NCBI RefSeq assembly: GCF_000376425.1
Contig: NZ_AQWL01000008.1
Coordinates: 91,014-155,013, forward strand
From: Thiobacillus denitrificans DSM 12475
GTDB taxonomy: Bacteria; Pseudomonadota; Gammaproteobacteria; Burkholderiales; Thiobacillaceae
Length of the DNA stretch: 64,000 nucleotides
Direction: 5' to 3'
Below, piece by piece: positions 1 through 64,000 of this stretch; position 1 is the first letter of the stretch; each line of letters begins with the position of its first letter. The translations under genes and the position numbers were made by a program. The notes below the pieces were generated by a model. That model saw only the letters and a list, made by a program, of their open reading frames with translations. It did not search any database and was not told where the DNA came from.

Positions 1-915
1 GTGGTAATCGTGGCGATGATGGGCGGCAACGCCGAGGTTCTGATCGACGGCGTGATGACGAATCACGAAGTGCGTCCCGTCGGTGGCGGCAAATCCAGTC
101 TGGTGGTGAAGGGCAAAGACCTGAGCGCGCTGATGGACTTCATCGAACTGGACGGCATCCCCTTCCCCGCCATGCCGCCTGTGCTGCGCGTGCTGGCGGT
201 GCTGGCCAAGTACGCGGCATTCGGTGTCATTCCGTTGACGATACCGAGCGTGGTGGAAGATATTCCCATCCCCATCGAGCGCATTCCGCGCCAGCAAGGC
301 ACCGATTACGCCTACGTGAAACAGCTCGCACACGAAGCGGGCTATGTGTTCTACATCGACCCTGGTCCACTTCCCGGCACCAGCCGCGCGTACTGGGGGC
401 CGGAAATCAAGTTGGGCGCACCGCAGCCGGCGCTCAACACCGACATGGATGCCCACACCAACGTGGAGTCACTGTCCTTCCGCTTCGATAAGGAATCGAA
501 GGAGATGCCGGTGGTGTTCATCCAGAATCAGCAGACCAAGGCACCGATACCGATTCCCATCCCCGACATCACGCCGCTCAATCCGCCGCTGGGTGCGATA
601 CCGCCGCTGCCGCCGAAGCTCAAGTTTCTCAGCAACACGGCCAAGCAGTCGCCGCTGAGCGCGGTGATGACCGGCCTGGCGTATGCCTCGCAACATGCCG
701 ATGCGGTGACGGGCACCGGCTCGCTGAACGTGGTTCGCTACGGCCGGATATTGAAGTCGCGCCAACTGGTTGGCGTGCGCGGCGCGGGTGCGGCGTTTGA
801 TGGTCTGTATTACGTGAAGAGCGTGACGCACGCCATCAAGCGCGGCGAATACAAACAGGACTTCACGCTGGTGCGCAACGGCCTGGTGTCCACCGTACCG
901 AGGGTGCCGGCATGA
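1..915 (+). CDS. Phage late control D-like protein of a contractile injection system (5'-truncated)
   Basis: About 304 residues are visible, ending at 915; the frame is open to the first base, so the true start lies outside the window. The protein resembles the gpD/late-control family, the hub that joins inner tube to spike in phage tails and eCIS particles. The visible part has mixed beta content, a proline/isoleucine-rich linker near residues 180-205, and a C-terminal segment (FDGLYYVKSVTHAIKRGEY) typical of the family's last beta domain. Its stop overlaps the next start by four bases, so it belongs to the operon that follows. Assignment rests on family resemblance and context. Confidence 0.75.
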   Translation: MVIVAMMGGNAEVLIDGVMTNHEVRPVGGGKSSLVVKGKDLSALMDFIELDGIPFPAMPPVLRVLAVLAKYAAFGVIPLTIPSVVEDIPIPIERIPRQQGTDYAYVKQLAHEAGYVFYIDPGPLPGTSRAYWGPEIKLGAPQPALNTDMDAHTNVESLSFRFDKESKEMPVVFIQNQQTKAPIPIPIPDITPLNPPLGAIPPLPPKLKFLSNTAKQSPLSAVMTGLAYASQHADAVTGTGSLNVVRYGRILKSRQLVGVRGAGAAFDGLYYVKSVTHAIKRGEYKQDFTLVRNGLVSTVPRVPA

Positions 916-1427
916 GCGAAGCAAAAAAATACTTCGGAAAATACCGCGGCACGGTGATCAACAACCTCGATCCCATGCAGATCGGTCGCATACAGGTGCT
1001 GGTTCCAGACGTATCCAACCTGATGCTCTCCAGCTGGGCCATGCCCTGCGTGCCGGTGGCCGGCATCAACATGGGCATGTTCACCGTGCCACTGATCGGC
1101 GCCGGCGTGTGGGTGGAATTCGAACAGGGTGATCCGGACTATCCGATCTGGGTGGGGGGATTCTGGGGCATGGCAGCGGAAGTGCCGCTGCTGTCGCACA
1201 TGGTGCCGCCGGCGGTGCCGGGCATCACGCTGCAAACGCCCCTGAAGAACGGCATCGTCATCAGCGACGTGCCCGGCCCCACCGGCGGCATCCAGATCCA
1301 GACCGCCACCGGCGCGATGATCTCGGTGACCGACCTCGGCATCATCATCTCCAACGGAAAGGGCGCGGTGATCAATCTCACCGGACCGACGGTGGACATC
1401 AACCTCGGCGCGCTCACGGTGGTGTAG
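912..1427 (+). CDS. Baseplate spike protein (gpV/VgrG-like, OB fold)
   Basis: 171 aa. The N-terminal 90 residues look like the gp5/VgrG OB-fold domain that starts a central spike (YRGTVINNLDPMQIGRIQV, then VGGFWG near residue 80). The C-terminal part is short repetitive beta strands ending in ALTVV, as expected for a small beta-helical spike needle. In an eCIS this trimer sits on the tube hub and carries the PAAR tip encoded next. The start overlaps the previous stop (ATGA). It is too short to carry a fused effector, so it is structural only. Confidence 0.8.
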   Translation: MSEAKKYFGKYRGTVINNLDPMQIGRIQVLVPDVSNLMLSSWAMPCVPVAGINMGMFTVPLIGAGVWVEFEQGDPDYPIWVGGFWGMAAEVPLLSHMVPPAVPGITLQTPLKNGIVISDVPGPTGGIQIQTATGAMISVTDLGIIISNGKGAVINLTGPTVDINLGALTVV

Positions 1428-1438
1428 GGAGAGCGACC

Positions 1439-1756
1439 ATGCCGGCACCCATACTTCATCTCGGCGCCACGGTGACCTGCATCCATGCGGGGCCGGCGAC
1501 ACCGCTCACGCCCTTTCCGCGCGTATTGGTGAGCGGCCAGCCGGTGACCACGCTGACCACGCCCTACGCGATCACTGGCTGCGCCCTCACTGGTACGCCC
1601 AATCCGCCCTGCGTCACCGCGCAATGGGTGACGGGCGCGGTGCGGGTGCTGGCGGGCGGCGCGCCGCTGTTACTGCAAACCGGGCAGGCGGTGTGCGTGC
1701 CAACCGGCACCGGCTTGTTGCCACTGGTGGTACAACCCAGGGTGCTTGCGACATGA
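1439..1756 (+). CDS. PAAR-like spike tip protein
   Basis: 105 aa, preceded by a GGGAGAG-type ribosome site. The protein is rich in Gly, Pro, Thr and Val and has short hydrophobic repeats with several cysteines (CIHAG, ITGCAL, PPCV, AVCV), a pattern seen in PAAR-like proteins that cap the spike. The position directly after the spike gene and before the gp25-like gene matches the usual eCIS order. The canonical PAAR motif is not clearly visible, so the family call is partly from context. The stop overlaps the next start. Confidence 0.65.
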   Translation: MPAPILHLGATVTCIHAGPATPLTPFPRVLVSGQPVTTLTTPYAITGCALTGTPNPPCVTAQWVTGAVRVLAGGAPLLLQTGQAVCVPTGTGLLPLVVQPRVLAT

Positions 1757-2121
1757 GCCAGATCGACTATCCATTCCATTTCGACGGCCGCGGCCGCACC
1801 GCGCAGACGGACACGTCCAGCTACATCCGCGACCTCATCGAACAGGTGCTACTCACCGCGCCAGGCGAGCGCGTGATGCGGCCCTCCTTCGGCAGTGGCG
1901 TGATGCAGCTGGTGTTCGCCGCCGCCAGCCCCGAAGTCGCGGCGACTACACAATTCCTGATCCAGGGTGCGTTGCAGCAATGGCTCAGTGATGTCATCAC
2001 CGTCGATGCCATCGACGTTCAAGCGCAGGACAGCGCCTTGCTCATCACCGTGCAATACATTGAAAACCGCACGCAAACGCGCGGCGTGGCGCGGATCAGC
2101 GCACCTGGAGTTGCGCCATGA
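1753..2121 (+). CDS. gp25-like baseplate wedge protein (GPW/gp25 family)
   Basis: 122 aa. The start ATG at 1753 overlaps the stop of the PAAR-like gene. The sequence has the family hallmarks: an N-terminal GRGRTA segment, a helix with IRDLIEQVLLT, then the conserved turn PGERVMRPSFGSG, then a second helix leading to a beta hairpin. The homologous T4 gp25 is the wedge protein that starts sheath assembly. Longer in-frame extensions upstream of 1753 run through the PAAR-like gene and are not used. Confidence 0.88.
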   Translation: MSQIDYPFHFDGRGRTAQTDTSSYIRDLIEQVLLTAPGERVMRPSFGSGVMQLVFAAASPEVAATTQFLIQGALQQWLSDVITVDAIDVQAQDSALLITVQYIENRTQTRGVARISAPGVAP

Positions 2122-4865
2122 AGTACTACTGCTGCGACCAGCGCCGCCGGGAAGTGGTGAAGCTGAACAGCATGCTCAACGGCCTGGAATATCTGGAGGT
2201 CCACGACAGTGGCCTGCCCGGCGATCCCGCGCGCCAGCTCACGCTGTTCGTGAAATTCCTGCGCCCGGGGCCCGCACTCGGCAAAGACCAGCTCCGCATC
2301 GAGGGCGGCGAGCGCATCAAAAGCGTGGACATCGAGTGGATCGCGATCGCCAATGCGCTGCCCGCCAGCGAACCGCCTGGCCTGGTGGACGGCCTTGCGC
2401 CGCTCAACGAATTCCTGGTGATCCGCACCAAAGTTTACGGCGATTTTTCCATTTATACCTTGAGCCTGGTGAGCGGACCCGGCAGCGACACCCCGCCGGC
2501 AGGTTTTGATCCGCGCCTGAGCGAGATTCAGTTCTCCTTCAAGGTGCAGTGCGAATCGGACTTCGATTGCGTCACTGTGACGCCCTGCCCGACGCCGCCA
2601 ACAGTGAACCCGCGTCTCGATTATCTCGCCAAGGATTACGCCAGCTTCCGCCGTCTGATGCTGGACCGCATGAGCGTGCTGATGCCCGAATGGCGCAGCC
2701 GCAACGCTGCTGATATCGGCGTCACCGTGGTGGAACTGCTGGCCTATGTCGGCGACCAGCTTTCCTACCAGCAAGACGCCGTTGCCACCGAGGCCTACCT
2801 CGCCACTGCGCGCAAGCGCACCTCGCTACGCCGCCATGCGCGGCTGGTGGACTATAGGGTTCACGAGGGCTGCAATGCGCGGGTGTGGGTGCGGCTGTTC
2901 GTCAACGACGACGGGGTGATGATGCAGCGCGGCACCCCGCTGCTCACGCGCGCACCCAACACAGCCGAGCGCATCGTCCCGTCCGGCGATCAGCTGCGTG
3001 ATGCACTGGCGAACGGTTCGCTGGTGTTCGAGACGGTGGAAGACACACTGCTCTATCAGGATCACGAACGCATCAGTTTTTACACCTGGGGCGGGCGTGA
3101 ATGCTGCCTCCCCAGGGGTGCGACGTATGCGACGCTCAACGGCCATTACCCCAATCTCAAGGCAGGCGACGTGCTGGTGTTCGCGGAAGAGCTCGGCCCC
3201 CGCACCGGCTTGGCCGAGGATGCCGACCGCACGCATCGCTGGCCAGTGCGCCTCACCGATGTGCGTCTGGCCAGCGACCCCTCCGGCGGCCTGTTCCTGC
3301 CGGTACCCAACAATAATCCGCTGGATGTCACCGAAATCCGCTGGGTGGAACAGGATGCGCTGCCGTTTCCCCTATGCCTGTCGACCACCACCGACAAGGA
3401 TCACGGCGCGGCCTATCTCGGCGAGGTGAGCGCGGCCTACGGCAACATCGTGCTGGCCGACCATGGCCGCACGCTGACGGGCGAAGACCTGGGAGAGGTC
3501 CCTGCCTCGCGGCTCACCCTTGCATCCACCCGCGACGTATTAAGCTGCAAGCGCCCGCCGTTGCAGGCCGTGCCGCCGCGTTTCCGGCCGCGGCTGCTGG
3601 AACGTCCGCTCACGCACGCCTTGCCGCTTACGGCTGCACCCTTGTTCGCCTTCACCGCGACAGCGGCCATCATCACCGCATTACAGACGCGCAGTTTTAC
3701 GCCGGCACTGCACGATGCGTTGCAGGCGCAGGGCGTGGTGTTGCAGGCAGGGCTGGTGGGGGTGCAAGGCGGCAATGGCATGTGGTCGGTGTCCGATGGT
3801 ACGAGCGCCTACCACCTGCGGCTGGACAGCGGTCAGGTGCAGGTGTCGCCGCTGGCCGATGCCGCGATATTGATCACCGCCGCCGATCCACAGCGCGCCC
3901 GCCCTGCCGTCTCGCTCGCCAGCAATTACCAGGGCACGCCAGACACATGGCTGCCGCGCCCCGACCTGCTCGCCAGCGATGCAGCGGCGACCGAGTTCGT
4001 GGTGGAAAGCGAGTACGACGGCGGCGCCTTGCTGCGTTTCGGCGACGATTATCACGCCAAGCGTCCCGACAGCGGTACCACCTTCAGCGCGAGCTATCGC
4101 GTCGGCAACGGCACGGCGGGCAATATCGGTCTGGAGTCCATCGCACACATCGTCAGCAACGATGCGCGGCTGCTGCGCGCGTCGAATCCGCTTCCGGCGC
4201 AAGGCGGCAGCGACCCGGAGAACGCCGAGGACATCAGGCGCGATGCACCGGAAGCGTTCCGCACCCAGGAACGCGCCGTTACACCTGAGGATTACGCGGA
4301 AGTCACCGAGCGCCATCCCAGTGTGCAGCGCGCCGCTGCCACTTTCCGCTGGACCGGCAGTTGGTACACGGTATTTCTCACCGTCGATCGCAAGGGTGGC
4401 GGCGAGGTGGATGCGGCTTATGAACAAACCATCCGCGACCACGTCGAGCGATATCGCATGGCCGGCTACGATCTGGAAGTGAACGGCCCGAGTTATGTGC
4501 CCATGCTTCTGGAAATGACGGTGTGCGTGAAGCCCGATTATTTCCGCGCCGACGTGCGCGCCGCGCTGATGCGGGTATTCAGCCGGGGCTGGCGGGACGA
4601 TGGCACGCCTGCGCTGTTCCATCCCGACAGCTTCACCTTCGGCCAGCCAGTGTACCTCAGCAGACTGTATGAAGCGGCACAGGCGATCCAGGGCGTGGCC
4701 TCAGTGGTGATCAACACCCTGCAGCGCCTGCATGCGCCGCCCGACCCCAAGCCACTGGATGACGGCGTGCTGACCATCGGACGCCTGGAGATCGCACGGC
4801 TGGACAACGACCCCAACTTTCCCGAACGGGGTGTGTTCAAACTTTCGACAGGAGGCGGCAAATGA
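2118..4865 (+). CDS. Large baseplate J-like assembly protein
   Basis: 915 aa. It resembles the putative baseplate assembly protein family found in eCIS and phage-tail-like clusters. Residues from about 165 carry the marker region LDYLAKDYASFRRLML and VVELLAYVGDQLSYQQD, and the C-terminal third has baseplate-J signatures (QGGSDPENAEDIRRDAPEAF, then ERAVTPEDYAEV). Such proteins form the wedges that connect hub and sheath. Both ends overlap neighbours by ATGA, so translation is coupled. It is longer than the phage baseplate J protein, as is normal for this eCIS family. Confidence 0.85.
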   Translation: MKYYCCDQRRREVVKLNSMLNGLEYLEVHDSGLPGDPARQLTLFVKFLRPGPALGKDQLRIEGGERIKSVDIEWIAIANALPASEPPGLVDGLAPLNEFLVIRTKVYGDFSIYTLSLVSGPGSDTPPAGFDPRLSEIQFSFKVQCESDFDCVTVTPCPTPPTVNPRLDYLAKDYASFRRLMLDRMSVLMPEWRSRNAADIGVTVVELLAYVGDQLSYQQDAVATEAYLATARKRTSLRRHARLVDYRVHEGCNARVWVRLFVNDDGVMMQRGTPLLTRAPNTAERIVPSGDQLRDALANGSLVFETVEDTLLYQDHERISFYTWGGRECCLPRGATYATLNGHYPNLKAGDVLVFAEELGPRTGLAEDADRTHRWPVRLTDVRLASDPSGGLFLPVPNNNPLDVTEIRWVEQDALPFPLCLSTTTDKDHGAAYLGEVSAAYGNIVLADHGRTLTGEDLGEVPASRLTLASTRDVLSCKRPPLQAVPPRFRPRLLERPLTHALPLTAAPLFAFTATAAIITALQTRSFTPALHDALQAQGVVLQAGLVGVQGGNGMWSVSDGTSAYHLRLDSGQVQVSPLADAAILITAADPQRARPAVSLASNYQGTPDTWLPRPDLLASDAAATEFVVESEYDGGALLRFGDDYHAKRPDSGTTFSASYRVGNGTAGNIGLESIAHIVSNDARLLRASNPLPAQGGSDPENAEDIRRDAPEAFRTQERAVTPEDYAEVTERHPSVQRAAATFRWTGSWYTVFLTVDRKGGGEVDAAYEQTIRDHVERYRMAGYDLEVNGPSYVPMLLEMTVCVKPDYFRADVRAALMRVFSRGWRDDGTPALFHPDSFTFGQPVYLSRLYEAAQAIQGVASVVINTLQRLHAPPDPKPLDDGVLTIGRLEIARLDNDPNFPERGVFKLSTGGGK

Positions 4866-7837
4866 GCGGCGAAGAACGTACATCGCAAGACGCCTGCGGC
4901 TGCTGTGAAGGCGTGAGCATGCAGGCGCCGGAAGTGCTCTACAACCGCCCGGGGCTCTCCGCCATCGCCTACCGCATCGGGACGCACAGCAAGGTGCTGG
5001 CCAGCCTGCGGGCGCGGTTGTCCTCGCAGGATTACCCCGCGCTTGCGAAACTGCGCACTCGCGACAGCGATGATTTTTCCATCGCGCTGCTGGACGCCTA
5101 TGCCTGCATGGCCGACGTGCTGAGTTTCTATCAGGAGCGCCTCGCCAATGAATCCTATCTGCGCACTGCCGGCGAGCGGCTGTCGTTGAGCGAATTGGCA
5201 CGGCTGATCGGCTATCGCCTGCGGCCCGGTGTAGCTGCGGAGACCTATCTCGCCTTCACGTTGCAAGAGCCGACGCCACAACCCGCGAGCACCGAACCCA
5301 GGCAGGCTTCCGGGGTGCCCGACAGGGTGACGCTGGGCGTCGGCATCAAGGTGCAGAGCATGCCCGGCCCCGACGAAAAGCCGCAGATCTTCGAGACTGT
5401 CGAGAGCATCGAGGCGCGGCCGGCATGGAACGTCCTGCTGCCGAAAATGCGCGAGATGAGACTGCCGGTGTTCGGCACCAGGGTTGTTTACCTGCAGGGC
5501 GTCGCGACGCAACTCAAGGCGGGCGACGCGCTGCTGTTCGTCGGCACGGAGCGTGAAAACAATACGGGCAACGAAAACTGGGATTTCCGCCGCGCGCAAG
5601 ACGTGGCGCTCGACAGCACCGCCGATCGCACCGTGGTCACGCTGGATCGCGGCCTGGGTACCGCCTTGCCCTACGTCGCGCCATCGGCCAATCCCAAGGT
5701 GTACGCGCTGCGCCAGCGCGCCTCGCTGTTCGGCTACAACGCCCCCGACTGGCGGGTGATGTCCAACGACATCAAATGCGGCTATCTGGGCTTGCCGGCC
5801 GGCTCGGCCGTCACCGCCACCGAATGGCCCGGCTTCACCATCGCCGACATCTCCGATCCGCCGAGCAGCATTGCCACCGGCATGGGTCTCTTCGGCGAAT
5901 ATTTCGACAACATCAATCTCACGAGTCGCAAGCTTGTCCGCACCGACACCACGGTTGACTTCGACTGGGGCAGCGGCTCGCCCGATGCGCTGATCGGCGC
6001 CGACACGTTCTCGGTGCGCTGGACAGGCTGGGTGCATGCACCGTCGTCCGGCACATACAGCTTCCACACCACCTCCGATGACGGCGTGCGCTTGTGGGTC
6101 GACAATCACCTGATCATCAACAACTGGACAGATCACGGCGCTACCGAAAACAGCGGCAGCATCACGCTCAGCGCCGGCAAGAAATACGACATCAAACTGG
6201 AGTATTACGAGAACGGCGGCGCGGGGACCATCAAGCTGTCGTGGACGCCGCCGGGGGTGGCCAGGCAGATCATCCCGCAAGAGCGACTCTATCCGCGCAA
6301 CGTCCATACGCTGCATCTGGACGCGCTCTATCCGCAGATCGTGCACGACGGCTGGCTGGTGCTGTCCATACCCGAGTATCAGGAGCTGTATCAGGTCGAT
6401 ACCGCGGGCGAGGATGCGCGCGCCAGCTTCACTCTTGCCGGCAAGACCACGCGGCTGACGGTGAAAGGCGAGAACCTGCGCGAGCTATTCAACGAACGGC
6501 TACGCGAGACAGCGGTGTTCGCAACCAGTGAAAAACTGGCGCTGGCGGAAACGCCCATCACAACCGACGTGGCGGGAGACTTGCTGCGCGTGGACCGCAA
6601 AGTTGAAGAACTTGCGCCAGGCCGCACGCTGATACTCAGTGGAACCACCACCGCCGGCGAGGAGGCGAGCGAAGTGCTGACGCTACTGAAGACCGAGCCG
6701 GATGGCGACACCAGCAAGATTTTCTTCACCACCTCGCTGCAGCATCAGTACCAGCGCGGCAGCGTCAAGCTCTACGCCAACGTCGCGCTCGCCGTGCACG
6801 GCGAGACCGTGCACCAGATCCTCGGCAGTGGCGCGGCACAACTCTCCCATCAACGCTACACCCTCAAACACTCACCGCTGACCTACGTTGCCGCCGAGAG
6901 GGAGACCGGTGCCGAGGCCGCATTGGAGGTTCGTGTCAACGACATCCGCTGGAACGAGACACCCACGCTCTACCGCGCCGGCACCGATGACCGCGCCTAC
7001 GTACTGCGCGTGGACGAAGACGGTGCGGGAACCATCCAGTTCGGCGACGGCCGCCACGGCGCGCGCCTGCCCACCGGCCAGGATAATGTTCGCGCCGTTT
7101 ATCGCAAGGGCATCGGCACGGCGGGCAACCTGCAAGCCGGCCAGCTCTCGCAGCTGCTCACGCGCCCGCTGGGCCTGAAAGCGGCGAGCAACCCGCTGCC
7201 TGCAGAGGGCGGCGTGGATGCGGACAGCGCAGACCATGCGCGGCGCAATATACCGCTCGGCGTACGCACGCTCGGGCGCGTGGTCTCGGTGAAGGATTAC
7301 GAAGACTATGCGCGCGCCTACGCCGGCATCGCCAGGGCCCAGGCCACCGTGCTAAACACCCGCGCGGGGCGCACCGTATTCATCAGCGTTGCCGGCGATG
7401 ACGGCGGCCAACCACCGGGTTCGACGCTTACCAAGCTGCTCAACGCGCTCAAACAAAACGGCGACCCGCTGGCGCACTGTGAAACAGCGGCATACAACGA
7501 AGCGACCTTTCGCCTTGCGCTGCGCGTCAAACGCGACCCGGATCACGATGGCAAGAAGGTGCTGGCCGACGTCGAGGCTGCGCTGCGTGACGCCTTTTCC
7601 TTCAATGCGCGCGACTTTGGCCAGATTGTCTCGCGCTCCGAGATCATCGCCGTGGCTCAGCAGGTGGAGGGTGTGCTGGGTGTGGACCTGGATCGCTTCT
7701 ACCGCGGTACTGCCATCGCGCTGGAAGAACGCCTGACGCCTTCTGCAGCGGCGGTCGATGCACAGGGCAAGGGCATCGCCGCCGAGCTGTTGCTGCTCGC
7801 TACCGGGCCGTTTGATTATCTGAAAGAGATGACGTGA
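4862..7837 (+). CDS. Large baseplate J-like protein with an inserted PA14 domain
   Basis: 991 aa, a second baseplate-J-type protein: the N-terminus has LLDAYACMADVLSFYQERLA and the C-terminal third has the family segment GGVDADSADHARRNIPLG followed by VSVKDYEDYARAYAG. Between them, about residues 340-478, is a well-formed PA14 domain: GLFGEYFDNINL, then FSVRWTGWVHAP, GTYSFHTTSDDGVRLWVD and IKLEYYENGGAGTIKLSW. PA14 domains usually bind carbohydrate, so this wedge component may add a surface-exposed glycan-binding module to the particle. Start and stop overlap the neighbouring genes. Confidence 0.85.
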   Translation: MSGEERTSQDACGCCEGVSMQAPEVLYNRPGLSAIAYRIGTHSKVLASLRARLSSQDYPALAKLRTRDSDDFSIALLDAYACMADVLSFYQERLANESYLRTAGERLSLSELARLIGYRLRPGVAAETYLAFTLQEPTPQPASTEPRQASGVPDRVTLGVGIKVQSMPGPDEKPQIFETVESIEARPAWNVLLPKMREMRLPVFGTRVVYLQGVATQLKAGDALLFVGTERENNTGNENWDFRRAQDVALDSTADRTVVTLDRGLGTALPYVAPSANPKVYALRQRASLFGYNAPDWRVMSNDIKCGYLGLPAGSAVTATEWPGFTIADISDPPSSIATGMGLFGEYFDNINLTSRKLVRTDTTVDFDWGSGSPDALIGADTFSVRWTGWVHAPSSGTYSFHTTSDDGVRLWVDNHLIINNWTDHGATENSGSITLSAGKKYDIKLEYYENGGAGTIKLSWTPPGVARQIIPQERLYPRNVHTLHLDALYPQIVHDGWLVLSIPEYQELYQVDTAGEDARASFTLAGKTTRLTVKGENLRELFNERLRETAVFATSEKLALAETPITTDVAGDLLRVDRKVEELAPGRTLILSGTTTAGEEASEVLTLLKTEPDGDTSKIFFTTSLQHQYQRGSVKLYANVALAVHGETVHQILGSGAAQLSHQRYTLKHSPLTYVAAERETGAEAALEVRVNDIRWNETPTLYRAGTDDRAYVLRVDEDGAGTIQFGDGRHGARLPTGQDNVRAVYRKGIGTAGNLQAGQLSQLLTRPLGLKAASNPLPAEGGVDADSADHARRNIPLGVRTLGRVVSVKDYEDYARAYAGIARAQATVLNTRAGRTVFISVAGDDGGQPPGSTLTKLLNALKQNGDPLAHCETAAYNEATFRLALRVKRDPDHDGKKVLADVEAALRDAFSFNARDFGQIVSRSEIIAVAQQVEGVLGVDLDRFYRGTAIALEERLTPSAAAVDAQGKGIAAELLLLATGPFDYLKEMT

Positions 7838-9888
7838 ACACTGCCGCCGATCGCCTCTACGAACTGCTGCCCGCCATCCACCGCATCCGCGATGCGGAAC
7901 AGGGCTATCCGCTGCGCGAGCTGCTCGCCTTGATCGCCGAGCAGGTGGCAGCCATCGAGGAAAACCTCGAACAACTCTACGACGACCAATTCATCGAGAC
8001 CTGCGCGCCGTGGGTGGCGCCCTACATCGGCGACCTCATCGGTTATCGCACCTTGCATGGCGTCGTGCCCAATGTGGCTTCACCGCGCGCCGACGTGGCC
8101 AATACCATCCGCTACCGCCGCCGCAAGGGCACGGCTTCCATGCTCGAGCAACTGGCGCGCGATGTCACCGGCTGGCCGGCGCGGGCGGTGGAGTTCTTTC
8201 AACTGCTCGGCTGGGCGCAGAACATGAATCATCTGCGCATGGGGGCGCACTATGCGCCAGATCTGCGCAACCAGGAAAGACTACACTGGCGCGACACCGC
8301 CTTCGATGCGATCGCGCACACCGTGGATGTGCGGCGCATCAGCACCGGCGCCGCGCGCCACAATATTCCCAACATCGGTTTATATCTGTGGCGGGTGCGC
8401 GCGTTTCCGCTGACCCGCTCGCCAGCCGTGGCCGATCCAGCCATCGGCGGCGGCCTGTGCTTCCGCTTCAATCCGCTGGGTGTCGACATGGCGCTTTACA
8501 ACACGCCGGAGACGGAAGAAGAGATCACTCATCTCGCCGAACCGCGCAACGTGCCGATGCCGCTCGCGCGCCGCTTGCTCAAGGCCCGTCTCGACGACTA
8601 CTACGGCAGCGGCAAGAGTCTGTGTCTGGAGCTGGATGGCAATCCGCCGCAATTGATTGCGCGCAATCACATCCGCATCTGCGATCTCAGCGACATCAAG
8701 GACGGCGGCGGCAATGTCATCGCCTGGGCGCACAAGCCTGCTGCCGGCTCCGGGCTGGTGGCCATTGATCCGGTGCTGGGCCGCATTGCGTTCGCCGACG
8801 CGCCTGCCGCCGCTCCGCTGGTGAGCTTTCATTACGGCTACACCATCGCCATCGGCGGCGGCGAATACGAACGTGGTGATCCGGCCGTAGCGGTCACGCC
8901 GGTGCACACCGTGCAGGGTGGTGCAGCGCTGCAGCTGGCGCTCGACGCGGTGCAGAACGGCGGCACGGTGGAAGTGACCGACTGTCGCCGTTATGTGGAG
9001 ACGCCCAGCATCACGGTGAATGCCGGCAAGACGGTCGTGCTGCGCGCGGTCAATGGCGCACGCCCGCTGCTGGCAGCGAGCGGCGACATCGCACTCAATC
9101 TCGGCGCCGGGGCCACGTTGATCCTCGACGGCTGGGTGATCAGCGGCGGCACGCTGATGATGGCCGCCTTCGCGGACACTCAACCGCGTCATCTCGTGCT
9201 GCGCGATTGCACCCTGATCCCCGGCCCGCGCAGCAAGGGCGACGGATCGCCGCCGCAAGACCACGATCCCGGCCTGGTGGTAAGCCATGCTTTCGCCAGG
9301 GTGGAACTGGAACGCTGCATCACCGCGCCGCTGCATATCGCCGCCGATGCCGAAGTCTCGCTAATCGAGTGCATCGTGGATGCAACCGCGCAGAATCTCA
9401 TCGCCCTGCGCGGCCCCGGCACCGACGCACTCGCACCTGGCGGCGCACTCACGCTGGAAAGCTGCACCGTCATCGGCAAGGTCCACACTCAGCAATTGAC
9501 GCTGGCCAGCGATTGCCTGTTTGTCGCCGCACTCGACGCGGGCGCTGACACATGGAAGGCGCCGCTGTGGACCGAGCGCCGTCAGCAGGGCTGCGTGCGG
9601 TTTTCCTGGGTGCCGCCCGGCTCGCGCACGCCGCGCCGCTATCACTGCCAACCGGAAGAAGGCGATCAGGAAACGCGGCCGCACTTCACCTCGCTGCGTT
9701 ACGGCGACCCCGCTTATTGCCAGTTGCGGCAGAGCACTCCGGACAAGATCCGCCGCGGTGCCCACGACGAAAGCGAGATGGGCGTGCTGCACGGCCTGTA
9801 TCAGCCGCAGCGCGAGACGAATCTGCGCGTGCGGCTGGAAGAATATCTGCGCTTTGGCCTGGAAGCGGGATTGATTTACGGAAGCTAG
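7834..9888 (+). CDS. Phage tail protein I-like baseplate protein with beta-helical C-terminus
   Basis: 684 aa, GTG start overlapping the previous stop (GTGA). Residues 1-120 match the tail protein I / eCIS tail protein family (YELLPAIHRIRDAEQG, LEQLYDDQFIETCAPW, YIGDLIGYR). From about residue 355 the sequence turns into short repeats resembling a right-handed beta helix (VQNGGTVEVTDCRRYVETPS and following, with ALNLGAGATLILDG). The protein probably links the baseplate to fibres. It ends 35 bases before the next gene. Confidence 0.8.
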   Translation: MNTAADRLYELLPAIHRIRDAEQGYPLRELLALIAEQVAAIEENLEQLYDDQFIETCAPWVAPYIGDLIGYRTLHGVVPNVASPRADVANTIRYRRRKGTASMLEQLARDVTGWPARAVEFFQLLGWAQNMNHLRMGAHYAPDLRNQERLHWRDTAFDAIAHTVDVRRISTGAARHNIPNIGLYLWRVRAFPLTRSPAVADPAIGGGLCFRFNPLGVDMALYNTPETEEEITHLAEPRNVPMPLARRLLKARLDDYYGSGKSLCLELDGNPPQLIARNHIRICDLSDIKDGGGNVIAWAHKPAAGSGLVAIDPVLGRIAFADAPAAAPLVSFHYGYTIAIGGGEYERGDPAVAVTPVHTVQGGAALQLALDAVQNGGTVEVTDCRRYVETPSITVNAGKTVVLRAVNGARPLLAASGDIALNLGAGATLILDGWVISGGTLMMAAFADTQPRHLVLRDCTLIPGPRSKGDGSPPQDHDPGLVVSHAFARVELERCITAPLHIAADAEVSLIECIVDATAQNLIALRGPGTDALAPGGALTLESCTVIGKVHTQQLTLASDCLFVAALDAGADTWKAPLWTERRQQGCVRFSWVPPGSRTPRRYHCQPEEGDQETRPHFTSLRYGDPAYCQLRQSTPDKIRRGAHDESEMGVLHGLYQPQRETNLRVRLEEYLRFGLEAGLIYGS

Positions 9889-9923
9889 AGGGCGGCGCTG
9901 CCGCCACGATAAGGGGAATAGTC

Positions 9924-12900
9924 ATGAGTGGAGATTACAGCCGGGTTCGATTCGATCCCCGCATCGACCTGTCCGGCGTCCTGATGCAGCAAGGACGCGT
10001 GCAACTGGATTCGGATTGGAACGAGTGGGTGGCAGTGCTGGACAGGCGCCTGCGCGCCGAGAGCGTGGATACCTTCGGGGTGCATCCGACACCGGGCATC
10101 GCCGGCGTGGCGGTTGTCTCGCCGCAGACCCCGGACGCGTTCAAGATACTGGCCGCCGGAGGCGATATCACCATCGGCCGCGGCCGCATGTATGTGGACG
10201 GGCTGCTGGCGGAGAATCACGGCGGCGGCACCCCTGAGTTTGATGCGGTGCTCGCCGAGCTACGCGGACAAACGGCGCTGGCGTACAACCAGCAGCCGTA
10301 TTTTCCTGCACCGCCAGCCTTGCCTGGCGGCGGACCGCACCTCGCCTATCTCGAAGTGTGGCAGCGCGAGCTCACCCATCTCCAGCAACCCGATCTGGTG
10401 GAACGTGCCGTGGGTGTGGATACCACCACACGCCTGCAGACCGTGTGGCAGGTGCGCCTGCTGGCCAATGTCGACAGCGCCGACTGCGCCACCCCTGATA
10501 GCGCAGTGGCCGGCTGGCAAACGCTCATTGCGCCATCGGCCGGGCGCATTTCCATCAAGGCGGAGGGCGTGCCGCCCGATCTCGATCCCTGCGAATTGCC
10601 GCCCAGCGGCGGCTATCGCGGGCTGGAGAATCAGCTCTATCGCATCGAGATACATGACGGCGGCGCCATGGGCGCGGCGACGTTCAAGTGGTCACGCGAT
10701 AACGCCAGCGTGGCGAGCAATGTGACGGAAATCGTCTCCCATACCGCGACCGCCACCGAGCTCAAGCTGGCCAGCCTGGGCCGCGACGCGGTGCTGCGTT
10801 TCAACACCGGCGACTGGGTGGAGATCCTAGACGACCGGCGCGAGCTTTCAGGCGAGAACGGCGACCCGGCGCTGCGCCGCGGGGTGATGCGCAAGATCAC
10901 CGTCGATGACGCCAAGCAGACCATCAGCTTTTCACCCGCATTGCCGGCGAATCTGATTCCCGTCGGCGGCACCGACACGCTGGACGCGCGCCACACCCGC
11001 GTACGCCGCTGGGATCAAAAGGGTACGGTGCGCGACGCCAACGACAATGTCATCGTCAATCTCGACGCGGCGGCCAGTAGCGGCCTGATCCCGGTGCCGG
11101 CGGCGGGTGTCTGGGTGGTGCTGGAAAGCGGCATACAAGTGCAGTTCGAACTCGATCCTTCCGGCGGAGGATTCCACTGCGGGGACTATTGGGTGTCCGC
11201 GGCGCGCACCGCCAACACTTCGGTGGAAACCTACACGCAAGCACCGCCGCGCGGCATCCATCGACATTATGCGCGGCTGGCCATCGTCACCTTCCCCGAC
11301 GACGAGACCGACTGCCGGGTGGAATGGCCGCCCGAATGCGGCGGATGCTGCACCGTCAATGTCGCGCCCGGCGAAAACATCCAGACTGCGATCGACTCGC
11401 TGCCGGACCAAGGCGGTTGCGTGTGCCTGAAAACGGGGGTGCACAACATCAGCGCGGCCATTCAGGTGCGCTCGTCACGCATCATCCTGCGCGGCGAGAG
11501 CCCCGGCGCCATCGTGCGCTCGGCGGGGCTCGACAGAAGCTTGCAGATCGGCGACGCCACCACGCCGGTGAGCGACATCACCGTCGAAGGCATACGCTTC
11601 GAGGCGACGGCCGCCGCTGCCAATAATATCGGCGCGCTGTTGTACCTCGAAAACTGCATGCGGGTGCGGGTGGAGCACTGCGTGCTTGCCGTCACGGTCA
11701 CGCCGCCGCAAGTGCCACCCTCCTACGTCGGCATCAATTTGAGCGGCGCAAGGGATGTCGATTTGACCGCCAATCGCCTGGACAACTTCCTCATCGGCAT
11801 CCTGAGTAGCGATTATCAGGACGGTCTACGCATCAACGACAACGCCATCGCAGGCATCACCGGCGTGTTCCTCGGCCAGGACGGCAGTTCCCTCGGTCAA
11901 TACGGCATACGCATCGACACCGATCACACCCAGGCCTGCCGCATCGAGAACAACCGCATCCGCCATTTCTGGGTTGGCATCTTGCTGCGCCATCAGGCCG
12001 CGGGTTCGCTCATTGCTGACAACCGCATCAGCCGCAGCGCCGGCATCACGCAGGACACGTTTCCCTCTGATGCCGCGCAACTGCGCCAATATCTAAATAC
12101 CCGCCTCTACGCCATCGATATTGACGCCGCGCTATGCGAGGTGCGCGGCAACCAGATCGACCTGCTCTCCGCTGCATGGGGTGGCATCCGGGTCAGCGGC
12201 GCTCATGCAAGCATCGCAGCCAACATCCTGGGAGCGATCGCCCAGAAGGGCCAGTTGACGGTGCCCGCCGGCATCTATTGCGGCGCCGATGCAAAAAATG
12301 GCCTTGGGGCCGATCATGCCGTAGTGCGCGACAATCAATTGCTGGGCCCGCAATCAGGCGTCGTCGTCTCGCGCATCGCCGGGCCGGTCGTCAATGGCAA
12401 TCACCTCGACGGTGCAGGCGGCGGATGGTACGGCGTGCGGGTGGATGATTGCACCGGCGGCCGTATCGAGCACAACGACATGCGCGCATTATTCTTCGCC
12501 GTGCATCTCAGCGAAGGCGAGCGCAACCGCGTCGCGAACAATCGCATCGACCAGGCAGGCACCGGCATCACCTGCACGCAGGAAACCGACCTGGAGGTCA
12601 GCGGCAACACCCTGCAATCCTGCCTGCTTCTGGGGATGGCACTGTTCGTGCGCGGCACCGTTGCCCTGCTCGAAAACCGGGTGCTCAACTGCGGTTACGC
12701 TTCGGCTTTATCGGTGGGCATCGGCGTGTACGCCGAAGAGGTGTGGACGCCTTCCGGCTCCCATCTGCGCATCGAAGACTGCGAGGTGCTCGACACTGGA
12801 ATCTCCGCCGACGGCAACCAGGTCACCGCCGTCAGTGCCCTCGGCATCGGCGGCTGGATGCCGGCCTGCCAGATCAGCGGCAACCGCGTCGGTTATACCC

Positions 12901-13361
12901 AGCCCGCCAGGTTCGATCCCCTGCAAGAACACCGCGCATTACTGCTGATCGGGCCGCTTGCCCTGCATTACAACCTCGCCGCTGGCGAGATTGCCTTGAT
13001 GTTCGGAAGCGCGCAGGTGAACGATAACCACTTCCGTGGCCCGGGCCGTACCCACTTGGTGGAATTCATGCGCATCCAGTTCACCGACGATATCGACCTG
13101 CGCTTCGAGAAGGTGGCCTTCAACAATAATATCTGCGACCACCTCGGCGCCGAGGCAAGCGACGTGGGCGCTACCGTGCGCCTGTGGGGCGGACACTTGA
13201 TCGCCATGGGAAATCACGTCAAGGCCGCGGCCAACGTCAACGCCATGTCGCTGTCCAACCGCAACAAGATCGTGCTGATGGGCAACATCACCACCGGGGA
13301 TTACATCCACACCGGCACCGCTATCCCGTTACCGATCAACAATTTCAACGTCAAAATTTAA
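9924..13361 (+). CDS. DUF6519 protein with right-handed parallel beta-helix (putative fibre/tip)
   Basis: 1145 aa; the ATG at 9924 is chosen because it follows AAGGGG and opens directly into the DUF6519 N-terminus (SGDYSRVRFDPRIDLSGVLM). Residues 1-450 are the DUF6519 region common in eCIS clusters. From about residue 480 to the end are NosD-like beta-helix coils with recurring N-x-I/L patterns (VEHCVLAV, IENNRIRHF, VNGNHLDG, IEHNDMRA, VANNRIDQ). Long beta helices of this kind often form fibres or bind polysaccharide. The open frame extends upstream through the previous gene, but that part is not coding. Confidence 0.82.
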   Translation: MSGDYSRVRFDPRIDLSGVLMQQGRVQLDSDWNEWVAVLDRRLRAESVDTFGVHPTPGIAGVAVVSPQTPDAFKILAAGGDITIGRGRMYVDGLLAENHGGGTPEFDAVLAELRGQTALAYNQQPYFPAPPALPGGGPHLAYLEVWQRELTHLQQPDLVERAVGVDTTTRLQTVWQVRLLANVDSADCATPDSAVAGWQTLIAPSAGRISIKAEGVPPDLDPCELPPSGGYRGLENQLYRIEIHDGGAMGAATFKWSRDNASVASNVTEIVSHTATATELKLASLGRDAVLRFNTGDWVEILDDRRELSGENGDPALRRGVMRKITVDDAKQTISFSPALPANLIPVGGTDTLDARHTRVRRWDQKGTVRDANDNVIVNLDAAASSGLIPVPAAGVWVVLESGIQVQFELDPSGGGFHCGDYWVSAARTANTSVETYTQAPPRGIHRHYARLAIVTFPDDETDCRVEWPPECGGCCTVNVAPGENIQTAIDSLPDQGGCVCLKTGVHNISAAIQVRSSRIILRGESPGAIVRSAGLDRSLQIGDATTPVSDITVEGIRFEATAAAANNIGALLYLENCMRVRVEHCVLAVTVTPPQVPPSYVGINLSGARDVDLTANRLDNFLIGILSSDYQDGLRINDNAIAGITGVFLGQDGSSLGQYGIRIDTDHTQACRIENNRIRHFWVGILLRHQAAGSLIADNRISRSAGITQDTFPSDAAQLRQYLNTRLYAIDIDAALCEVRGNQIDLLSAAWGGIRVSGAHASIAANILGAIAQKGQLTVPAGIYCGADAKNGLGADHAVVRDNQLLGPQSGVVVSRIAGPVVNGNHLDGAGGGWYGVRVDDCTGGRIEHNDMRALFFAVHLSEGERNRVANNRIDQAGTGITCTQETDLEVSGNTLQSCLLLGMALFVRGTVALLENRVLNCGYASALSVGIGVYAEEVWTPSGSHLRIEDCEVLDTGISADGNQVTAVSALGIGGWMPACQISGNRVGYTQPARFDPLQEHRALLLIGPLALHYNLAAGEIALMFGSAQVNDNHFRGPGRTHLVEFMRIQFTDDIDLRFEKVAFNNNICDHLGAEASDVGATVRLWGGHLIAMGNHVKAAANVNAMSLSNRNKIVLMGNITTGDYIHTGTAIPLPINNFNVKI

Positions 13362-13373
13362 GGAGCGTACGGC

Positions 13374-13724
13374 ATGGACATCAAGACACTGGAACAGGCG
13401 CTCAAACTGCAAAATGACCTCACCGCCCGACTCGCACAAAGCCTGGAATCGCAGCGCACGGGCAAGATGCCGGCCATTGAAGTGCTTCTCAAGGAAAAGG
13501 AGCAAATACTTGCGAGTGCCCAAGCCGAAGTCGAAGCCGCCATCAAGGAGCGTGATGCGGCCGTAAGCCGCTGGGACGAGCGAGTCACGCAACGCAAGGC
13601 GAGCGTCGCCAAACTGCAAGAAGAAATGAATGCTCTCAAAAAACAACTTGCAGAACGAAAAGACACGCCCAAAGACAGGAAAATTGGAAATATAAAAAAA
13701 GAACCGCGCAGAAAAACCCGGTAA
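13374..13724 (+). CDS. Small coiled-coil protein at the end of the injection-system cluster
   Basis: 116 aa with a good ribosome site (AGGAG about 8 bases upstream) and only 12 bases after the preceding stop. It is almost wholly helical and charged, with heptad-like spacing from residue 5 to about 90 (LEQALKLQNDLTARLAQSL; AQAEVEAAIKERDAAV; VAKLQEEMNALKKQLAERK) and a basic tail ending in RRKTR. No enzyme motif is visible. It could be a chaperone or assembly factor, but no function is known to me. Its 3' end overlaps a minus-strand open frame that belongs to a truncated transporter. Confidence 0.65.
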   Translation: MDIKTLEQALKLQNDLTARLAQSLESQRTGKMPAIEVLLKEKEQILASAQAEVEAAIKERDAAVSRWDERVTQRKASVAKLQEEMNALKKQLAERKDTPKDRKIGNIKKEPRRKTR

Positions 13725-13725
13725 G

Positions 13726-14283
13726 CAGCAGGCGCCAGCCAGAAAAACCGGTCAGGATGACGCCCGCGCTGATGAGCATCGCAGCGCGCCATCCCACGCC
13801 GACAACCGCTTCCGACAGCGGCACTCCGGCGAGCACACCGCCGAGATTGCCGAACAGGAGGGAGATGCCTGCTACGGTGGCGAAGCGGTTGGCCGGGAAC
13901 CAGTGGCCGGCGAGTTTCATGCAGGCGACGAACGCGACGGTGATGGAGGCGCCGATCAACCCCCGGCCAAGACGGGCCATCCACAAGTCATCGGCCTGTG
14001 CAAACAGCATGATTCCGATGGCGAAGACGATGACCGCAGCGATGGCCGCCCGGCGCGGGCCCACGGCATCGACAAGCAGCCCGCTGGGAATCTGCATGGC
14101 GGCGTAGGCGTAGAAGTAGATGGCGGAGAGGTTGCCGAGCATCGTCGCGGCAATGCTGAAGTCGCGCATCAGTTCGTCGACCATCACTGCCAGGGCGACA
14201 CGCTGGAAAAAGCCGACGAAATAGAGGCTGGCGAGCAGCCTCCAGGTCAGCCGGGCCAGCGACACGGACGGCAGGCGGGACAT
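13726..14283 (-). pseudogene. MFS transporter, N-terminal half only
   Basis: The minus-strand frame gives a clear major facilitator N-terminal half: MVDELMRDFSIAATMLGNLS, a QIPSG loop, LLVDAVGPRRAA (the loop 2-3 signature) and six predicted membrane helices. Resemblance stops near position 13,730 (AGVILTGFSGWRLLL). The frame then runs on to 13,636 through sequence that is the 3' end of the coiled-coil gene on the other strand. Family members have about 400-430 residues and twelve helices, so the C-terminal half is lost. The breakpoint coincides with the end of the eCIS cluster. Confidence 0.75.
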
Positions 14284-14389
14284 GCTGCCGGATGGATGCG
14301 GACTAGCCTATTCCGGCCTCACGAAACATTGAATTGAGCCATGCACGATCATTTCGGGGGGATTCGGGTGCCCGGAGCCGCGGTCAGCC

Positions 14390-14527
14390 TCACGCCGTCA
14401 GCAAGCCCTGGCGCGCGAACAACCATAATTGCCGACGGGTCAGTTCGGCGACGGTTGCCCGCGGCATGTCCAATCCCTGACCGGCCAGCGTGGCCTGCAT
14501 GATGACCACGAGGTCATCGGTCGTGAA
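14390..14527 (-). pseudogene. Possible LysR-type regulator C-terminal remnant
   Basis: A stretch of about 45 residues (starting FTTDDLVVIMQATLAGQGLD, then AELTRRQLW) resembles the last part of the LysR effector-binding domain, where an A-x-x-G-x-G-h motif precedes the final strand. No HTH domain or other part of a LysR gene precedes it: upstream sequence in the same frame is low-complexity and crosses the strong hairpin at 14,640-14,680. It is therefore called a fragment, with low confidence. Confidence 0.3.
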
Positions 14528-14631
14528 GTTCGTCGTCGTTGGCGGGCGTGCCCTGGCAGCGATTGTGCTGATGGCGAGCCGTTCCTGTAAAGCCGATCGA
14601 CTAGCGCCGCGATGGGCGAGATTCAGAAATC

Positions 14632-14680
14632 TGAAAAAGCCATGGCCCGTATTGCGCGGGCTACGCAATACGGGCCATGG
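14632..14680 (-). terminator. Rho-independent terminator of rhlE (17-bp perfect stem)
   Basis: A perfect 17-base inverted repeat (14,640-14,656 with 14,664-14,680; arm CCATGGCCCGTATTGCG) encloses a 7-base loop. On the minus strand it is followed by CTTTTTC. It lies about 95 bases beyond the rhlE stop in the direction of rhlE transcription, so it probably ends that transcript. The stem is unusually long for a plain terminator and could also be a mobile palindromic repeat. Confidence 0.65.
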
Positions 14681-14774
14681 CATGGGTGGATCGAATTCCC
14701 TGGGGCATCCGAGGCGGTGGTGAATCAGGGCAGATTCGCCACCGCCCGAACGATCCGGGCGCCGATGCCAGTAA

Positions 14775-16229
<1,455 letters not shown>

Positions 16230-16476
16230 GTAAGTTCCTGCGACGGCCTGTTGCGCTTGTGGCAACACCAATCGAGGCAGACGAATGGGGGTGATATCGG
16301 AATAAAACGGCCGCGTACCGATTGGCTGGGTACGGGAGGCCGCACTATACCGGCTCTACCCGGGAGCAGCAACGCTTTTGTCCGGAAAGTATGTGACGCA
16401 TGGCCGGACGCGCTACTGTTCGATGCCCGGCTGGGTTCTATATTGCGATATGTTCCCCACCCGCGAAGGACACATC

Positions 16477-17058
16477 ATGTTCGACAGAGATCATTTTATT
16501 GAGGACTGCATCAAGGCCGTTTCCGGTGGTCAGGAGCCAATTCGCGAGGTCGTCGCGGCTGCGCTTTCCGATAGCGCGGGGATGATGTCCGAGCTTGGCG
16601 AACCGCAGCACGCCGGGATAACGCCGATATACCGGGCAAACGACCTCACGATCATCAACTTTGTGTGGGCGCCGTGCATGAGCCTCATGCCACACAATCA
16701 TCAAATGTTTGCGGTGGTCGGCGTCTATTCCGGGAGGGAAGACAATGTTTTCTGGCGTAGAAAAGCAACGACCATTGAAGCGGCAGGCGCCCAGTCTCTC
16801 GGCGCCGGCGACATCGCCACGCTGGGTCGCGACGTTATCCACTCCGTACTTAACCCCATAGGGAAAATGACGTGCGCAGTGCATGTTTATGGAGGGGATT
16901 TTTTCGACCCGGAGGAACCCAGGAGTGAATGGGATCACGAAACATTGATCGAACGGCCGTGGAATGTCGACGAGGTCAAGTCTCTATTCCGGGAAGCAGA
17001 GGAAAGATTTAGTGCGACGAAAAACAAAAGCCCTGGCGGGAACCCGCCAGGGCTTTGA
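16477..17058 (+). CDS. Cupin-type metal-dependent enzyme (cysteine dioxygenase-like)
   Basis: 193 aa from the ATG at 16,477, preceded by GAAGGA; upstream in-frame ATGs lack a site. The centre has the cupin metal-binding pattern MPHNHQMFAVVGVYSG (His, His) and later GRDVIHSVLNP with the third histidine, then AVHVYGGDFF. This fits the predicted double-stranded beta-helix enzymes related to cysteine dioxygenase; the substrate is unknown. The last codons and the stop lie inside the stem of the terminator that serves the opposing tRNA-Val gene. Confidence 0.75.
   Translation: MFDRDHFIEDCIKAVSGGQEPIREVVAAALSDSAGMMSELGEPQHAGITPIYRANDLTIINFVWAPCMSLMPHNHQMFAVVGVYSGREDNVFWRRKATTIEAAGAQSLGAGDIATLGRDVIHSVLNPIGKMTCAVHVYGGDFFDPEEPRSEWDHETLIERPWNVDEVKSLFREAEERFSATKNKSPGGNPPGL
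17021..17054 (-). terminator. Terminator for tRNA-Val, overlapping the end of the cupin gene
   Basis: A 12-base perfect stem (AGCCCTGGCGGG, two-base loop, CCCGCCAGGGCT; 17,029-17,054). On the minus strand it is followed by TTTGTTTTT, giving a strong rho-independent terminator for the tRNA gene. The same stem holds the C-terminal codons of the plus-strand cupin gene. Confidence 0.8.
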
Positions 17059-17072
17059 GTTTGGAATTCGGG

Positions 17073-17147
17073 TGGTGGGCAGTACAGGGTTTGAACCTGT
17101 GACCCCCGCCGTGTGAAGGCGATGCTCTACCGCTGAGCTAACTGCCC
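17073..17147 (-). tRNA. tRNA-Val (anticodon CAC)
   Basis: The minus strand folds as a full cloverleaf: acceptor GGGCAGT with ACTGCCC, D arm GCTC...GAGC, anticodon stem with loop TTCACAC (anticodon CAC, reading GUG), T arm with TTCAAAC, and an encoded ACCA 3' end. It is divergent from gltX and followed by a terminator. Confidence 0.95.
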
Positions 17148-17251
17148 CGAAGCGGCGCGAATTAAACCACATCCCGGTGGGGCAGGTCAATTTTGGCAGC
17201 GCCCTTCCGGCAACGCGCGGTTAAAATAATGCGTTTTAGCCCGGCCTTGCC

Positions 17252-18655
17252 ATGATCCGTACCCGCTTCGCCCCCTCCCCCACTGGTTACCTGCATATCG
17301 GCGGCGCCCGCACCGCGCTGTTTTCATGGGCGTTCGCGCGCCATCACGGCGGCCAGTTCATCCTGCGCATCGAGGACACCGACATCGAGCGCTCCACCCC
17401 CGAGGCGGTGCAGGCGATTCTCGACGGCATGGCCTGGCTGGACCTTGCGCACGACGAAGGCCCGTTCTACCAGCTGGAGCGGATGTATCGCTACAAGGAA
17501 GTGATTGCGCAGATGCTGGAAAAAGGCCAGGCCTATCACTGCTATTGCAGCACGGAAGAACTCGAAGCCATGCGCGAGGCGCAGCGTGCGCGCAATGAAA
17601 AGCCGCGCTACGACGGCCGCTGGCGCCCCGAGCCCGGCAAGGCGTTGCCGGTGCCGCCGTCGGGGGTGCAGCCGGTGGTGCGCTTCAGGAACCCCGTCGA
17701 GGGCATGGTGGCGTGGAAGGACCTGGTCAAGGGCACCATCGAGTTTTCCAACGCCGAGCTCGACGATCTGATCATCGCACGCGCCGACGGCACCCCCACC
17801 TACAACTTCTGCGTGGTGGTCGACGACTGGGACATGCGGATCAGCCATGTCATCCGTGGCGACGACCACGTCAACAACACGCCGCGCCAGATCAACATCC
17901 TCAAGGCGCTGGGCGCGACGGTGCCGCAATACGCCCATCTGTCGATGATCCTCGGCGACGACGGCACCAAGCTGTCGAAGCGCCACGGCGCAGTGTCGGT
18001 GATGCAGTATTTCGAGGAAGGCTACCTGCCGGAGGCGGTCATCAACTACCTCGCGCGGCTCGGCTGGTCGCACGGCGACGCCGAGATCTTCAGCCGCGAA
18101 CAGTTCGTCGCGTGGTTCGACCTCGATCACATCACGCCGTCGGCCGCGCAGTTCAACACCGAGAAGCTGCGCTGGCTCAACCAGCAGTACATCAAGGCGG
18201 CCGACGATACGCGGCTGGCCGGACTGATGCGCCCCTTCCTGGTGCGCAACGGCGCCAATCCGGACGACGGCCCCGCCCTTGCCGCGGTGTGCGCGCTAGT
18301 CAAGGAACGCGCCGCGACGATCGTGGAACTGGCCGACGCCGCCACGCTGTTCTATCGCACCCTGCATCCCTCGCCCGAGTTGCTGGCGCAGCACGTCACT
18401 CCCGAGGTGCTGCCGGCGCTGGCCGAACTCGCCGCTCGTCTCGAAGCACTGGACTGGGAACGCAGCGCGATCAGCGCCACGTTCAAGGAAACGCTCGCCG
18501 CGCACGGCCTCAAGATGCCGAAGCTGGCGATGCCGGTGCGCGTGCTGGTCACTGGCGAGCCGCAGACGCCGGCGATCGATGCGACGCTCGAACTGATCGG
18601 CCGGGACAAGGTCGTGGCCCGCCTGAAAGCCGGGCTGCAGGCCGCACAAGCCTGA
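17252..18655 (+). CDS. gltX: Glutamyl-tRNA synthetase
   Basis: 467 aa, the normal length. It charges tRNA-Glu with glutamate in the cytoplasm. The class I signatures are clear: [18 protein letters not shown] (the HIGH-like motif) near the start and [11 protein letters not shown] (the KMSKS-like motif) near residue 240. The catalytic Rossmann part includes LRIEDTD and VVVDDWDM, and the C-terminal helical anticodon-binding part follows. It is flanked by two tRNA genes, tRNA-Val upstream and divergent, tRNA-Thr downstream and co-directional. Confidence 0.97.
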
Positions 18656-18665
18656 TCGATTCCGC

Positions 18666-18671
18666 TATAAT
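18666..18671 (+). promoter_or_regulatory. -10 element of the tRNA-Thr promoter
   Basis: A perfect TATAAT followed by a GC-rich discriminator (GCGCGCTG) lies 20 bases upstream of the tRNA-Thr 5' end, just after the gltX stop. GC-rich discriminators are typical of stringently controlled stable-RNA promoters. No good -35 element is visible. Confidence 0.6.
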
Positions 18672-18685
18672 GCGCGCTGTTTTTC

Positions 18686-18761
18686 GCCGGTGTAGCTCAG
18701 TTGGTAGAGCAGCGCATTCGTAATGCGAAGGTCGGGGGTTCGACTCCTCTCACCGGCACCA
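18686..18761 (+). tRNA. tRNA-Thr (anticodon CGT)
   Basis: Complete cloverleaf: acceptor GCCGGTG with CACCGGC, D arm GCTC...GAGC, anticodon stem GCGCA/TGCGA with loop TTCGTAA (anticodon CGT, reading ACG), T arm with TTCGACT, and an encoded ACCA end. A -10 box precedes it and a terminator follows it. Confidence 0.95.
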
Positions 18762-18765
18762 GTTG

Positions 18766-18797
18766 AAAAAAACGCCGCTCTCCGAGCGGCGTTTTTG
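18766..18797 (+). terminator. Bidirectional rho-independent terminator after tRNA-Thr
   Basis: The stem AAAAACGCCGCT / AGCGGCGTTTTT with a short loop is flanked by A and T runs on both strands. It can end the tRNA-Thr transcript and, from the other side, the universal stress protein transcript. Confidence 0.8.
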
Positions 18798-18910
18798 TTT
18801 GTTTCCCGATCCCTGCCTCCTGCCAGCTCATGCCCATGCACCAGGCAAAAAAGAAGACTCCCAGCTCATCTGGCCTGGTCATGTCCAGGCCAGATGACCA
18901 TGGCGAGCCC

Positions 18911-19807
18911 CTATTGTCCGCTCTTGCTGATCAGCAGCACGTCGCACGTCGCAGCGAAGGCCACATCCTTGCTCACGCTGCCCAGAAGCCAGTCCTGCAA
19001 GCCGCCGCCGTAGCCATGGCGGCCGAGGACGACCAGGTCGGCCTGCTTGTCCCCGATGCACTGGCAGATTGCAGCAGGGGCAAAACCCGACTGGATCAGT
19101 CGTACGACTGCCGGGCTTTTCCCGATCGATGCCAGCAGGGCATCCAGTTGTTTCTCGGCATCGTCATGCAGCTTGGTAAGCCAGCATGTGATGTCCACCT
19201 GGTTCAACTTCGCCCTGCGCAAGCGCTGCTCGACCTCGCTGCCCAGCACGTGCAGCATGTGCACCGGCGCGCCGTCGGCAAACATTAGCGCATGGGCGGC
19301 CACCGCCGCCGACACCGGAGAGAAATCGACCGCCGCCAGCACCTGATGGTAGGGCCCATCCGCAGGATTTCTGACGATGAGCACCGGACAGATATCCACC
19401 CGCAGCAGACGCGACACGGTTGATCCCAGGAACAGATCCATGAGCGTGTTCTCACCGCGCACCCCGGCAACCACCAGATCGGCGGACACCTCCTGCACGT
19501 AGGCGGCGATTTCGGCGTGAGCCCGACCCAGACGGGTAACAGTGCGGACCTGAATACCCAGTTCGCTAACCAGGCTGGCAGCCGTGGCGTCGAGCCGGGT
19601 CTGCTCCGCCTGCAACAAATCCTGGTCGGTATGCTTGAATTCGTCCGGGGCCAGCGCCAGGCCGGGATAAAGATCGAGTGGGCGCACCACGTGCAGCAGG
19701 TACAGTTCGGCTTGGTGCTGTTTGGCCAGTTGTGCGGCGCGCTGCACCACCCGCTCGGAAAAACCGGAAAAATCGGTGGCGGCTACGATGCGGCGAAGGC
19801 TGGGCAT
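18911..19807 (-). CDS. Tandem-domain universal stress protein (UspA family)
   Basis: 298 aa made of two UspA domains. Domain 1 (about 1-147) starts RIVAATDFSGFSERVVQRAA and ends in a nucleotide-binding loop (VVAGVRGENTLMDLFLGSTV). Domain 2 (about 153-295) starts QVLAAVDFSPVS and has VVLGRHGYGGGLQDWLLGSV before CDVLLIS. Both keep the G-x2-G-x9-G-S/T-like ATP-binding loop. Such proteins help cells survive starvation, oxidative or anaerobic stress. It is separated by about 120 bases from the end of the arsenic operon and seems independent. Confidence 0.9.
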   Translation of the reverse strand: MPSLRRIVAATDFSGFSERVVQRAAQLAKQHQAELYLLHVVRPLDLYPGLALAPDEFKHTDQDLLQAEQTRLDATAASLVSELGIQVRTVTRLGRAHAEIAAYVQEVSADLVVAGVRGENTLMDLFLGSTVSRLLRVDICPVLIVRNPADGPYHQVLAAVDFSPVSAAVAAHALMFADGAPVHMLHVLGSEVEQRLRRAKLNQVDITCWLTKLHDDAEKQLDALLASIGKSPAVVRLIQSGFAPAAICQCIGDKQADLVVLGRHGYGGGLQDWLLGSVSKDVAFAATCDVLLISKSGQ

Positions 19808-19929
19808 GGCGATTCCCCGGGAAATTTACAAACAATACATTATCCATAATAGACATCCCGTGAGGTTGGGTTTTCAGGCCTCACGCCCACCGGCTTTTCC
19901 TGCCCGGTCAATCCGGGCAGCTGCCGTCG

Positions 19930-20160
19930 TCAGAGCCAGCTTTCGATCTTCTTGCGGTCCGGCACCCCGCCGGCGTGTACCACCTTGCCATCGATCACCA
20001 CGCCGGGCGTGGACATGACGCCGTAGCCCAGGATCGCCGCCATATCCTCGATTTTCTCCAGCCTGACCGCCACGCCACGCGCCTGGACAACTTCTTCGAT
20101 GAGTTTCAATGTGGCCTTGCAATTGGCGCAGCCTGTGCCGAGCACCTTGATGTCCTTCAT
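19930..20160 (-). CDS. Small thioredoxin-like redox-active disulfide protein
   Basis: 76 aa, last gene of the arsenic operon; its ATG overlaps the arsM stop (ATGA). It has one redox pair in [10 protein letters not shown] near residues 11-14 and the cis-proline segment [10 protein letters not shown] typical of thioredoxin folds. It resembles the redox-active disulfide protein 2 family of minimal thioredoxins. In this setting it may supply electrons to the two thioredoxin-coupled arsenate reductases or to ArsM, which uses thiol cofactors; this is inference. Confidence 0.85.
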
Positions 20161-20978
20161 TCCACGTTCTCCATAAGTCCGGGTTTGACCGCCTCGATGA
20201 CGGCCGAGGCGATGTAGCCCTCGACTCCGCGTCCGGGCGCCCAGTGGCGGATGAATTCGCGGCTCGCATCCTTGGGCGCTACGCGGATATCGATAAAGCC
20301 CGCCGCCGCGAGCATCGCCTCGAGTTCGTCGACGCTGGCAGCGCCGGCAACGCATGCAGTGTAGAGCGCGACCTCCTGCTGCATGTCGGGTGGTAGCGGG
20401 GCGGTGGTAACGATATCCGAGATCGCGAGACGGCCGCCGTGCTTCAGCACCCGGAAGGCGTCGCGAAAGACCTGCGCCTTGTCCGGCGAGAGGTTGATGA
20501 CGCAGTTGGAAATGATCGCGTCGACCGTGGCGTCGGCGACCGGCAGGTGCTCGATCTCGCCGAGGCGGAATTCGACGTTGGCGTACCCACCCTTCACCGC
20601 GTTCGCGCGCGCTTTCGACACCATGTCGGGGGTCATGTCGACGCCGATGACGGTGCCAGAGGCCCCCACCTGGCGTGCGGCGAGGAAGGCGTCGAAGCCC
20701 GCGCCGCTGCCGAGGTCGAGCACGGTCTCGCCGGCCTGCAGCGCCGCGATCGCCTGCGGATTGCCGCAGCCCAGCCCGAGGTTGGCGCCTTCCGGCACCG
20801 CGGCTGCTTCCTCGGCGCTGTAGCCAATGCCGCGCGACAGCAGTTCGGCGACGGCCTGGTCGGACGGCGCGCAACAGCCGGTGCTCGGCGCGCAGCAGCC
20901 TGAAGACTCGGCGCGCGCGACGGCACCGTAGGCGTCGCGTACCTGTTGGCGGATCTGGTCGTGTTCGTGTGCGCTCAT
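20157..20978 (-). CDS. arsM: Arsenite S-adenosylmethionine methyltransferase ArsM
   Basis: 273 aa from the ATG at 20,978, preceded by AAGGAG. ArsM converts As(III) to methylated arsenicals using S-adenosylmethionine. The SAM-binding motif is [20 protein letters not shown]. The conserved catalytic cysteines sit in [12 protein letters not shown] and [10 protein letters not shown]. The N-terminus carries two tandem CCAPS blocks ([14 protein letters not shown]), extra As-thiol ligands seen in bacterial ArsM proteins. It is translationally coupled to the thioredoxin-like gene that follows. Confidence 0.93.
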
Positions 20979-20991
20979 GATGGATCTCCTT

Positions 20992-21306
20992 TCAGCAGCA
21001 GGACTTGCCAGAGGGTGTGGGCGTGCAGCAGGTGCTGGCATCTGCCACCGCGACCGACGCGAGTATCGCGGCCGTCCTGGGCGCGAGCAGCGCAGTGCAG
21101 GTCTCGTCGAAGCTGGCATCGAGTTGTTGCGCGGCCTCGTCGCGAATGTGGCGCGCGACCTCGATCACAGTGTCGATCTGCTCGCGCGGCACACCGTAGT
21201 CCTTCAGACGCTCGATCTGGCACAGTCCCTGTTTGGGATGGTTCGCCGCGATGTTGGCCGCCAGCGAAACCAGGGCGACGATGGATGGATGCAGGTCTGA
21301 ACTCAT
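20992..21306 (-). CDS. AhpD/carboxymuconolactone decarboxylase-like protein with cysteine-rich tail
   Basis: 104 aa. The helical body ([39 protein letters not shown]) looks like the small AhpD/CMD fold found in some arsenic operons. The usual CxxC catalytic pair is not in its standard place; instead the C-terminus has two CC pairs ([14 protein letters not shown]), which could bind arsenite. Start and stop are tightly packed in the operon (the start overlaps the permease stop; 13 bases to arsM). Its role is not known; metal chaperone or thiol reductase are possibilities. Confidence 0.7.
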
Positions 21307-22265
21307 AAAATCCCCTTCAAGGCATTGAACAGCACGCCCACGATGATGAACGCGATGCTGAGGTAGGCCGTGAACAACGCCAGCAACGGTACCTTCACGA
21401 CTTTTTTCAGGATGATCAGTTCCGGCAGCGACAGCGCAGTCACCGCCATCATGAACACCAGCACGGTACCGATGGGCACGCCTTTGTGCAGCAGAACCTC
21501 GGCGATGGGGATGATGCCGACCGCGTCGGAATACAGCGGCACGCCGATCAGGACGGCACCGGCCACCGACAGCAGCCCGCCGTCACCCGCGATCTTCACG
21601 ACGAAATCGGCCGGCACGTAGCCGTGGATGAACGCGCCGACGCCTACCCCGATCAGGATGAATTTCCAGATGCGGCCGACGATCTCCTTCACCTGGCTCA
21701 GCGCATAGTCGTGGCGGGCGCGCAGCGAGGTGTCCTCCTCGATCTCTGCGATTTCGCCCATGCGGATCTTCCACACGTAATCCTCGATCCAGCGCTCGGG
21801 CTTGAAACGCTCCAGCACGAAGCCGCCGATCAAGGCGACGCTGAGTCCGGCGGCGACATACAGCACGGTGAATTTCCAGCCGATCACCGATGCCAGCACC
21901 ACGATGGCGACTTCGTTGATCATCGGACTGGCGATCAGGAACGAAAATGTGACGCCGAGCGGAATGCCGGCCTCGACGAAGCCGATGAAGAGCGGGATCG
22001 ACGAGCATGAGCAGAACGGCGTCACTGCGCCCAGTCCCACCGCCATGAAGCGGCTTTGCAGATGGCCACGGTGACGGATGAACTCGCGCACCTTCTCGGG
22101 CTTCAGCAGCGCACGCAGCAGTCCCATGGCGTAGATCACCAGCGTCAGCAGCACCAGGATCTTCGCCACATCCATGACGAAGAAGTGCAGCGCCACGCCA
22201 AGCGGCGTGCCCGGCGTCAGGCCGGCGAGGTCGAAGACCAGCAGGGTGGCGAGTGTGTCGAACAT
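21303..22265 (-). CDS. arsP: ArsP-like permease (DUF318/COG0701 family)
   Basis: 320 aa integral membrane protein with about eight to ten predicted helices. It carries the family signature GLGAVTPFCSCSSIPLFIGF with its cysteine pair, and a second half with LIGVPLYSDAVGIIPIAE. Family members such as ArsP export trivalent organoarsenicals such as methyl-As(III). That fits the presence of arsM and arsI in the same operon. It overlaps the upstream gene as TAATG and the downstream one as ATGA. Confidence 0.85.
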   Translation of the reverse strand: MFDTLATLLVFDLAGLTPGTPLGVALHFFVMDVAKILVLLTLVIYAMGLLRALLKPEKVREFIRHRGHLQSRFMAVGLGAVTPFCSCSSIPLFIGFVEAGIPLGVTFSFLIASPMINEVAIVVLASVIGWKFTVLYVAAGLSVALIGGFVLERFKPERWIEDYVWKIRMGEIAEIEEDTSLRARHDYALSQVKEIVGRIWKFILIGVGVGAFIHGYVPADFVVKIAGDGGLLSVAGAVLIGVPLYSDAVGIIPIAEVLLHKGVPIGTVLVFMMAVTALSLPELIILKKVVKVPLLALFTAYLSIAFIIVGVLFNALKGIL

Positions 22266-23182
22266 TACTGCGACTCGAACTCGATGAACGCGCGGTTCAT
22301 GTTCGCGCGGTGCAGGTCGCCGTAGTTCTTGAGGTGCCGGAATTCAGGCAAATCGGCGTAGCGGTCGAGCGTGGCACCCATCGGCTCCATCTCCTTCGCT
22401 GCAGCGCCCACTTGCGCGACGAGGAAATCGTAGTAGTCGCCGGTTTCACGCTGCGCCTGCGCGAGGTCGCAGACGCGGCCATGACCAGGGACAATACGCG
22501 CGGGCTTGAGTGCAGCGAGTGCATGGAAGGCCCGCTGGCCGCTCCTCACGCTCGACCACGGCAGTACGCCGAGCAGGCGATCGACGTAGACCAGGTCGCC
22601 ACTGAACATCACGCCGTGCTTCGGCAGCCACACCCACGCGTCACCCGGAAAATGGGCGTCAGTGTAGGCGAGTTCGAGCGTCTCGCCGCCCAGTTCGAGC
22701 GTGCCCGCCTCCACCGCTTTCGGTGCAGGCAGCGGCTGCGTGCCATCCAGGCGCTTGCCGAGAAACCGCTTGAGACCTTCCATGTGCTGCGCCCCGTATT
22801 CAGCCTGAGTGGCGGCGGTGCGGGCGAGCGCGACGACCTCGGCCCCTTTGCTGGCGAAATAGGCGTTGCCGAGCCAGCGATGGTCCTGGCTGCCGGTGTT
22901 GACGACCCAGCGCACCGGTTGCTGCGTTATCTTGCGGATCGCGGCCTCGAGCTTTTGTGCACCGAGGCGGCTCGCGCCGGAGTCGATCAGGACCACCCCA
23001 TGCGGCGTGACGACGAAGCCGAAGTTGGCGTTGAGGCCATCGTTCTCGGCACTCCTTTGGCCGAGCGGACCGACGATGGCGTAGACGTTATCGACGACCT
23101 TCTCGGCTCTGGGCTCCCAGGCATGGGCGGCATCGGCGCCCAGCGCGAGGATGAAAAGCAGCGGTGCGAAAAGCATGCGCAT
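22265..23182 (-). CDS. Exported metallo-beta-lactamase-fold protein with altered zinc motif
   Basis: 305 aa with an N-terminal signal peptide (MRMLFAPLLFILALGADAAHA). The fold is recognised from NFGFVVTPHGVVLIDSGASR, then TDAHFPGDAWVWLPKHGVMFSGDLVYVDR (in part) and IVPGHGRVCD. The first metal motif, normally HxHxDH, reads NTGSQDH here, so two of its histidines are missing while the later H/D/H positions remain. It may have changed chemistry or bind a single metal. It sits between the cytochrome gene and the permease in the arsenic operon; the substrate is unknown. Confidence 0.75.
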   Translation of the reverse strand: MRMLFAPLLFILALGADAAHAWEPRAEKVVDNVYAIVGPLGQRSAENDGLNANFGFVVTPHGVVLIDSGASRLGAQKLEAAIRKITQQPVRWVVNTGSQDHRWLGNAYFASKGAEVVALARTAATQAEYGAQHMEGLKRFLGKRLDGTQPLPAPKAVEAGTLELGGETLELAYTDAHFPGDAWVWLPKHGVMFSGDLVYVDRLLGVLPWSSVRSGQRAFHALAALKPARIVPGHGRVCDLAQAQRETGDYYDFLVAQVGAAAKEMEPMGATLDRYADLPEFRHLKNYGDLHRANMNRAFIEFESQ

Positions 23183-23192
23183 GGTGAGCTCG

Positions 23193-23633
23193 CTATTTCA
23201 GACGATAGGCGGCATGGCAGGCCACGCATTGTTCGGAGACCCTGCTCAACGCGCCAAGGGCACGGGGCAGGTCGCGGGTCACAGCGGTTTCCTGTGCGGT
23301 CACGGCGAAACGGCTGGCAGCCTGGTGCATCGCAGTGCCGGTTTCCTGCATGCCCTTCGGCATGAAGCCGGCCATGTGGCTGGCGCCGTGGCTGGCGAGC
23401 GAGCTCATGCCGATGCGTTTTTCCGCAATGTCGGCTGCGGCATCGTATTCACCGGCGGCAAGGCTCGCCTGGATTTCAGCGATCGCGGTCAGGTGGTCGC
23501 GCATATTGGCGAGCATGTGGGCGCGCATCATCGCCGGCATGTCGACCTCCACCCGGGGATCATCCTCAGCGGCCAGCGGAAAGGAGACGGCGACGAGAGC
23601 GGAAGCGAGTGCCGCGAACAGGATTTTTTTCAT
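23193..23633 (-). CDS. Cytochrome c'-type (class II) periplasmic c-type cytochrome
   Basis: 146 aa from the ATG at 23,633; a TTG a few codons upstream is an alternative. A signal peptide (KKILFAALASALVAVSFPLAA) is followed by a four-helix-bundle-like sequence rich in Met, His and Ala, and the haem site lies at the very end (EQCVACHAAYR), the layout of class II cytochromes c. It could carry electrons or bind small ligands in the periplasm. It lies between acr3 and the metallo-hydrolase gene, both exported or membrane proteins. Confidence 0.82.
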   Translation of the reverse strand: MKKILFAALASALVAVSFPLAAEDDPRVEVDMPAMMRAHMLANMRDHLTAIAEIQASLAAGEYDAAADIAEKRIGMSSLASHGASHMAGFMPKGMQETGTAMHQAASRFAVTAQETAVTRDLPRALGALSRVSEQCVACHAAYRLK

Positions 23634-23669
23634 GTATTGCCCCATCAATGAATGACAGATGCACCACGG

Positions 23670-24761
23670 TCAGCCGGGCAGCCCCTTTTCGTACCAGCCC
23701 TTGCTGCGGTTGACGAGCTTCACCACCAGCAGCATCACCGGCACCTCGATCAGCACGCCGACCACGGTGGCGAGCGCCGCGCCCGACTCGAAGCCGAACA
23801 GCGCGATCGCCGCCGCTACCGCCAGCTCGAAGAAGTTGGACGCGCCGATCAGGGCCGACGGACAGGCCACGCTGTGCTTTTCGCCGACCTTGCGATTGAG
23901 CCAGTAGGCGAGTCCGGAATTGAAGAACACCTGGATCAGGATCGGCACCGCCAAGAGCGCAATGATCAGCGGCTGCGCGATGATCGCCTCGCCCTGGAAC
24001 GCGAACAGCAGCACCAGGGTCGCAAGCAGCGCGAGGATGGAGGCGTGGCCGAGCCGGCCCATCACCGCGTCGAACGCCGTCTGGCCGCGCGTCAGCAGCA
24101 ACCTGCGCCAGAGTTGCGCCAGTATCACCGGAATGACGATGTAGAGCACTACCGAGGTGAACAGCGTGTCCCACGGCACCACGATCGCGGAGAGCCCGAG
24201 CAATAGGCCGACGATGGGCGCGAAGGCGACGATCATGATGGCGTCGTTCAACGCCACCTGCGACAGCGTGAAATACGGGTCGCCGCCGGTCAGCCGGCTC
24301 CACACGAACACCATCGCGGTGCACGGCGCAGCGGCCAGCAGGATGAGGCCGGCAACATAGCTGTCGAGCTGTTCCGCCGGCAGGTAGGGGGCGAACCAGT
24401 GGCGGATGAACAGCCACGCCAGGAGCGCCATCGAGAACGGCTTTACCGCCCAGTTGACGAACAGCGTGACGCCGATGCCCTTCCAGTGCGAGCGCACTTG
24501 ATGCAGGGCGGAAAAATCGATCTTCATCAGCATCGGGATGATCATGATCCAGATCAAAATGCCGACCGGCAGATTGACCTGCGCCACCTCCATCCGCCCC
24601 AGCGCCTGGAACGGCGTGGGGAAAAGCTGGCCCAGTAGCACCCCGGCAACGATGCACAGCGCCACCCACAGGCTGAGCCAGCGCTCGAACACGCTCATCG
24701 GCGCGGCTGCCCCGGCCATGCCGGCAGCACGCTTGCCGATCACCTCGCACTGCGCACTCAT
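23670..24761 (-). CDS. acr3: ACR3-type arsenite efflux transporter
   Basis: 363 aa from the ATG at 24,761, which overlaps the arsC stop (ATGA). About ten membrane helices. The ACR3 signature AAAPCTAMVFVWSRLTGGDP with the essential cysteine is near residue 140, and a second family block (SALIGASNFFELAVAAAIAL) lies near residue 300. The protein exports As(OH)3 using the membrane potential and completes arsenate detoxification after reduction by ArsC. A longer open frame upstream overlaps arsC and is not coding. Confidence 0.95.
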   Translation of the reverse strand: MSAQCEVIGKRAAGMAGAAAPMSVFERWLSLWVALCIVAGVLLGQLFPTPFQALGRMEVAQVNLPVGILIWIMIIPMLMKIDFSALHQVRSHWKGIGVTLFVNWAVKPFSMALLAWLFIRHWFAPYLPAEQLDSYVAGLILLAAAPCTAMVFVWSRLTGGDPYFTLSQVALNDAIMIVAFAPIVGLLLGLSAIVVPWDTLFTSVVLYIVIPVILAQLWRRLLLTRGQTAFDAVMGRLGHASILALLATLVLLFAFQGEAIIAQPLIIALLAVPILIQVFFNSGLAYWLNRKVGEKHSVACPSALIGASNFFELAVAAAIALFGFESGAALATVVGVLIEVPVMLLVVKLVNRSKGWYEKGLPG

Positions 24762-25255
24762 GAGGTCTTGCCGATCTCGCGCACGGCCTGCTGCAGCTTC
24801 ATGCGGTCCAGCTTTTCGAACGGCAGGCTGACGAACATGGAGATGCGGCGCTGCAGCCGGTTCATGGCATCGACGAAGGCGTGGCGTCTGGGCTCGTCGC
24901 CCCCCTCGGCCGCCACCGGGTCGGGGATGCCCCAGTGCGCGGTCATCGGCTGCCCCGGCCACACCGGGCAGACTTCGCCCGCCGCCTTGTCGCACACGGT
25001 GATGACGAAATCCAGCCGCGGCGCATCGGCTTGCGCGAATTCGTCCCACGGCTTGCTGCGCAGTTCGCCGGTGGGAAAGTGGTTCTTCTCCAGCAGTTCC
25101 AGTGCGAACGGGTTGACCCGTCCGGCAGGATGGCTGCCTGCGCTGAAAGCCCGGAAGCGCCCCTTGCCGAGATCGTTCAATAGCGATTCGGCCAGGATGG
25201 AACGCGCCGAATTGCCGGTGCACAGGAAAAGCACGTTATAGACGGTGTCGGTCAT
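24758..25255 (-). CDS. arsC: Arsenate reductase (low-molecular-weight phosphatase type), second copy
   Basis: 165 aa. The P-loop CTGNSARSILAE (Cys-x5-Arg) near residue 12 binds arsenate, and the second cysteine pair is in TVCDKAAGEVCPVW (about 88 and 95). This is the thioredoxin-coupled ArsC type, reducing As(V) to As(III). It is longer at the C-terminus than the companion copy upstream, and has Ala where the companion has Cys in the P-loop (NSAR versus NSCR). It is coupled to acr3 by overlap. Confidence 0.93.
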   Translation of the reverse strand: MTDTVYNVLFLCTGNSARSILAESLLNDLGKGRFRAFSAGSHPAGRVNPFALELLEKNHFPTGELRSKPWDEFAQADAPRLDFVITVCDKAAGEVCPVWPGQPMTAHWGIPDPVAAEGGDEPRRHAFVDAMNRLQRRISMFVSLPFEKLDRMKLQQAVREIGKTS

Positions 25256-25270
25256 CGCAGGTCTCCGGGT

Positions 25271-25699
25271 TCAGCTGGTGGCCTGCAAGCCGAATTGGTT
25301 CCGCACCGCTGAAACCAGCCGGGTGCGAATGTCGTCGCGCACCGCCAGGAAGCTCTCCAGCGGCTCGCCGTGCGGATCGTGGAACGGCAGGTGGATGCCG
25401 GGAATCGGCCTGGGGAAGATCGGGCAGGCTTCCTTCGCGTTGTCGCACACCGTCACCACGAGGTCGATGTCCTCGCTCATCACGGCGTCGATGTCCTTCG
25501 GGTGCAGGCCGTCGGTGTCGAGGCCGGCCTCTTTCAGCGCGGCGATCGCGCCGTCGGCCACTTTCGGCTGCGGCCGGGTGCCGGCGGAGAGCGCGCGCAC
25601 CTGGCCGGCGAGGTCGTGGTTCAAGAGCACCTCGGCCATCTGCGAGCGGCAGGAATTGCCGGTGCACAGCACTAGTACGGTGTAGGGTTTTTCAGCCAC
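25271..25699 (-). CDS. arsC: Arsenate reductase (low-molecular-weight phosphatase type), first copy
   Basis: 142 aa, the usual length of thioredoxin-coupled ArsC. Catalytic loop CTGNSCRSQMAE near residue 12 and the redox pair in VTVCDNAKEACPIFP. It converts arsenate to arsenite. Fifteen bases separate it from the second, more diverged copy, so both are in one transcript. The two are clearly not a recent duplication. Confidence 0.93.
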   Translation of the reverse strand: MAEKPYTVLVLCTGNSCRSQMAEVLLNHDLAGQVRALSAGTRPQPKVADGAIAALKEAGLDTDGLHPKDIDAVMSEDIDLVVTVCDNAKEACPIFPRPIPGIHLPFHDPHGEPLESFLAVRDDIRTRLVSAVRNQFGLQATS

Positions 25700-25729
25700 G
25701 ATGGATCCTCAGATATAACGGAATGGAAC

Positions 25730-26200
25730 TCAGCAACAACCGCCCGCAGCCGGCTTGCCCTTGACCGGAATGCCGCCGCAGACCCCGGCCACCGGTTCGG
25801 GCACGCAGCACTCGCCGGCCGCCTGGCCGCCGAACACCGGAATGCTGTCGAGCGTGTGATAGGTTTCCCACGCGATGCCGGTGGGGTCGGTCGCCCAGTA
25901 CTTGTCCGACCTGGCGTAGCAGCAGGCGGTGCCCATTTCCTCCACCACCTCGGCATCGAGCTTCCGCAGGCGCGCGTCCATCTCGGCCAGTTCGTCGGCG
26001 TTCTCCACCTGTACCCCCAGATGATTGAGGCCCGGGGCGGCGCCGCGCGCCGAGATCGCGAAATTGACGCGCGGATCGTCGAGCATCCATTTCGCGTAGT
26101 CGGATTTGAGCACGCTGGGTTCGGCAGCGAACATGGTGGAATAGAACTTGATGCTGGCGGCCAGATCATCGACCGCAACGTGCACATGCAGACGTTTCAT
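25730..26200 (-). CDS. arsI: ArsI-type C-As lyase (VOC family)
   Basis: 156 aa, ATG at 26,200 overlapping the arsR stop. The vicinal-oxygen-chelate fold shows the expected metal ligands: H in RLHVHVAVDD, H in GLNHLGVQV and E in GIAWETYHTL. The adjacent cysteines in GTACCYARSDKYW match the thiol pair that binds trivalent organoarsenicals in ArsI. The tail is Cys/Gly rich (GECCVPEPVAGVCGG, AAGGCC). ArsI cleaves methyl-As(III) to As(III), the reverse of ArsM chemistry, and closely related proteins are annotated CadI. Confidence 0.9.
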   Translation of the reverse strand: MKRLHVHVAVDDLAASIKFYSTMFAAEPSVLKSDYAKWMLDDPRVNFAISARGAAPGLNHLGVQVENADELAEMDARLRKLDAEVVEEMGTACCYARSDKYWATDPTGIAWETYHTLDSIPVFGGQAAGECCVPEPVAGVCGGIPVKGKPAAGGCC

Positions 26201-26535
26201 GCTGATTCCTTTTCGGTTACGCAGACCGGCGGACACGCCGGCGTGCAGGGGTTGCCGCCACAGCAGTTTTCGGTGAGAAAACCGAGCAGCGCATTCATGG
26301 TGGTGAAATTGGCGGTGTAGATGACGAAGCGCCCCGCCTGCGCCGAATCCACCATGCCGGCGTGCGACAGCTCCTTCAGGTGGAACGACAGCGACGACGG
26401 TGCGATGCCGGTCAGTTCGCCGATCCTTCCCGCGGCAAGCCCGGCGGGCCCGGCCTGCACCAGGGCTCGGAAGATCGCTAGGCGGGAGTCCTGGGCGAGT
26501 GCGGCAAGCGCGGCGACGGCGGCTTTCGTTTCCAT
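26197..26535 (-). CDS. arsR: ArsR-family arsenic-responsive repressor
   Basis: 112 aa with a winged helix (LAALAQDSRLAIFRALVQAG; ELTGIAPSSLSFHLKELSHA). It lacks the ELCVCDL cysteine motif of the classical E. coli ArsR; instead the C-terminus has a cluster (NCCGGNPCTPACPPVC), like the C-terminal As(III) site of the Acidithiobacillus type. First gene of the eleven-gene operon. The start codon at 26,535 is one base from the inverted repeat that probably binds this protein, so the operon should be autorepressed and induced by As(III). Confidence 0.93.
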   Translation of the reverse strand: METKAAVAALAALAQDSRLAIFRALVQAGPAGLAAGRIGELTGIAPSSLSFHLKELSHAGMVDSAQAGRFVIYTANFTTMNALLGFLTENCCGGNPCTPACPPVCVTEKESA

Positions 26536-26536
26536 A

Positions 26537-26554
26537 TTTCAAACAATATTGAAA
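26537..26554. promoter_or_regulatory. ArsR-type operator upstream of arsR
   Basis: Inverted repeat TTTCAA-N6-TTGAAA with an AT centre (ACAATA), directly before the arsR start codon. ArsR/SmtB repressors bind imperfect palindromes of this size over the promoter. Its position implies a leaderless or very short leader transcript, or a site that blocks elongation. Confidence 0.65.
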
Positions 26555-26621
26555 CAAAGAACCAAAAGCAAATGAAATTTTCGTGACGGCCCGCGGAGCC
26601 GCGGGACGCCACGAACGCATG

Positions 26622-28286
26622 TCAGTAGTCGCAGCCTGGCCCCGAACGCGCGCCCGACTCGGCCGCTTGCAGTCCCAACATGTCGCGCGCCACCGCCTCG
26701 GCGACCTTGATGCCGTCCACCCCGGCGGACAGGATCCCGCCGGCATAGCCCGCGCCCTCACCAGCCGGATACAGCCCCTTGACGTTGGCGCTCTGGAAAT
26801 CGTCGCCGCGCGTGATGCGAACCGGCGACGAGGTGCGCGTCTCGACGCCGGTGAGCACCGCGTCCTTCATCGCGAAGCCCTTGATCTGCTGGTCGAACGC
26901 CGGCAGCGCCTCGCGGATCGCCTCGATGGCGTAATCCGGCAGCGCCGTGGCGAGGTCGGTGAGATGCACGCCGGGCTTGTACGAGGGCTCGACGCTGCCA
27001 AGCCGGGTGGACGGCCTGCCCTCAAGAAAATCGCCGACCAGCTGGCCCGGCGCGTCGTAATTGCCGCCACCGAGCTCGAATGCGCGCGCTTCCAGTTCCC
27101 GCTGCAGTTCGATGCCGGCGAGCGGGCCGTCGCCGGGGAAATCCTCAGGCGTGATGCCGACGACGATGCCGGCGTTGGCGTTGCGTTCGTTGCGCGAATA
27201 CTGGCTCATGCCATTGGTGACGACGCACCCCGGCTCCGAGGTCGCCGCCACCACCGTGCCGCCGGGGCACATGCAGAAGCTGTACACCGCGCGGCCGTTC
27301 CTGGCGTGGTGCACCAGTTTGTAGTCGGCCGCGCCGAGCAGCGGGTTGCCGGCATTCGGCCCGAGGCGGGCCTTGTCGATCAGCGACTGCGGGTGCTCGA
27401 TGCGGACGCCGATGGAAAACGGCTTGGCTTCCATGGTGACACCCCGCGCGTGCAGCATCTCGAAGGTGTCGCGCGCACTGTGGCCGAGCGCGAGGACGGC
27501 GTGGCGGCTCTTCAAAATCTCGCCGCTGGCGAGCACCACGCCGACGATCCGTTTCGTGCCGTCCGCGCCGTCCTCGATCAGGACGTCGGTGACGCGCTGC
27601 TCGAAACGGATCTCGCCGCCCAGCGCCTCGATCTCGTGACGCATGGCCTCGACCATGCCAACCAGACGGAAGGTGCCGATATGCGGCTTCGACACATACA
27701 AAATTTCTTCCGGCGCGCCCGCCTTGACGAACTCGGTCAGCACTTTGCGCCCGAGATACCGGGGATCCTTGATCTGGCTGTAGAGCTTGCCGTCGGAGAA
27801 GGTTCCCGCCCCGCCCTCGCCGAACTGCACATTCGATTCGGGGTTGAGCACATGCTTGCGCCACAGGCCCCAGGTGTCATGGGTGCGCTCGCGCACTGCC
27901 TTGCCGCGCTCCAGCACGATGGGCTTGAAGCCCATCTGCGCCAGCACCAGCGCGGCGAAGATGCCGCAGGGGCCAAAGCCGACGACGATCGGGCGCTCCA
28001 CCAGAGGTTCCTGCGCGTGGCCGGCGAAGCGGTAGGCCATGTCCGGTGCCGGCGTCAGGTGGCGGTCGTTACGGAATTTCTGCAGCAGCGCCGCCTCGTT
28101 CCTGACCTCGAGGTCGACCGTATAGACCAGTAGCAAAGCGTGCTTCTTGCGCGCGTCGTGGCTGCGCTTGAAGATACTGAAGCCGGCGAGCGCGTCGTCC
28201 GTCAGTTGCAGCCGCTGCAGGATTGCCGCGCGCAAGGCCGCGGGCGGATGGTCAAGCGGGAGTTTGAGTTCGGTCAGTCGCAGCAT
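26622..28286 (-). CDS. FAD-dependent dehydrogenase of the COG2509 family
   Basis: 554 aa. The dinucleotide-binding site follows an N-terminal domain of about 95 residues and reads VVGFGPCGIFAALVLAQMGF with the downstream acidic end (LERGK). Further family blocks are FGEGGAGTFSDGKLYSQIKD and the C-terminal FAD contact LYPAGEGAGYAGGILSAGVD. Proteins of this type are widespread and uncharacterised. It is transcribed away from the arsenic operon's start, with about 85 bases between them, and is probably a stand-alone core gene. Confidence 0.88.
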   Translation of the reverse strand: MLRLTELKLPLDHPPAALRAAILQRLQLTDDALAGFSIFKRSHDARKKHALLLVYTVDLEVRNEAALLQKFRNDRHLTPAPDMAYRFAGHAQEPLVERPIVVGFGPCGIFAALVLAQMGFKPIVLERGKAVRERTHDTWGLWRKHVLNPESNVQFGEGGAGTFSDGKLYSQIKDPRYLGRKVLTEFVKAGAPEEILYVSKPHIGTFRLVGMVEAMRHEIEALGGEIRFEQRVTDVLIEDGADGTKRIVGVVLASGEILKSRHAVLALGHSARDTFEMLHARGVTMEAKPFSIGVRIEHPQSLIDKARLGPNAGNPLLGAADYKLVHHARNGRAVYSFCMCPGGTVVAATSEPGCVVTNGMSQYSRNERNANAGIVVGITPEDFPGDGPLAGIELQRELEARAFELGGGNYDAPGQLVGDFLEGRPSTRLGSVEPSYKPGVHLTDLATALPDYAIEAIREALPAFDQQIKGFAMKDAVLTGVETRTSSPVRITRGDDFQSANVKGLYPAGEGAGYAGGILSAGVDGIKVAEAVARDMLGLQAAESGARSGPGCDY

Positions 28287-28379
28287 CGGTTGCGTATCTC
28301 AAAAATGATCGGGCAGGCTATCGCGGCCGGGCGTATTGTAGAACGGCCCACCGCCGCAATCGTCGGACCGGGGTGACGC

Positions 28380-29636
28380 CTACGATCCCGACGATGCGTT
28401 TTCGCAACCCACGTACCGCAATGCGCCCTGCCCTGCCATGCGCCCGCTGGCGAAGCAGGCCGTGAGCAGATAGCCGCCGGTGGGCGCCTCCCAGTCGAGC
28501 ATCTCGCCGGCGCAAAAAACGCCGTGAAGGCCGCGCAGCATCAGATGTTGGTCAAGCGCCTCGAAGCGCACGCCGCCCGCGCTGCTGATCGCCTCGGCGA
28601 CCGGCCGCGGCGCCGCGAGCGTGATCGGCAGCGATTTAATCGCGTGCGCGAGCCTGGCCGGATCGCTCAGTTCCCCGGGCGGCAGGATTTCGCGCAGCAG
28701 CGCCATCTTCGCGCCCCTGATGCCCGCGCGGCTCGCAAGATGGCTGGACAGCGAGCGCGCGCCACGCGGGTGCGACACGTCGGCGACTACCCGCTCCGGG
28801 TGCTTGTCGGGAAGCAGATCGAGCTGCACGACCACCGCACCCTGCGCCGCGATCGTGTCGCGCAGCGGTGCCGCCAACGCGTAGACCAGGCTGCCCTCGA
28901 TGCCAGTGTCGGACAGCATCAGCTCACCTCGGCGTTCGTGAGTGCGGCCGCTGGCGTCGGCGAAGCGCAGCGCCACGGTCTTCAGCGGCTGCCCGGCGAA
29001 GCGCGTCCGCAGGTGCGCGCTCCAGCCGCCTGCCACGTCGAAGCCGCAGTTGGCCGGCACCAGCGGCGCAACATCGACGCCGCACGCCGCCAGCAGTGGC
29101 ACCCAGCCCCCGTCCGAGCCCAGCCTGGGCCAACTCGCGCCGCCGAGCGCCAGCACGACCGCGTCCGCCGCGACGTGAATCTCGCCCAGTGGAGAAAAGA
29201 AGCGCAGCGCGCCGTCGGTCGACCAGCCCTGCCAGCGATGGCGCACGTGGAAGCGTACGCCGGATTCGCGCAGGCGATGCAGCCAGGCGCGCAGCAGCGG
29301 CGCGGCCTTCATGTCCCGGGGAAACACCCGCCCCGACGAGCCGACGAAAGTCTCGATCCCGAGCGCCTCGATCCACGCGCGCAGCGCATTCGGCGAAAAG
29401 GCATCGAGCAGCGACCGGATGGCGGGTGCGCGCGCGCCGTAGCGCGACACAAAAGCTTCGGATGGCTCGGAATGGGTGATGTTCATGCCGCCGACGCCGG
29501 CAAGCAGGAACTTGCGCCCGGCCGAGGGCATGGCGTCGTAAACATCGACCTGCGCGCCGCCGGCAGCGAGCACCTCGGCCGCCATCAGGCCCGCGGGGCC
29601 GCCGCCGATTACCGCAACTGTGGACATGGTTTTCAT
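28380..29636 (-). CDS. NAD(P)/FAD-dependent flavoprotein (TIGR03862/BaiN-like)
   Basis: About 418 aa from ATG at 29,636 (an ATG three codons later at 29,627 is equally possible; no clear ribosome site for either). The Rossmann start is VAVIGGGPAGLMAAEVLAAG, followed by the family block GRKFLLAGVGGMNITHSEP and near the end LHGVFCAGEMLDWEAPTGGY. This matches the HI0933/BaiN-like flavoprotein group, subfamily TIGR03862. Its reaction is not established. It has no obvious operon partners. Confidence 0.87.
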   Translation of the reverse strand: MKTMSTVAVIGGGPAGLMAAEVLAAGGAQVDVYDAMPSAGRKFLLAGVGGMNITHSEPSEAFVSRYGARAPAIRSLLDAFSPNALRAWIEALGIETFVGSSGRVFPRDMKAAPLLRAWLHRLRESGVRFHVRHRWQGWSTDGALRFFSPLGEIHVAADAVVLALGGASWPRLGSDGGWVPLLAACGVDVAPLVPANCGFDVAGGWSAHLRTRFAGQPLKTVALRFADASGRTHERRGELMLSDTGIEGSLVYALAAPLRDTIAAQGAVVVQLDLLPDKHPERVVADVSHPRGARSLSSHLASRAGIRGAKMALLREILPPGELSDPARLAHAIKSLPITLAAPRPVAEAISSAGGVRFEALDQHLMLRGLHGVFCAGEMLDWEAPTGGYLLTACFASGRMAGQGALRYVGCENASSGS

Positions 29637-30066
29637 GAAAGGAACGGGACCGGGCATGATACCCGCGCAGCGACGAGCACCGGAGGGCCGATCAAAACCG
29701 CGCTCCGCCGCGATTGCCGGCCGACGCGCGCGTGACACCCATCGGGCCGGGGCGGACGCCTGCATTGTGGGCGCGGCGCCCCGCCACGATTTCACCGGTC
29801 TGGCCAACGCGCCGGGCACACGCAATAAACCCGGACCGCTGGGGCAGACCAGGCTTTTCATCGCGATACGCGGAACGTCTCCCGAGCATCCTATCCGTTG
29901 CTATAGTGGGTAACGGTGATCCTGGATTGGCAAGAAGGAAAGACATACCGCGTCGACACCTGCCGGCTCCACCCCAGGCGAAGGTGCACCGGCTGCCAGC
30001 GACGGAAATTGACTCGGGCGATCCGTCACCACTTCCCTCTGATCCCACGAACGGAAAGGCCATGTC
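29637..30066. other. Intergenic region with no recognisable gene
   Basis: About 430 bases between two outward-facing genes. Open frames here have atypical Arg/Pro-rich composition and no family resemblance. The 3' end holds the ribosome site (GGAAAGG) of the following FMN reductase. Nothing else recognised. Confidence 0.5.
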
Positions 30067-30639
30067 ATGATGCACTATAAAGTCGGCTATCTCATCGGCA
30101 GCCTTGCGCGCGAATCGATCAACCGCAAGCTTGCGAAGGCGCTCATTCGCCTTGCCCCGGAAAATCTCGTCTTCACCGAGATTTCGTTCAAGGATCTACC
30201 GCTCTACAGCTATGATTACGACGCCGATTTTCCGCCGGTCGCGCGGGCGTTCAAGGATGCGCTCAAAACGGTCGATGCGCTGCTGTTCGTGACGCCCGAA
30301 TATAATCGCTCGATCCCCGGCGGGCTGAAGAACGCCATCGACTGGGCAAGCCGACCCTATGGCACCAACTCATTCACCCACAAGCCTTCCGCCGTTATCG
30401 GTGCGTCGCCAGGCGCGATCGGCACCGCCGTCGCCCAGCAGAGCCTGCGTAGCGTGCTCAGTTTCTGCAACTCACCGCAGATGAACGCACCGGAAGCCTA
30501 TATCCAGTTCGCGCCCGGCCTGATCACCGACGATGGCGAAGTCACCGCCACCTCGACCGAGGATTTCCTGCGCAACTATATGGCGGAGTTTCACATCTTC
30601 ATCGCACGGGTTACATCGGTCCTGCCTAAAGATGCCTGA
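30067..30639 (+). CDS. NADPH-dependent FMN reductase (chromate/quinone reductase family)
   Basis: 190 aa. The flavodoxin-like fold has GSLARESINRKLAKALIRLA at the phosphate-binding loop and FVTPEYNRSIPGGLKNAIDW, the family signature near residues 75-95. Related enzymes reduce FMN, quinones, azo dyes or chromate with NADPH. The ATG at 30,067 follows GGAAAGG; the next codon is also ATG. Isolated gene, convergent with guaA. Confidence 0.9.
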   Translation: MMHYKVGYLIGSLARESINRKLAKALIRLAPENLVFTEISFKDLPLYSYDYDADFPPVARAFKDALKTVDALLFVTPEYNRSIPGGLKNAIDWASRPYGTNSFTHKPSAVIGASPGAIGTAVAQQSLRSVLSFCNSPQMNAPEAYIQFAPGLITDDGEVTATSTEDFLRNYMAEFHIFIARVTSVLPKDA

Positions 30640-30742
30640 TCCGCAGGGCTGCTTTCCCTGAACGTTCCCGGACAGGTTATTTGCGACGACGCTTCCTGGC
30701 GATCCGTCCGCGGTGGGCCGCCATCGCCATTTCTACGACATC

Positions 30743-32305
<1,563 letters not shown>

Positions 32306-32416
32306 ATTTTAAGGGGCCGGGATCTGGGATTGAGGGACGAGGGCTGGAGCCGGACAAAAAAGAAAAGCCACGCGCAGCGTGACCTTTCATAAATCCTGAC
32401 CCCTGAATCCTAATCC

Positions 32417-33886
<1,470 letters not shown>

Positions 33887-34103
33887 TTAACGCAAAGCGG
33901 AATTATACGCGTCCGCCCCCGCCCTGCACAAACCGCAAGCCAACGCGCGCCCACGCTTGGTCGTAATCTACCAATCCGATAACCACGGCGGGCGGTTGAC
34001 TCCCGGACGTGATGCGGCTAACTTTGCGTCAGCATTCAACCTGCTAGGGCGCACGGTTCTGCAGCCCGCCCCTGAACGCCATACAACTCGAGGAGATAAA
34101 AAA

Positions 34104-34457
34104 ATGTCCAGAATTTTGCTTGCATTGACTTCCGCTGCCCTGCTGGGCCTGGCTGGCTGTAGTGGTCTTTATGTCAACCAGCCTGCTGGTCAGCCCGCCG
34201 CCAAGGCTGCCGAACCGGGCAAAGCCGCCATCAGTGCCGAAGCACAGACCGCGCTCACCGCGGCTCAGGCCGACGTCAAGACAGCCAAAGCCAAGAACGC
34301 CCTGTGGACCACCGCAGAAAGCGCGCTCAAGGCGGCCGAAACCGCCGCTGAAAAAGGCGACAGCGCCACGGTGCTGAAGCAGGCCAGGCTGGCCAGCGAC
34401 CAGGTAAAAAAAGGCCTGGCTCAGCTTGACTATCCGATTCTCAAAATCGGTGAGTGA
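34104..34457 (+). CDS. Small lipoprotein with Ala/Lys-rich helical body
   Basis: 117 aa from the ATG at 34,104, preceded by GAGGAG. The signal peptide ends in a lipobox (LLGLAGC), so the protein should be lipidated. The mature part is dominated by Ala, Lys, Glu and Thr with helical periodicity (SAEAQTALTAAQADVKTAKA). Such proteins recur in betaproteobacteria without known function; a periplasmic structural role is likely. A strong terminator follows. Confidence 0.82.
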   Translation: MSRILLALTSAALLGLAGCSGLYVNQPAGQPAAKAAEPGKAAISAEAQTALTAAQADVKTAKAKNALWTTAESALKAAETAAEKGDSATVLKQARLASDQVKKGLAQLDYPILKIGE

Positions 34458-34480
34458 CTGATTTGACTCGCCCACCAGAA

Positions 34481-34516
34481 AAGCCTTCCGGTTTCACGCC
34501 GGAAGGCTTTTTTTTT
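34481..34516 (+). terminator. Rho-independent terminator after the lipoprotein gene
   Basis: Perfect 11-base stem (AAGCCTTCCGG / CCGGAAGGCTT) with a seven-base loop and a run of nine T. It starts 23 bases after the lipoprotein stop. Confidence 0.9.
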
Positions 34517-34672
34517 GGGCGCGCTGCAGAATACGCCGCGTGTTTACAGACCAATGCTGCCGGGCAACGCACCTGCATGGATGACGGCGCACGCGCCGAT
34601 GCCCTGGCCAGCGGTCAAAAAGCCGTTGCCGATTTCTGCCGGTGAACCCGGGACATGCAAGGCCGGGGCGGC

Positions 34673-35029
34673 CTACGCTGCCTCGGACGCGTCTGCCCCG
34701 GGCGCTTTTTCCGGTGCGGCATCGCCCCCGCCTTTGCGGGTGACCTTGCCTTCTTCCGCCCGCTTGCGGCGGACTTCCTTGGGATCGGCTATCAGCGGAC
34801 GGTAGATCTCCACCCGGTCCTTGTCGCGCAGCGCTTCATCCAGCTTGACCAGCTTGCTGAAAATTCCGACCTTGTTCTTGTCCAGATCGATCTCGGGAAA
34901 TGCCTCCAGCACGCCGGACAGGCGGATGGCGTCTTCCACCGTCGCGCCTTCGGCCAGACTCACTCGCAACAGCGGCTGCCGCTCCGGCAGCGCGTAGATC
35001 ACTTCAACACTGATATTGGCTGCGCTCAT
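34673..35029 (-). CDS. rnfH: RnfH family ubiquitin-like fold protein
   Basis: 118 aa. The first 85 residues match the RnfH/UPF0125 beta-grasp family ([58 protein letters not shown]); a charged, Ala-rich tail follows. Its start overlaps the ratA stop (ATGA). The ratA-rnfH pair next to divergent smpB is the usual arrangement in gamma- and betaproteobacteria. The exact function is unclear. Confidence 0.92.
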
Positions 35030-35457
35030 GCATAGACCTCGTCGGCGCGGCGAACGAAGGCGTCGACAAACGTATTGGTGATGTGGCTGAATACCGGCGC
35101 CAGAATGGTCTCCAGCACCCGGCTGGAAAACACGTACTGCAGCCGGAATTCGACCTTGCAGGCCTCGTCCCCCAGCGGCAGGAACGACCAGTCGCCTTCG
35201 AGTTCAGCAAACGGGCCATGCTGCAATCTGATGCGCATTTCACGCGGATGGCTTTTGGCATTTTCAGTGGTGAAACTTTGCCGAATGCCCATATAGGCGA
35301 TATGAATCGTCGCCACCGTGCTGTGTTCATCGCGGAACTTCAATTCGGTGCCGCCGCACCAGGGCAGAAAAGCGGGGTAATCCTCGACCCGATCCACCAG
35401 TTCAAACATGCGTTCGGGAGAATGCGCCACCAGCACACTTTTTTCCACACGTGCCAT
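35026..35457 (-). CDS. ratA: RatA-type START-domain protein (ubiquinone-binding, CoQ10-like)
   Basis: 143 aa, polyketide cyclase/START fold: [30 protein letters not shown] and the C-terminal helix [20 protein letters not shown]. Bacterial members are called RatA/PasT; one proposal is inhibition of 70S ribosome assembly, while eukaryotic Coq10 binds ubiquinone. Divergent from smpB with about 50 bases between, and translationally coupled to rnfH. Confidence 0.92.
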
Positions 35458-35507
35458 GGGTACCTAAAGCCTTGTAAAATCGAGAATTGTACGCAAGCCA
35501 GCCCGCC

Positions 35508-35951
35508 ATGAGCATCGCCGACAACAAAAAAGCCTTTCACGATTATTTCATCGAGGAAAAATTCGAGGCCGGCCTCGTGCTGGAGGGCTGGGAAGTCAAA
35601 GCCATACGCGCCGGCCGCGTGCAGTTGAAAGAAGCCTACGTCGTCGTCAAGAACGGGGCCGTGTATCTGATCGGCTGCCACATCAGTCCGCTGCCTACCG
35701 CCTCGACCCACATCCATCCCGACCCCACGCGCTCGCGCAAATTGCTGCTGCACGCAGCGGAAATCAACAAGCTGATCGGCAAGACCGAGCGGGCCGGCTT
35801 CACTCTGGTGCCGCTCGACATGCACTATTCCAAAGGCCGCATCAAGCTGGAAATCGGTCTGGCAAAAGGCAAGAAACAGCATGACAAGCGCGCGGCGGAA
35901 AAAGAGCGTGAATGGCAGCGCGAAAAGCAGCGCCTGATCCGGACGACCTGA
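35508..35951 (+). CDS. smpB: SsrA-binding protein SmpB
   Basis: 147 aa from ATG at 35,508. It binds tmRNA and delivers it to stalled ribosomes. Family blocks: [39 protein letters not shown] and the basic C-terminal tail that enters the decoding site ([20 protein letters not shown]). Normal length. No tmRNA gene is present nearby. Confidence 0.96.
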
Positions 35952-36025
35952 TCCCGGCTTGCGCGCCAGCGGCGACTTACGGACGAAATAACCGGCTTAT
36001 CGGCCGTGCTTTTCCTTGCAGACCC

Positions 36026-36060
36026 GTCGAGATGTCAACTACAATTGTCAATATCTCGAC
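36026..36060. promoter_or_regulatory. Inverted repeat upstream of a small arginine-rich ORF
   Basis: Eight-base perfect arms (GTCGAGAT at 36,026-36,033 and ATCTCGAC at 36,053-36,060) enclose an AT-rich centre with the palindrome ACAATTGT. It lies 18 bases before the start codon of the 57-aa ORF. It is a candidate binding site for a dimeric regulator; no family assigned. Confidence 0.4.
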
Positions 36061-36077
36061 AAACAAGGACAAAACCG

Positions 36078-36251
36078 ATGTCGGCCCTTCCTGTTTATCA
36101 CGTTGAATTCATCCCGCTGGAACGCCGTCTGGGCGATCGTCGCGTCGCGCCGCGCAATGCTGCACTGCCGTCCGGCATTGCAGCAGATCGCCGCAAAGTA
36201 GCCAGCCGGCGCACCGAAGACCGCAGGTTTGCGCCCCTGAAAGCCGTTTAA
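36078..36251 (+). CDS. Small arginine-rich hypothetical protein
   Basis: 57 aa from the ATG at 36,078, with AAGGAC upstream. Composition is strongly basic with repeated RR pairs (LERRLGDRRVAPR, DRRKVASRRTEDRRF). No known family, signal peptide or membrane segment. Support for coding comes from the start context and the inverted repeat just upstream, not from homology. It could be a nucleic-acid-binding small protein or a chance frame. Confidence 0.4.
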   Translation: MSALPVYHVEFIPLERRLGDRRVAPRNAALPSGIAADRRKVASRRTEDRRFAPLKAV

Positions 36252-36480
36252 GCAACGCCGGCATGGGCGCGCAGGCGTGCGCCCATGCCATGCTATCGCT
36301 TTGGCCCCTGACCCCCTCCTCCCCGCTGTCCGACACAACGCACTAGCAGACCGCCCATTGGCGGAACAACACCCCGCTTGACCCGGCGGGCACGATTTTG
36401 CAGCCGCCTCCGCCGCCATGTGACAATGGCATGCTTTCGACCGTGTCCCTCTGTTTCCATCCCCGAAAGTTGAGTCCAGC

Positions 36481-37527
36481 TTGCCAGCCACCGTAGCAGA
36501 CCTCCCTGCCTTCGATCAGATCATCGACGCCCGTTCCCCGGGTGAATTTGCCGAGGACCACATCCCCGGTGCCATCAACCTGCCGGTGCTGGGCGACGCC
36601 GAGCGTGAACGCGTCGGCACCCTGTACAAACAGGTGTCGTCGTTCGAGGCAAAAAAAGTCGGCGCAGCGCTGGTGTCGCGCAATATCGCCCGTCACCTCG
36701 AAACCTGGTTTGCCGACAAGCCCAAATCGTATCGCCCCTTGGTGTATTGCTGGCGCGGCGGCAGCCGCAGCGGTGCGATGACGCACATCCTGCAGAAAAT
36801 CGGCTTCGCCGCGATGCAGCTCGACGGCGGCTATAAAGCCTATCGGCGGCATGTGGTGGCGGAACTCGAGCGTCTGCCGGCGTGCTTGAGCTATCGCGTG
36901 GTATGCGGCCCGACCGGCAGCGGCAAGAGCCGACTGCTGCAGGCTCTGGCCGGCGAAGGCGCCCAGGTGCTCGACCTCGAAGCACTCGCCGCTCATCGGG
37001 GCTCGTTGCTGGGGGCGCTGCCCGAGCAGCCCCAGCCGACGCAAAAAAGTTTCGAGAGCGCCGTCTGCTTCGCCCTTGCCCGGTTCAACCCACAGCGCCC
37101 GGTATTCGTGGAATCGGAAAGCAAAAAAATCGGCGCACTGCGGGTGCCCGATGCGCTTATCGCGGCGATGCGCGCCAGCCCCTGCATACGGCTGGAAATC
37201 CCGCTGGCGGCGCGCGTCCGGCTTCTGACCGAGGACTACGCACATTTCCTGCACGATCCCGCAATCATCAACAGCCGGCTCGCCCATCTTGTTTCGCTGC
37301 GCGGCCACGAAACCGTCGCGGCGTGGCAGGCGCTGGCCGGCCTGCAGGCATGGGACGAGCTGGTGGCCGCCTTGCTGGAACAGCATTACGACCCGGCCTA
37401 CGGCAGATCGCTGTCGAGCCATTACGCGCCAATGCCGGCCGATCGAGCTTTCAGCACCGCCGATCTATCCCGCGGCGGCCTGCAGCAGCTGGCACGGGAG
37501 ATTCTGGCTGCCGTACCGGGAAAGTAG
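36481..37527 (+). CDS. mnmH: tRNA 2-selenouridine/geranyl-2-thiouridine synthase
   Basis: 348 aa with a TTG start at 36,481. N-terminal rhodanese domain (residues 1-125) with the catalytic cysteine in LVYCWRGGSRSGAM; C-terminal P-loop domain with GPTGSGKSRLLQAL near residue 143. The enzyme replaces sulfur with selenium at the wobble uridine of certain tRNAs (also geranylation). An upstream start is possible but the N-terminus here aligns with the usual beginning of the rhodanese domain. Confidence 0.92.
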   Translation: MPATVADLPAFDQIIDARSPGEFAEDHIPGAINLPVLGDAERERVGTLYKQVSSFEAKKVGAALVSRNIARHLETWFADKPKSYRPLVYCWRGGSRSGAMTHILQKIGFAAMQLDGGYKAYRRHVVAELERLPACLSYRVVCGPTGSGKSRLLQALAGEGAQVLDLEALAAHRGSLLGALPEQPQPTQKSFESAVCFALARFNPQRPVFVESESKKIGALRVPDALIAAMRASPCIRLEIPLAARVRLLTEDYAHFLHDPAIINSRLAHLVSLRGHETVAAWQALAGLQAWDELVAALLEQHYDPAYGRSLSSHYAPMPADRAFSTADLSRGGLQQLAREILAAVPGK

Positions 37528-37539
37528 TGTTGACAGGCC

Positions 37540-37974
37540 TTAAATCAGCTTGCCCAGCACGAAGCCGATCACGATGCCGATGATGACCGCCACGGTCAGC
37601 CCGCGATAGGTCAGCACATCCCTGGAGTAGCCACGGCGGATGGCGATATAAGACACCAGATAGCCCACTGCGTTGAGCAGCCAGATGAAGCCGATCGACA
37701 GCACCTTGACGATGACCGGGCCAATGACCGGCACCAGGGAGATCATCCCCAGCAGCCAGGCAAAGGCATTGGAGATCAGCCCGATTGCCACCACGCTGCC
37801 CGCGATCACACCGCGATCGACGTCGAAATACAGACCCAGTCCCACCAGCACGGCCATCCCCAGCCACAGCGACAGCATCACTTTCCAGTTGCGCCACCAC
37901 GGTGTACGCAGCGTAAGCGCGCCTTCGGGCGCGTCGTTTGCGGGCGGCGTCTCCGGCCTGGGCGGCACGCTCAC
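37540..37974 (-). CDS. Conserved membrane protein, unknown function
   Basis: 144 aa. GTG at 37,974 overlaps the stop of the Dyp peroxidase gene (GTGA), which decides the start. A proline-rich cytoplasmic start is followed by WWRNWKVMLSLWLGMAVLV and three to four more hydrophobic segments, ending with VIIGIVIGFVLGKLI. No family recognised. Coupling to the peroxidase suggests a shared role, perhaps at the membrane. Confidence 0.65.
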   Translation of the reverse strand: MSVPPRPETPPANDAPEGALTLRTPWWRNWKVMLSLWLGMAVLVGLGLYFDVDRGVIAGSVVAIGLISNAFAWLLGMISLVPVIGPVIVKVLSIGFIWLLNAVGYLVSYIAIRRGYSRDVLTYRGLTVAVIIGIVIGFVLGKLI

Positions 37975-38849
37975 ACGCCTAAAGCGGAAAGATCGACTGC
38001 ATTGCCGGCCATGGGCGGGCACCAGTAGTAGCCGCCAGTGAGTGGACGGGTGAAGTGAAACAGCGCATCGCTGATCCCGTCGTCGTGCCCAGTCATGCGG
38101 CGCAGCTGGGCTTCGAAAGCGTCGAACGACTTGCCAAAGGCGAGGAACAGCAGCCCGGCATCGACACCAGCCACCCAGGGCATGGAGCGGCGCACCACGA
38201 AGGCTTCGGGATCGAAGTCCTCCTGTGCGGTGCGTTTGACGTGAGCCGATTCGGGCGCGTCGCCGAGTTCTTCATTGCTGTCGCGATCGCGGCCGAAACA
38301 GTTGTTCTGTTGCGCGCGCGGCAGCGCGTCAAACACCGGGAAATCATGCAGCCACTGCTGTATGGCGGCAAAGCTGGAGCCGTCGATGCCGCGACCCTGC
38401 CCCTGCGCGATCGCTGCCTCGACGGCAGCCTCGTCCTTGGGATTTTCGGTGCCGTCTTCATAGCCGGTCAGGTCGCGGCTGTCCCGGTAGCGGAAGCTGT
38501 CGATCGCCTGCGCCTGGGTAAAGGCAGGCGCAGCCATCGCCTGCAGCGCATGCCCACGCAACAGCAGTTCGCCGGGTTCGTTGCCGCGCAGCCACAGCCA
38601 CAACGCGTGCTGGGTTGCCGGAATCGGCGGGCGGGCGTCCGGCAACACCGGAAACCCGCGCAGACCTGCCATATCGACGCCCAGCACTTCGGCAACCTTC
38701 ACCCCGATTCCCATGACCGCCGATTTTCCGTCGCAGGCCGTTGCCAGCGCCCGCAATGCGGCACGGGAGTCGTCCGCCGGATCGAGGTCGAAGAACAGAT
38801 GGCGCGCGTGGTCGGGGATGGCATCAAGAATGGCGGATTGTGGCTTCAT
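37971..38849 (-). CDS. Dyp-type haem peroxidase (YfeX-like)
   Basis: 292 aa from ATG at 38,849. The family signature with the distal aspartate is GYEDGTENP near residue 130; the proximal histidine is in SAHVKRTAQEDFDPE, followed by the conserved arginine region VVRRSMPW. Ends with the LFHFTRPLTGGYYW block. Related YfeX enzymes oxidise porphyrinogens or dyes with peroxide. Its stop overlaps the following membrane-protein gene. Confidence 0.9.
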   Translation of the reverse strand: MKPQSAILDAIPDHARHLFFDLDPADDSRAALRALATACDGKSAVMGIGVKVAEVLGVDMAGLRGFPVLPDARPPIPATQHALWLWLRGNEPGELLLRGHALQAMAAPAFTQAQAIDSFRYRDSRDLTGYEDGTENPKDEAAVEAAIAQGQGRGIDGSSFAAIQQWLHDFPVFDALPRAQQNNCFGRDRDSNEELGDAPESAHVKRTAQEDFDPEAFVVRRSMPWVAGVDAGLLFLAFGKSFDAFEAQLRRMTGHDDGISDALFHFTRPLTGGYYWCPPMAGNAVDLSALGV

Positions 38850-38907
38850 GACAGGCAAAACGCTAAATGGAAAAATGCTGCAAAGCGTGGAAAGCATCAA
38901 CGAAGAC

Positions 38908-41049
38908 TCAGCTGCGTCCCACCTCGATCACGTTCTGCACATGCTGCAGGCGCGCCAGCAGGCGCGACAGCTGCTGCAGCTCCTTGACCCGCACGGTGAG
39001 CTGCATGTGCGCAAATTCGCCACGGCTCTCGGTATTGACACGCAGCACGTCGAGCCGGTCCTTGGCGATGACGTCGGAAATATCGCGCAACAGGCCCTGT
39101 CGGTCGAAGGCCTTGAGGCGAATATCCACTTCGAACGCGGCACCTGAGTCGAGCACCCATTCGGCAGGCAGCATGCGCGCAGGGTTGGCGCGCTTGAGCG
39201 CGGCGCAGTCGGCGCGGTGCACCGTAAGGCCGCGCCCGACCGTAGTGTAGGCGGCAATGGTGTCGGGCGGCCGCGGTTTGCAGCAGCGTGCCAGCGTCAA
39301 CGGCACGTCGCCCAGCCCCGGAATGGTAACCGGGTTGCCTGATTTGGCGCGAGCCCGGGGCTTGCTGGTGGGGGCCAGCGCAGCCATGGCTTTGCCGGAT
39401 TCCGGCAGGGCATTGACCAGGTCGCGTTGGCCGACGTCGCCGCGTCCGAGCGCGGCAAGGAACTCTTCGACCTTGCCGAACTTGAGGCGCTGGGCGAGCT
39501 TTTCCTGATTCGCATCCACCACGCCCATGCGCTTGAGTTCCTTTTCCAGCAGGGTGCGGCCGAGGCTGACCTGTTCGCCGACGTCGCGCTGGCGGAACCA
39601 CGCGCGCACCTTGGCGCGCGCGCGATGGGTGGCCAGATAGCCGAGCGCGGGATTCAGCCAGTCGCGGCTCGGCTCGCCCTCCTTGGCGGCGATGATCTCG
39701 ACCCGCTGGCCATTCTCCAGCGCGGTACTCAACGGCACCATCGCCCCGTTGATCTTGGCGCCGCGGCAGCGGTGCCCCAGATCCGTATGCAGCGCGTAGG
39801 CGAAATCCACCGGCGTGGCGCCGCGATCGAGCGCCACCACCCGCCCCTGCGGAGTCAGTACGTAGACCTGGTCATGAAACAGTTCGGTCTTGAACTGTTC
39901 GGTGAATTCGCTGCTGTCGGCAACGTCGTCCTTCCATTCCAGGATGCGCCGCAGCCAGGCGATCTTTTCTTCGTACTGCGCATCCTGCCTGCCGCCTTCC
40001 TTGTAGCGCCAGTGCGCGGCAACACCCAGTTCGGCATTGCGGTGCATGTCAAAAGTGCGTATCTGCACTTCGAGTGCGCGATCCTCGGGGCCGATCACCG
40101 CAGTATGCAGCGAACGGTAGTCGTTGCTCTTCGGCTGCGAGATATAGTCGTCGAACTCACCCGGAATCGGCTGCCACAGGTTGTGCACCAGGCCCAGAAC
40201 GGTGTAGCAGTCGATCTCGTGTTTCACCAGCACGCGCACCGCGCGGATGTCGTAGAGCTGCTCGAAGCTCAGCCGCTTGCGCCGCATCTTATTGACGATG
40301 CTGGCGATGTGCTTGGGGCGCCCGCTGATTTCGGCCTCGATGCCGTGCAGTGCAAGCTCGGCCTGCAGACGCTCGATGATGCTCTTGATATAGGCCTCGC
40401 GGTCGGCGCGCTTTTCGTCGAGCTGAACGGCGATGCTTTTGTAGGTATCGGGCTCCAGATAACGGAACGCCCAGTCTTCCATTTCCCACTTGATCTGCCA
40501 TACGCCGAGCCGGTTCGCCAGCGGCGCGAACAGCTCGCGCGCCTGCTGCCCCAGCACTTCGCGCATAACGGCATCCTTGCTGGCGGCGCAACGCAACGCA
40601 TGCGTCCGTTCGGCGAGCTTGACCAGCACGACACGGATATCCGCCACCATCGCCAGCACCATCTGCCGCAACGCTTCCAGCTGGGCATGCGGATCGACGC
40701 GCTTGTCGGTGACGCTGCTGGCCAGCGTCTCGATACGTGCCATCGCCGCCACCCCGCGCGCCAGCCGCGCAGCGGTACCGAACACGGTGTCGAAATCGGG
40801 GGCATCGCCCAGACAGGCATGCAGCAGCGCCGCGGCGACGGCATCCGCGCCCACGCGCAGCTCGGCAACGATCAGCGCCGTGCCCACGCTGTGGGCAAAG
40901 TCCACGCTGCCGCCCAGGCGGTCGTGCGCATAAGCCAGCGCGCGCCAGGGCAGGTCGTTTTCCGCCACCGGCAACACGCGCGCCAGCGCTTGCCGCGCCG
41001 ATTCCAGATCGGTGGCCTCGAAACAGCGGGGGCGGACGGCTTCATTCAT
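38908..41049 (-). CDS. relA: (p)ppGpp synthetase RelA
   Basis: 713 aa from ATG at 41,049, overlapping the comEC stop by eight bases. Domains in order: N-terminal HD-type domain lacking the HDxxED hydrolase motif (ALLHACLGD in that place), synthetase domain (about 230-360; GEFDDYISQPKSNDYRSLHT, ALEVQIRTFDMH), TGS domain (VYVLTPQGRVVALDRGATPV), and a C-terminal ACT domain. It makes (p)ppGpp on stalled ribosomes; without the HD site it should be synthesis-only. The bifunctional SpoT must lie elsewhere. Confidence 0.93.
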   Translation of the reverse strand: MNEAVRPRCFEATDLESARQALARVLPVAENDLPWRALAYAHDRLGGSVDFAHSVGTALIVAELRVGADAVAAALLHACLGDAPDFDTVFGTAARLARGVAAMARIETLASSVTDKRVDPHAQLEALRQMVLAMVADIRVVLVKLAERTHALRCAASKDAVMREVLGQQARELFAPLANRLGVWQIKWEMEDWAFRYLEPDTYKSIAVQLDEKRADREAYIKSIIERLQAELALHGIEAEISGRPKHIASIVNKMRRKRLSFEQLYDIRAVRVLVKHEIDCYTVLGLVHNLWQPIPGEFDDYISQPKSNDYRSLHTAVIGPEDRALEVQIRTFDMHRNAELGVAAHWRYKEGGRQDAQYEEKIAWLRRILEWKDDVADSSEFTEQFKTELFHDQVYVLTPQGRVVALDRGATPVDFAYALHTDLGHRCRGAKINGAMVPLSTALENGQRVEIIAAKEGEPSRDWLNPALGYLATHRARAKVRAWFRQRDVGEQVSLGRTLLEKELKRMGVVDANQEKLAQRLKFGKVEEFLAALGRGDVGQRDLVNALPESGKAMAALAPTSKPRARAKSGNPVTIPGLGDVPLTLARCCKPRPPDTIAAYTTVGRGLTVHRADCAALKRANPARMLPAEWVLDSGAAFEVDIRLKAFDRQGLLRDISDVIAKDRLDVLRVNTESRGEFAHMQLTVRVKELQQLSRLLARLQHVQNVIEVGRS

Positions 41050-42330
41050 GGGGCAGCGGCATGTCATGCCAGTAACGGCGGTGGGACGGACGATATTCTG
41101 AGGCCACCACCCCGGCTTCGCCAAACGTCAGCCGGATAAGGCCACCCGTGTCGCTGCGCAGAATCCGCGCACCCTGCTCACGGAATCGCACCGTCACCTG
41201 TGGATGCGGATGACCGAAGCGGTTACGGTAGCCCACCGTGAATACGCCATAACGCGGCCGCACCTGGTCGACGAATTCCGCCAGCGACGAAGTGCGGCTG
41301 CCGTGATGCCCGGCCACCAGTACCGTGGCCGCGACATCCGCACCCGACTCCAGCAATTCGAGTTCGCCGCGCCGCTCGGCATCGCCGGTAATCAGCAGGC
41401 TGTGACCGCCCCGGCTGATTTTCAGCACGCAGCTGAAATCGTTGTCGCGGCGGGTGGATTCGGCATAGGCCGCGACGGGCGGGTTCAGTATCTCGAAGCG
41501 CACGCCTTCCCATTGCCAGCGCTGCCCCCGAACGCAGCGGCGCGGGGCGGGCGCATTCATCAAAAGCGGGTTGGCGGCGGACAGGCCATGCAGCAGCCAG
41601 TCGGTCGGGACGTCGCGCAGCAGCGACTGCAGGCCGCCGCTGTGATCGCTGTCGTCGTGCGAAACGATCACGCCGGACAACCCGACGACACCGGCTGCCC
41701 GCAGATAGGGGACGATGATGCGTTCGCCCGTGTCGCTGTCGGCAAACGCGGCGCCGGTGTCGTAAAGCAGCGCATGCTGCGCGGTGCGGATCAGGATGGC
41801 GGTGCCTTGCCCGACATCGATGATTTCCGCCTGGAAAGTGTCGGGCGCCACACTGGCGCGCACGGGAAACACCAGCGGTAGCCACAGCAGGCCGCCCAGG
41901 ACCCGTAGCGGAAACCCGCGCGGCAGCAGCAGCCAAACGGTGCCGGCGACTGCCAGCAGCACGGCCCATCCCTCCGGCGCAGGCTGGGCCGCCACTGCCC
42001 ACGGCAGCGTACTGGCCCAGACCAGCCCTTTCCCCAATCCTGCCATCAGCCATGCCGCCGCATGCCATAGCGGCGGCACGATCACGCCAAGCAGCGCCAA
42101 CGGCGTGACCAGCCAGCTGACGAGCGGGATGGCGATGGCGTTGGCGAACGGTGAAACCAGTGACACCTGCTGGAACAGCAGGAACAAGGCAGGCGCCAGC
42201 GCCAGCGTCACCGCCGCCTGCACCGCCACCCAGCCGCGCAGCCTGTCGGGCAGCGCCAGCCGTCCGAACGTCGCCCACAGGATCGCCGCCATGGCGCCGA
42301 ACGACAGCCAGAACCCATTGCTTATGTAGA
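41042..42330 (-). pseudogene. comEC: ComEC/Rec2 DNA uptake channel, 5' part missing
   Basis: The 416 readable residues from 42,292 downward cover the end of the competence membrane domain (about six helices) and the complete C-terminal metallo-beta-lactamase-like domain (DVGQGTAILIRTAQHALLYD, VSHDDSDHSGG, VAGHHGSRTSS). The family block SNGFWLSFGAMAA begins near 42,326 and is preceded at once by AT-rich DNA with an in-frame TGA. Intact ComEC is about 750-800 aa, so the N-terminal half is gone and natural transformation by this gene should be lost. Confidence 0.85.
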
Positions 42331-42810
42331 GTTGTTTTGTTCACATTTGTTTTATTTAAGCATGCTTTATGGGGATGCCAATCGATCTTTGTGAGTCACG
42401 TGTTCATGAACAAAATAATCTAATCCCGATTCAATTTTGAAATCCCGGACGAACTGACGCACTCCCCAGAACAGCAGACAAATCGGAGAAGCATCGATCT
42501 AAGCATAAGGGTATGCCGAAGCTGCGATTCAAAAGGGCCAATCCGAACAATGTCTAATAAGAGATTGACAGTGGCCAATCCCGTTCTAAAGTTCGAGCGG
42601 CCGCTATAGTCGAGGAATAGCCATTCAGCCTTGCCACTCTGACTAACCGTCGTTTTTTGTCGTCTTTAGCAACGTCACGCACCGAGAGAACAGAATATTG
42701 CGAAAAGATTAACCTTCGCCGCACGGATACCTACCACCCCCCCAGGAAAAAACGAAGGCGGAAAATTGTGCCTCGACCAAGAATTGGCGCCGGATTAGCC
42801 TATAAACGTT
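42331..42810. other. Island border region without intact genes
   Basis: About 480 AT-richer bases between the broken comEC and the antitoxin gene. It holds a 9-base inverted repeat (TTTTGTTCA at 42,335-42,343 with TGAACAAAA at 42,407-42,415), a palindrome AAGCATGCTT, and a possible relic of a RES-type toxin on the minus strand just after the antitoxin stop (VYRLIRRQF... then WGGGRY, about 42,715-42,810), broken by stops. Confidence 0.4.
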
Positions 42811-43260
42811 TCAGGCGGGAATACCGTGCACGGCGCGCACGAGAGTGTTCATGACCAACCTTCCCCCGACCTCTGTATCAAGCAGGGAATGAGGCGTCGC
42901 TCCACGCAACACGGTAATTGAAGAATTAAGCCAATGAATCGCCTTACCCATGTCGCCGAAGACTTCCTCTGCCCTGGCTAGAACTCCGGCCACACGGAAC
43001 AACCTTTCGGATTCCTGTTGAGACAGAATCCCCTTACGCCGGCGCTGCGCAAGCATGCGAACACTTATGCCCAGAAGTTGAGCGAGTTCTGCGGTTGTGA
43101 CCTGTAGGTTCGCTCCAAGTGAATCCAGGGCCTGAGTAGGGAAACCTTGGCGAATCTTTGAGACCCATTCCAAAGGGGTGTTCGGATTCACTTGGAGAAT
43201 GTCCGCCCCCCCTAGAAGAGACAAAACCCTGATGGAAGGATTGTTTGGATAATGGCTCAA
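42811..43260 (-). CDS. Xre/MbcA/ParS-type antitoxin (DUF2384)
   Basis: 149 aa. A central HTH (VTTAELAQLLGISVRMLAQR) is followed by RRKGILSQQESERLFRVAGV and the C-terminal toxin-binding region (AIHWLNSSI, PHSLLDTEVGGRLVMNTLVR, GIPA), the layout of Xre/ParS antitoxins that normally precede a RES-domain NAD-degrading toxin. No intact RES gene follows; only a short frame with weak likeness is seen. The start overlaps the stop of the upstream gene (ATGA). Confidence 0.82.
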   Translation of the reverse strand: MSHYPNNPSIRVLSLLGGADILQVNPNTPLEWVSKIRQGFPTQALDSLGANLQVTTAELAQLLGISVRMLAQRRRKGILSQQESERLFRVAGVLARAEEVFGDMGKAIHWLNSSITVLRGATPHSLLDTEVGGRLVMNTLVRAVHGIPA

Positions 43261-43709
43261 CTTGTGGAAAGAGGGAAAAGCATCTGTCTATCATCGAGTT
43301 GATTTTCGTCGGTGATTTCTCTGCTGGTGGAGAACCGCTTACCGTCTGAGGTCACGTAGACATATTCTGTGTAACCGTCTACCTGCCCTTCCCACATTGA
43401 AGTCAGCGGCCGCATGACCCATCTTTCCTCCTTGGTCATATGTCCAGGAAGAACAACCTGAACATCCAGCAGCTCAATTACATTTTCCGCTTCAAGTAGC
43501 CCGACAAATTGATCTGGATGGATCATGGAAATCATGTTTTTCTTGATCACCCCCTTTTCGAATTCTTCCGAATATAAGCAATAAAACCACGGGAGGAACT
43601 CGGTTTGTATGACGTAGCTCCAGCAGATCGAGTCGTCCTTCCCGAATATGGCGGGTATGTCCATTCTGCCGTCTTCCTCGGTAATGAATGTGGTCGTGTG
43701 CAAAGTCAT
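43257..43709 (-). CDS. Hypothetical protein coupled to the antitoxin gene
   Basis: 150 aa, ATG at 43,709, stop overlapping the antitoxin start. Soluble, acidic, with no recognised motif; it contains several Trp/Tyr-rich stretches (WSYVIQTEFLPWFYCLYSEE; GYTEYVYVTSDGKRF). Overlap with the antitoxin implies one transcript. It is not a RES protein. Whether it is the partner of the antitoxin is not known. Confidence 0.55.
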   Translation of the reverse strand: MTLHTTTFITEEDGRMDIPAIFGKDDSICWSYVIQTEFLPWFYCLYSEEFEKGVIKKNMISMIHPDQFVGLLEAENVIELLDVQVVLPGHMTKEERWVMRPLTSMWEGQVDGYTEYVYVTSDGKRFSTSREITDENQLDDRQMLFPLSTS

Positions 43710-43784
43710 GGTCGAGTATTTTGCGCGGAATTCATCGTATGAATACTATAGTTTGTAGTGCAATAGTGTTCAATGCGATTAATT

Positions 43785-43810
43785 GGTCATCCCTATCGAG
43801 AGGGATGACC
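43785..43810. promoter_or_regulatory. Operator-like palindrome before the Xre regulator
   Basis: Perfect 10-base arms GGTCATCCCT (43,785-43,794) and AGGGATGACC (43,801-43,810) with a six-base spacer, ending two bases before the ATG at 43,813. The placement over the translation start suggests autoregulation by the encoded Xre protein, or an mRNA hairpin hiding the ribosome site. Confidence 0.6.
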
Positions 43811-43812
43811 CC

Positions 43813-44088
43813 ATGGATACGAGAACGGCCTTCGCTAAGAGCCTTAAGGAACTCAGAACGATCAGAGGAGTGACCCAGGAAGATTTCTCTAACGTGTCCA
43901 GTCGCACCTATATCAGCATGATCGAAAGAGGGCTGAGGTGTCCGACTTTGGAAAAAGTCGACGAGTTTGCCCAAGTCCTCGGTGTTCATCCCCTTGCCCT
44001 CTTATGCCTCACATATCTACGCGCCGAAGAGCACGAAAATCTTGATCGGCTGTTTGGCCGAATCAAGGCAGACTTGGGTCGGCCATAG
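43813..44088 (+). CDS. Xre-family HTH transcriptional regulator
   Basis: 91 aa from the ATG at 43,813 (a longer frame from 43,783 would include the palindrome). The HTH reads FAKSLKELRTIRGVTQEDF, then SSRTYISMIERGLRCPTL, a standard Xre domain at residues 6-65, with a short C-terminal tail. Divergent from the hypothetical gene and antitoxin pair; it may regulate both directions through the palindrome at its start. Confidence 0.8.
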   Translation: MDTRTAFAKSLKELRTIRGVTQEDFSNVSSRTYISMIERGLRCPTLEKVDEFAQVLGVHPLALLCLTYLRAEEHENLDRLFGRIKADLGRP

Positions 44089-44267
44089 AAGCACCCGGCA
44101 AACACCACGGTGCGTTTGTGACTGTGAGCACCACGATCTGGAATGCTTCGCTTTCAGGTGGCCTTCGGCATGTTAGAAAGAACATCAACACGACGTACGC
44201 AAAACTCGTACAGCTGTTAGGCGTATCTATGCCGCCTTGGGTGACATAACAGCCAGAGTTTGTTCAC

Positions 44268-45057
44268 CTATGAATTCGCCAAACAATTTCGAATAGCCTG
44301 GGAGTACTGCAATACATCCGCTACGCGCAGAAGACTTAGGCCCGGGCCATCTGGGGCTTCCCCTGTGTCCAGGAACAAGTGTGAACGGTACAGTATCGGC
44401 TGTTGAACAATGCAGTGACCAACAATGGTTAGCCCCACTCCGGACTGTAATTCCAGGCCGGGTACTACTTGGAACGGCCCCCAGTCTTCCAATTCCTTGA
44501 CCGGAATCTGATCGAACAACCTACGGCTCCACAAGAATGTCTTACGCTGCAGGCTGCCGATCGCTTCAGGCAATAGGTTGTCGGGAATGAGCGGGATGGG
44601 CTTGTCATACCGGTAGTAGTCACTGCGATCCGCATGAACCATCCAGAAGCCGCGCTCGCCTTCCACTCTCAGTACCACGGGGGCTGCAGCCAAGAGAGGT
44701 GGCAAGGTGGTTTCAGATACTCAACCTGCACTGGCTCAAGGCTGTAGAGCCGCTCCTGGTCGCAATACGCAGGTCGCCAGGCAGGGAATCTGGAGAGTTC
44801 GAATTCGAAAAATTCGGCAGATCGTCCTCGTGGTTTCCCCGTACGAAATGGAACCATGGCTCATGCAGAAGCTTTAACGCATCGAACGAGTCCGGCGATC
44901 AGTCGATCAGATCTCCCGTGCAAAATACCCGGTCGCGCATCGGATCGAAGCCCAGAGCATCGAGTTTGTCGAGAAGCTGCTGCCGCTCGCCGTGGAGATC
45001 TCCTACGACAAAATCGTGGCCGAGATCATTCGCCGGGAAGGACTCGAAAAAGGTCAT
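44268..45057 (-). pseudogene. Serine/threonine metallophosphatase (lambda phosphatase-like), broken
   Basis: Reading the minus strand from 45,057 gives a clear metallophosphoesterase start: DFVVGDLHGERQQLLDKL, then VFCTGDLID followed by a stop codon where family members have Arg in GDLIDRGPDS, then WFHFVRGNHEDDL. The frame shifts near 44,750-44,800, and the C-terminal part (44,268-44,705) reads LWSRRLFDQ, LTIVGHCIVQQP and LFLDTGEAPDGPGLSLL, matching the metal-binding end. All key motifs are present but divided by one nonsense change and at least one frameshift. Confidence 0.75.
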
Positions 45058-45140
45058 ACTCAGTTTGCCCACATCACGGATCAGAACGGATACTCCCGGG
45101 AACGATCGTAAGAAACCATCAGCTCATCGTATGAGAAATC

Positions 45141-45902
45141 TTAAACCCCGCTCGCATCGGCCAGCGCCGCATCGAACTCATCCTGAGTTTCCTGGGGCAA
45201 ATTGAGAAAAGAGTCGGGCTCAATTTCGATGTTCAGGTATCCATGATCTAGCCAGATTCTTCGAAAAATCGGCAACTCGTCCACTGATTGGCCAGCTTCA
45301 ACCAACTGTTTAAGCGCGGCCACCATGCGATCCACCATGCACTCAACTGCTGGCAAGTACTCTGGAGGCACGGCTATCTCAACGGCAGGACTTCGCGGGT
45401 TGAGCAGCAGTAAAGGACGCGTATTCACAAACACGTTGTAAGCCTCCCCACTTAGGTTTGTAGAAACCGCATCAGGTCGTCTTGTTTCCGCCGGCTGCCA
45501 CCCATCATGTTTAGCGCAGGCTTCGCAGAGCGTCTTTACGCCGATCCCCAGATGCAGCCTACCTGGCCTACCGCAGAGTTCGCATGTCTTCTCGGACTCT
45601 CTCTTGACCTCTTCAATCCAGTCGCCCCAATGGACCGGCTGCCTGTTGACATAAAATCTCAGCAGACCGAACTTCTCTTTTATTTCGCTCACCTGAGGCA
45701 AATCCTGCTTGCGCCTTCCCGACGCCAAGGCCGTCTGCAATTCGGCTTCCATTCTCGCTGAAAGGCGCATCAGCAAATCGAACCATCCGTCACCGCACAG
45801 GAACCCCCAGCAGGAAAAAGGATTATCTGGTTTTCCTTTGCCGTATCTTCTGTATAGAAGCGGGGCAGCATCTAAAAGTGTTCGGGTGTGTTCCTCGTTC
45901 AT
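45141..45902 (-). CDS. Hypothetical protein with KEKFG-LRFY motif and zinc ribbon
   Basis: 253 aa. The N-terminal 130 residues resemble an uncharacterised family marked by EIKEKFGLLRFYV followed by a four-cysteine zinc ribbon (CELCGRPG ... CEACAKH, about residues 107-130). The C-terminal part has no recognised domain (ends SFLNLPQETQDEFDAALADA). Flanked by intergenic spaces on both sides. No function known. Confidence 0.6.
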   Translation of the reverse strand: MNEEHTRTLLDAAPLLYRRYGKGKPDNPFSCWGFLCGDGWFDLLMRLSARMEAELQTALASGRRKQDLPQVSEIKEKFGLLRFYVNRQPVHWGDWIEEVKRESEKTCELCGRPGRLHLGIGVKTLCEACAKHDGWQPAETRRPDAVSTNLSGEAYNVFVNTRPLLLLNPRSPAVEIAVPPEYLPAVECMVDRMVAALKQLVEAGQSVDELPIFRRIWLDHGYLNIEIEPDSFLNLPQETQDEFDAALADASGV

Positions 45903-46104
45903 AGTCCTCTTCCTTTTTACCCAGCCAATCAGGTCGGCAAAGCCAGGAACCGCATAAACTTAAACTCGAGGAAGAGGGCACATTCCCTCACTCTTATGCC
46001 CCGCCTAAGTTGGCATTGGATGTTCATTGCGTCACGCTCATCGAGACGATACGGAGATTTCGACAACATCCCCAGGCTTCATGAATAGCAATTCAAGAAC
46101 AGGA

Positions 46105-46446
46105 TCACGACCGCACAGTGGCCCCTTCAGAGCTACTGCTTTGTGATTCCTTGCCACCACCCATCTTTCTGTACGTAAGCCTGCTAACGTGCCATACCGC
46201 GACGGCGCTGAGTCCGATGGATGGGAACATCAGGAAAATGCCTGCTAACTCACTGACAAAGCTATAGATTGACGCGGTCACGCTCCAGATCGCCATGAAG
46301 ACGATGAACGATGCAAGAATGGCAAATCGGCGCGCACGTCGTTCGATCGGGCCGTAATCCTCTGTCATCAGAAGGATGTAGTAAATAATTGTAGGAATTG
46401 CGGTAACGGCCAGGCCCGCGAGCCATGCGATGTCGTTATTAGTCAC
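46105..46446 (-). CDS. Small membrane protein, unknown
   Basis: 113 aa with three predicted membrane helices (WLAGLAVTAIPTIIYYILLM; FAILASFIVFMAIWSVTASI; AGIFLMFPSIGLSAVAVW) and a basic, serine-rich tail (KMGGGKESQSSSSEGATVR). No family recognised. It lies 91 bases downstream of the giant ATPase gene end and could be cotranscribed with it. Confidence 0.5.
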   Translation of the reverse strand: MTNNDIAWLAGLAVTAIPTIIYYILLMTEDYGPIERRARRFAILASFIVFMAIWSVTASIYSFVSELAGIFLMFPSIGLSAVAVWHVSRLTYRKMGGGKESQSSSSEGATVRS

Positions 46447-46536
46447 GTTTTGCTCCTTGGGATTGATTTGATTGGTTCATGCCCGTACGCCCTATAGCGA
46501 CAAAGTCAAAGTGACTTGCAGCTACAAGTATTGGAA

Positions 46537-49500
46537 CTAAAGGAGCTCAATAGTCGCTGTAGGCGAAGTCGCCAAGTAATCGCGAAGCTGGAATCCGAGC
46601 GACGACCCGGCGTCGACAAGCCTGTCGAGTATGTCGAGTGTTGCCCTGCGCAGGTTGACGTCTCGAATCAGGGCCTCTCGGTGTTCATGCACGGCTACGC
46701 GGCAGATAGTCTCCGTGTGCCACAGGCTGTTCCCGTCATCGAGCAAGTCGGCGGGAGCTCTGCCCAGGGCGTCGCGCAACTGAGGTAGCGCCGACGGCAC
46801 CGCGGACACTCTGCCCACGCCCGCCATCAGCTGCAGCAGGTTCTCCAGACCTAATCGGCTGTCGCCAACGACGGTCAGGCAGTTGGCGATGAACTGCGGA
46901 CGGGACCTCAGCAGTTCAAGGTCGGACCAACTCTTGGGCCAGCGTACTGAACACAGCAGAAGCGTCCTGAGCACTTTGTCGAATCGGCTGTAGGACCTTC
47001 GGCTCTTCGTCCGCAGCGAGTCGTCGCCAAAGACCTTAGTCGCGGCGCGGTCCCAGACCCGCCAGAATGCCGTGGCATTTGCGAACTCCTGCTTCATGCA
47101 CTCGCCAAGCGCCGACTCCAGAATCCTTTCGCTGAACTCAGGAGCATTCTCGAGGCAATGGTCAAGCGTCTCGAAGAGGGGGGAGTCATTGCGTTGCTGC
47201 GCTATGAGCTCAGCTGCCAGCAACTCACCCAACTCCCACCGTGCCTCGAAGTCCTCATCGTCAGGGTCGTGCCGCTGCACCCGGGGCCTACCCTCCTGAT
47301 CCGCCATCAGCCGAGCCAGCGTCATGAGCGACTGGACGCGCCAAGTATCGGTCGTCTCGCTTCGCGCAGCATCAAGAGCTATCGTCCACTCCTTGACGGC
47401 GGCCAAGCTCCTTGGTGACGAACGCACGCCAGGCTCCATCTCTTGCAGTGCGTCACTTAGCGCCTTGACAGCAGTAGCTCTAGCTTCATCGACGAGGTCG
47501 CGCGTCCGTCCGCGCGGGCGTTCGATCGTTGCTTCCAGTGCCTCGGCGTACCGCGCAAGACCAGTGGTCAGTACTTCAGCCAAAACAGGCTGCTTTGACC
47601 TGAGCTCGTTGGAGATCGCCTTGGCCGCAACACGGCGCAGCTCCCACGTCGGCTCAGTCACAATGTTGACCAACGCTTTAACCATCTTGGGTAGAGACGG
47701 ATCGACGGTGGCAAGCGAGATGACCGTCCGTGTCCGCAGTTCACCCATCGAAGGGTCCTGGCGCAACCATGCGTCCTTGTCTTCGTGTACTGCGGTGCGT
47801 TCAAGCAAGAGGGCTTGGGCCCATTGAAGTGCCTCCGAAGTGTCAGTGGGCCACATGCCAATCAAGGCGCAAGCAAGCTCGTCTTCCAGTCCAGCGAGCA
47901 TGCCGAGCTCTTGTTTATTAGTCTCGTCGCAGAGGCGAACGAACTCCTCATAGGGATCAGAGGGCGACGAGAAACGTTCCGCAGTTCCCGTCTCGGCTGT
48001 TGAGAACCGTCCCGTGACCGCTGCTGCCCAGGTACGCACGGCAGCGATGCGGTTCATCCGTTGCATCTGAGCCTGGGCTTTGTCGCTGGCTTGCTGCAGT
48101 TCCGGTTCAAGGTTGGCAATCTCGAGTGGAGCCCACTTGCCATCGCCAACGGGCTCTCCGAGCCTTAGGCCACGGGCGTCCATACGCTTGAGCGCCATGC
48201 GCCAGCCGTCTGGCACCTCCTCAGCACCCTTCAACGCTTCCAGGTGGCTGTCCAGAATCCTGTAGATGGCCTCACGGAGGTCTGGACGGTTGAACTGCAG
48301 TTGAAGAACCAGGTCTTCCAAGCGCTGCTGGCGATGCGGCAGCCGATTACTTGCCATTCGCTCCCGCTGCCTGGAAGCATCTAGCCCATCGTGCCCTCCG
48401 TGGATGGCCAGCGCGGTTCCCTCGTGTACGCTGCGAGCAATTTCGTCGGAGAAGAACTGCGGGCACTTGAAGATGGATAGCAGCTTCTCGGTTACGAGCT
48501 CAGGGTGGGCCATCAAGACCCCTGCCACCATTCCCGTTGTTAGGCTCGACTCCCCCAGGTCCAGGATGATCTCAAGCACCTGCGAGATGACGTTGGGCTG
48601 CGCCTTGGCCTCAATCAGGAGGCGCTCTTCCAGCGCCATCAAGGCCGCGTTCAGCACATAGCTGGTGACCGAGTGCCCGCGGTAGGCAGCCCATAACCGA
48701 AAGTCATGGATGTGCAGCCGGCCATTAGGACTTTTCTCTGGCGGCACGATCGATATCTCGTGCGGGCTCGTTGTGGCAAGTGAGGCAGCGGCGTGGTTGC
48801 ATAGGTCGACCACGAAGCGCACGCTCGTCGGCCAAGCATAGAGCAACAGCGAGCGGAACGGGCCCTGCAGGACCGATGGCGGGAAGAACTTGTGAGCTGC
48901 GCGTTTGCTCAGCCCAAGTTCCGCCTCCCACCCGTGCATGCCTAAGTCTCGGCCAACTCTCGGCTTAGGCTCGGTGTAGAGGGCCCAGAATACTTTCCAG
49001 ACGAGGTCTGAGGTGAAGAAGCTCGCCTCGCGGCAGTTTTTTACGTTGACGAGAAACTCAAGGCGCTCTTCCGAATAGACGTCTCGACTGTCGGGGTCGG
49101 CTGCCAGGCGCTCGAGAAGAACCTCAATGAACGCCTTAAACCTAGCCGGGTCAGCGCCAGAGCAGCGACATAGAAGAGCGTAGAAACGCCTGCCGACTGA
49201 CTGCTCGCGGTACCAGCCGTCTTGGTCATGCTGGCAGAAGTGCTCCGCCATGTTGAACACGTCGAGCACTCTCTGGGTAGGGTTTTGCCAGTTGTCATCG
49301 TGAGACGTGGCATCTTCCGCGAACTGGACCACCCAGGAGTTACACTCCGGCGGCATGTTCGGGAAGGTTCTTGCAACCAATCCAACGACTAGGTCCCAAG
49401 CTTTGCCAACCGGCGCAGCCATCCCGAGTCGTAGCACGATCTCTTTGTTTGCAGGGTCGTCCACCAAGCTTGAGTAGTCAATAGACGTTGGCCCTTTGCA

Positions 49501-51600
49501 GGCAACACGCAGCAAGTGGCTTAGGCGCTGCAGGAGGCTGGCGCTGTCGAAGGAGACACTGCTACCAAGCTTTGCGACCAACTCTTCAACCCGCTCTGAG
49601 CGCAGCAGACCAATGGCTACCTCGTCTCGCCATACCTGCGGGATGGTCGAGTTTTGTCTGAGCGCAGCTTCGAGCAGCGCATAGGCATCCCCATCTTCTT
49701 CGGCTGAACGCTGCGCTGTCCATGTGCGCAGTGCCCTGCGCATTCCGGCGTGTGAGCCGAGCTTGCCGAAGAGCGAGCCCCAGTCGCGCTCGGCACCTTG
49801 CACCTCCCGTTCAACCCTGAAGTAGAGCGACCAGTCTTCCAAGACGTCGTGGGCGGGAGCTACCCGGTCCATCGCATCCTTTGCCAGCACCGCGTCTTGC
49901 AGGAGCGAGACAACGGCCTCGGCGTCATTTGGCGCCTCGACAAACTGAGCAAAGCGTTCCGTGCGCGCATAGCAGACCTCGTCGAAAGCTACTCGACGGC
50001 GTGTGGCCAGCCCTGCTGGCAAGCCTTTGCTGGGGGCAACCCGCTCTGTCCACAGGCGCAGCCGCAAGTCGTTGCCGGAAGCCTGAGGTAGAGCTGCTCC
50101 TGCCGCAGTGTAGTTGAAAGCAAGGCGTAGGTAGTAGGGCGCTCGAAGAACTTCTCGCACGCCGCCGTCCTTGGTAGCAATGTCTTCAAGAGTTGTCCCT
50201 GCCACTGCCGTAGATATCTCTGGGTCTGTCAGCAAAGGGACGTCGACGACTTGGTAGGAGAAGTCAGAGAGGAAGAGCGAGTAGAGCGCGTTGAGAGCAT
50301 AGGAGCGGGTCGTGACACAGAGCCTGACCCTCTTGTTCTGACGGACAAGCGCCAGTAGCTCCTCAAGGGCACCCGGGTTCCTTGCTTCGAGCGCCTTTTC
50401 CAGCGAATCGATGACGACAGTCGGTGTGCCACTGCACAAGAGGCTCGCCATGCTGAGCACCGCATCAGGCATGCCGCTGAGTGACTGAACTGCTGCCAAG
50501 CTCGGCTCGTCGAGCTCGTCGGCTCGGAAGAAGAACAGCGGGCCGGACTCGCGAAGCAGTGGCGCGAGCTCCGCGATGACCGCTGACTTACCCGCGCCCG
50601 GGCCGCCTGTGACGATGACGAGCTGCCGCTCATCGAGGCCCGCCAGCACTTGAGCAACACACTGGCCGCGGGGGATGTGTGTGCCATTGGGAAGCTTCGT
50701 CGAGATGAGCGAGAGTTGAAGACTTGCTCGGCCGCTAAAACGCTCGGCGATGTTGGCAAGCCCCCTTTGCCCGGTGAGGCGGCCGACGGCTTCTTGGATG
50801 CCGACCTGCGCGGTCGATCTCCAGGTCTCCCGAGTGACCGTTCCGACCGTGATGCCTTGCTCGAATACATACGAGAACAGGCCGTTCCATACCTGCTCGC
50901 CGGAGTCTCCAGGCTGGCCTGAGTCCAACAGTGCCTGCACGAGACTTAGTTCTTGCGAGGCCTCCGTGCCAAGATCATGTATGTCGACACGCATCCGCCG
51001 CAAGAGCTCGAAGACGAGCTCTTCGTTGTACTTGTCGGCTAGCGTGTTCTTGGATACTTCCTTGAAGGCTTTCAAAGTACGCTTATGCTGGGCGTCAAAG
51101 AGCTTGGACTCAACCTTTTGGATGAAGTCGGGCAAGTTGAGCGAGGAACGCGACAGTTCGCATAGACGCTTGGCCGCCTTATTGGCCGGTGTCGCTGGAG
51201 CCACTGTTGCCAAGACCAATACGTCGCAAGCCCGGTCGAAGGGGCTTCCTTCTACGCCAAGAAAGTCTCTCCAGGCTCCACGCAGTCCATCGACGAACTC
51301 GGTGTTGCTAGGCGTCGCGTCGAGTCCTCGCTTGCACTGGACGAGCTGAAGCCGACAACCCTCGTTGTCGCGCAGCTGACAGTAGATGTCGTCTGTATGA
51401 GCGCCGGTGTAGCGGGCTTCGAAGCGAAGCGTTTCGACTCGAGCGCCGTGCAGGCCGAACGCAGTCGGCCTCCCTGTCAGCATGTTTGCCAGATAAAGTG
51501 TGCCGACCCGCGCCTGGAACACACCGCCCCCGCCGCCAGTGGCAACGGTACTCACGACCTGTGTGCCCTGAAGGGGGGGGCGTTGGGGCTTGTCTTCCAT
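46537..51600 (-). CDS. Giant STAND/AAA ATPase with N-terminal Cap4-like nuclease domain (Avs-like)
   Basis: 1687 aa. Residues about 27-120 resemble the Cap4/DUF4297-type restriction nuclease fold: VFQARVGTLYLANMLTG, an acidic pair in GAHTDDIYCQ (70-71) and LQLVQCKRG with the Q-x-K end (88-90). A P-loop ATPase follows: Walker A VTGGPGAGKSAVI (about 330), Walker B TVVIDSLEKAL (about 391), then CVTTRSYAL. The remaining 1100 residues are helical, repeat-like, without known motif, as in sensor regions of antiviral STAND proteins. Inference: a defence protein that cuts DNA on sensing phage. A 91-base gap precedes the next downstream gene. Confidence 0.7.
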   Translation of the reverse strand: MEDKPQRPPLQGTQVVSTVATGGGGGVFQARVGTLYLANMLTGRPTAFGLHGARVETLRFEARYTGAHTDDIYCQLRDNEGCRLQLVQCKRGLDATPSNTEFVDGLRGAWRDFLGVEGSPFDRACDVLVLATVAPATPANKAAKRLCELSRSSLNLPDFIQKVESKLFDAQHKRTLKAFKEVSKNTLADKYNEELVFELLRRMRVDIHDLGTEASQELSLVQALLDSGQPGDSGEQVWNGLFSYVFEQGITVGTVTRETWRSTAQVGIQEAVGRLTGQRGLANIAERFSGRASLQLSLISTKLPNGTHIPRGQCVAQVLAGLDERQLVIVTGGPGAGKSAVIAELAPLLRESGPLFFFRADELDEPSLAAVQSLSGMPDAVLSMASLLCSGTPTVVIDSLEKALEARNPGALEELLALVRQNKRVRLCVTTRSYALNALYSLFLSDFSYQVVDVPLLTDPEISTAVAGTTLEDIATKDGGVREVLRAPYYLRLAFNYTAAGAALPQASGNDLRLRLWTERVAPSKGLPAGLATRRRVAFDEVCYARTERFAQFVEAPNDAEAVVSLLQDAVLAKDAMDRVAPAHDVLEDWSLYFRVEREVQGAERDWGSLFGKLGSHAGMRRALRTWTAQRSAEEDGDAYALLEAALRQNSTIPQVWRDEVAIGLLRSERVEELVAKLGSSVSFDSASLLQRLSHLLRVACKGPTSIDYSSLVDDPANKEIVLRLGMAAPVGKAWDLVVGLVARTFPNMPPECNSWVVQFAEDATSHDDNWQNPTQRVLDVFNMAEHFCQHDQDGWYREQSVGRRFYALLCRCSGADPARFKAFIEVLLERLAADPDSRDVYSEERLEFLVNVKNCREASFFTSDLVWKVFWALYTEPKPRVGRDLGMHGWEAELGLSKRAAHKFFPPSVLQGPFRSLLLYAWPTSVRFVVDLCNHAAASLATTSPHEISIVPPEKSPNGRLHIHDFRLWAAYRGHSVTSYVLNAALMALEERLLIEAKAQPNVISQVLEIILDLGESSLTTGMVAGVLMAHPELVTEKLLSIFKCPQFFSDEIARSVHEGTALAIHGGHDGLDASRQRERMASNRLPHRQQRLEDLVLQLQFNRPDLREAIYRILDSHLEALKGAEEVPDGWRMALKRMDARGLRLGEPVGDGKWAPLEIANLEPELQQASDKAQAQMQRMNRIAAVRTWAAAVTGRFSTAETGTAERFSSPSDPYEEFVRLCDETNKQELGMLAGLEDELACALIGMWPTDTSEALQWAQALLLERTAVHEDKDAWLRQDPSMGELRTRTVISLATVDPSLPKMVKALVNIVTEPTWELRRVAAKAISNELRSKQPVLAEVLTTGLARYAEALEATIERPRGRTRDLVDEARATAVKALSDALQEMEPGVRSSPRSLAAVKEWTIALDAARSETTDTWRVQSLMTLARLMADQEGRPRVQRHDPDDEDFEARWELGELLAAELIAQQRNDSPLFETLDHCLENAPEFSERILESALGECMKQEFANATAFWRVWDRAATKVFGDDSLRTKSRRSYSRFDKVLRTLLLCSVRWPKSWSDLELLRSRPQFIANCLTVVGDSRLGLENLLQLMAGVGRVSAVPSALPQLRDALGRAPADLLDDGNSLWHTETICRVAVHEHREALIRDVNLRRATLDILDRLVDAGSSLGFQLRDYLATSPTATIELL

Positions 51601-51991
51601 TTTTATCCGAAAATGCTCTCGCCGTTGCTCGGCGTCTCCTGCTGACGCGGCATAAGGGGTTTGTTATAGAGCACCGACTTTATCCTAAACAACGGCAAAT
51701 TGCGGGTGGAAAGCACCGCCGTAAAAAGGAGCGTCGGTTTATTGACGCTATTGATAATGGTCCTCAGATGGGGCCAGTTGAAGCCTAGAGTGAGGGTTTC
51801 CCCAGACGGGCTGCGCTTCGGCCAAAGCGGTCTGTCAAGAGGCAATCCATGAACGACCGCTAAGCCGCGGGAGCGGTCGGTCGTTGAGGCACTACGAACG
51901 CTAGCCCCCCGGCCGGAAGCAGTCCTCCGGGACGGCCGGCTCAAGCCCGCGTGGTCCCTCTCGCCTGGCATCGCCGCTGAATGTGCATGAC
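51601..51991. other. Gap between the two giant ATPase genes
   Basis: 391 bases with no gene. A hairpin-capable element (51,852-51,885; arms AACGACCG/CGGTCGTT or GACCGCT/AGCGGTC) lies here, and a GC-rich stretch (GCGCTTCGGCC) resembles decayed intergenic repeats. Because of this gap the two genes need not share one transcript. Confidence 0.5.
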
Positions 51992-54900
51992 TTAGAGCGA
52001 GTAGCCGTTCTTCGCCGTCTTCAAGAGAGATTGCCCGTAGCTGCTCGGCTGCTTGATCTGCCTGCTTGCGAACACGTTGATGCCCAGGTCCATCTTCCCA
52101 CGAGCAGTGGTGATCTGTTCGAGGCCTACCGGCGTCAGAACGAGGTAGCAACCCTCGCCCCACAGAGATTCCGCATCGATATCAACCGGACCGGCGTCAC
52201 GCCACCAATGGATCTTTGCGACCACAGCTCCGCTCGCGTCGAGGAAGACGCTCGGTTCGTCGTCATGCGCGCGCCAGCGAAGCCTCATCACCCAGTTCGG
52301 GCACAACACGAATGGATAGGCTGCTGCGTCGAAGCCCATGTCCACAGAGCAAACAACCCGCCTTACCAGCGTTGGTGCCAGTTCATTGTCAAGTGCGAGG
52401 TACTGACCTAACCAAACAGCAATTGGCAGCTTGGTATAGCAGTCGTCGAAGTCTTCACCGTCAGTCTGTGCCGAGGGTGCTCTAAAACGGTAGAGGCGGT
52501 GCTCCGATAGGCGCGGCCTAAAAATCTTGAAGAGAGACACCTCGGCCACGACCTGGCCGTCGTGGTGTACCGGAAAAGGCGCAACGTCGTTGTCGACCTC
52601 GTCATCCCACTTCAGCTCTCGCTCGGACCAACCGGCACTTCGGTCCATCAGCGGCATTCGAATCCATTCGGGACGCACTCGCGGAAGCTTCAGCGGCCGA
52701 GGGGGAAGCGGGCAACCCAAACGCTCCAACAGCGTCGGCCTGTCGCGGCCGGTCAGCTTGCCGGCCAGCCGCAGTTCTCCCGCGACGTGGCGAAGGGCGG
52801 CAATGGCAATGTAGGCATGAGGCTTCAGGTAAGTGATCTGCATGTCGAGGACGCGAAGCTGAGCCTCAAGCCTTTTGACGCCAGAGGGCCCGAATGCCTC
52901 AAGTCCCCCCCAATCTTGGATGAACATCGCCGCGCGGCGGCGGACTGTCATCTCGTCAATGCCTGCCACCTTCGCAATGTGCCGTGCCGTCGAGCTCAAC
53001 ATCTGGGTCCAGCCAAGCGGCGACTCGATGCGCATTGCACCAGTTCTCTCGTCCCTGAACGCAGGGTCGCCCTCTGAAGGGTGCTCGAATTCTAGGCTAT
53101 AGAAGAGCGGCAGTGGCGTCGCGTCCAAGGAGACAGCCAGCCCCCACCGATGCGACAAAAGCGCGGCTGACTCTGCCACCGCAATGTCGCGATGGCTGAC
53201 CAACGCAGCGACGGCGGTGCCCAACTCGGGGGCAAGGTCCGCGCTGTCAGCAGCCAGCAGTGTTCCGAGCGCCTGCAAAGGGGCATCGGATTCGCCGGTT
53301 AGAAGTCGCCGCATAAGGGACTTGAACAAAGCTTGACCGTGTTCGGTTTGCCCTGCCAATCGCAGCGTGCAATTACGTGCGTGTCGCTGAACTTCTGCAA
53401 CGGGCAGCCGATAGGCAAAGTGCAGCAACTCTTCCAGAAGATCCGTGTCGCTGAGCGGAAGCTCGCTCGACTGGAAGGGCCGTCCCAGTTGGAACTCGCG
53501 AGTGCAGGCCATCTGCTCCTCAAGCAGCGACCAGATGGCAGGCCAGTCCGGCGTCGCGCTGATTACTGGCAATATCGAATCCAGCTCTGTCAGCAGCGAC
53601 TGGGTGCTCTCCTGGCCCGCCGTCACTGAATCGACGATGTTCTCGAAGGCGGCGGGGGACATGGCTGGTCCCTCCAAAAGCTTCTTCGCCTCAAAGTAGA
53701 GGAACTTGCCGCCACCCATCCACTGGCTCCAGGAACTCCAAGGGTCCTTGCTTGTCTCGTAGCCTTGCATCAGCTTTCTGGCGTACTCGATCTCTCCCGC
53801 CGCAACCAACCGCTTCACCATTAGGAAGCGGCAACGCGCGTTCTCCTGCAAAACCTGCCAGCGCTCAAACATCCTCTGCACCAGAGGAAGCGGAGCTGTC
53901 TCGGCCAGATCTCTGAAACGGTACGGGGCGTTGTAGTTCAGTTCGTCGCCATCCGCTTCAAACGCGCGCTCAAGCTCCTCGAGAGTGACCTCTGAGTCGT
54001 ACTTGCTGGGCGTAGATGAATGCCGCGGTTCCGGCGCTTCTGATGCCCATCGAGCGACAGCGGCGTCGAGCTCGGCGGATGAGAACCCATGTTTTCCAGC
54101 TGCGGCGCGAAGGCGCTTGAGCAGTCCGACCCTCTCGTGTGCTCTGCTGGCTACCTCGATCGCCCCCAATAGCATCAGCACGAGAGGCTCAATCTGGCCG
54201 GGGCCGGCAGCGTCGGCTGCGACGTCGATGAAGTCGCCGACATTGTACGGATCCCGGTAATGCGGTTCCATGTAGAACGGCAGGCATAGCCCGCACCAGA
54301 CTGTCGCGCAAGGCAAGACAAATTCGGGGCTTCGCCGGATCATCCCCGACATGAGTAGGTCGACGCGGTTCGGCCAGCCAATCAATTGCCAAGCCGCCAG
54401 TGTCTCTGACACCTCGAAGCCGAAGCGAGGCCCAACCTGCATCGCTTCCTCAATGAGCGACATCGTCAGGCGATGCGCGGCCGACGACCCTTCCGTTTCG
54501 GTCATGCCGCTGACCTGGTGCATCAAGTTTGAGACCCGCTTGACACGGTTCTCCGGGTCAGCAGTGTTCGTAAGGACCAGAATGTCCCGCCAGATTGCGT
54601 ACTGTGGGTCCTTTTTGGGGGCCAGCGCGTAGCCAAGGCATTGCTCGGGAACTGTCGCCAGCAACTGTTTCGCCCGTTCCACGTCCCCGACCGCAGCCAA
54701 CGCGATGGCCAAATCCGCCAACCCGTCGACCTGCTCGCTCGGCGTGCTCTCTTGAAGCTCCGCCGCGAGGGCGTTTAGCCGGTCGACGGCCCCCACACGG
54801 TCACCGTCAACCCGATACGCATCGACGGCCAATCTGCGTCGCAGGTACGCAGTACCCCCCAGCGTGGATGAGGCGATGGCTGCTTCAACTTTTCGAAGTA

Positions 54901-57900
54901 CGGCGCGGTATTCATCCTCGCCACACTTGGCGCCTAGTGTCAGCAGCGCTTGCGCGAGCACGGGGACCGCTTTGAAGGCCTGCTGGATGCGATATGACTC
55001 GCTGCCGCCTTCTGATGTCAGACGTAGGACGTACCCAAGGGCAATGCGGGCTTCGTCCTGGATGCTGCCAGCCGGCACGGTCGCGTTGTCGGCGCGAGCT
55101 AGAAGCACGCCTATCTTCGAGGCGTGGTGCTGGAACGGATGAAGGAAGGTGTGCTTCGACGGTGTCGCGCTTGGCAGCGGCTTATTGAGCAGCGTGCAAA
55201 GCCTCGCGTGATGCATCACCGCGCCGACCAGATCACCCAGCCCAGCCAGGTCCGTCTCGTCATCGCACGTGGAGATCATCGGTGCGACCAACTTGTCGAA
55301 CAGGGCCTCGGCAAGGTCACAACGGCCAGCTTGGAATGCAATCAATGCCATACGGCGGCGGTAGCCGTTGGGCACGTTTCCGAAGCCAGGAAGGGCGGCG
55401 GCGGCATCAAACAGGGCAAGCGCTCGCGCGACGTCGCCACGCCGACTTGCCACAAGTCCTGAGTGAACCATTACAGACGGCTTGTCTTCATCGGCTACCC
55501 CGAGATCGCTGCAGAGTGCTTGTGGATCAGCGCCAACCTTCTGAAGGAGCATCGCCTCTGCGGCTTCCCTCCTCAAATGCTGGCGCAGCGAGGCGACAGT
55601 TTCTGGATCTAACTTTTCGGGCTGGTGTAGCCCCTCTGCAGCGAGGTGGTCAATCGCTGTCTGGATCTGCTCGCTGTCTCGGAAGTTGACGGCGCGCCTT
55701 GCCCACCTTTCGAATTCCTTGATGTTGTGATTGAAGCCGTGGTTCTGGAACTTGGACGTATGGAGCTGCGCTAGCGGCTCGAGGCTTTCAAACAGCTCCT
55801 TCGCGCGCTCGAAGTCGCCTCGCGCCAACAGAGCGTCGACAACCTCGTAGCCCTGGCTGGGGAAATACTGCACAAAGGAGAGGGCGGCATCAATGTCCCC
55901 GACTGCCAGCATCGCCAGGGGAAGCTGGTTGGCGTACTCAAGGGCAGTTTCGCGCCGCCCCACTTCGTCACGACACAGCAGCAGCCGTGCGAAGGCGGTC
56001 GCGTCGTGCGTTCCACGCACTGCCAGCAGAGCCAGGCGGATATCAGCGTGGACCTCGGCGATAGAACGCCCGTCAGCCAGTTGCTGCCTGAAGCGAGCGG
56101 GCATCGCCAGTGCAAGTGCATCGGCACCGTCGCCGGCACGGGCGCGGTAGCGCAGCTCAAGCCAGTGCTGCGCAGATTCGGGCGGCGCGTTCTTCGCCAA
56201 CTGGGCGAGGTCGCGGTACACGCGCTGCGAGTATTCGGCGTCGACGCTTCCGAGGCGGCTTCGCGGTTGAGCGATGACGAACAGCCTAAAGCTGTTGTGG
56301 AAGACACTCCACCCCTGGGATGACCTGCGGAGCAGGTGCCGTGCAACGATCAAGGCGCGTTCAATCGCGGACTCCTTGACCATCGTGGCCAGCAGCCGCA
56401 GGTCCATGGGTGCCTCAGCCCGAGCGATGAAGCCCAGCACGTCCATGGCATCGACATCGCTTGCGATCTCGCGCCAAGCAGCGGTGTACACAGTCTCAAT
56501 ATCGCCGTCGAACGGCATCCCGCCGCTGAGAAGGTGCTTACGGCCGGCTTCGTCCGCGTGCAACAGCGACTGAATCAAGTAACGCGTTGCCAGCGGGTGG
56601 CCATGCGTGAGATTGCTCAGATCCAATCTCGGAATCACGGCAGGCAGGCCAAGCGCATCCGCCATCCGGGCGACCTCCTCGCGGCCGAGAGGCCCCATGA
56701 GAACCTGTCGCTCGCTCTTCTCCGCTTGCTCTCTTACGGCGGGCTTCAGATTCGCGAGATCCAGCCGCTGCGTGCCGAGCACGAACACAACCCCGTTGGG
56801 GATGGCCGCGGGAAGAGGCAGCTCGCCAAGAAGCGAATTGGTCGGCCGCTCTTCGCGAGGCACATGGTCGAGCCCGTCGACGACGATGATTGTTCGGATC
56901 CCGTCGCGGTCGAAGCGTTCACCAGCCTGCCGCACGAGGACGTCGAACTGTTCGCGGCGCTCATGCAGCGAGTCATCGCGAAGACGAAGTCCAACCAAGC
57001 CGCTGTTGCGCAGCTGCGTGTCGACGTCGGTCAGGAAGTTGTCGGCCTCCCCGCGACCCACGCCTTGAGCGGCGCCCGGCACGTACGCCAAGTAGCGAAC
57101 TAGCCGGACATTTGCTTCAGTGGCCAGCGCAACCTGCAGGAGAGTGGATTTCCCGGAGCCAGGCGGTCCTATGAGTGAGACGTAGCCCTGGTCGGCGGCA
57201 TGCAGCGCGGCCAGCAGCTTGACCTCAGTGTCGCGGTTGCGCTGCACGTAGGCTCCGACCGGGAACCGGTGGATGAGGAGCGTCTTGGCCGGGTCGCGCC
57301 AGCCAAGCTCACGAAGCAGCTCGTCACGCGTCCACCTGTCCTTGTCGCGTGCATCGGCGACCAGCTTGGGCAGCACGCTGGCAATCTCGGATGCCTGTCG
57401 CGCCTGCTCGGCGTTCAGCTTGTGGGATTGGATGAAGTCGGCCGCGGCACCGCACACCACCCGAAGGCAGTGCAAGAACTGTTCGAAGTCGCCGTCGCTC
57501 AGTCCAGTCTCACGACGCAGGTGGTCAACTAGCCGACTCCATTCGGACGTGTACCAATCTTCGAGCGGGCGACTCGGATGCTGCCGGAGCTCTTCTAGAA
57601 AGGCCGCACTGTGGGCAGGCGTGCCACCGCCTGGCCTGTCGGTAACCGAAGGGAAGTCGTTGACGACAAGGCGGATCTCGACACCGCCTCCCGAGTTGTC
57701 ATTGCGCAGGCACTGCCAAGCGTGAACCAGCGGCTTCAAGAGGCCGTTTGCGCCAGTTAACAGCGTCTCAACAGTGAAGGTGCTCGGGAACTTGGACGTC
57801 TTGAACTGGTGGCCGACCACCAATCCATCGAAGCCGAGCACCAAGTCGTCGGCGATGCCCGCGTTGCGATCGGCCACGCCGACCCAAAGCAGCTCGTCGC

Positions 57901-58033
57901 GCTCGAGCGCGGCGTAGATGGCAGCACCCGCCCGCTCATACTGGCCGATATATCCACGGACTGCTCGGCGTTCGCCTTCCGCCGGCACAGTTGCAGGAGC
58001 TGTAGCGGTGGATGGATTCGGTTTCTTGGACAT
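51992..58033 (-). CDS. Giant P-loop ATPase with nuclease-like N-terminus and long repeat sensor
   Basis: About 2013 aa from ATG at 58,033 (MSKKPNPS); the frame is open to 58,129 and the start is uncertain because no candidate has a clear ribosome site. N-terminus: GYIGQYERAGAAIYAAL, then AGIADDLVLG and VVGHQFKTSK, a D-D ... Q-x-K pattern like DUF4297/Cap4 nucleases. ATPase: Walker A LIGPPGSGKSTLLQ (about 288), Walker B TIIVVDGLDHVPRE (about 378). Beyond residue 500 are TPR-like helical repeats and an unassigned C-terminal domain. Precedes the 1687-aa ATPase on the same strand. Confidence 0.7.
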   Translation of the reverse strand: MSKKPNPSTATAPATVPAEGERRAVRGYIGQYERAGAAIYAALERDELLWVGVADRNAGIADDLVLGFDGLVVGHQFKTSKFPSTFTVETLLTGANGLLKPLVHAWQCLRNDNSGGGVEIRLVVNDFPSVTDRPGGGTPAHSAAFLEELRQHPSRPLEDWYTSEWSRLVDHLRRETGLSDGDFEQFLHCLRVVCGAAADFIQSHKLNAEQARQASEIASVLPKLVADARDKDRWTRDELLRELGWRDPAKTLLIHRFPVGAYVQRNRDTEVKLLAALHAADQGYVSLIGPPGSGKSTLLQVALATEANVRLVRYLAYVPGAAQGVGRGEADNFLTDVDTQLRNSGLVGLRLRDDSLHERREQFDVLVRQAGERFDRDGIRTIIVVDGLDHVPREERPTNSLLGELPLPAAIPNGVVFVLGTQRLDLANLKPAVREQAEKSERQVLMGPLGREEVARMADALGLPAVIPRLDLSNLTHGHPLATRYLIQSLLHADEAGRKHLLSGGMPFDGDIETVYTAAWREIASDVDAMDVLGFIARAEAPMDLRLLATMVKESAIERALIVARHLLRRSSQGWSVFHNSFRLFVIAQPRSRLGSVDAEYSQRVYRDLAQLAKNAPPESAQHWLELRYRARAGDGADALALAMPARFRQQLADGRSIAEVHADIRLALLAVRGTHDATAFARLLLCRDEVGRRETALEYANQLPLAMLAVGDIDAALSFVQYFPSQGYEVVDALLARGDFERAKELFESLEPLAQLHTSKFQNHGFNHNIKEFERWARRAVNFRDSEQIQTAIDHLAAEGLHQPEKLDPETVASLRQHLRREAAEAMLLQKVGADPQALCSDLGVADEDKPSVMVHSGLVASRRGDVARALALFDAAAALPGFGNVPNGYRRRMALIAFQAGRCDLAEALFDKLVAPMISTCDDETDLAGLGDLVGAVMHHARLCTLLNKPLPSATPSKHTFLHPFQHHASKIGVLLARADNATVPAGSIQDEARIALGYVLRLTSEGGSESYRIQQAFKAVPVLAQALLTLGAKCGEDEYRAVLRKVEAAIASSTLGGTAYLRRRLAVDAYRVDGDRVGAVDRLNALAAELQESTPSEQVDGLADLAIALAAVGDVERAKQLLATVPEQCLGYALAPKKDPQYAIWRDILVLTNTADPENRVKRVSNLMHQVSGMTETEGSSAAHRLTMSLIEEAMQVGPRFGFEVSETLAAWQLIGWPNRVDLLMSGMIRRSPEFVLPCATVWCGLCLPFYMEPHYRDPYNVGDFIDVAADAAGPGQIEPLVLMLLGAIEVASRAHERVGLLKRLRAAAGKHGFSSAELDAAVARWASEAPEPRHSSTPSKYDSEVTLEELERAFEADGDELNYNAPYRFRDLAETAPLPLVQRMFERWQVLQENARCRFLMVKRLVAAGEIEYARKLMQGYETSKDPWSSWSQWMGGGKFLYFEAKKLLEGPAMSPAAFENIVDSVTAGQESTQSLLTELDSILPVISATPDWPAIWSLLEEQMACTREFQLGRPFQSSELPLSDTDLLEELLHFAYRLPVAEVQRHARNCTLRLAGQTEHGQALFKSLMRRLLTGESDAPLQALGTLLAADSADLAPELGTAVAALVSHRDIAVAESAALLSHRWGLAVSLDATPLPLFYSLEFEHPSEGDPAFRDERTGAMRIESPLGWTQMLSSTARHIAKVAGIDEMTVRRRAAMFIQDWGGLEAFGPSGVKRLEAQLRVLDMQITYLKPHAYIAIAALRHVAGELRLAGKLTGRDRPTLLERLGCPLPPRPLKLPRVRPEWIRMPLMDRSAGWSERELKWDDEVDNDVAPFPVHHDGQVVAEVSLFKIFRPRLSEHRLYRFRAPSAQTDGEDFDDCYTKLPIAVWLGQYLALDNELAPTLVRRVVCSVDMGFDAAAYPFVLCPNWVMRLRWRAHDDEPSVFLDASGAVVAKIHWWRDAGPVDIDAESLWGEGCYLVLTPVGLEQITTARGKMDLGINVFASRQIKQPSSYGQSLLKTAKNGYSL

Positions 58034-58360
58034 TATCGGAGCCATAGAAATGGATTCGGTAGCTGACGCCAACCGGGAGAAAAGAACTGCTTCAGCATCA
58101 CCTGGGGCATCCAGCGCTAGAGGATACATGCTGCTGAGTCATCGAACGCCGTTCTGAAACGAAGTCTGGCCTATGCCGATCGAAGCGGTCATTGGCGAGG
58201 TCGATCGTGAATGACTCAGATCAGCCTTAATCGGACGTCTTGGGTTGCGGCGGTGACCGTCCGCTTTGGCCGACAAGCCGCCTTACACTGCGGGAGTCGA
58301 CCGTGCCTGAGGTGCAGCTAATTAACCGGCGGTTCCGCTACCGCGGTTCTCAATAGAAGC

Positions 58361-58642
58361 TCACCTTACCGTTCCCTTGGCACGTGCAATCATCGCCAGG
58401 ATCGCCGGATTGCAATTGACAGGTTGAAAGGTGATGTTGGAATGGCTCGCCGCAAACACCCGGAAGAGCTCGTCTGCAAAACCTTGGCCAATTACCGGGA
58501 TGTTCGCAAAGTCCAGACACACCGTATGCAATTCGCCGAGTTTTTCTATTTCGCGAGCGATCAACTTAGCCTGAGCGCGGGATACTAGGTTCTCATCGCC
58601 AGCTTGAGCCAACGTCATAGGAATCGTTATGAGCTGTACCAT
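58361..58642 (-). CDS. DUF4325 STAS-like protein
   Basis: 93 aa with GGGAGG before the start. The sequence matches the STAS-like DUF4325 family: VCLDFANIPVIGQGFADELF, RVFAASHSNI and PVNCNPAILAMI. In many genomes this domain is fused to or next to a histidine-kinase-like ATPase; none is seen here. It follows the SRAP gene after 21 bases and so ends the three-gene operon that starts with the thermonuclease. Confidence 0.85.
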   Translation of the reverse strand: MVQLITIPMTLAQAGDENLVSRAQAKLIAREIEKLGELHTVCLDFANIPVIGQGFADELFRVFAASHSNITFQPVNCNPAILAMIARAKGTVR

Positions 58643-58663
58643 CCGATGTAACGCCTCCCGATG

Positions 58664-59338
58664 CTAGCTTTCGATGGGTGAAGAGGCCGGCTCGATCAGT
58701 CCTGCATCATCGTCCACCGTCTTGCTCACCCGTCGACTGACCGGCCAAGCCTGCATGGGCTCGGCATCATACGGTCCGACCATGCCTTGCACTTCATCCG
58801 CCGGCGCATTCAACCAGGCCTGCCAGTCTTCTGGCCTGAGTATCACCGGCATCCGATCGTGAATCGGCGTCATCACTTCGTTGGGTCCGGTGGTGATGAT
58901 GCAGGCTGTGCGGAGAATCTCTCCATCCGGTCTGCGCCAGCTCTCCCATATCCCGCCCATGGCCAGAGGCTCTCCTGATTTCAGGCTGATGTAGTAAGGC
59001 TGCTTCACCCGGCCTTCGGTTTTCCATTCGTAAAAGCCATCCGCCGGAATGATGCAGCGTCGGCGCTTGAAGGCATCTCGGAAGGACGGTTTCTCGGCGA
59101 CGGTCTCCCCGCGCGCATTGTTGAGCTTGTTGCCGATGGACGGGTCTTTGACCCAGTGCGGCACCAGCCCCCAGCGCAGGAGATGAAGAACCCACTTGCC
59201 TTCCGGAGACTGCCGGATCACCGGGATGTCGGTGCCCGGCGGGATGTTGTAGTGAGGACCGAAGTCCGCGACTTCATCGAGGTCGAAGTGCTCTTTCAGC
59301 TTGGCCGGCATCTGCTTGAGCACGTAACGTCCGCACAT
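58664..59338 (-). CDS. yedK: SRAP-family abasic-site protein (YedK/HMCES)
   Basis: 224 aa. Begins MCGRY, whose Cys2 forms a thiazolidine crosslink with abasic sites in single-stranded DNA, protecting forks. Other catalytic residues: Asn in GNKLNNARGET, Glu in IPADGFYEWK, His in PIHDRMPVIL. The start overlaps the thermonuclease stop (TAATG). Its place beside umuDC suggests a DNA-damage module on the island. Confidence 0.93.
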   Translation of the reverse strand: MCGRYVLKQMPAKLKEHFDLDEVADFGPHYNIPPGTDIPVIRQSPEGKWVLHLLRWGLVPHWVKDPSIGNKLNNARGETVAEKPSFRDAFKRRRCIIPADGFYEWKTEGRVKQPYYISLKSGEPLAMGGIWESWRRPDGEILRTACIITTGPNEVMTPIHDRMPVILRPEDWQAWLNAPADEVQGMVGPYDAEPMQAWPVSRRVSKTVDDDAGLIEPASSPIES

Positions 59339-59880
59339 TACGGCTGCCCCGCGCGGACTTCCCGCTTCATCTTGCGCCAGGCCCAGGGTGCTACCGGCTC
59401 GGGGTCGGCCCAGAGGCCACGCCTGGCATTACGGGCATCCAGCTCCGCCTGCGCATAGCGCAGTCGGTCATCGAGGGTTTGCTCCTTCTGGTAGTCCTTG
59501 TAGTGCCATGCCATCCCGTCCGCCACTTGGGCGAGGTTGGCATCCCGGCCGTCCACCATGATCTTGCCAACCAGCCGGCCGTAGCGGTCCTGCTTCTGCC
59601 ATTCCACGATCACGATCCGGCGAAAGACCCGGTCCGAGAGAGACTCTTTCGATTTCTGGCCCCAGGGCATCCCTTTCTCGGGGGCATCGATGCCGGCAAG
59701 CCGGATCTTGTGCTGCACCCGCTGGGCATCGAGCACGGTCACCGTATCACCGTCGGCCAGGCCGACGACTTCCCCCATCAGGGTTTCGGCCTGCGCCAGG
59801 GTGATCCCGGCCAGAAGGGAAAGTATTGCCAACCCGATTTTCAATTTGATCACTCCGGCTATAATTGAACTGTGTAACAC
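59338..59880 (-). CDS. Thermonuclease family protein (SNase-like), exported
   Basis: 180 aa from 59,880; a GTG nine codons in (59,853) may be the real start since it opens directly into a signal peptide (KIGLAILSLLAGITLAQA). The SNase fold shows VVGLADGDTVTVL, IRLAGIDAPEKG and catalytic arginines near VEWQKQDRYGRLVGKIMV. Staphylococcal-type nucleases cut DNA and RNA with calcium. First gene of the run thermonuclease-SRAP-DUF4325, divergent from umuD by about 15-45 bases. Confidence 0.88.
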   Translation of the reverse strand: MLHSSIIAGVIKLKIGLAILSLLAGITLAQAETLMGEVVGLADGDTVTVLDAQRVQHKIRLAGIDAPEKGMPWGQKSKESLSDRVFRRIVIVEWQKQDRYGRLVGKIMVDGRDANLAQVADGMAWHYKDYQKEQTLDDRLRYAQAELDARNARRGLWADPEPVAPWAWRKMKREVRAGQP

Positions 59881-59895
59881 TATTCAAAGACAAAC

Positions 59896-60480
59896 ATGGG
59901 ACGTGGTGGCAAACGCGAGGGCACAGGCCCCAAGGCCAGCCCCGGGCCATACGGCGAGGCAACCAAGGTGATGCGTATTCCAGTCAGCCGGATAAACGGT
60001 GTCCGCGCCTTTCTCTCCCAGCCCCAGGCCATCATGGCACAGGCTGGCGGCAACGTGGAGTGGCTCGGGACGGCTTCTCTATCCGGTCCGGCTGTCCGGC
60101 TGCCGTTGTTCACTTCCCGCGTGCCGGCGGGCTTCCCGTCACCGGCCGAGGATTATGCCGAAGGTCATCTCGACCTCAATGAATTCCTGGTCGAACACGA
60201 GGCCGCGACCTTCTATGTCCGGGTCCAGGGCCACTCGATGAGCGGGGCCGGCATCCTCGATGGCGATGTCATCGCCGTGGACCGCGCCCTGGAGGCACGG
60301 CATGGTGACATCGTGCTGGCGGTCATCGACAACGATCTGACGGTGAAGGAGCTCTATCGCCTGAACGGTGAGATCAGGCTGCTCCCCAATAACCCGGAGT
60401 ACTCGCCGATCGAGATCAAGCCCGGTCAGGAACTGACCATCTGGGGCGTAGTGAAGGGCGTCGTCCGCAAGCTGCGATGA
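59896..60480 (+). CDS. umuD: UmuD-like self-cleaving SOS protein
   Basis: 194 aa, longer than E. coli UmuD because of a 65-residue N-terminal extension ([20 protein letters not shown]). The cleavage site is PAGFPSP (Ala-Gly), catalytic Ser in [15 protein letters not shown], catalytic Lys in [12 protein letters not shown]. After cleavage the dimer joins UmuC to form polymerase V. The stop overlaps the umuC start (ATGA). A CTGT half-site lies in the short divergent region but no full LexA box. Confidence 0.93.
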
Positions 60481-61775
60481 GCCAGGGTATGCAGTACGCC
60501 CTGGTCGACGGCAACAACTTCTACGTCAGCTGCGAACGGGTCTTCAATCCCAAACTGGAAAATCGGCCGGTCATCGTCCTCTCGAACAACGACGGCTGCA
60601 CGGTGGCCCGAAGCGAAGAGGCCCGAGCCCTGGGTATCAAGATGGGCGCGCCGCATTTCGAGGTACGGGACATGCTGAAACGGCATCGCGGGGTGGCGCT
60701 CTCCTCGAACTACACTCTCTATGCCGACATGAGCCGGCGCATGATGTCGGTGATCAGCCAGTTCTCCCCAGAGCAGGAGATCTACAGCATCGACGAGTCC
60801 TTCCTGCGCTTCCGGGGCTTTGATCACTGGAACCTGACCGAGCATGGCATTCGGCTACGCCATCAGGTCCATCAATGGACCGGCATCCCGGTCGGAGTGG
60901 GATTCGGGCCGACGAAGACCCTGGCCAAGCTGGCGAACCGGCTGGCCAAGCGCCACCCCGACTTCCGGCAGATCGGGGTCTGCAACCTGCAGGATCTGGC
61001 GCCTTGGCAGCAGTGGCGCTACATGGCCGAAGTAGACGTCGGAGACCTCTGGGGCGTTGGGCCACGCTGGGCAAGAAGCCTGCGCGAACAGGGGATTTTG
61101 ACTGCGATGGACCTGAAGCTGGCTAATCCCGGAACCCTGCGAAACCGCTTCAACGTGACGATGGAGCGCACGATCCGAGAGTTGAATGGGATTTCCTGCA
61201 TTCCCCTCGAAGAAGCACCGCCTGCCAAACAGCAGATCGTGTCCTCACGCAGCTTCGGGCATCTGGTGACCCGGCTGCAGGATCTGCTGGAAGCGGTGTC
61301 GAGCTATGCGGCAACGGCGGGACGCAAGCTCAGGCAGGAAGACGAAATGGCGGGTGGCATCCAGATTTTCCTGCAAACCAATCCGTTCATCCCGAACGAG
61401 CCGCAATACCATCCGGCCGTGCTGATCCGGTTCAACACGCCGACTCACGACACAGCACGGCTGATCCAGGCTGCCCGCCAGGGCATGACGCGGATCTACC
61501 GCAAGGAATTCCGCTACAAAAAGGCAGGGGTGATGCTGGTCGATCTGAAGCCAGCAGGCGTCAGCCAAGGCGATCTGTTCCAGCAGGAGCCGGAGGCCCA
61601 GACCGAACGCCGGACACGTCTGCTTAGCGTGATGGATGCGATCAATTCAGAGATGGGGAAAGGGACGCTGCGCTTCAGTGCCGAGGGCGTGGAGCAAACC
61701 TGGAAGATGCGGCGTGGGAATCTGACGTCGCGGTTCACGACGGCTTGGGAGGGGTTGCCGGTGGTAGGGGCTTAG
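60477..61775 (+). CDS. umuC: UmuC-like Y-family DNA polymerase subunit
   Basis: 432 aa, normal length. Y-family catalytic motifs: [18 protein letters not shown] at the N-terminus, [20 protein letters not shown], and [11 protein letters not shown] with the catalytic Asp-Glu pair. Palm/fingers are followed by the little-finger domain (SSRSFGHLV...) and a C-terminal UmuC tail (GDLFQQEPE). Performs translesion synthesis. Coupled to umuD. Confidence 0.95.
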
Positions 61776-61776
61776 A

Positions 61777-61935
61777 TGGCGATTAGGGAAGCTCTATAAA
61801 GTCGGTGACCGGGATGTCGGCAAGTCGGCCAAAGCCGACTGTGAGTATCAAGACAAACTCAGTCTGCCGTACTTCGGTTACCAGCCACTCAGCCTGGAAC
61901 AATATCGCGTGCTACCGACCCACAGCAGCCATTGA
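61777..61935 (+). pseudogene. Gene fragment of unknown origin
   Basis: A 52-codon open stretch ends in TGA at 61,933-61,935 and reads like protein (KLYKVGDRDVGKSAKADC, YFGYQPLSLEQYRVLPTH). It has no start codon of its own and begins in the umuC stop region, so it looks like the 3' remnant of a lost gene. Family not recognised. The following 160 bases to the DUF6527 gene hold nothing recognisable. Confidence 0.35.
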
Positions 61936-62098
61936 GTCCTGAGAGTCATCTGTCCTTCCCGCCTCTTTGTGCAATGCGCTTGCGAAAAGATTAAGAGTGA
62001 TTTATCCATTTCATGGGTTTCGGGGGTGTATTTCGCAAGTGCCTGTTGGAACAATTCCCGGATCGCCCAAGTCTCTTATATCCCAAGCCTGGTAACGC

Positions 62099-62527
62099 TC
62101 AATAAGACGTTCGTAGGCCGGGGTGTTTTCCAGTATCTGCGCACCAAAACACGCGACCCTCGCGTAGCCAGAAATGACTAAGACAGCCCTTGTCCCGCCA
62201 TATCGACGGGTATAAGGTTGGGCGACCGGTGAGTGTGCTCGTTAAGCGCCAATGAGGGCGGTGTACTTGTTGAAGCGAGAGTGTAACTACGTCACCACAC
62301 CGACAAGGGCATTTAAACAAGGCCCATTTTGGCTTGTCTGCAATCATGACGCAGTAAAAAGATTCGGCCGCGATTTCGTCATTATGAGGGGGCTTACCGA
62401 CAATAAAGACTGAGGAAAAATGAATTGGTGCCGCGAGTTGTGGGGCATGCTCCGGTGCCTGACCGGGAACCGGATGCGGGGTAAAGAGCCCCCTAATCCA
62501 TGCTACGACCCGGCTAACAAAAGTCAT
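62099..62527 (-). CDS. DUF6527-like protein of a ubiquitin-like conjugation cluster
   Basis: 142 aa; its start overlaps the end of the JAB-E1 gene by 14 bases. It has a Cys-rich centre (FKCPCRCGDVVTLSL) and a C-terminal HFWLREGRVFWC, matching the small DUF6527 proteins that accompany bacterial ThiF/JAB ubiquitin-like systems. The N-terminus has a hydrophobic stretch (SRVVAWIRGLFTPHPVPG). The cysteines suggest a zinc-stabilised fold; biochemical role unknown. Confidence 0.72.
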   Translation of the reverse strand: MTFVSRVVAWIRGLFTPHPVPGQAPEHAPQLAAPIHFSSVFIVGKPPHNDEIAAESFYCVMIADKPKWALFKCPCRCGDVVTLSLQQVHRPHWRLTSTLTGRPTLYPSIWRDKGCLSHFWLREGRVFWCADTGKHPGLRTSY

Positions 62528-63899
62528 CGCGCTTTCCTAAAAATGGTCGATTGAGTCTGCATGATTCCTTCAGTAAAAGGAATTCGTGTGCACGACAATA
62601 CGAGCAGTCAGGGTTGCCCACCGTTTCGTGGCTGTGGATCTCCATCTTCACGAAATCCACGAAGAACATGTCGCGTCGCACCTCCGGCGGAAAACGTCGA
62701 AACGGCTTGATCAGGTCAAACAGTGTTGCAACGGCAAAATCGGCCGAAGCACTGGTGAAGGGCCCGACGCCGGGCGCGTCTGTGCCACCGTCTTCGAGGT
62801 AACGGTCTTTTAGTTCTTCGGCGGTGATATCCGGATTTTCGCGGCGTGCAAGCTGTGCCTGAATCCAGATGTCCTTGATCACGCCCTGACAAAAAAGGCA
62901 CTGGCCTTGCTCGGGCAGGATCGTGCTGATGCGTCCGTAGTGATAACGAAGATAGGGGTGACCATCGAGCCCGTCATCAACCTTGCCGCCTAGCCCGATA
63001 TCTATGAGTGGTTGCGCATAGGCATAAAGCGCAGCGTTCATTAGTTCACGGCCTGCAAAATCGTCGGTGCAGCCAACAATGACATCGCAACTAGCGAGCG
63101 CATCGACGGCGACCGGATCCGTATCGACATCTGAGGCTATGGACGCAACCTTGACCGATAGCCCAATGCCTTCGATGAAGTTCTTGAGTGTGTCCGATTT
63201 GACGAAACCGACATCTGCCTTCATGAGGCCCCTGACGCGGTTGAGATTGCTCGCAGCGAGCGGATCTTTATCGAGCAACACGAGCTCGCCGATTCCCCCG
63301 CGCGCGCCCAGCGTTGCAAATGGGCTTCCGGTGCCGCCGTTTCCGGCAACGCCAATGCGCAACGACTGAAGCATATCGACGAAAGGTTTTCCGAACGCAG
63401 CAGCCTGACGCGCCTGGACCTCAGTGTGTTCGTCACTGCTTTCCTTGTACCCGTAAAGCGTGATCCGCTCGCCAAGTACAAGCGTGTGCCTAACTGGCAC
63501 CGCGATTTCCGGGCACCCGCCTTTACGCGTCCTGGCCAGCCATTGCCCGTCCGCCCACAGCATCGCAACAAAAGTGATGTCGGGGCCATTGCGGTTACGT
63601 AGCGCCTTGATCAATGTCCGCTCGTTCTCTTCGTCCATATCTGAGAACTGCGCCGGGCCTGCGGGGTGGTTGTGAATGAAGCCAAAGACGAGCCCCTCCT
63701 CCTCGCAGCGTTGGAACAGTTCGCGCAGTGGGGCAAGTTCGAAGGCGACTATCTCTGGTGAACTCCCGGTCACCCATGCATCCTCAAACTGAATCACATC
63801 ATGGGCGACATAGCGGTCGGAATCTGGCAGTCCCGGGACATGAACGTGCAAGCGGCGGAATAGCACCACCGCAGCGGCGGATTCAACCGATCGACGCAA
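62514..63899 (-). CDS. JAB metalloprotease-E1 (ThiF) fusion of a bacterial ubiquitin-like system, 5'-truncated
   Basis: 461 aa, apparent TTG start at 63,899. Residues about 8-130 are a JAB/JAMM domain (FGFIHNHPAGPAQFSDMDEE, the H-x-H...S...D zinc motif). Residues about 170-400 are a ThiF/E1 adenylation domain: IGVAGNGGTGSPFATLG, LVLLDKDPLAASNLNR, VIVGCTDDFAGRE; CLFCQG and CSYCRA provide two CxxC pairs for zinc. Roughly 20-30 N-terminal residues are missing, because the start codon lies within the 3' end of an IS30-type transposase. A ubiquitin-like protein and E2 partner, if any, would lie beyond the window. Confidence 0.8.
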   Translation of the reverse strand: MRRSVESAAAVVLFRRLHVHVPGLPDSDRYVAHDVIQFEDAWVTGSSPEIVAFELAPLRELFQRCEEEGLVFGFIHNHPAGPAQFSDMDEENERTLIKALRNRNGPDITFVAMLWADGQWLARTRKGGCPEIAVPVRHTLVLGERITLYGYKESSDEHTEVQARQAAAFGKPFVDMLQSLRIGVAGNGGTGSPFATLGARGGIGELVLLDKDPLAASNLNRVRGLMKADVGFVKSDTLKNFIEGIGLSVKVASIASDVDTDPVAVDALASCDVIVGCTDDFAGRELMNAALYAYAQPLIDIGLGGKVDDGLDGHPYLRYHYGRISTILPEQGQCLFCQGVIKDIWIQAQLARRENPDITAEELKDRYLEDGGTDAPGVGPFTSASADFAVATLFDLIKPFRRFPPEVRRDMFFVDFVKMEIHSHETVGNPDCSYCRAHEFLLLKESCRLNRPFLGKRDDFC

Positions 63900-64000
63900 C
63901 GGATTGGTGAAATCGTTCGGCGGGTGTTGCGTAGTTTAGTGTTTTCCTAGGGCGCTCATTCAATTTCCTCGCGATGGCATTGAGCTTGGCTTGCGAGTAG
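63883..64000 (-). mobile_element. IS30-family transposase, 3' end
   Basis: The minus strand, read from the window edge, gives 39 codons ending in TGA at 63,883 (KLNAIARKLNERPRKTLNYA, then TPAERFHQSV). This is the highly conserved C-terminus of IS30-type DDE transposases. The terminal inverted repeat should lie just inside the JAB-E1 frame (about 63,850-63,885), but its exact edge cannot be set without the other end. The element is oriented like the genes it abuts. Confidence 0.85.

Follow-up and report, generated by a model that had tools for sequence, protein, structure and literature searches.

Two giant genes lie side by side on the minus strand of the window, the whole stretch of 64,000 nucleotides of Thiobacillus denitrificans DSM 12475 that was analysed. 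Their products, called P1 and P2 here, are probably independent single-gene anti-phage proteins of the Avs type, brought next to each other by chance on a mobile island, and each would sense and cut alone. P1 (46537-51600, 1687 aa) is a STAND ATPase related to Avs4, with an N-terminal domain that resembles Cap4. P2 occupies 51992-58033 (2013 aa) from its likely start, within an ORF that opens upstream at 58129 (51992-58129, 2045 aa). All parts of the two genes named below are on the minus strand. A first-pass annotation of the sequence had described two co-oriented giant genes of 1687 and about 2013-2045 aa. Both ORFs were confirmed with these positions and lengths, and both reading frames are intact. 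For both proteins the evidence supports the Avs-like build that the annotation had proposed: a motif-bearing N-terminus, a STAND ATPase and a long C-terminal part.

According to PMC12931631, Avs proteins have a C-terminal sensor and an N-terminal effector that are connected through a central NTPase. When the terminase, the portal or another phage protein is recognised, the nuclease effectors of Avs1-Avs4 cut the genomes of both phage and host. By analogy, P1 and P2 should each bind a phage protein, form oligomers and cleave DNA. The long C-terminal region would recognise the phage protein, the central STAND ATPase would switch and oligomerise, and the N-terminal Cap4-like PD-(D/E)xK domain would cut DNA, so that the infection or the cell is stopped. 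We infer phage sensing, oligomerisation, nuclease activity and cell death for P1 and P2 on this basis. The kind of machine is already known, and P1 and P2 are variants of it.

P1 and its relation to Avs4

P1 matched Avs4 in PADLOC at 1.6e-95 and the solved Avs4 structure 8dgf at 1.5e-47 by sequence, or 6.8e-69 with the family profile. Against the NCBIfam Avs4 model NF041815 it scored 341 bits, residues 307-1675 aligning with positions 187-1577 of the 1579 in the model, and against an annotated Avs4 (blastp) it aligned in two segments, 309-1193 and 1512-1674, the latter at 3e-7. P1 therefore shares with Avs4 a single-gene layout, a homologous STAND ATPase and a homologous C-terminal sensor, the latter placed from about residue 601 onward (46537-49800, approximate limit). 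The last part of this sensor appears divergent, since the best stretches in PADLOC and PDB end at residues 1194 and 1239, respectively. In contrast to a full-length Avs4, for which the curated cut-off is 1500 bits, P1 stays far below that score with its 341 bits.

The divergence from Avs4 is sharpest at the N-terminus. The best Avs4 alignments begin at residues 307-309 of P1, and at 307-308 in its relatives L009 and L018. They exclude the first ~306 residues, the effector domain (50683-51600), in which the N-terminal nuclease of Avs4 was not found. That nuclease is Mrr-like. About 207 residues precede the matched part in Avs4, versus about 306 unmatched residues in P1, and these look like a Cap4-type nuclease. 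As judged from the alignments, P1 is an Avs4-related protein with a different effector, in which an Avs4 sensor and switch would drive a non-Avs4 nuclease. In the work of Gao from 2022, the phage portal protein is said to be the trigger of Avs4. Because the Avs4-type sensor and ATPase are retained, the portal protein would be the likeliest trigger of P1 also.

Residues 20-590 of P1, that is, the N-terminus plus the ATPase, matched another PADLOC entry, the candidate PDC-M54A (1.1e-14), which was also matched by the three P1 relatives scanned (3/3). The P1 sensor region, in contrast, has no match in it. The letter M in this name may mark a multi-gene candidate, which would leave room for a further partner gene of P1. 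Among nine island proteins scanned with PADLOC there was no further PDC-M54 match, and a literature keyword search for the name PDC-M54A found no paper.

The P-loop ATPase reported in the first-pass annotation is conserved in the P1 family alignment, with Walker A GGPGAGKS (residues 332-339, 50584-50607), which is invariant, and Walker B TVVIDS. The genomes with close P1 relatives (best-segment identity 65-83%) are those of Burkholderia, two Halopseudomonas, a Comamonadaceae MAG, Pseudomonas tremae and Inhella. Another, at 68% identity, lies on the virus contig L018; it emerged when the alignment was used as query, the scan of virus contigs with the P1 protein alone having yielded zero relatives. 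A class-wide survey with the single P1 protein detected its own genome only (1/369), and a phylum-wide profile survey one genome of 398, its own included. The rows compared for the two proteins are not all independent, L008 and L005 being 99.8% identical and L012 97% identical to L011. The match of L007 is confined to P1 residues 2-572. The copy of P1 in the Comamonadaceae MAG (L006, 9980-14434) is without about 213 residues (772-984) in a single open frame; this gap may be genuine or may stem from the assembly.

P2 and its relation to Avs1b

The start of P2 was placed by comparison. Alignments with plasmid relatives begin at ORF residue 51, and translated similarity extends farther upstream in the two closest relatives, from residue 3 in the virus contig L010 (87% identity) and from residue 19 in the genome G736 (89%). 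The L010 ORF begins at the equivalent of M33 (MVKKPKP) and the G736 ORF four residues earlier (MDPKMSKKPNP). From these two ORF starts, the likely start of P2 is at 58033.

The sole named defence protein matched by P2 is Avs1b, and in the ATPase region only (7e-19 in PADLOC; 1.1e-17 over ORF residues 309-791 in NCBIfam). The same match was obtained with 8/8 P2 family members scanned. Walker A GPPGSGKST (57143-57169) and Walker B VDGLDH are conserved in the family alignment, again as first described, and the STAND ATPases of P2 and Avs1b are homologous. In AVAST, according to PMC12799240, the defence protein carries a fused trypsin-like protease and has as its partner a pro-nuclease encoded by a gene of its own. 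P2 differs on each of these points. No protease was matched in it by Pfam or NCBIfam, its N-terminus having a D...DD...QxK pattern instead. No pro-nuclease partner of the metallo-beta-lactamase type was seen among the neighbour genes scanned, a set that included only part of the small ORFs and in which the only Pfam domain of this type was in the comEC half described below; nor did PADLOC match Avs1a or Avs1c among the nine island proteins. The C-terminal half of P2 is also unmatched by Avs1b. P2 is thus Avs1b-like in its ATPase only, as far as homology can be traced, and would join an ATPase of this type to a nuclease-like domain in place of the Avs1b protease.

The C-terminal region of P2, a putative sensor (51992-56353, approximate limit), has a TPR match just above the Pfam cut-off and also matches designed repeat proteins. 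The helical repeats noted in the first-pass annotation are thereby supported for P2, and by the homology with Avs4 for P1.

For P2 the phylum-wide profile survey gave 4/398 genomes, its own included, and the class-wide survey with the single protein again returned its own genome only (1/369). The relatives on Enterobacterales plasmids cover 98% of the length at 54% identity; for those carried by Sphingobium, Vibrio, Nitrosococcus and Rhizobium plasmids, identity is 22-33% in the full-length alignment. In all, the plasmid hosts of the family are Enterobacterales, Vibrio, rhizobia, Sphingobium and Nitrosococcus. The virus-contig scan gave L010 first, and later L028, which is the same contig as L010, as well as L029 and L030, which apparently carry one and the same P2-type protein. 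Additional scans of virus contigs gave no relative. Two of the plasmids, L014 and L015, are sister Vibrio plasmids, and in L015 the annotation divides the copy into two ORFs. The P2 copies in genomes G451 and G532 are fragmented.

The N-terminal domains

The acidic and Q-x-K pattern that the first-pass annotation had noticed in both N-termini, and likened to Cap4/DUF4297 nuclease domains, proved invariant. In P1 the predicted nuclease motif E61...D70 D71...Q88-x-K90 (51331-51420) is invariant in the seven rows of the family alignment, of which two are nearly identical, and again in 7/7 rows once the relative on L018 is included. An Azospirillum relative with 22% identity keeps DD and QxK in register in a four-row alignment. 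In P2 the motif D55...D62 D63...Q76-x-K78 (57800-57871, numbered from MSKK) is invariant in 8/8 rows, at identities down to 26%. It lies in the putative effector domain, about residues 1-260 from MSKK (57254-58033, approximate limit).

Fold modelling of the N-termini, a check named in the first-pass annotation, gave the expected topology in weak models, with mean pLDDT of 48.3 for P1 (7-sequence alignment) and 39.7 for P2 (4-sequence alignment), the motif stretches of both lying in regions below 50. Both low-confidence models have the order helix-strand-strand-strand-helix-strand. The first acidic residue stands at strand 1 or immediately behind it, DD opens strand 2, and QxK comes at or just past the end of strand 3. 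These places are at or next to those expected of a PD-(D/E)xK nuclease. In Foldseek the top rows were LmuA (3.4e-3), Cap4 (8.6e-3) and Avs3 (1.2e-2) for P1, and HerA-DUF4297 (2.0e-2) and Cap4 (2.7e-2) for P2, for which an unrelated protein came at rank 4. No match reached 0.001 for either N-terminus, TM-scores were about 0.1-0.3, and matches from low-confidence models such as these can be meaningless. Cap4, Lamassu LmuA, Avs3 (8dgc) and HerA-DUF4297 are thus the top but weak fold matches. They differ from P1 and P2 in that those nucleases sit on other sensors, and the N-termini have no significant sequence match to them. The Pfam Cap4 family matched none of the seven P1 N-termini, in which DUF790 at 0.14 in one was the only match.

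Conceivably, the motif-bearing domains lack activity or do something else, and the proteins act by another route. The low confidence of the models speaks for this, as does the fact that neither N-terminus significantly resembles a solved nuclease in sequence: profile searches of solved structures with either one gave no match up to E = 5. Against it, the motif residues stay invariant down to 26% identity, and one P2 member of eight matched Pfam Cap4_nuclease (0.003), and one of eight the PADLOC CBASS 'Endonuclease' effector model (5.5e-4). We therefore regard inactive N-termini as improbable, and the models as consistent with Cap4-type nucleases, short of proof. The two N-termini showed no detectable homology to each other in hhalign (probability 0.3%), and for this reason their likeness is limited to the motif and the predicted topology.

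An exact match to one described Avs type, which the first-pass annotation had named as evidence against its proposal, was looked for with PADLOC and NCBIfam and was not seen for either protein. We tentatively suggest, at somewhat under even chances, that P2 is an undescribed Avs type, a stand-alone protein of ~2000 aa that unites an Avs1b-like switch, a nuclease resembling Cap4 and a sensor longer than 1000 residues, and that P1 is an effector-swapped branch of Avs4. A keyword search of the literature, with a main Avs paper outside its coverage, gave no paper evidently on the P1 or P2 family among the matches listed, and an earlier description is possible. If the suggestion is true, one island displays switch, sensor and cutter exchanged independently. 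P1 would be a natural experiment, in which an Avs4 sensor and switch are mounted on another nuclease. With P2 the known sensors would gain a further family, whose phage trigger would be open to direct screening.

Separate occurrence and the island

The first-pass annotation had proposed a two-component system. P1 and P2 are on the same strand, 391 bp apart, and both are nuclease-like ATPases, as a true two-component system would have it, for instance a hetero-oligomer or a sensor with its amplifier. This arrangement was seen in one genome only. The P2 profile detected nothing in the seven records with close P1 relatives (0/7; six genomes and one virus record, the latter possibly a fragment), nor was P2 present in the examined flanks of these relatives. 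Conversely, the P1 profile detected nothing in 11 records with P2 relatives (0/11): three genomes, of which two are drafts, 76-84% complete, one virus record, possibly a fragment as well, and seven plasmid records, for which the search covered the plasmid record alone, without the host chromosome. This count excludes L029 and L030, whose examined stretches show no P1. As a positive control, the same profiles detect both genes in the genome of the window. Homologues that never co-occur, which the first-pass annotation had named as evidence against its proposal, are thus what was found in the records searched, and co-occurrence in unrelated genomes, as expected of a two-component system, failed to appear.

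The DNA of the two genes also ends separately. The P1 block (46486-51686) is 83% identical in DNA to a Burkholderia locus (L004), and the P2 block (51864-58227) is 89% identical to G736 (L027). Either gene brings short flanks of its own, and similarity ends separately inside the spacer, leaving a boundary of 177 bp (51687-51863, no strand assigned) to which no fetched relative has a match. It contains a terminator-like hairpin (51749-51730, minus strand), recognised by consensus match only. The simplest reading of these limits is that P1 and P2 came together as separate units. The spacer had no match in plasmids, RNA folding of the spacer was no better than chance (z -1.29), and no Rfam family reached the gathering score in 42000-64000.

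The absence of either gene beside the other in the relatives examined, the separate block edges and the hairpin between the genes make a two-component system very improbable, and we have dropped this reading. Since each gene is present without the other, two separate alarms are a better description than one two-part machine. The other half of the first-pass proposal, that the two are redundant sensors, fares differently: the two-component reading is contradicted by the same counts, and redundant sensors side by side are possible. Selection would then keep together two sensors with differing triggers and no physical cooperation, a sub-case of independent proteins. The C-terminal parts do come from different families and both genes are intact, but the pairing is limited to one genome, so that selection on the pair looks the same as chance neighbourhood, and we consider it rather unlikely that selection holds the two genes together. 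The preferred reading is therefore that of independent proteins that are neighbours by chance. Neighbouring giant defence genes would need a co-occurrence test before being named a system.

A different pair of neighbours was seen on an Azospirillum oryzae plasmid (L036, 5938-15240), where the gene right after a distant P1 relative encodes a second giant ATPase that is nuclease-like. The latter has no PADLOC match and no significant similarity to P2. Neighbouring giant ATPases thus recur, by their sequences, in Azospirillum, with a different partner, and this counts against the preferred reading.

Both genes lie in a stretch of low G+C (58.5% in 42320-64000, against 64.3% in 1-42000). This stretch starts inside comEC, of which the C-terminal half (41042-42318) breaks off at about 42318. 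The N-terminal half is on contig C11 (10736-11842), where it adjoins a four-gene module of the tyrosine-recombinase type (L034, 4144-10562). Given the split halves of comEC, the low G+C and the recombinase module, the island most likely came from the insertion of a mobile element into this DNA-uptake gene, the middle of the island lying between contigs. The module consists, in order, of a tyrosine recombinase, a 711-aa protein with no integrase match, a 746-aa protein with a sub-cut-off integrase match, and a 308-aa protein with a match to the P-loop family AAA_33. An identity as GInt was dropped, the order being at least as like intA-tfp-intB-srap, the order of SEs. Identity as an SE was also set aside: in the available text of PMC10214605 and PMC5385486, no ATPase is given for the fourth gene, and SEs are reported in Gammaproteobacteria only.

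Relatives of both proteins have defence genes as neighbours. For P1 these are CBASS cyclases with a phospholipase effector (L009), GajA (L007) and an Hhe/PDC-S37 protein (L005). The P2 relative in L010 adjoins a QatC-like protein, and the annotated neighbours of other P2 relatives are a retron, PtuA and AbiV in one setting, Dsr1 in another and AbiE genes in a third. A P2 relative is also carried on a resistance plasmid. On the four IMG/VR virus contigs (L010, L018, L029 and L030), large serine recombinases, mutually related, lie within ~4 kb, which suggests a shared class of carrier element for these P1 and P2 relatives.

Several minor features were noted around the genes. Imperfect 29-nt inverted repeats, 79% complementary, stand on either side of the P2 block, just beyond the edges of the shared DNA (51809-51837 and 58254-58282). 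Their 13-base core has exactly three copies in the 3.6-Mb genome, two of them here, and a copy with one mismatch is found at 61825 (repeat 61818-61842). They are possibly recombination footprints. Upstream of P2 (58361-61775) is a group of the SOS type, with DUF4325 STAS-like, SRAP, SNase, LexA/UmuD-like S24 peptidase and UmuC-like polymerase genes. Toward the contig end (62099-63899), a DUF6527 gene adjoins one for a ThiF (E1-like) protein, in which a JAB match stayed below threshold; together they may form a ubiquitin-like defence operon. On the other side of the pair, at 42811-43709, an Xre/MbcA/ParS antitoxin gene overlaps a 150-aa gene that matched no family significantly and may encode an unrecognised toxin. 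Between these and P1, open frames at 44268-45072 resemble pieces of a metallophosphatase, with its GDLHG motif, and are apparently broken.
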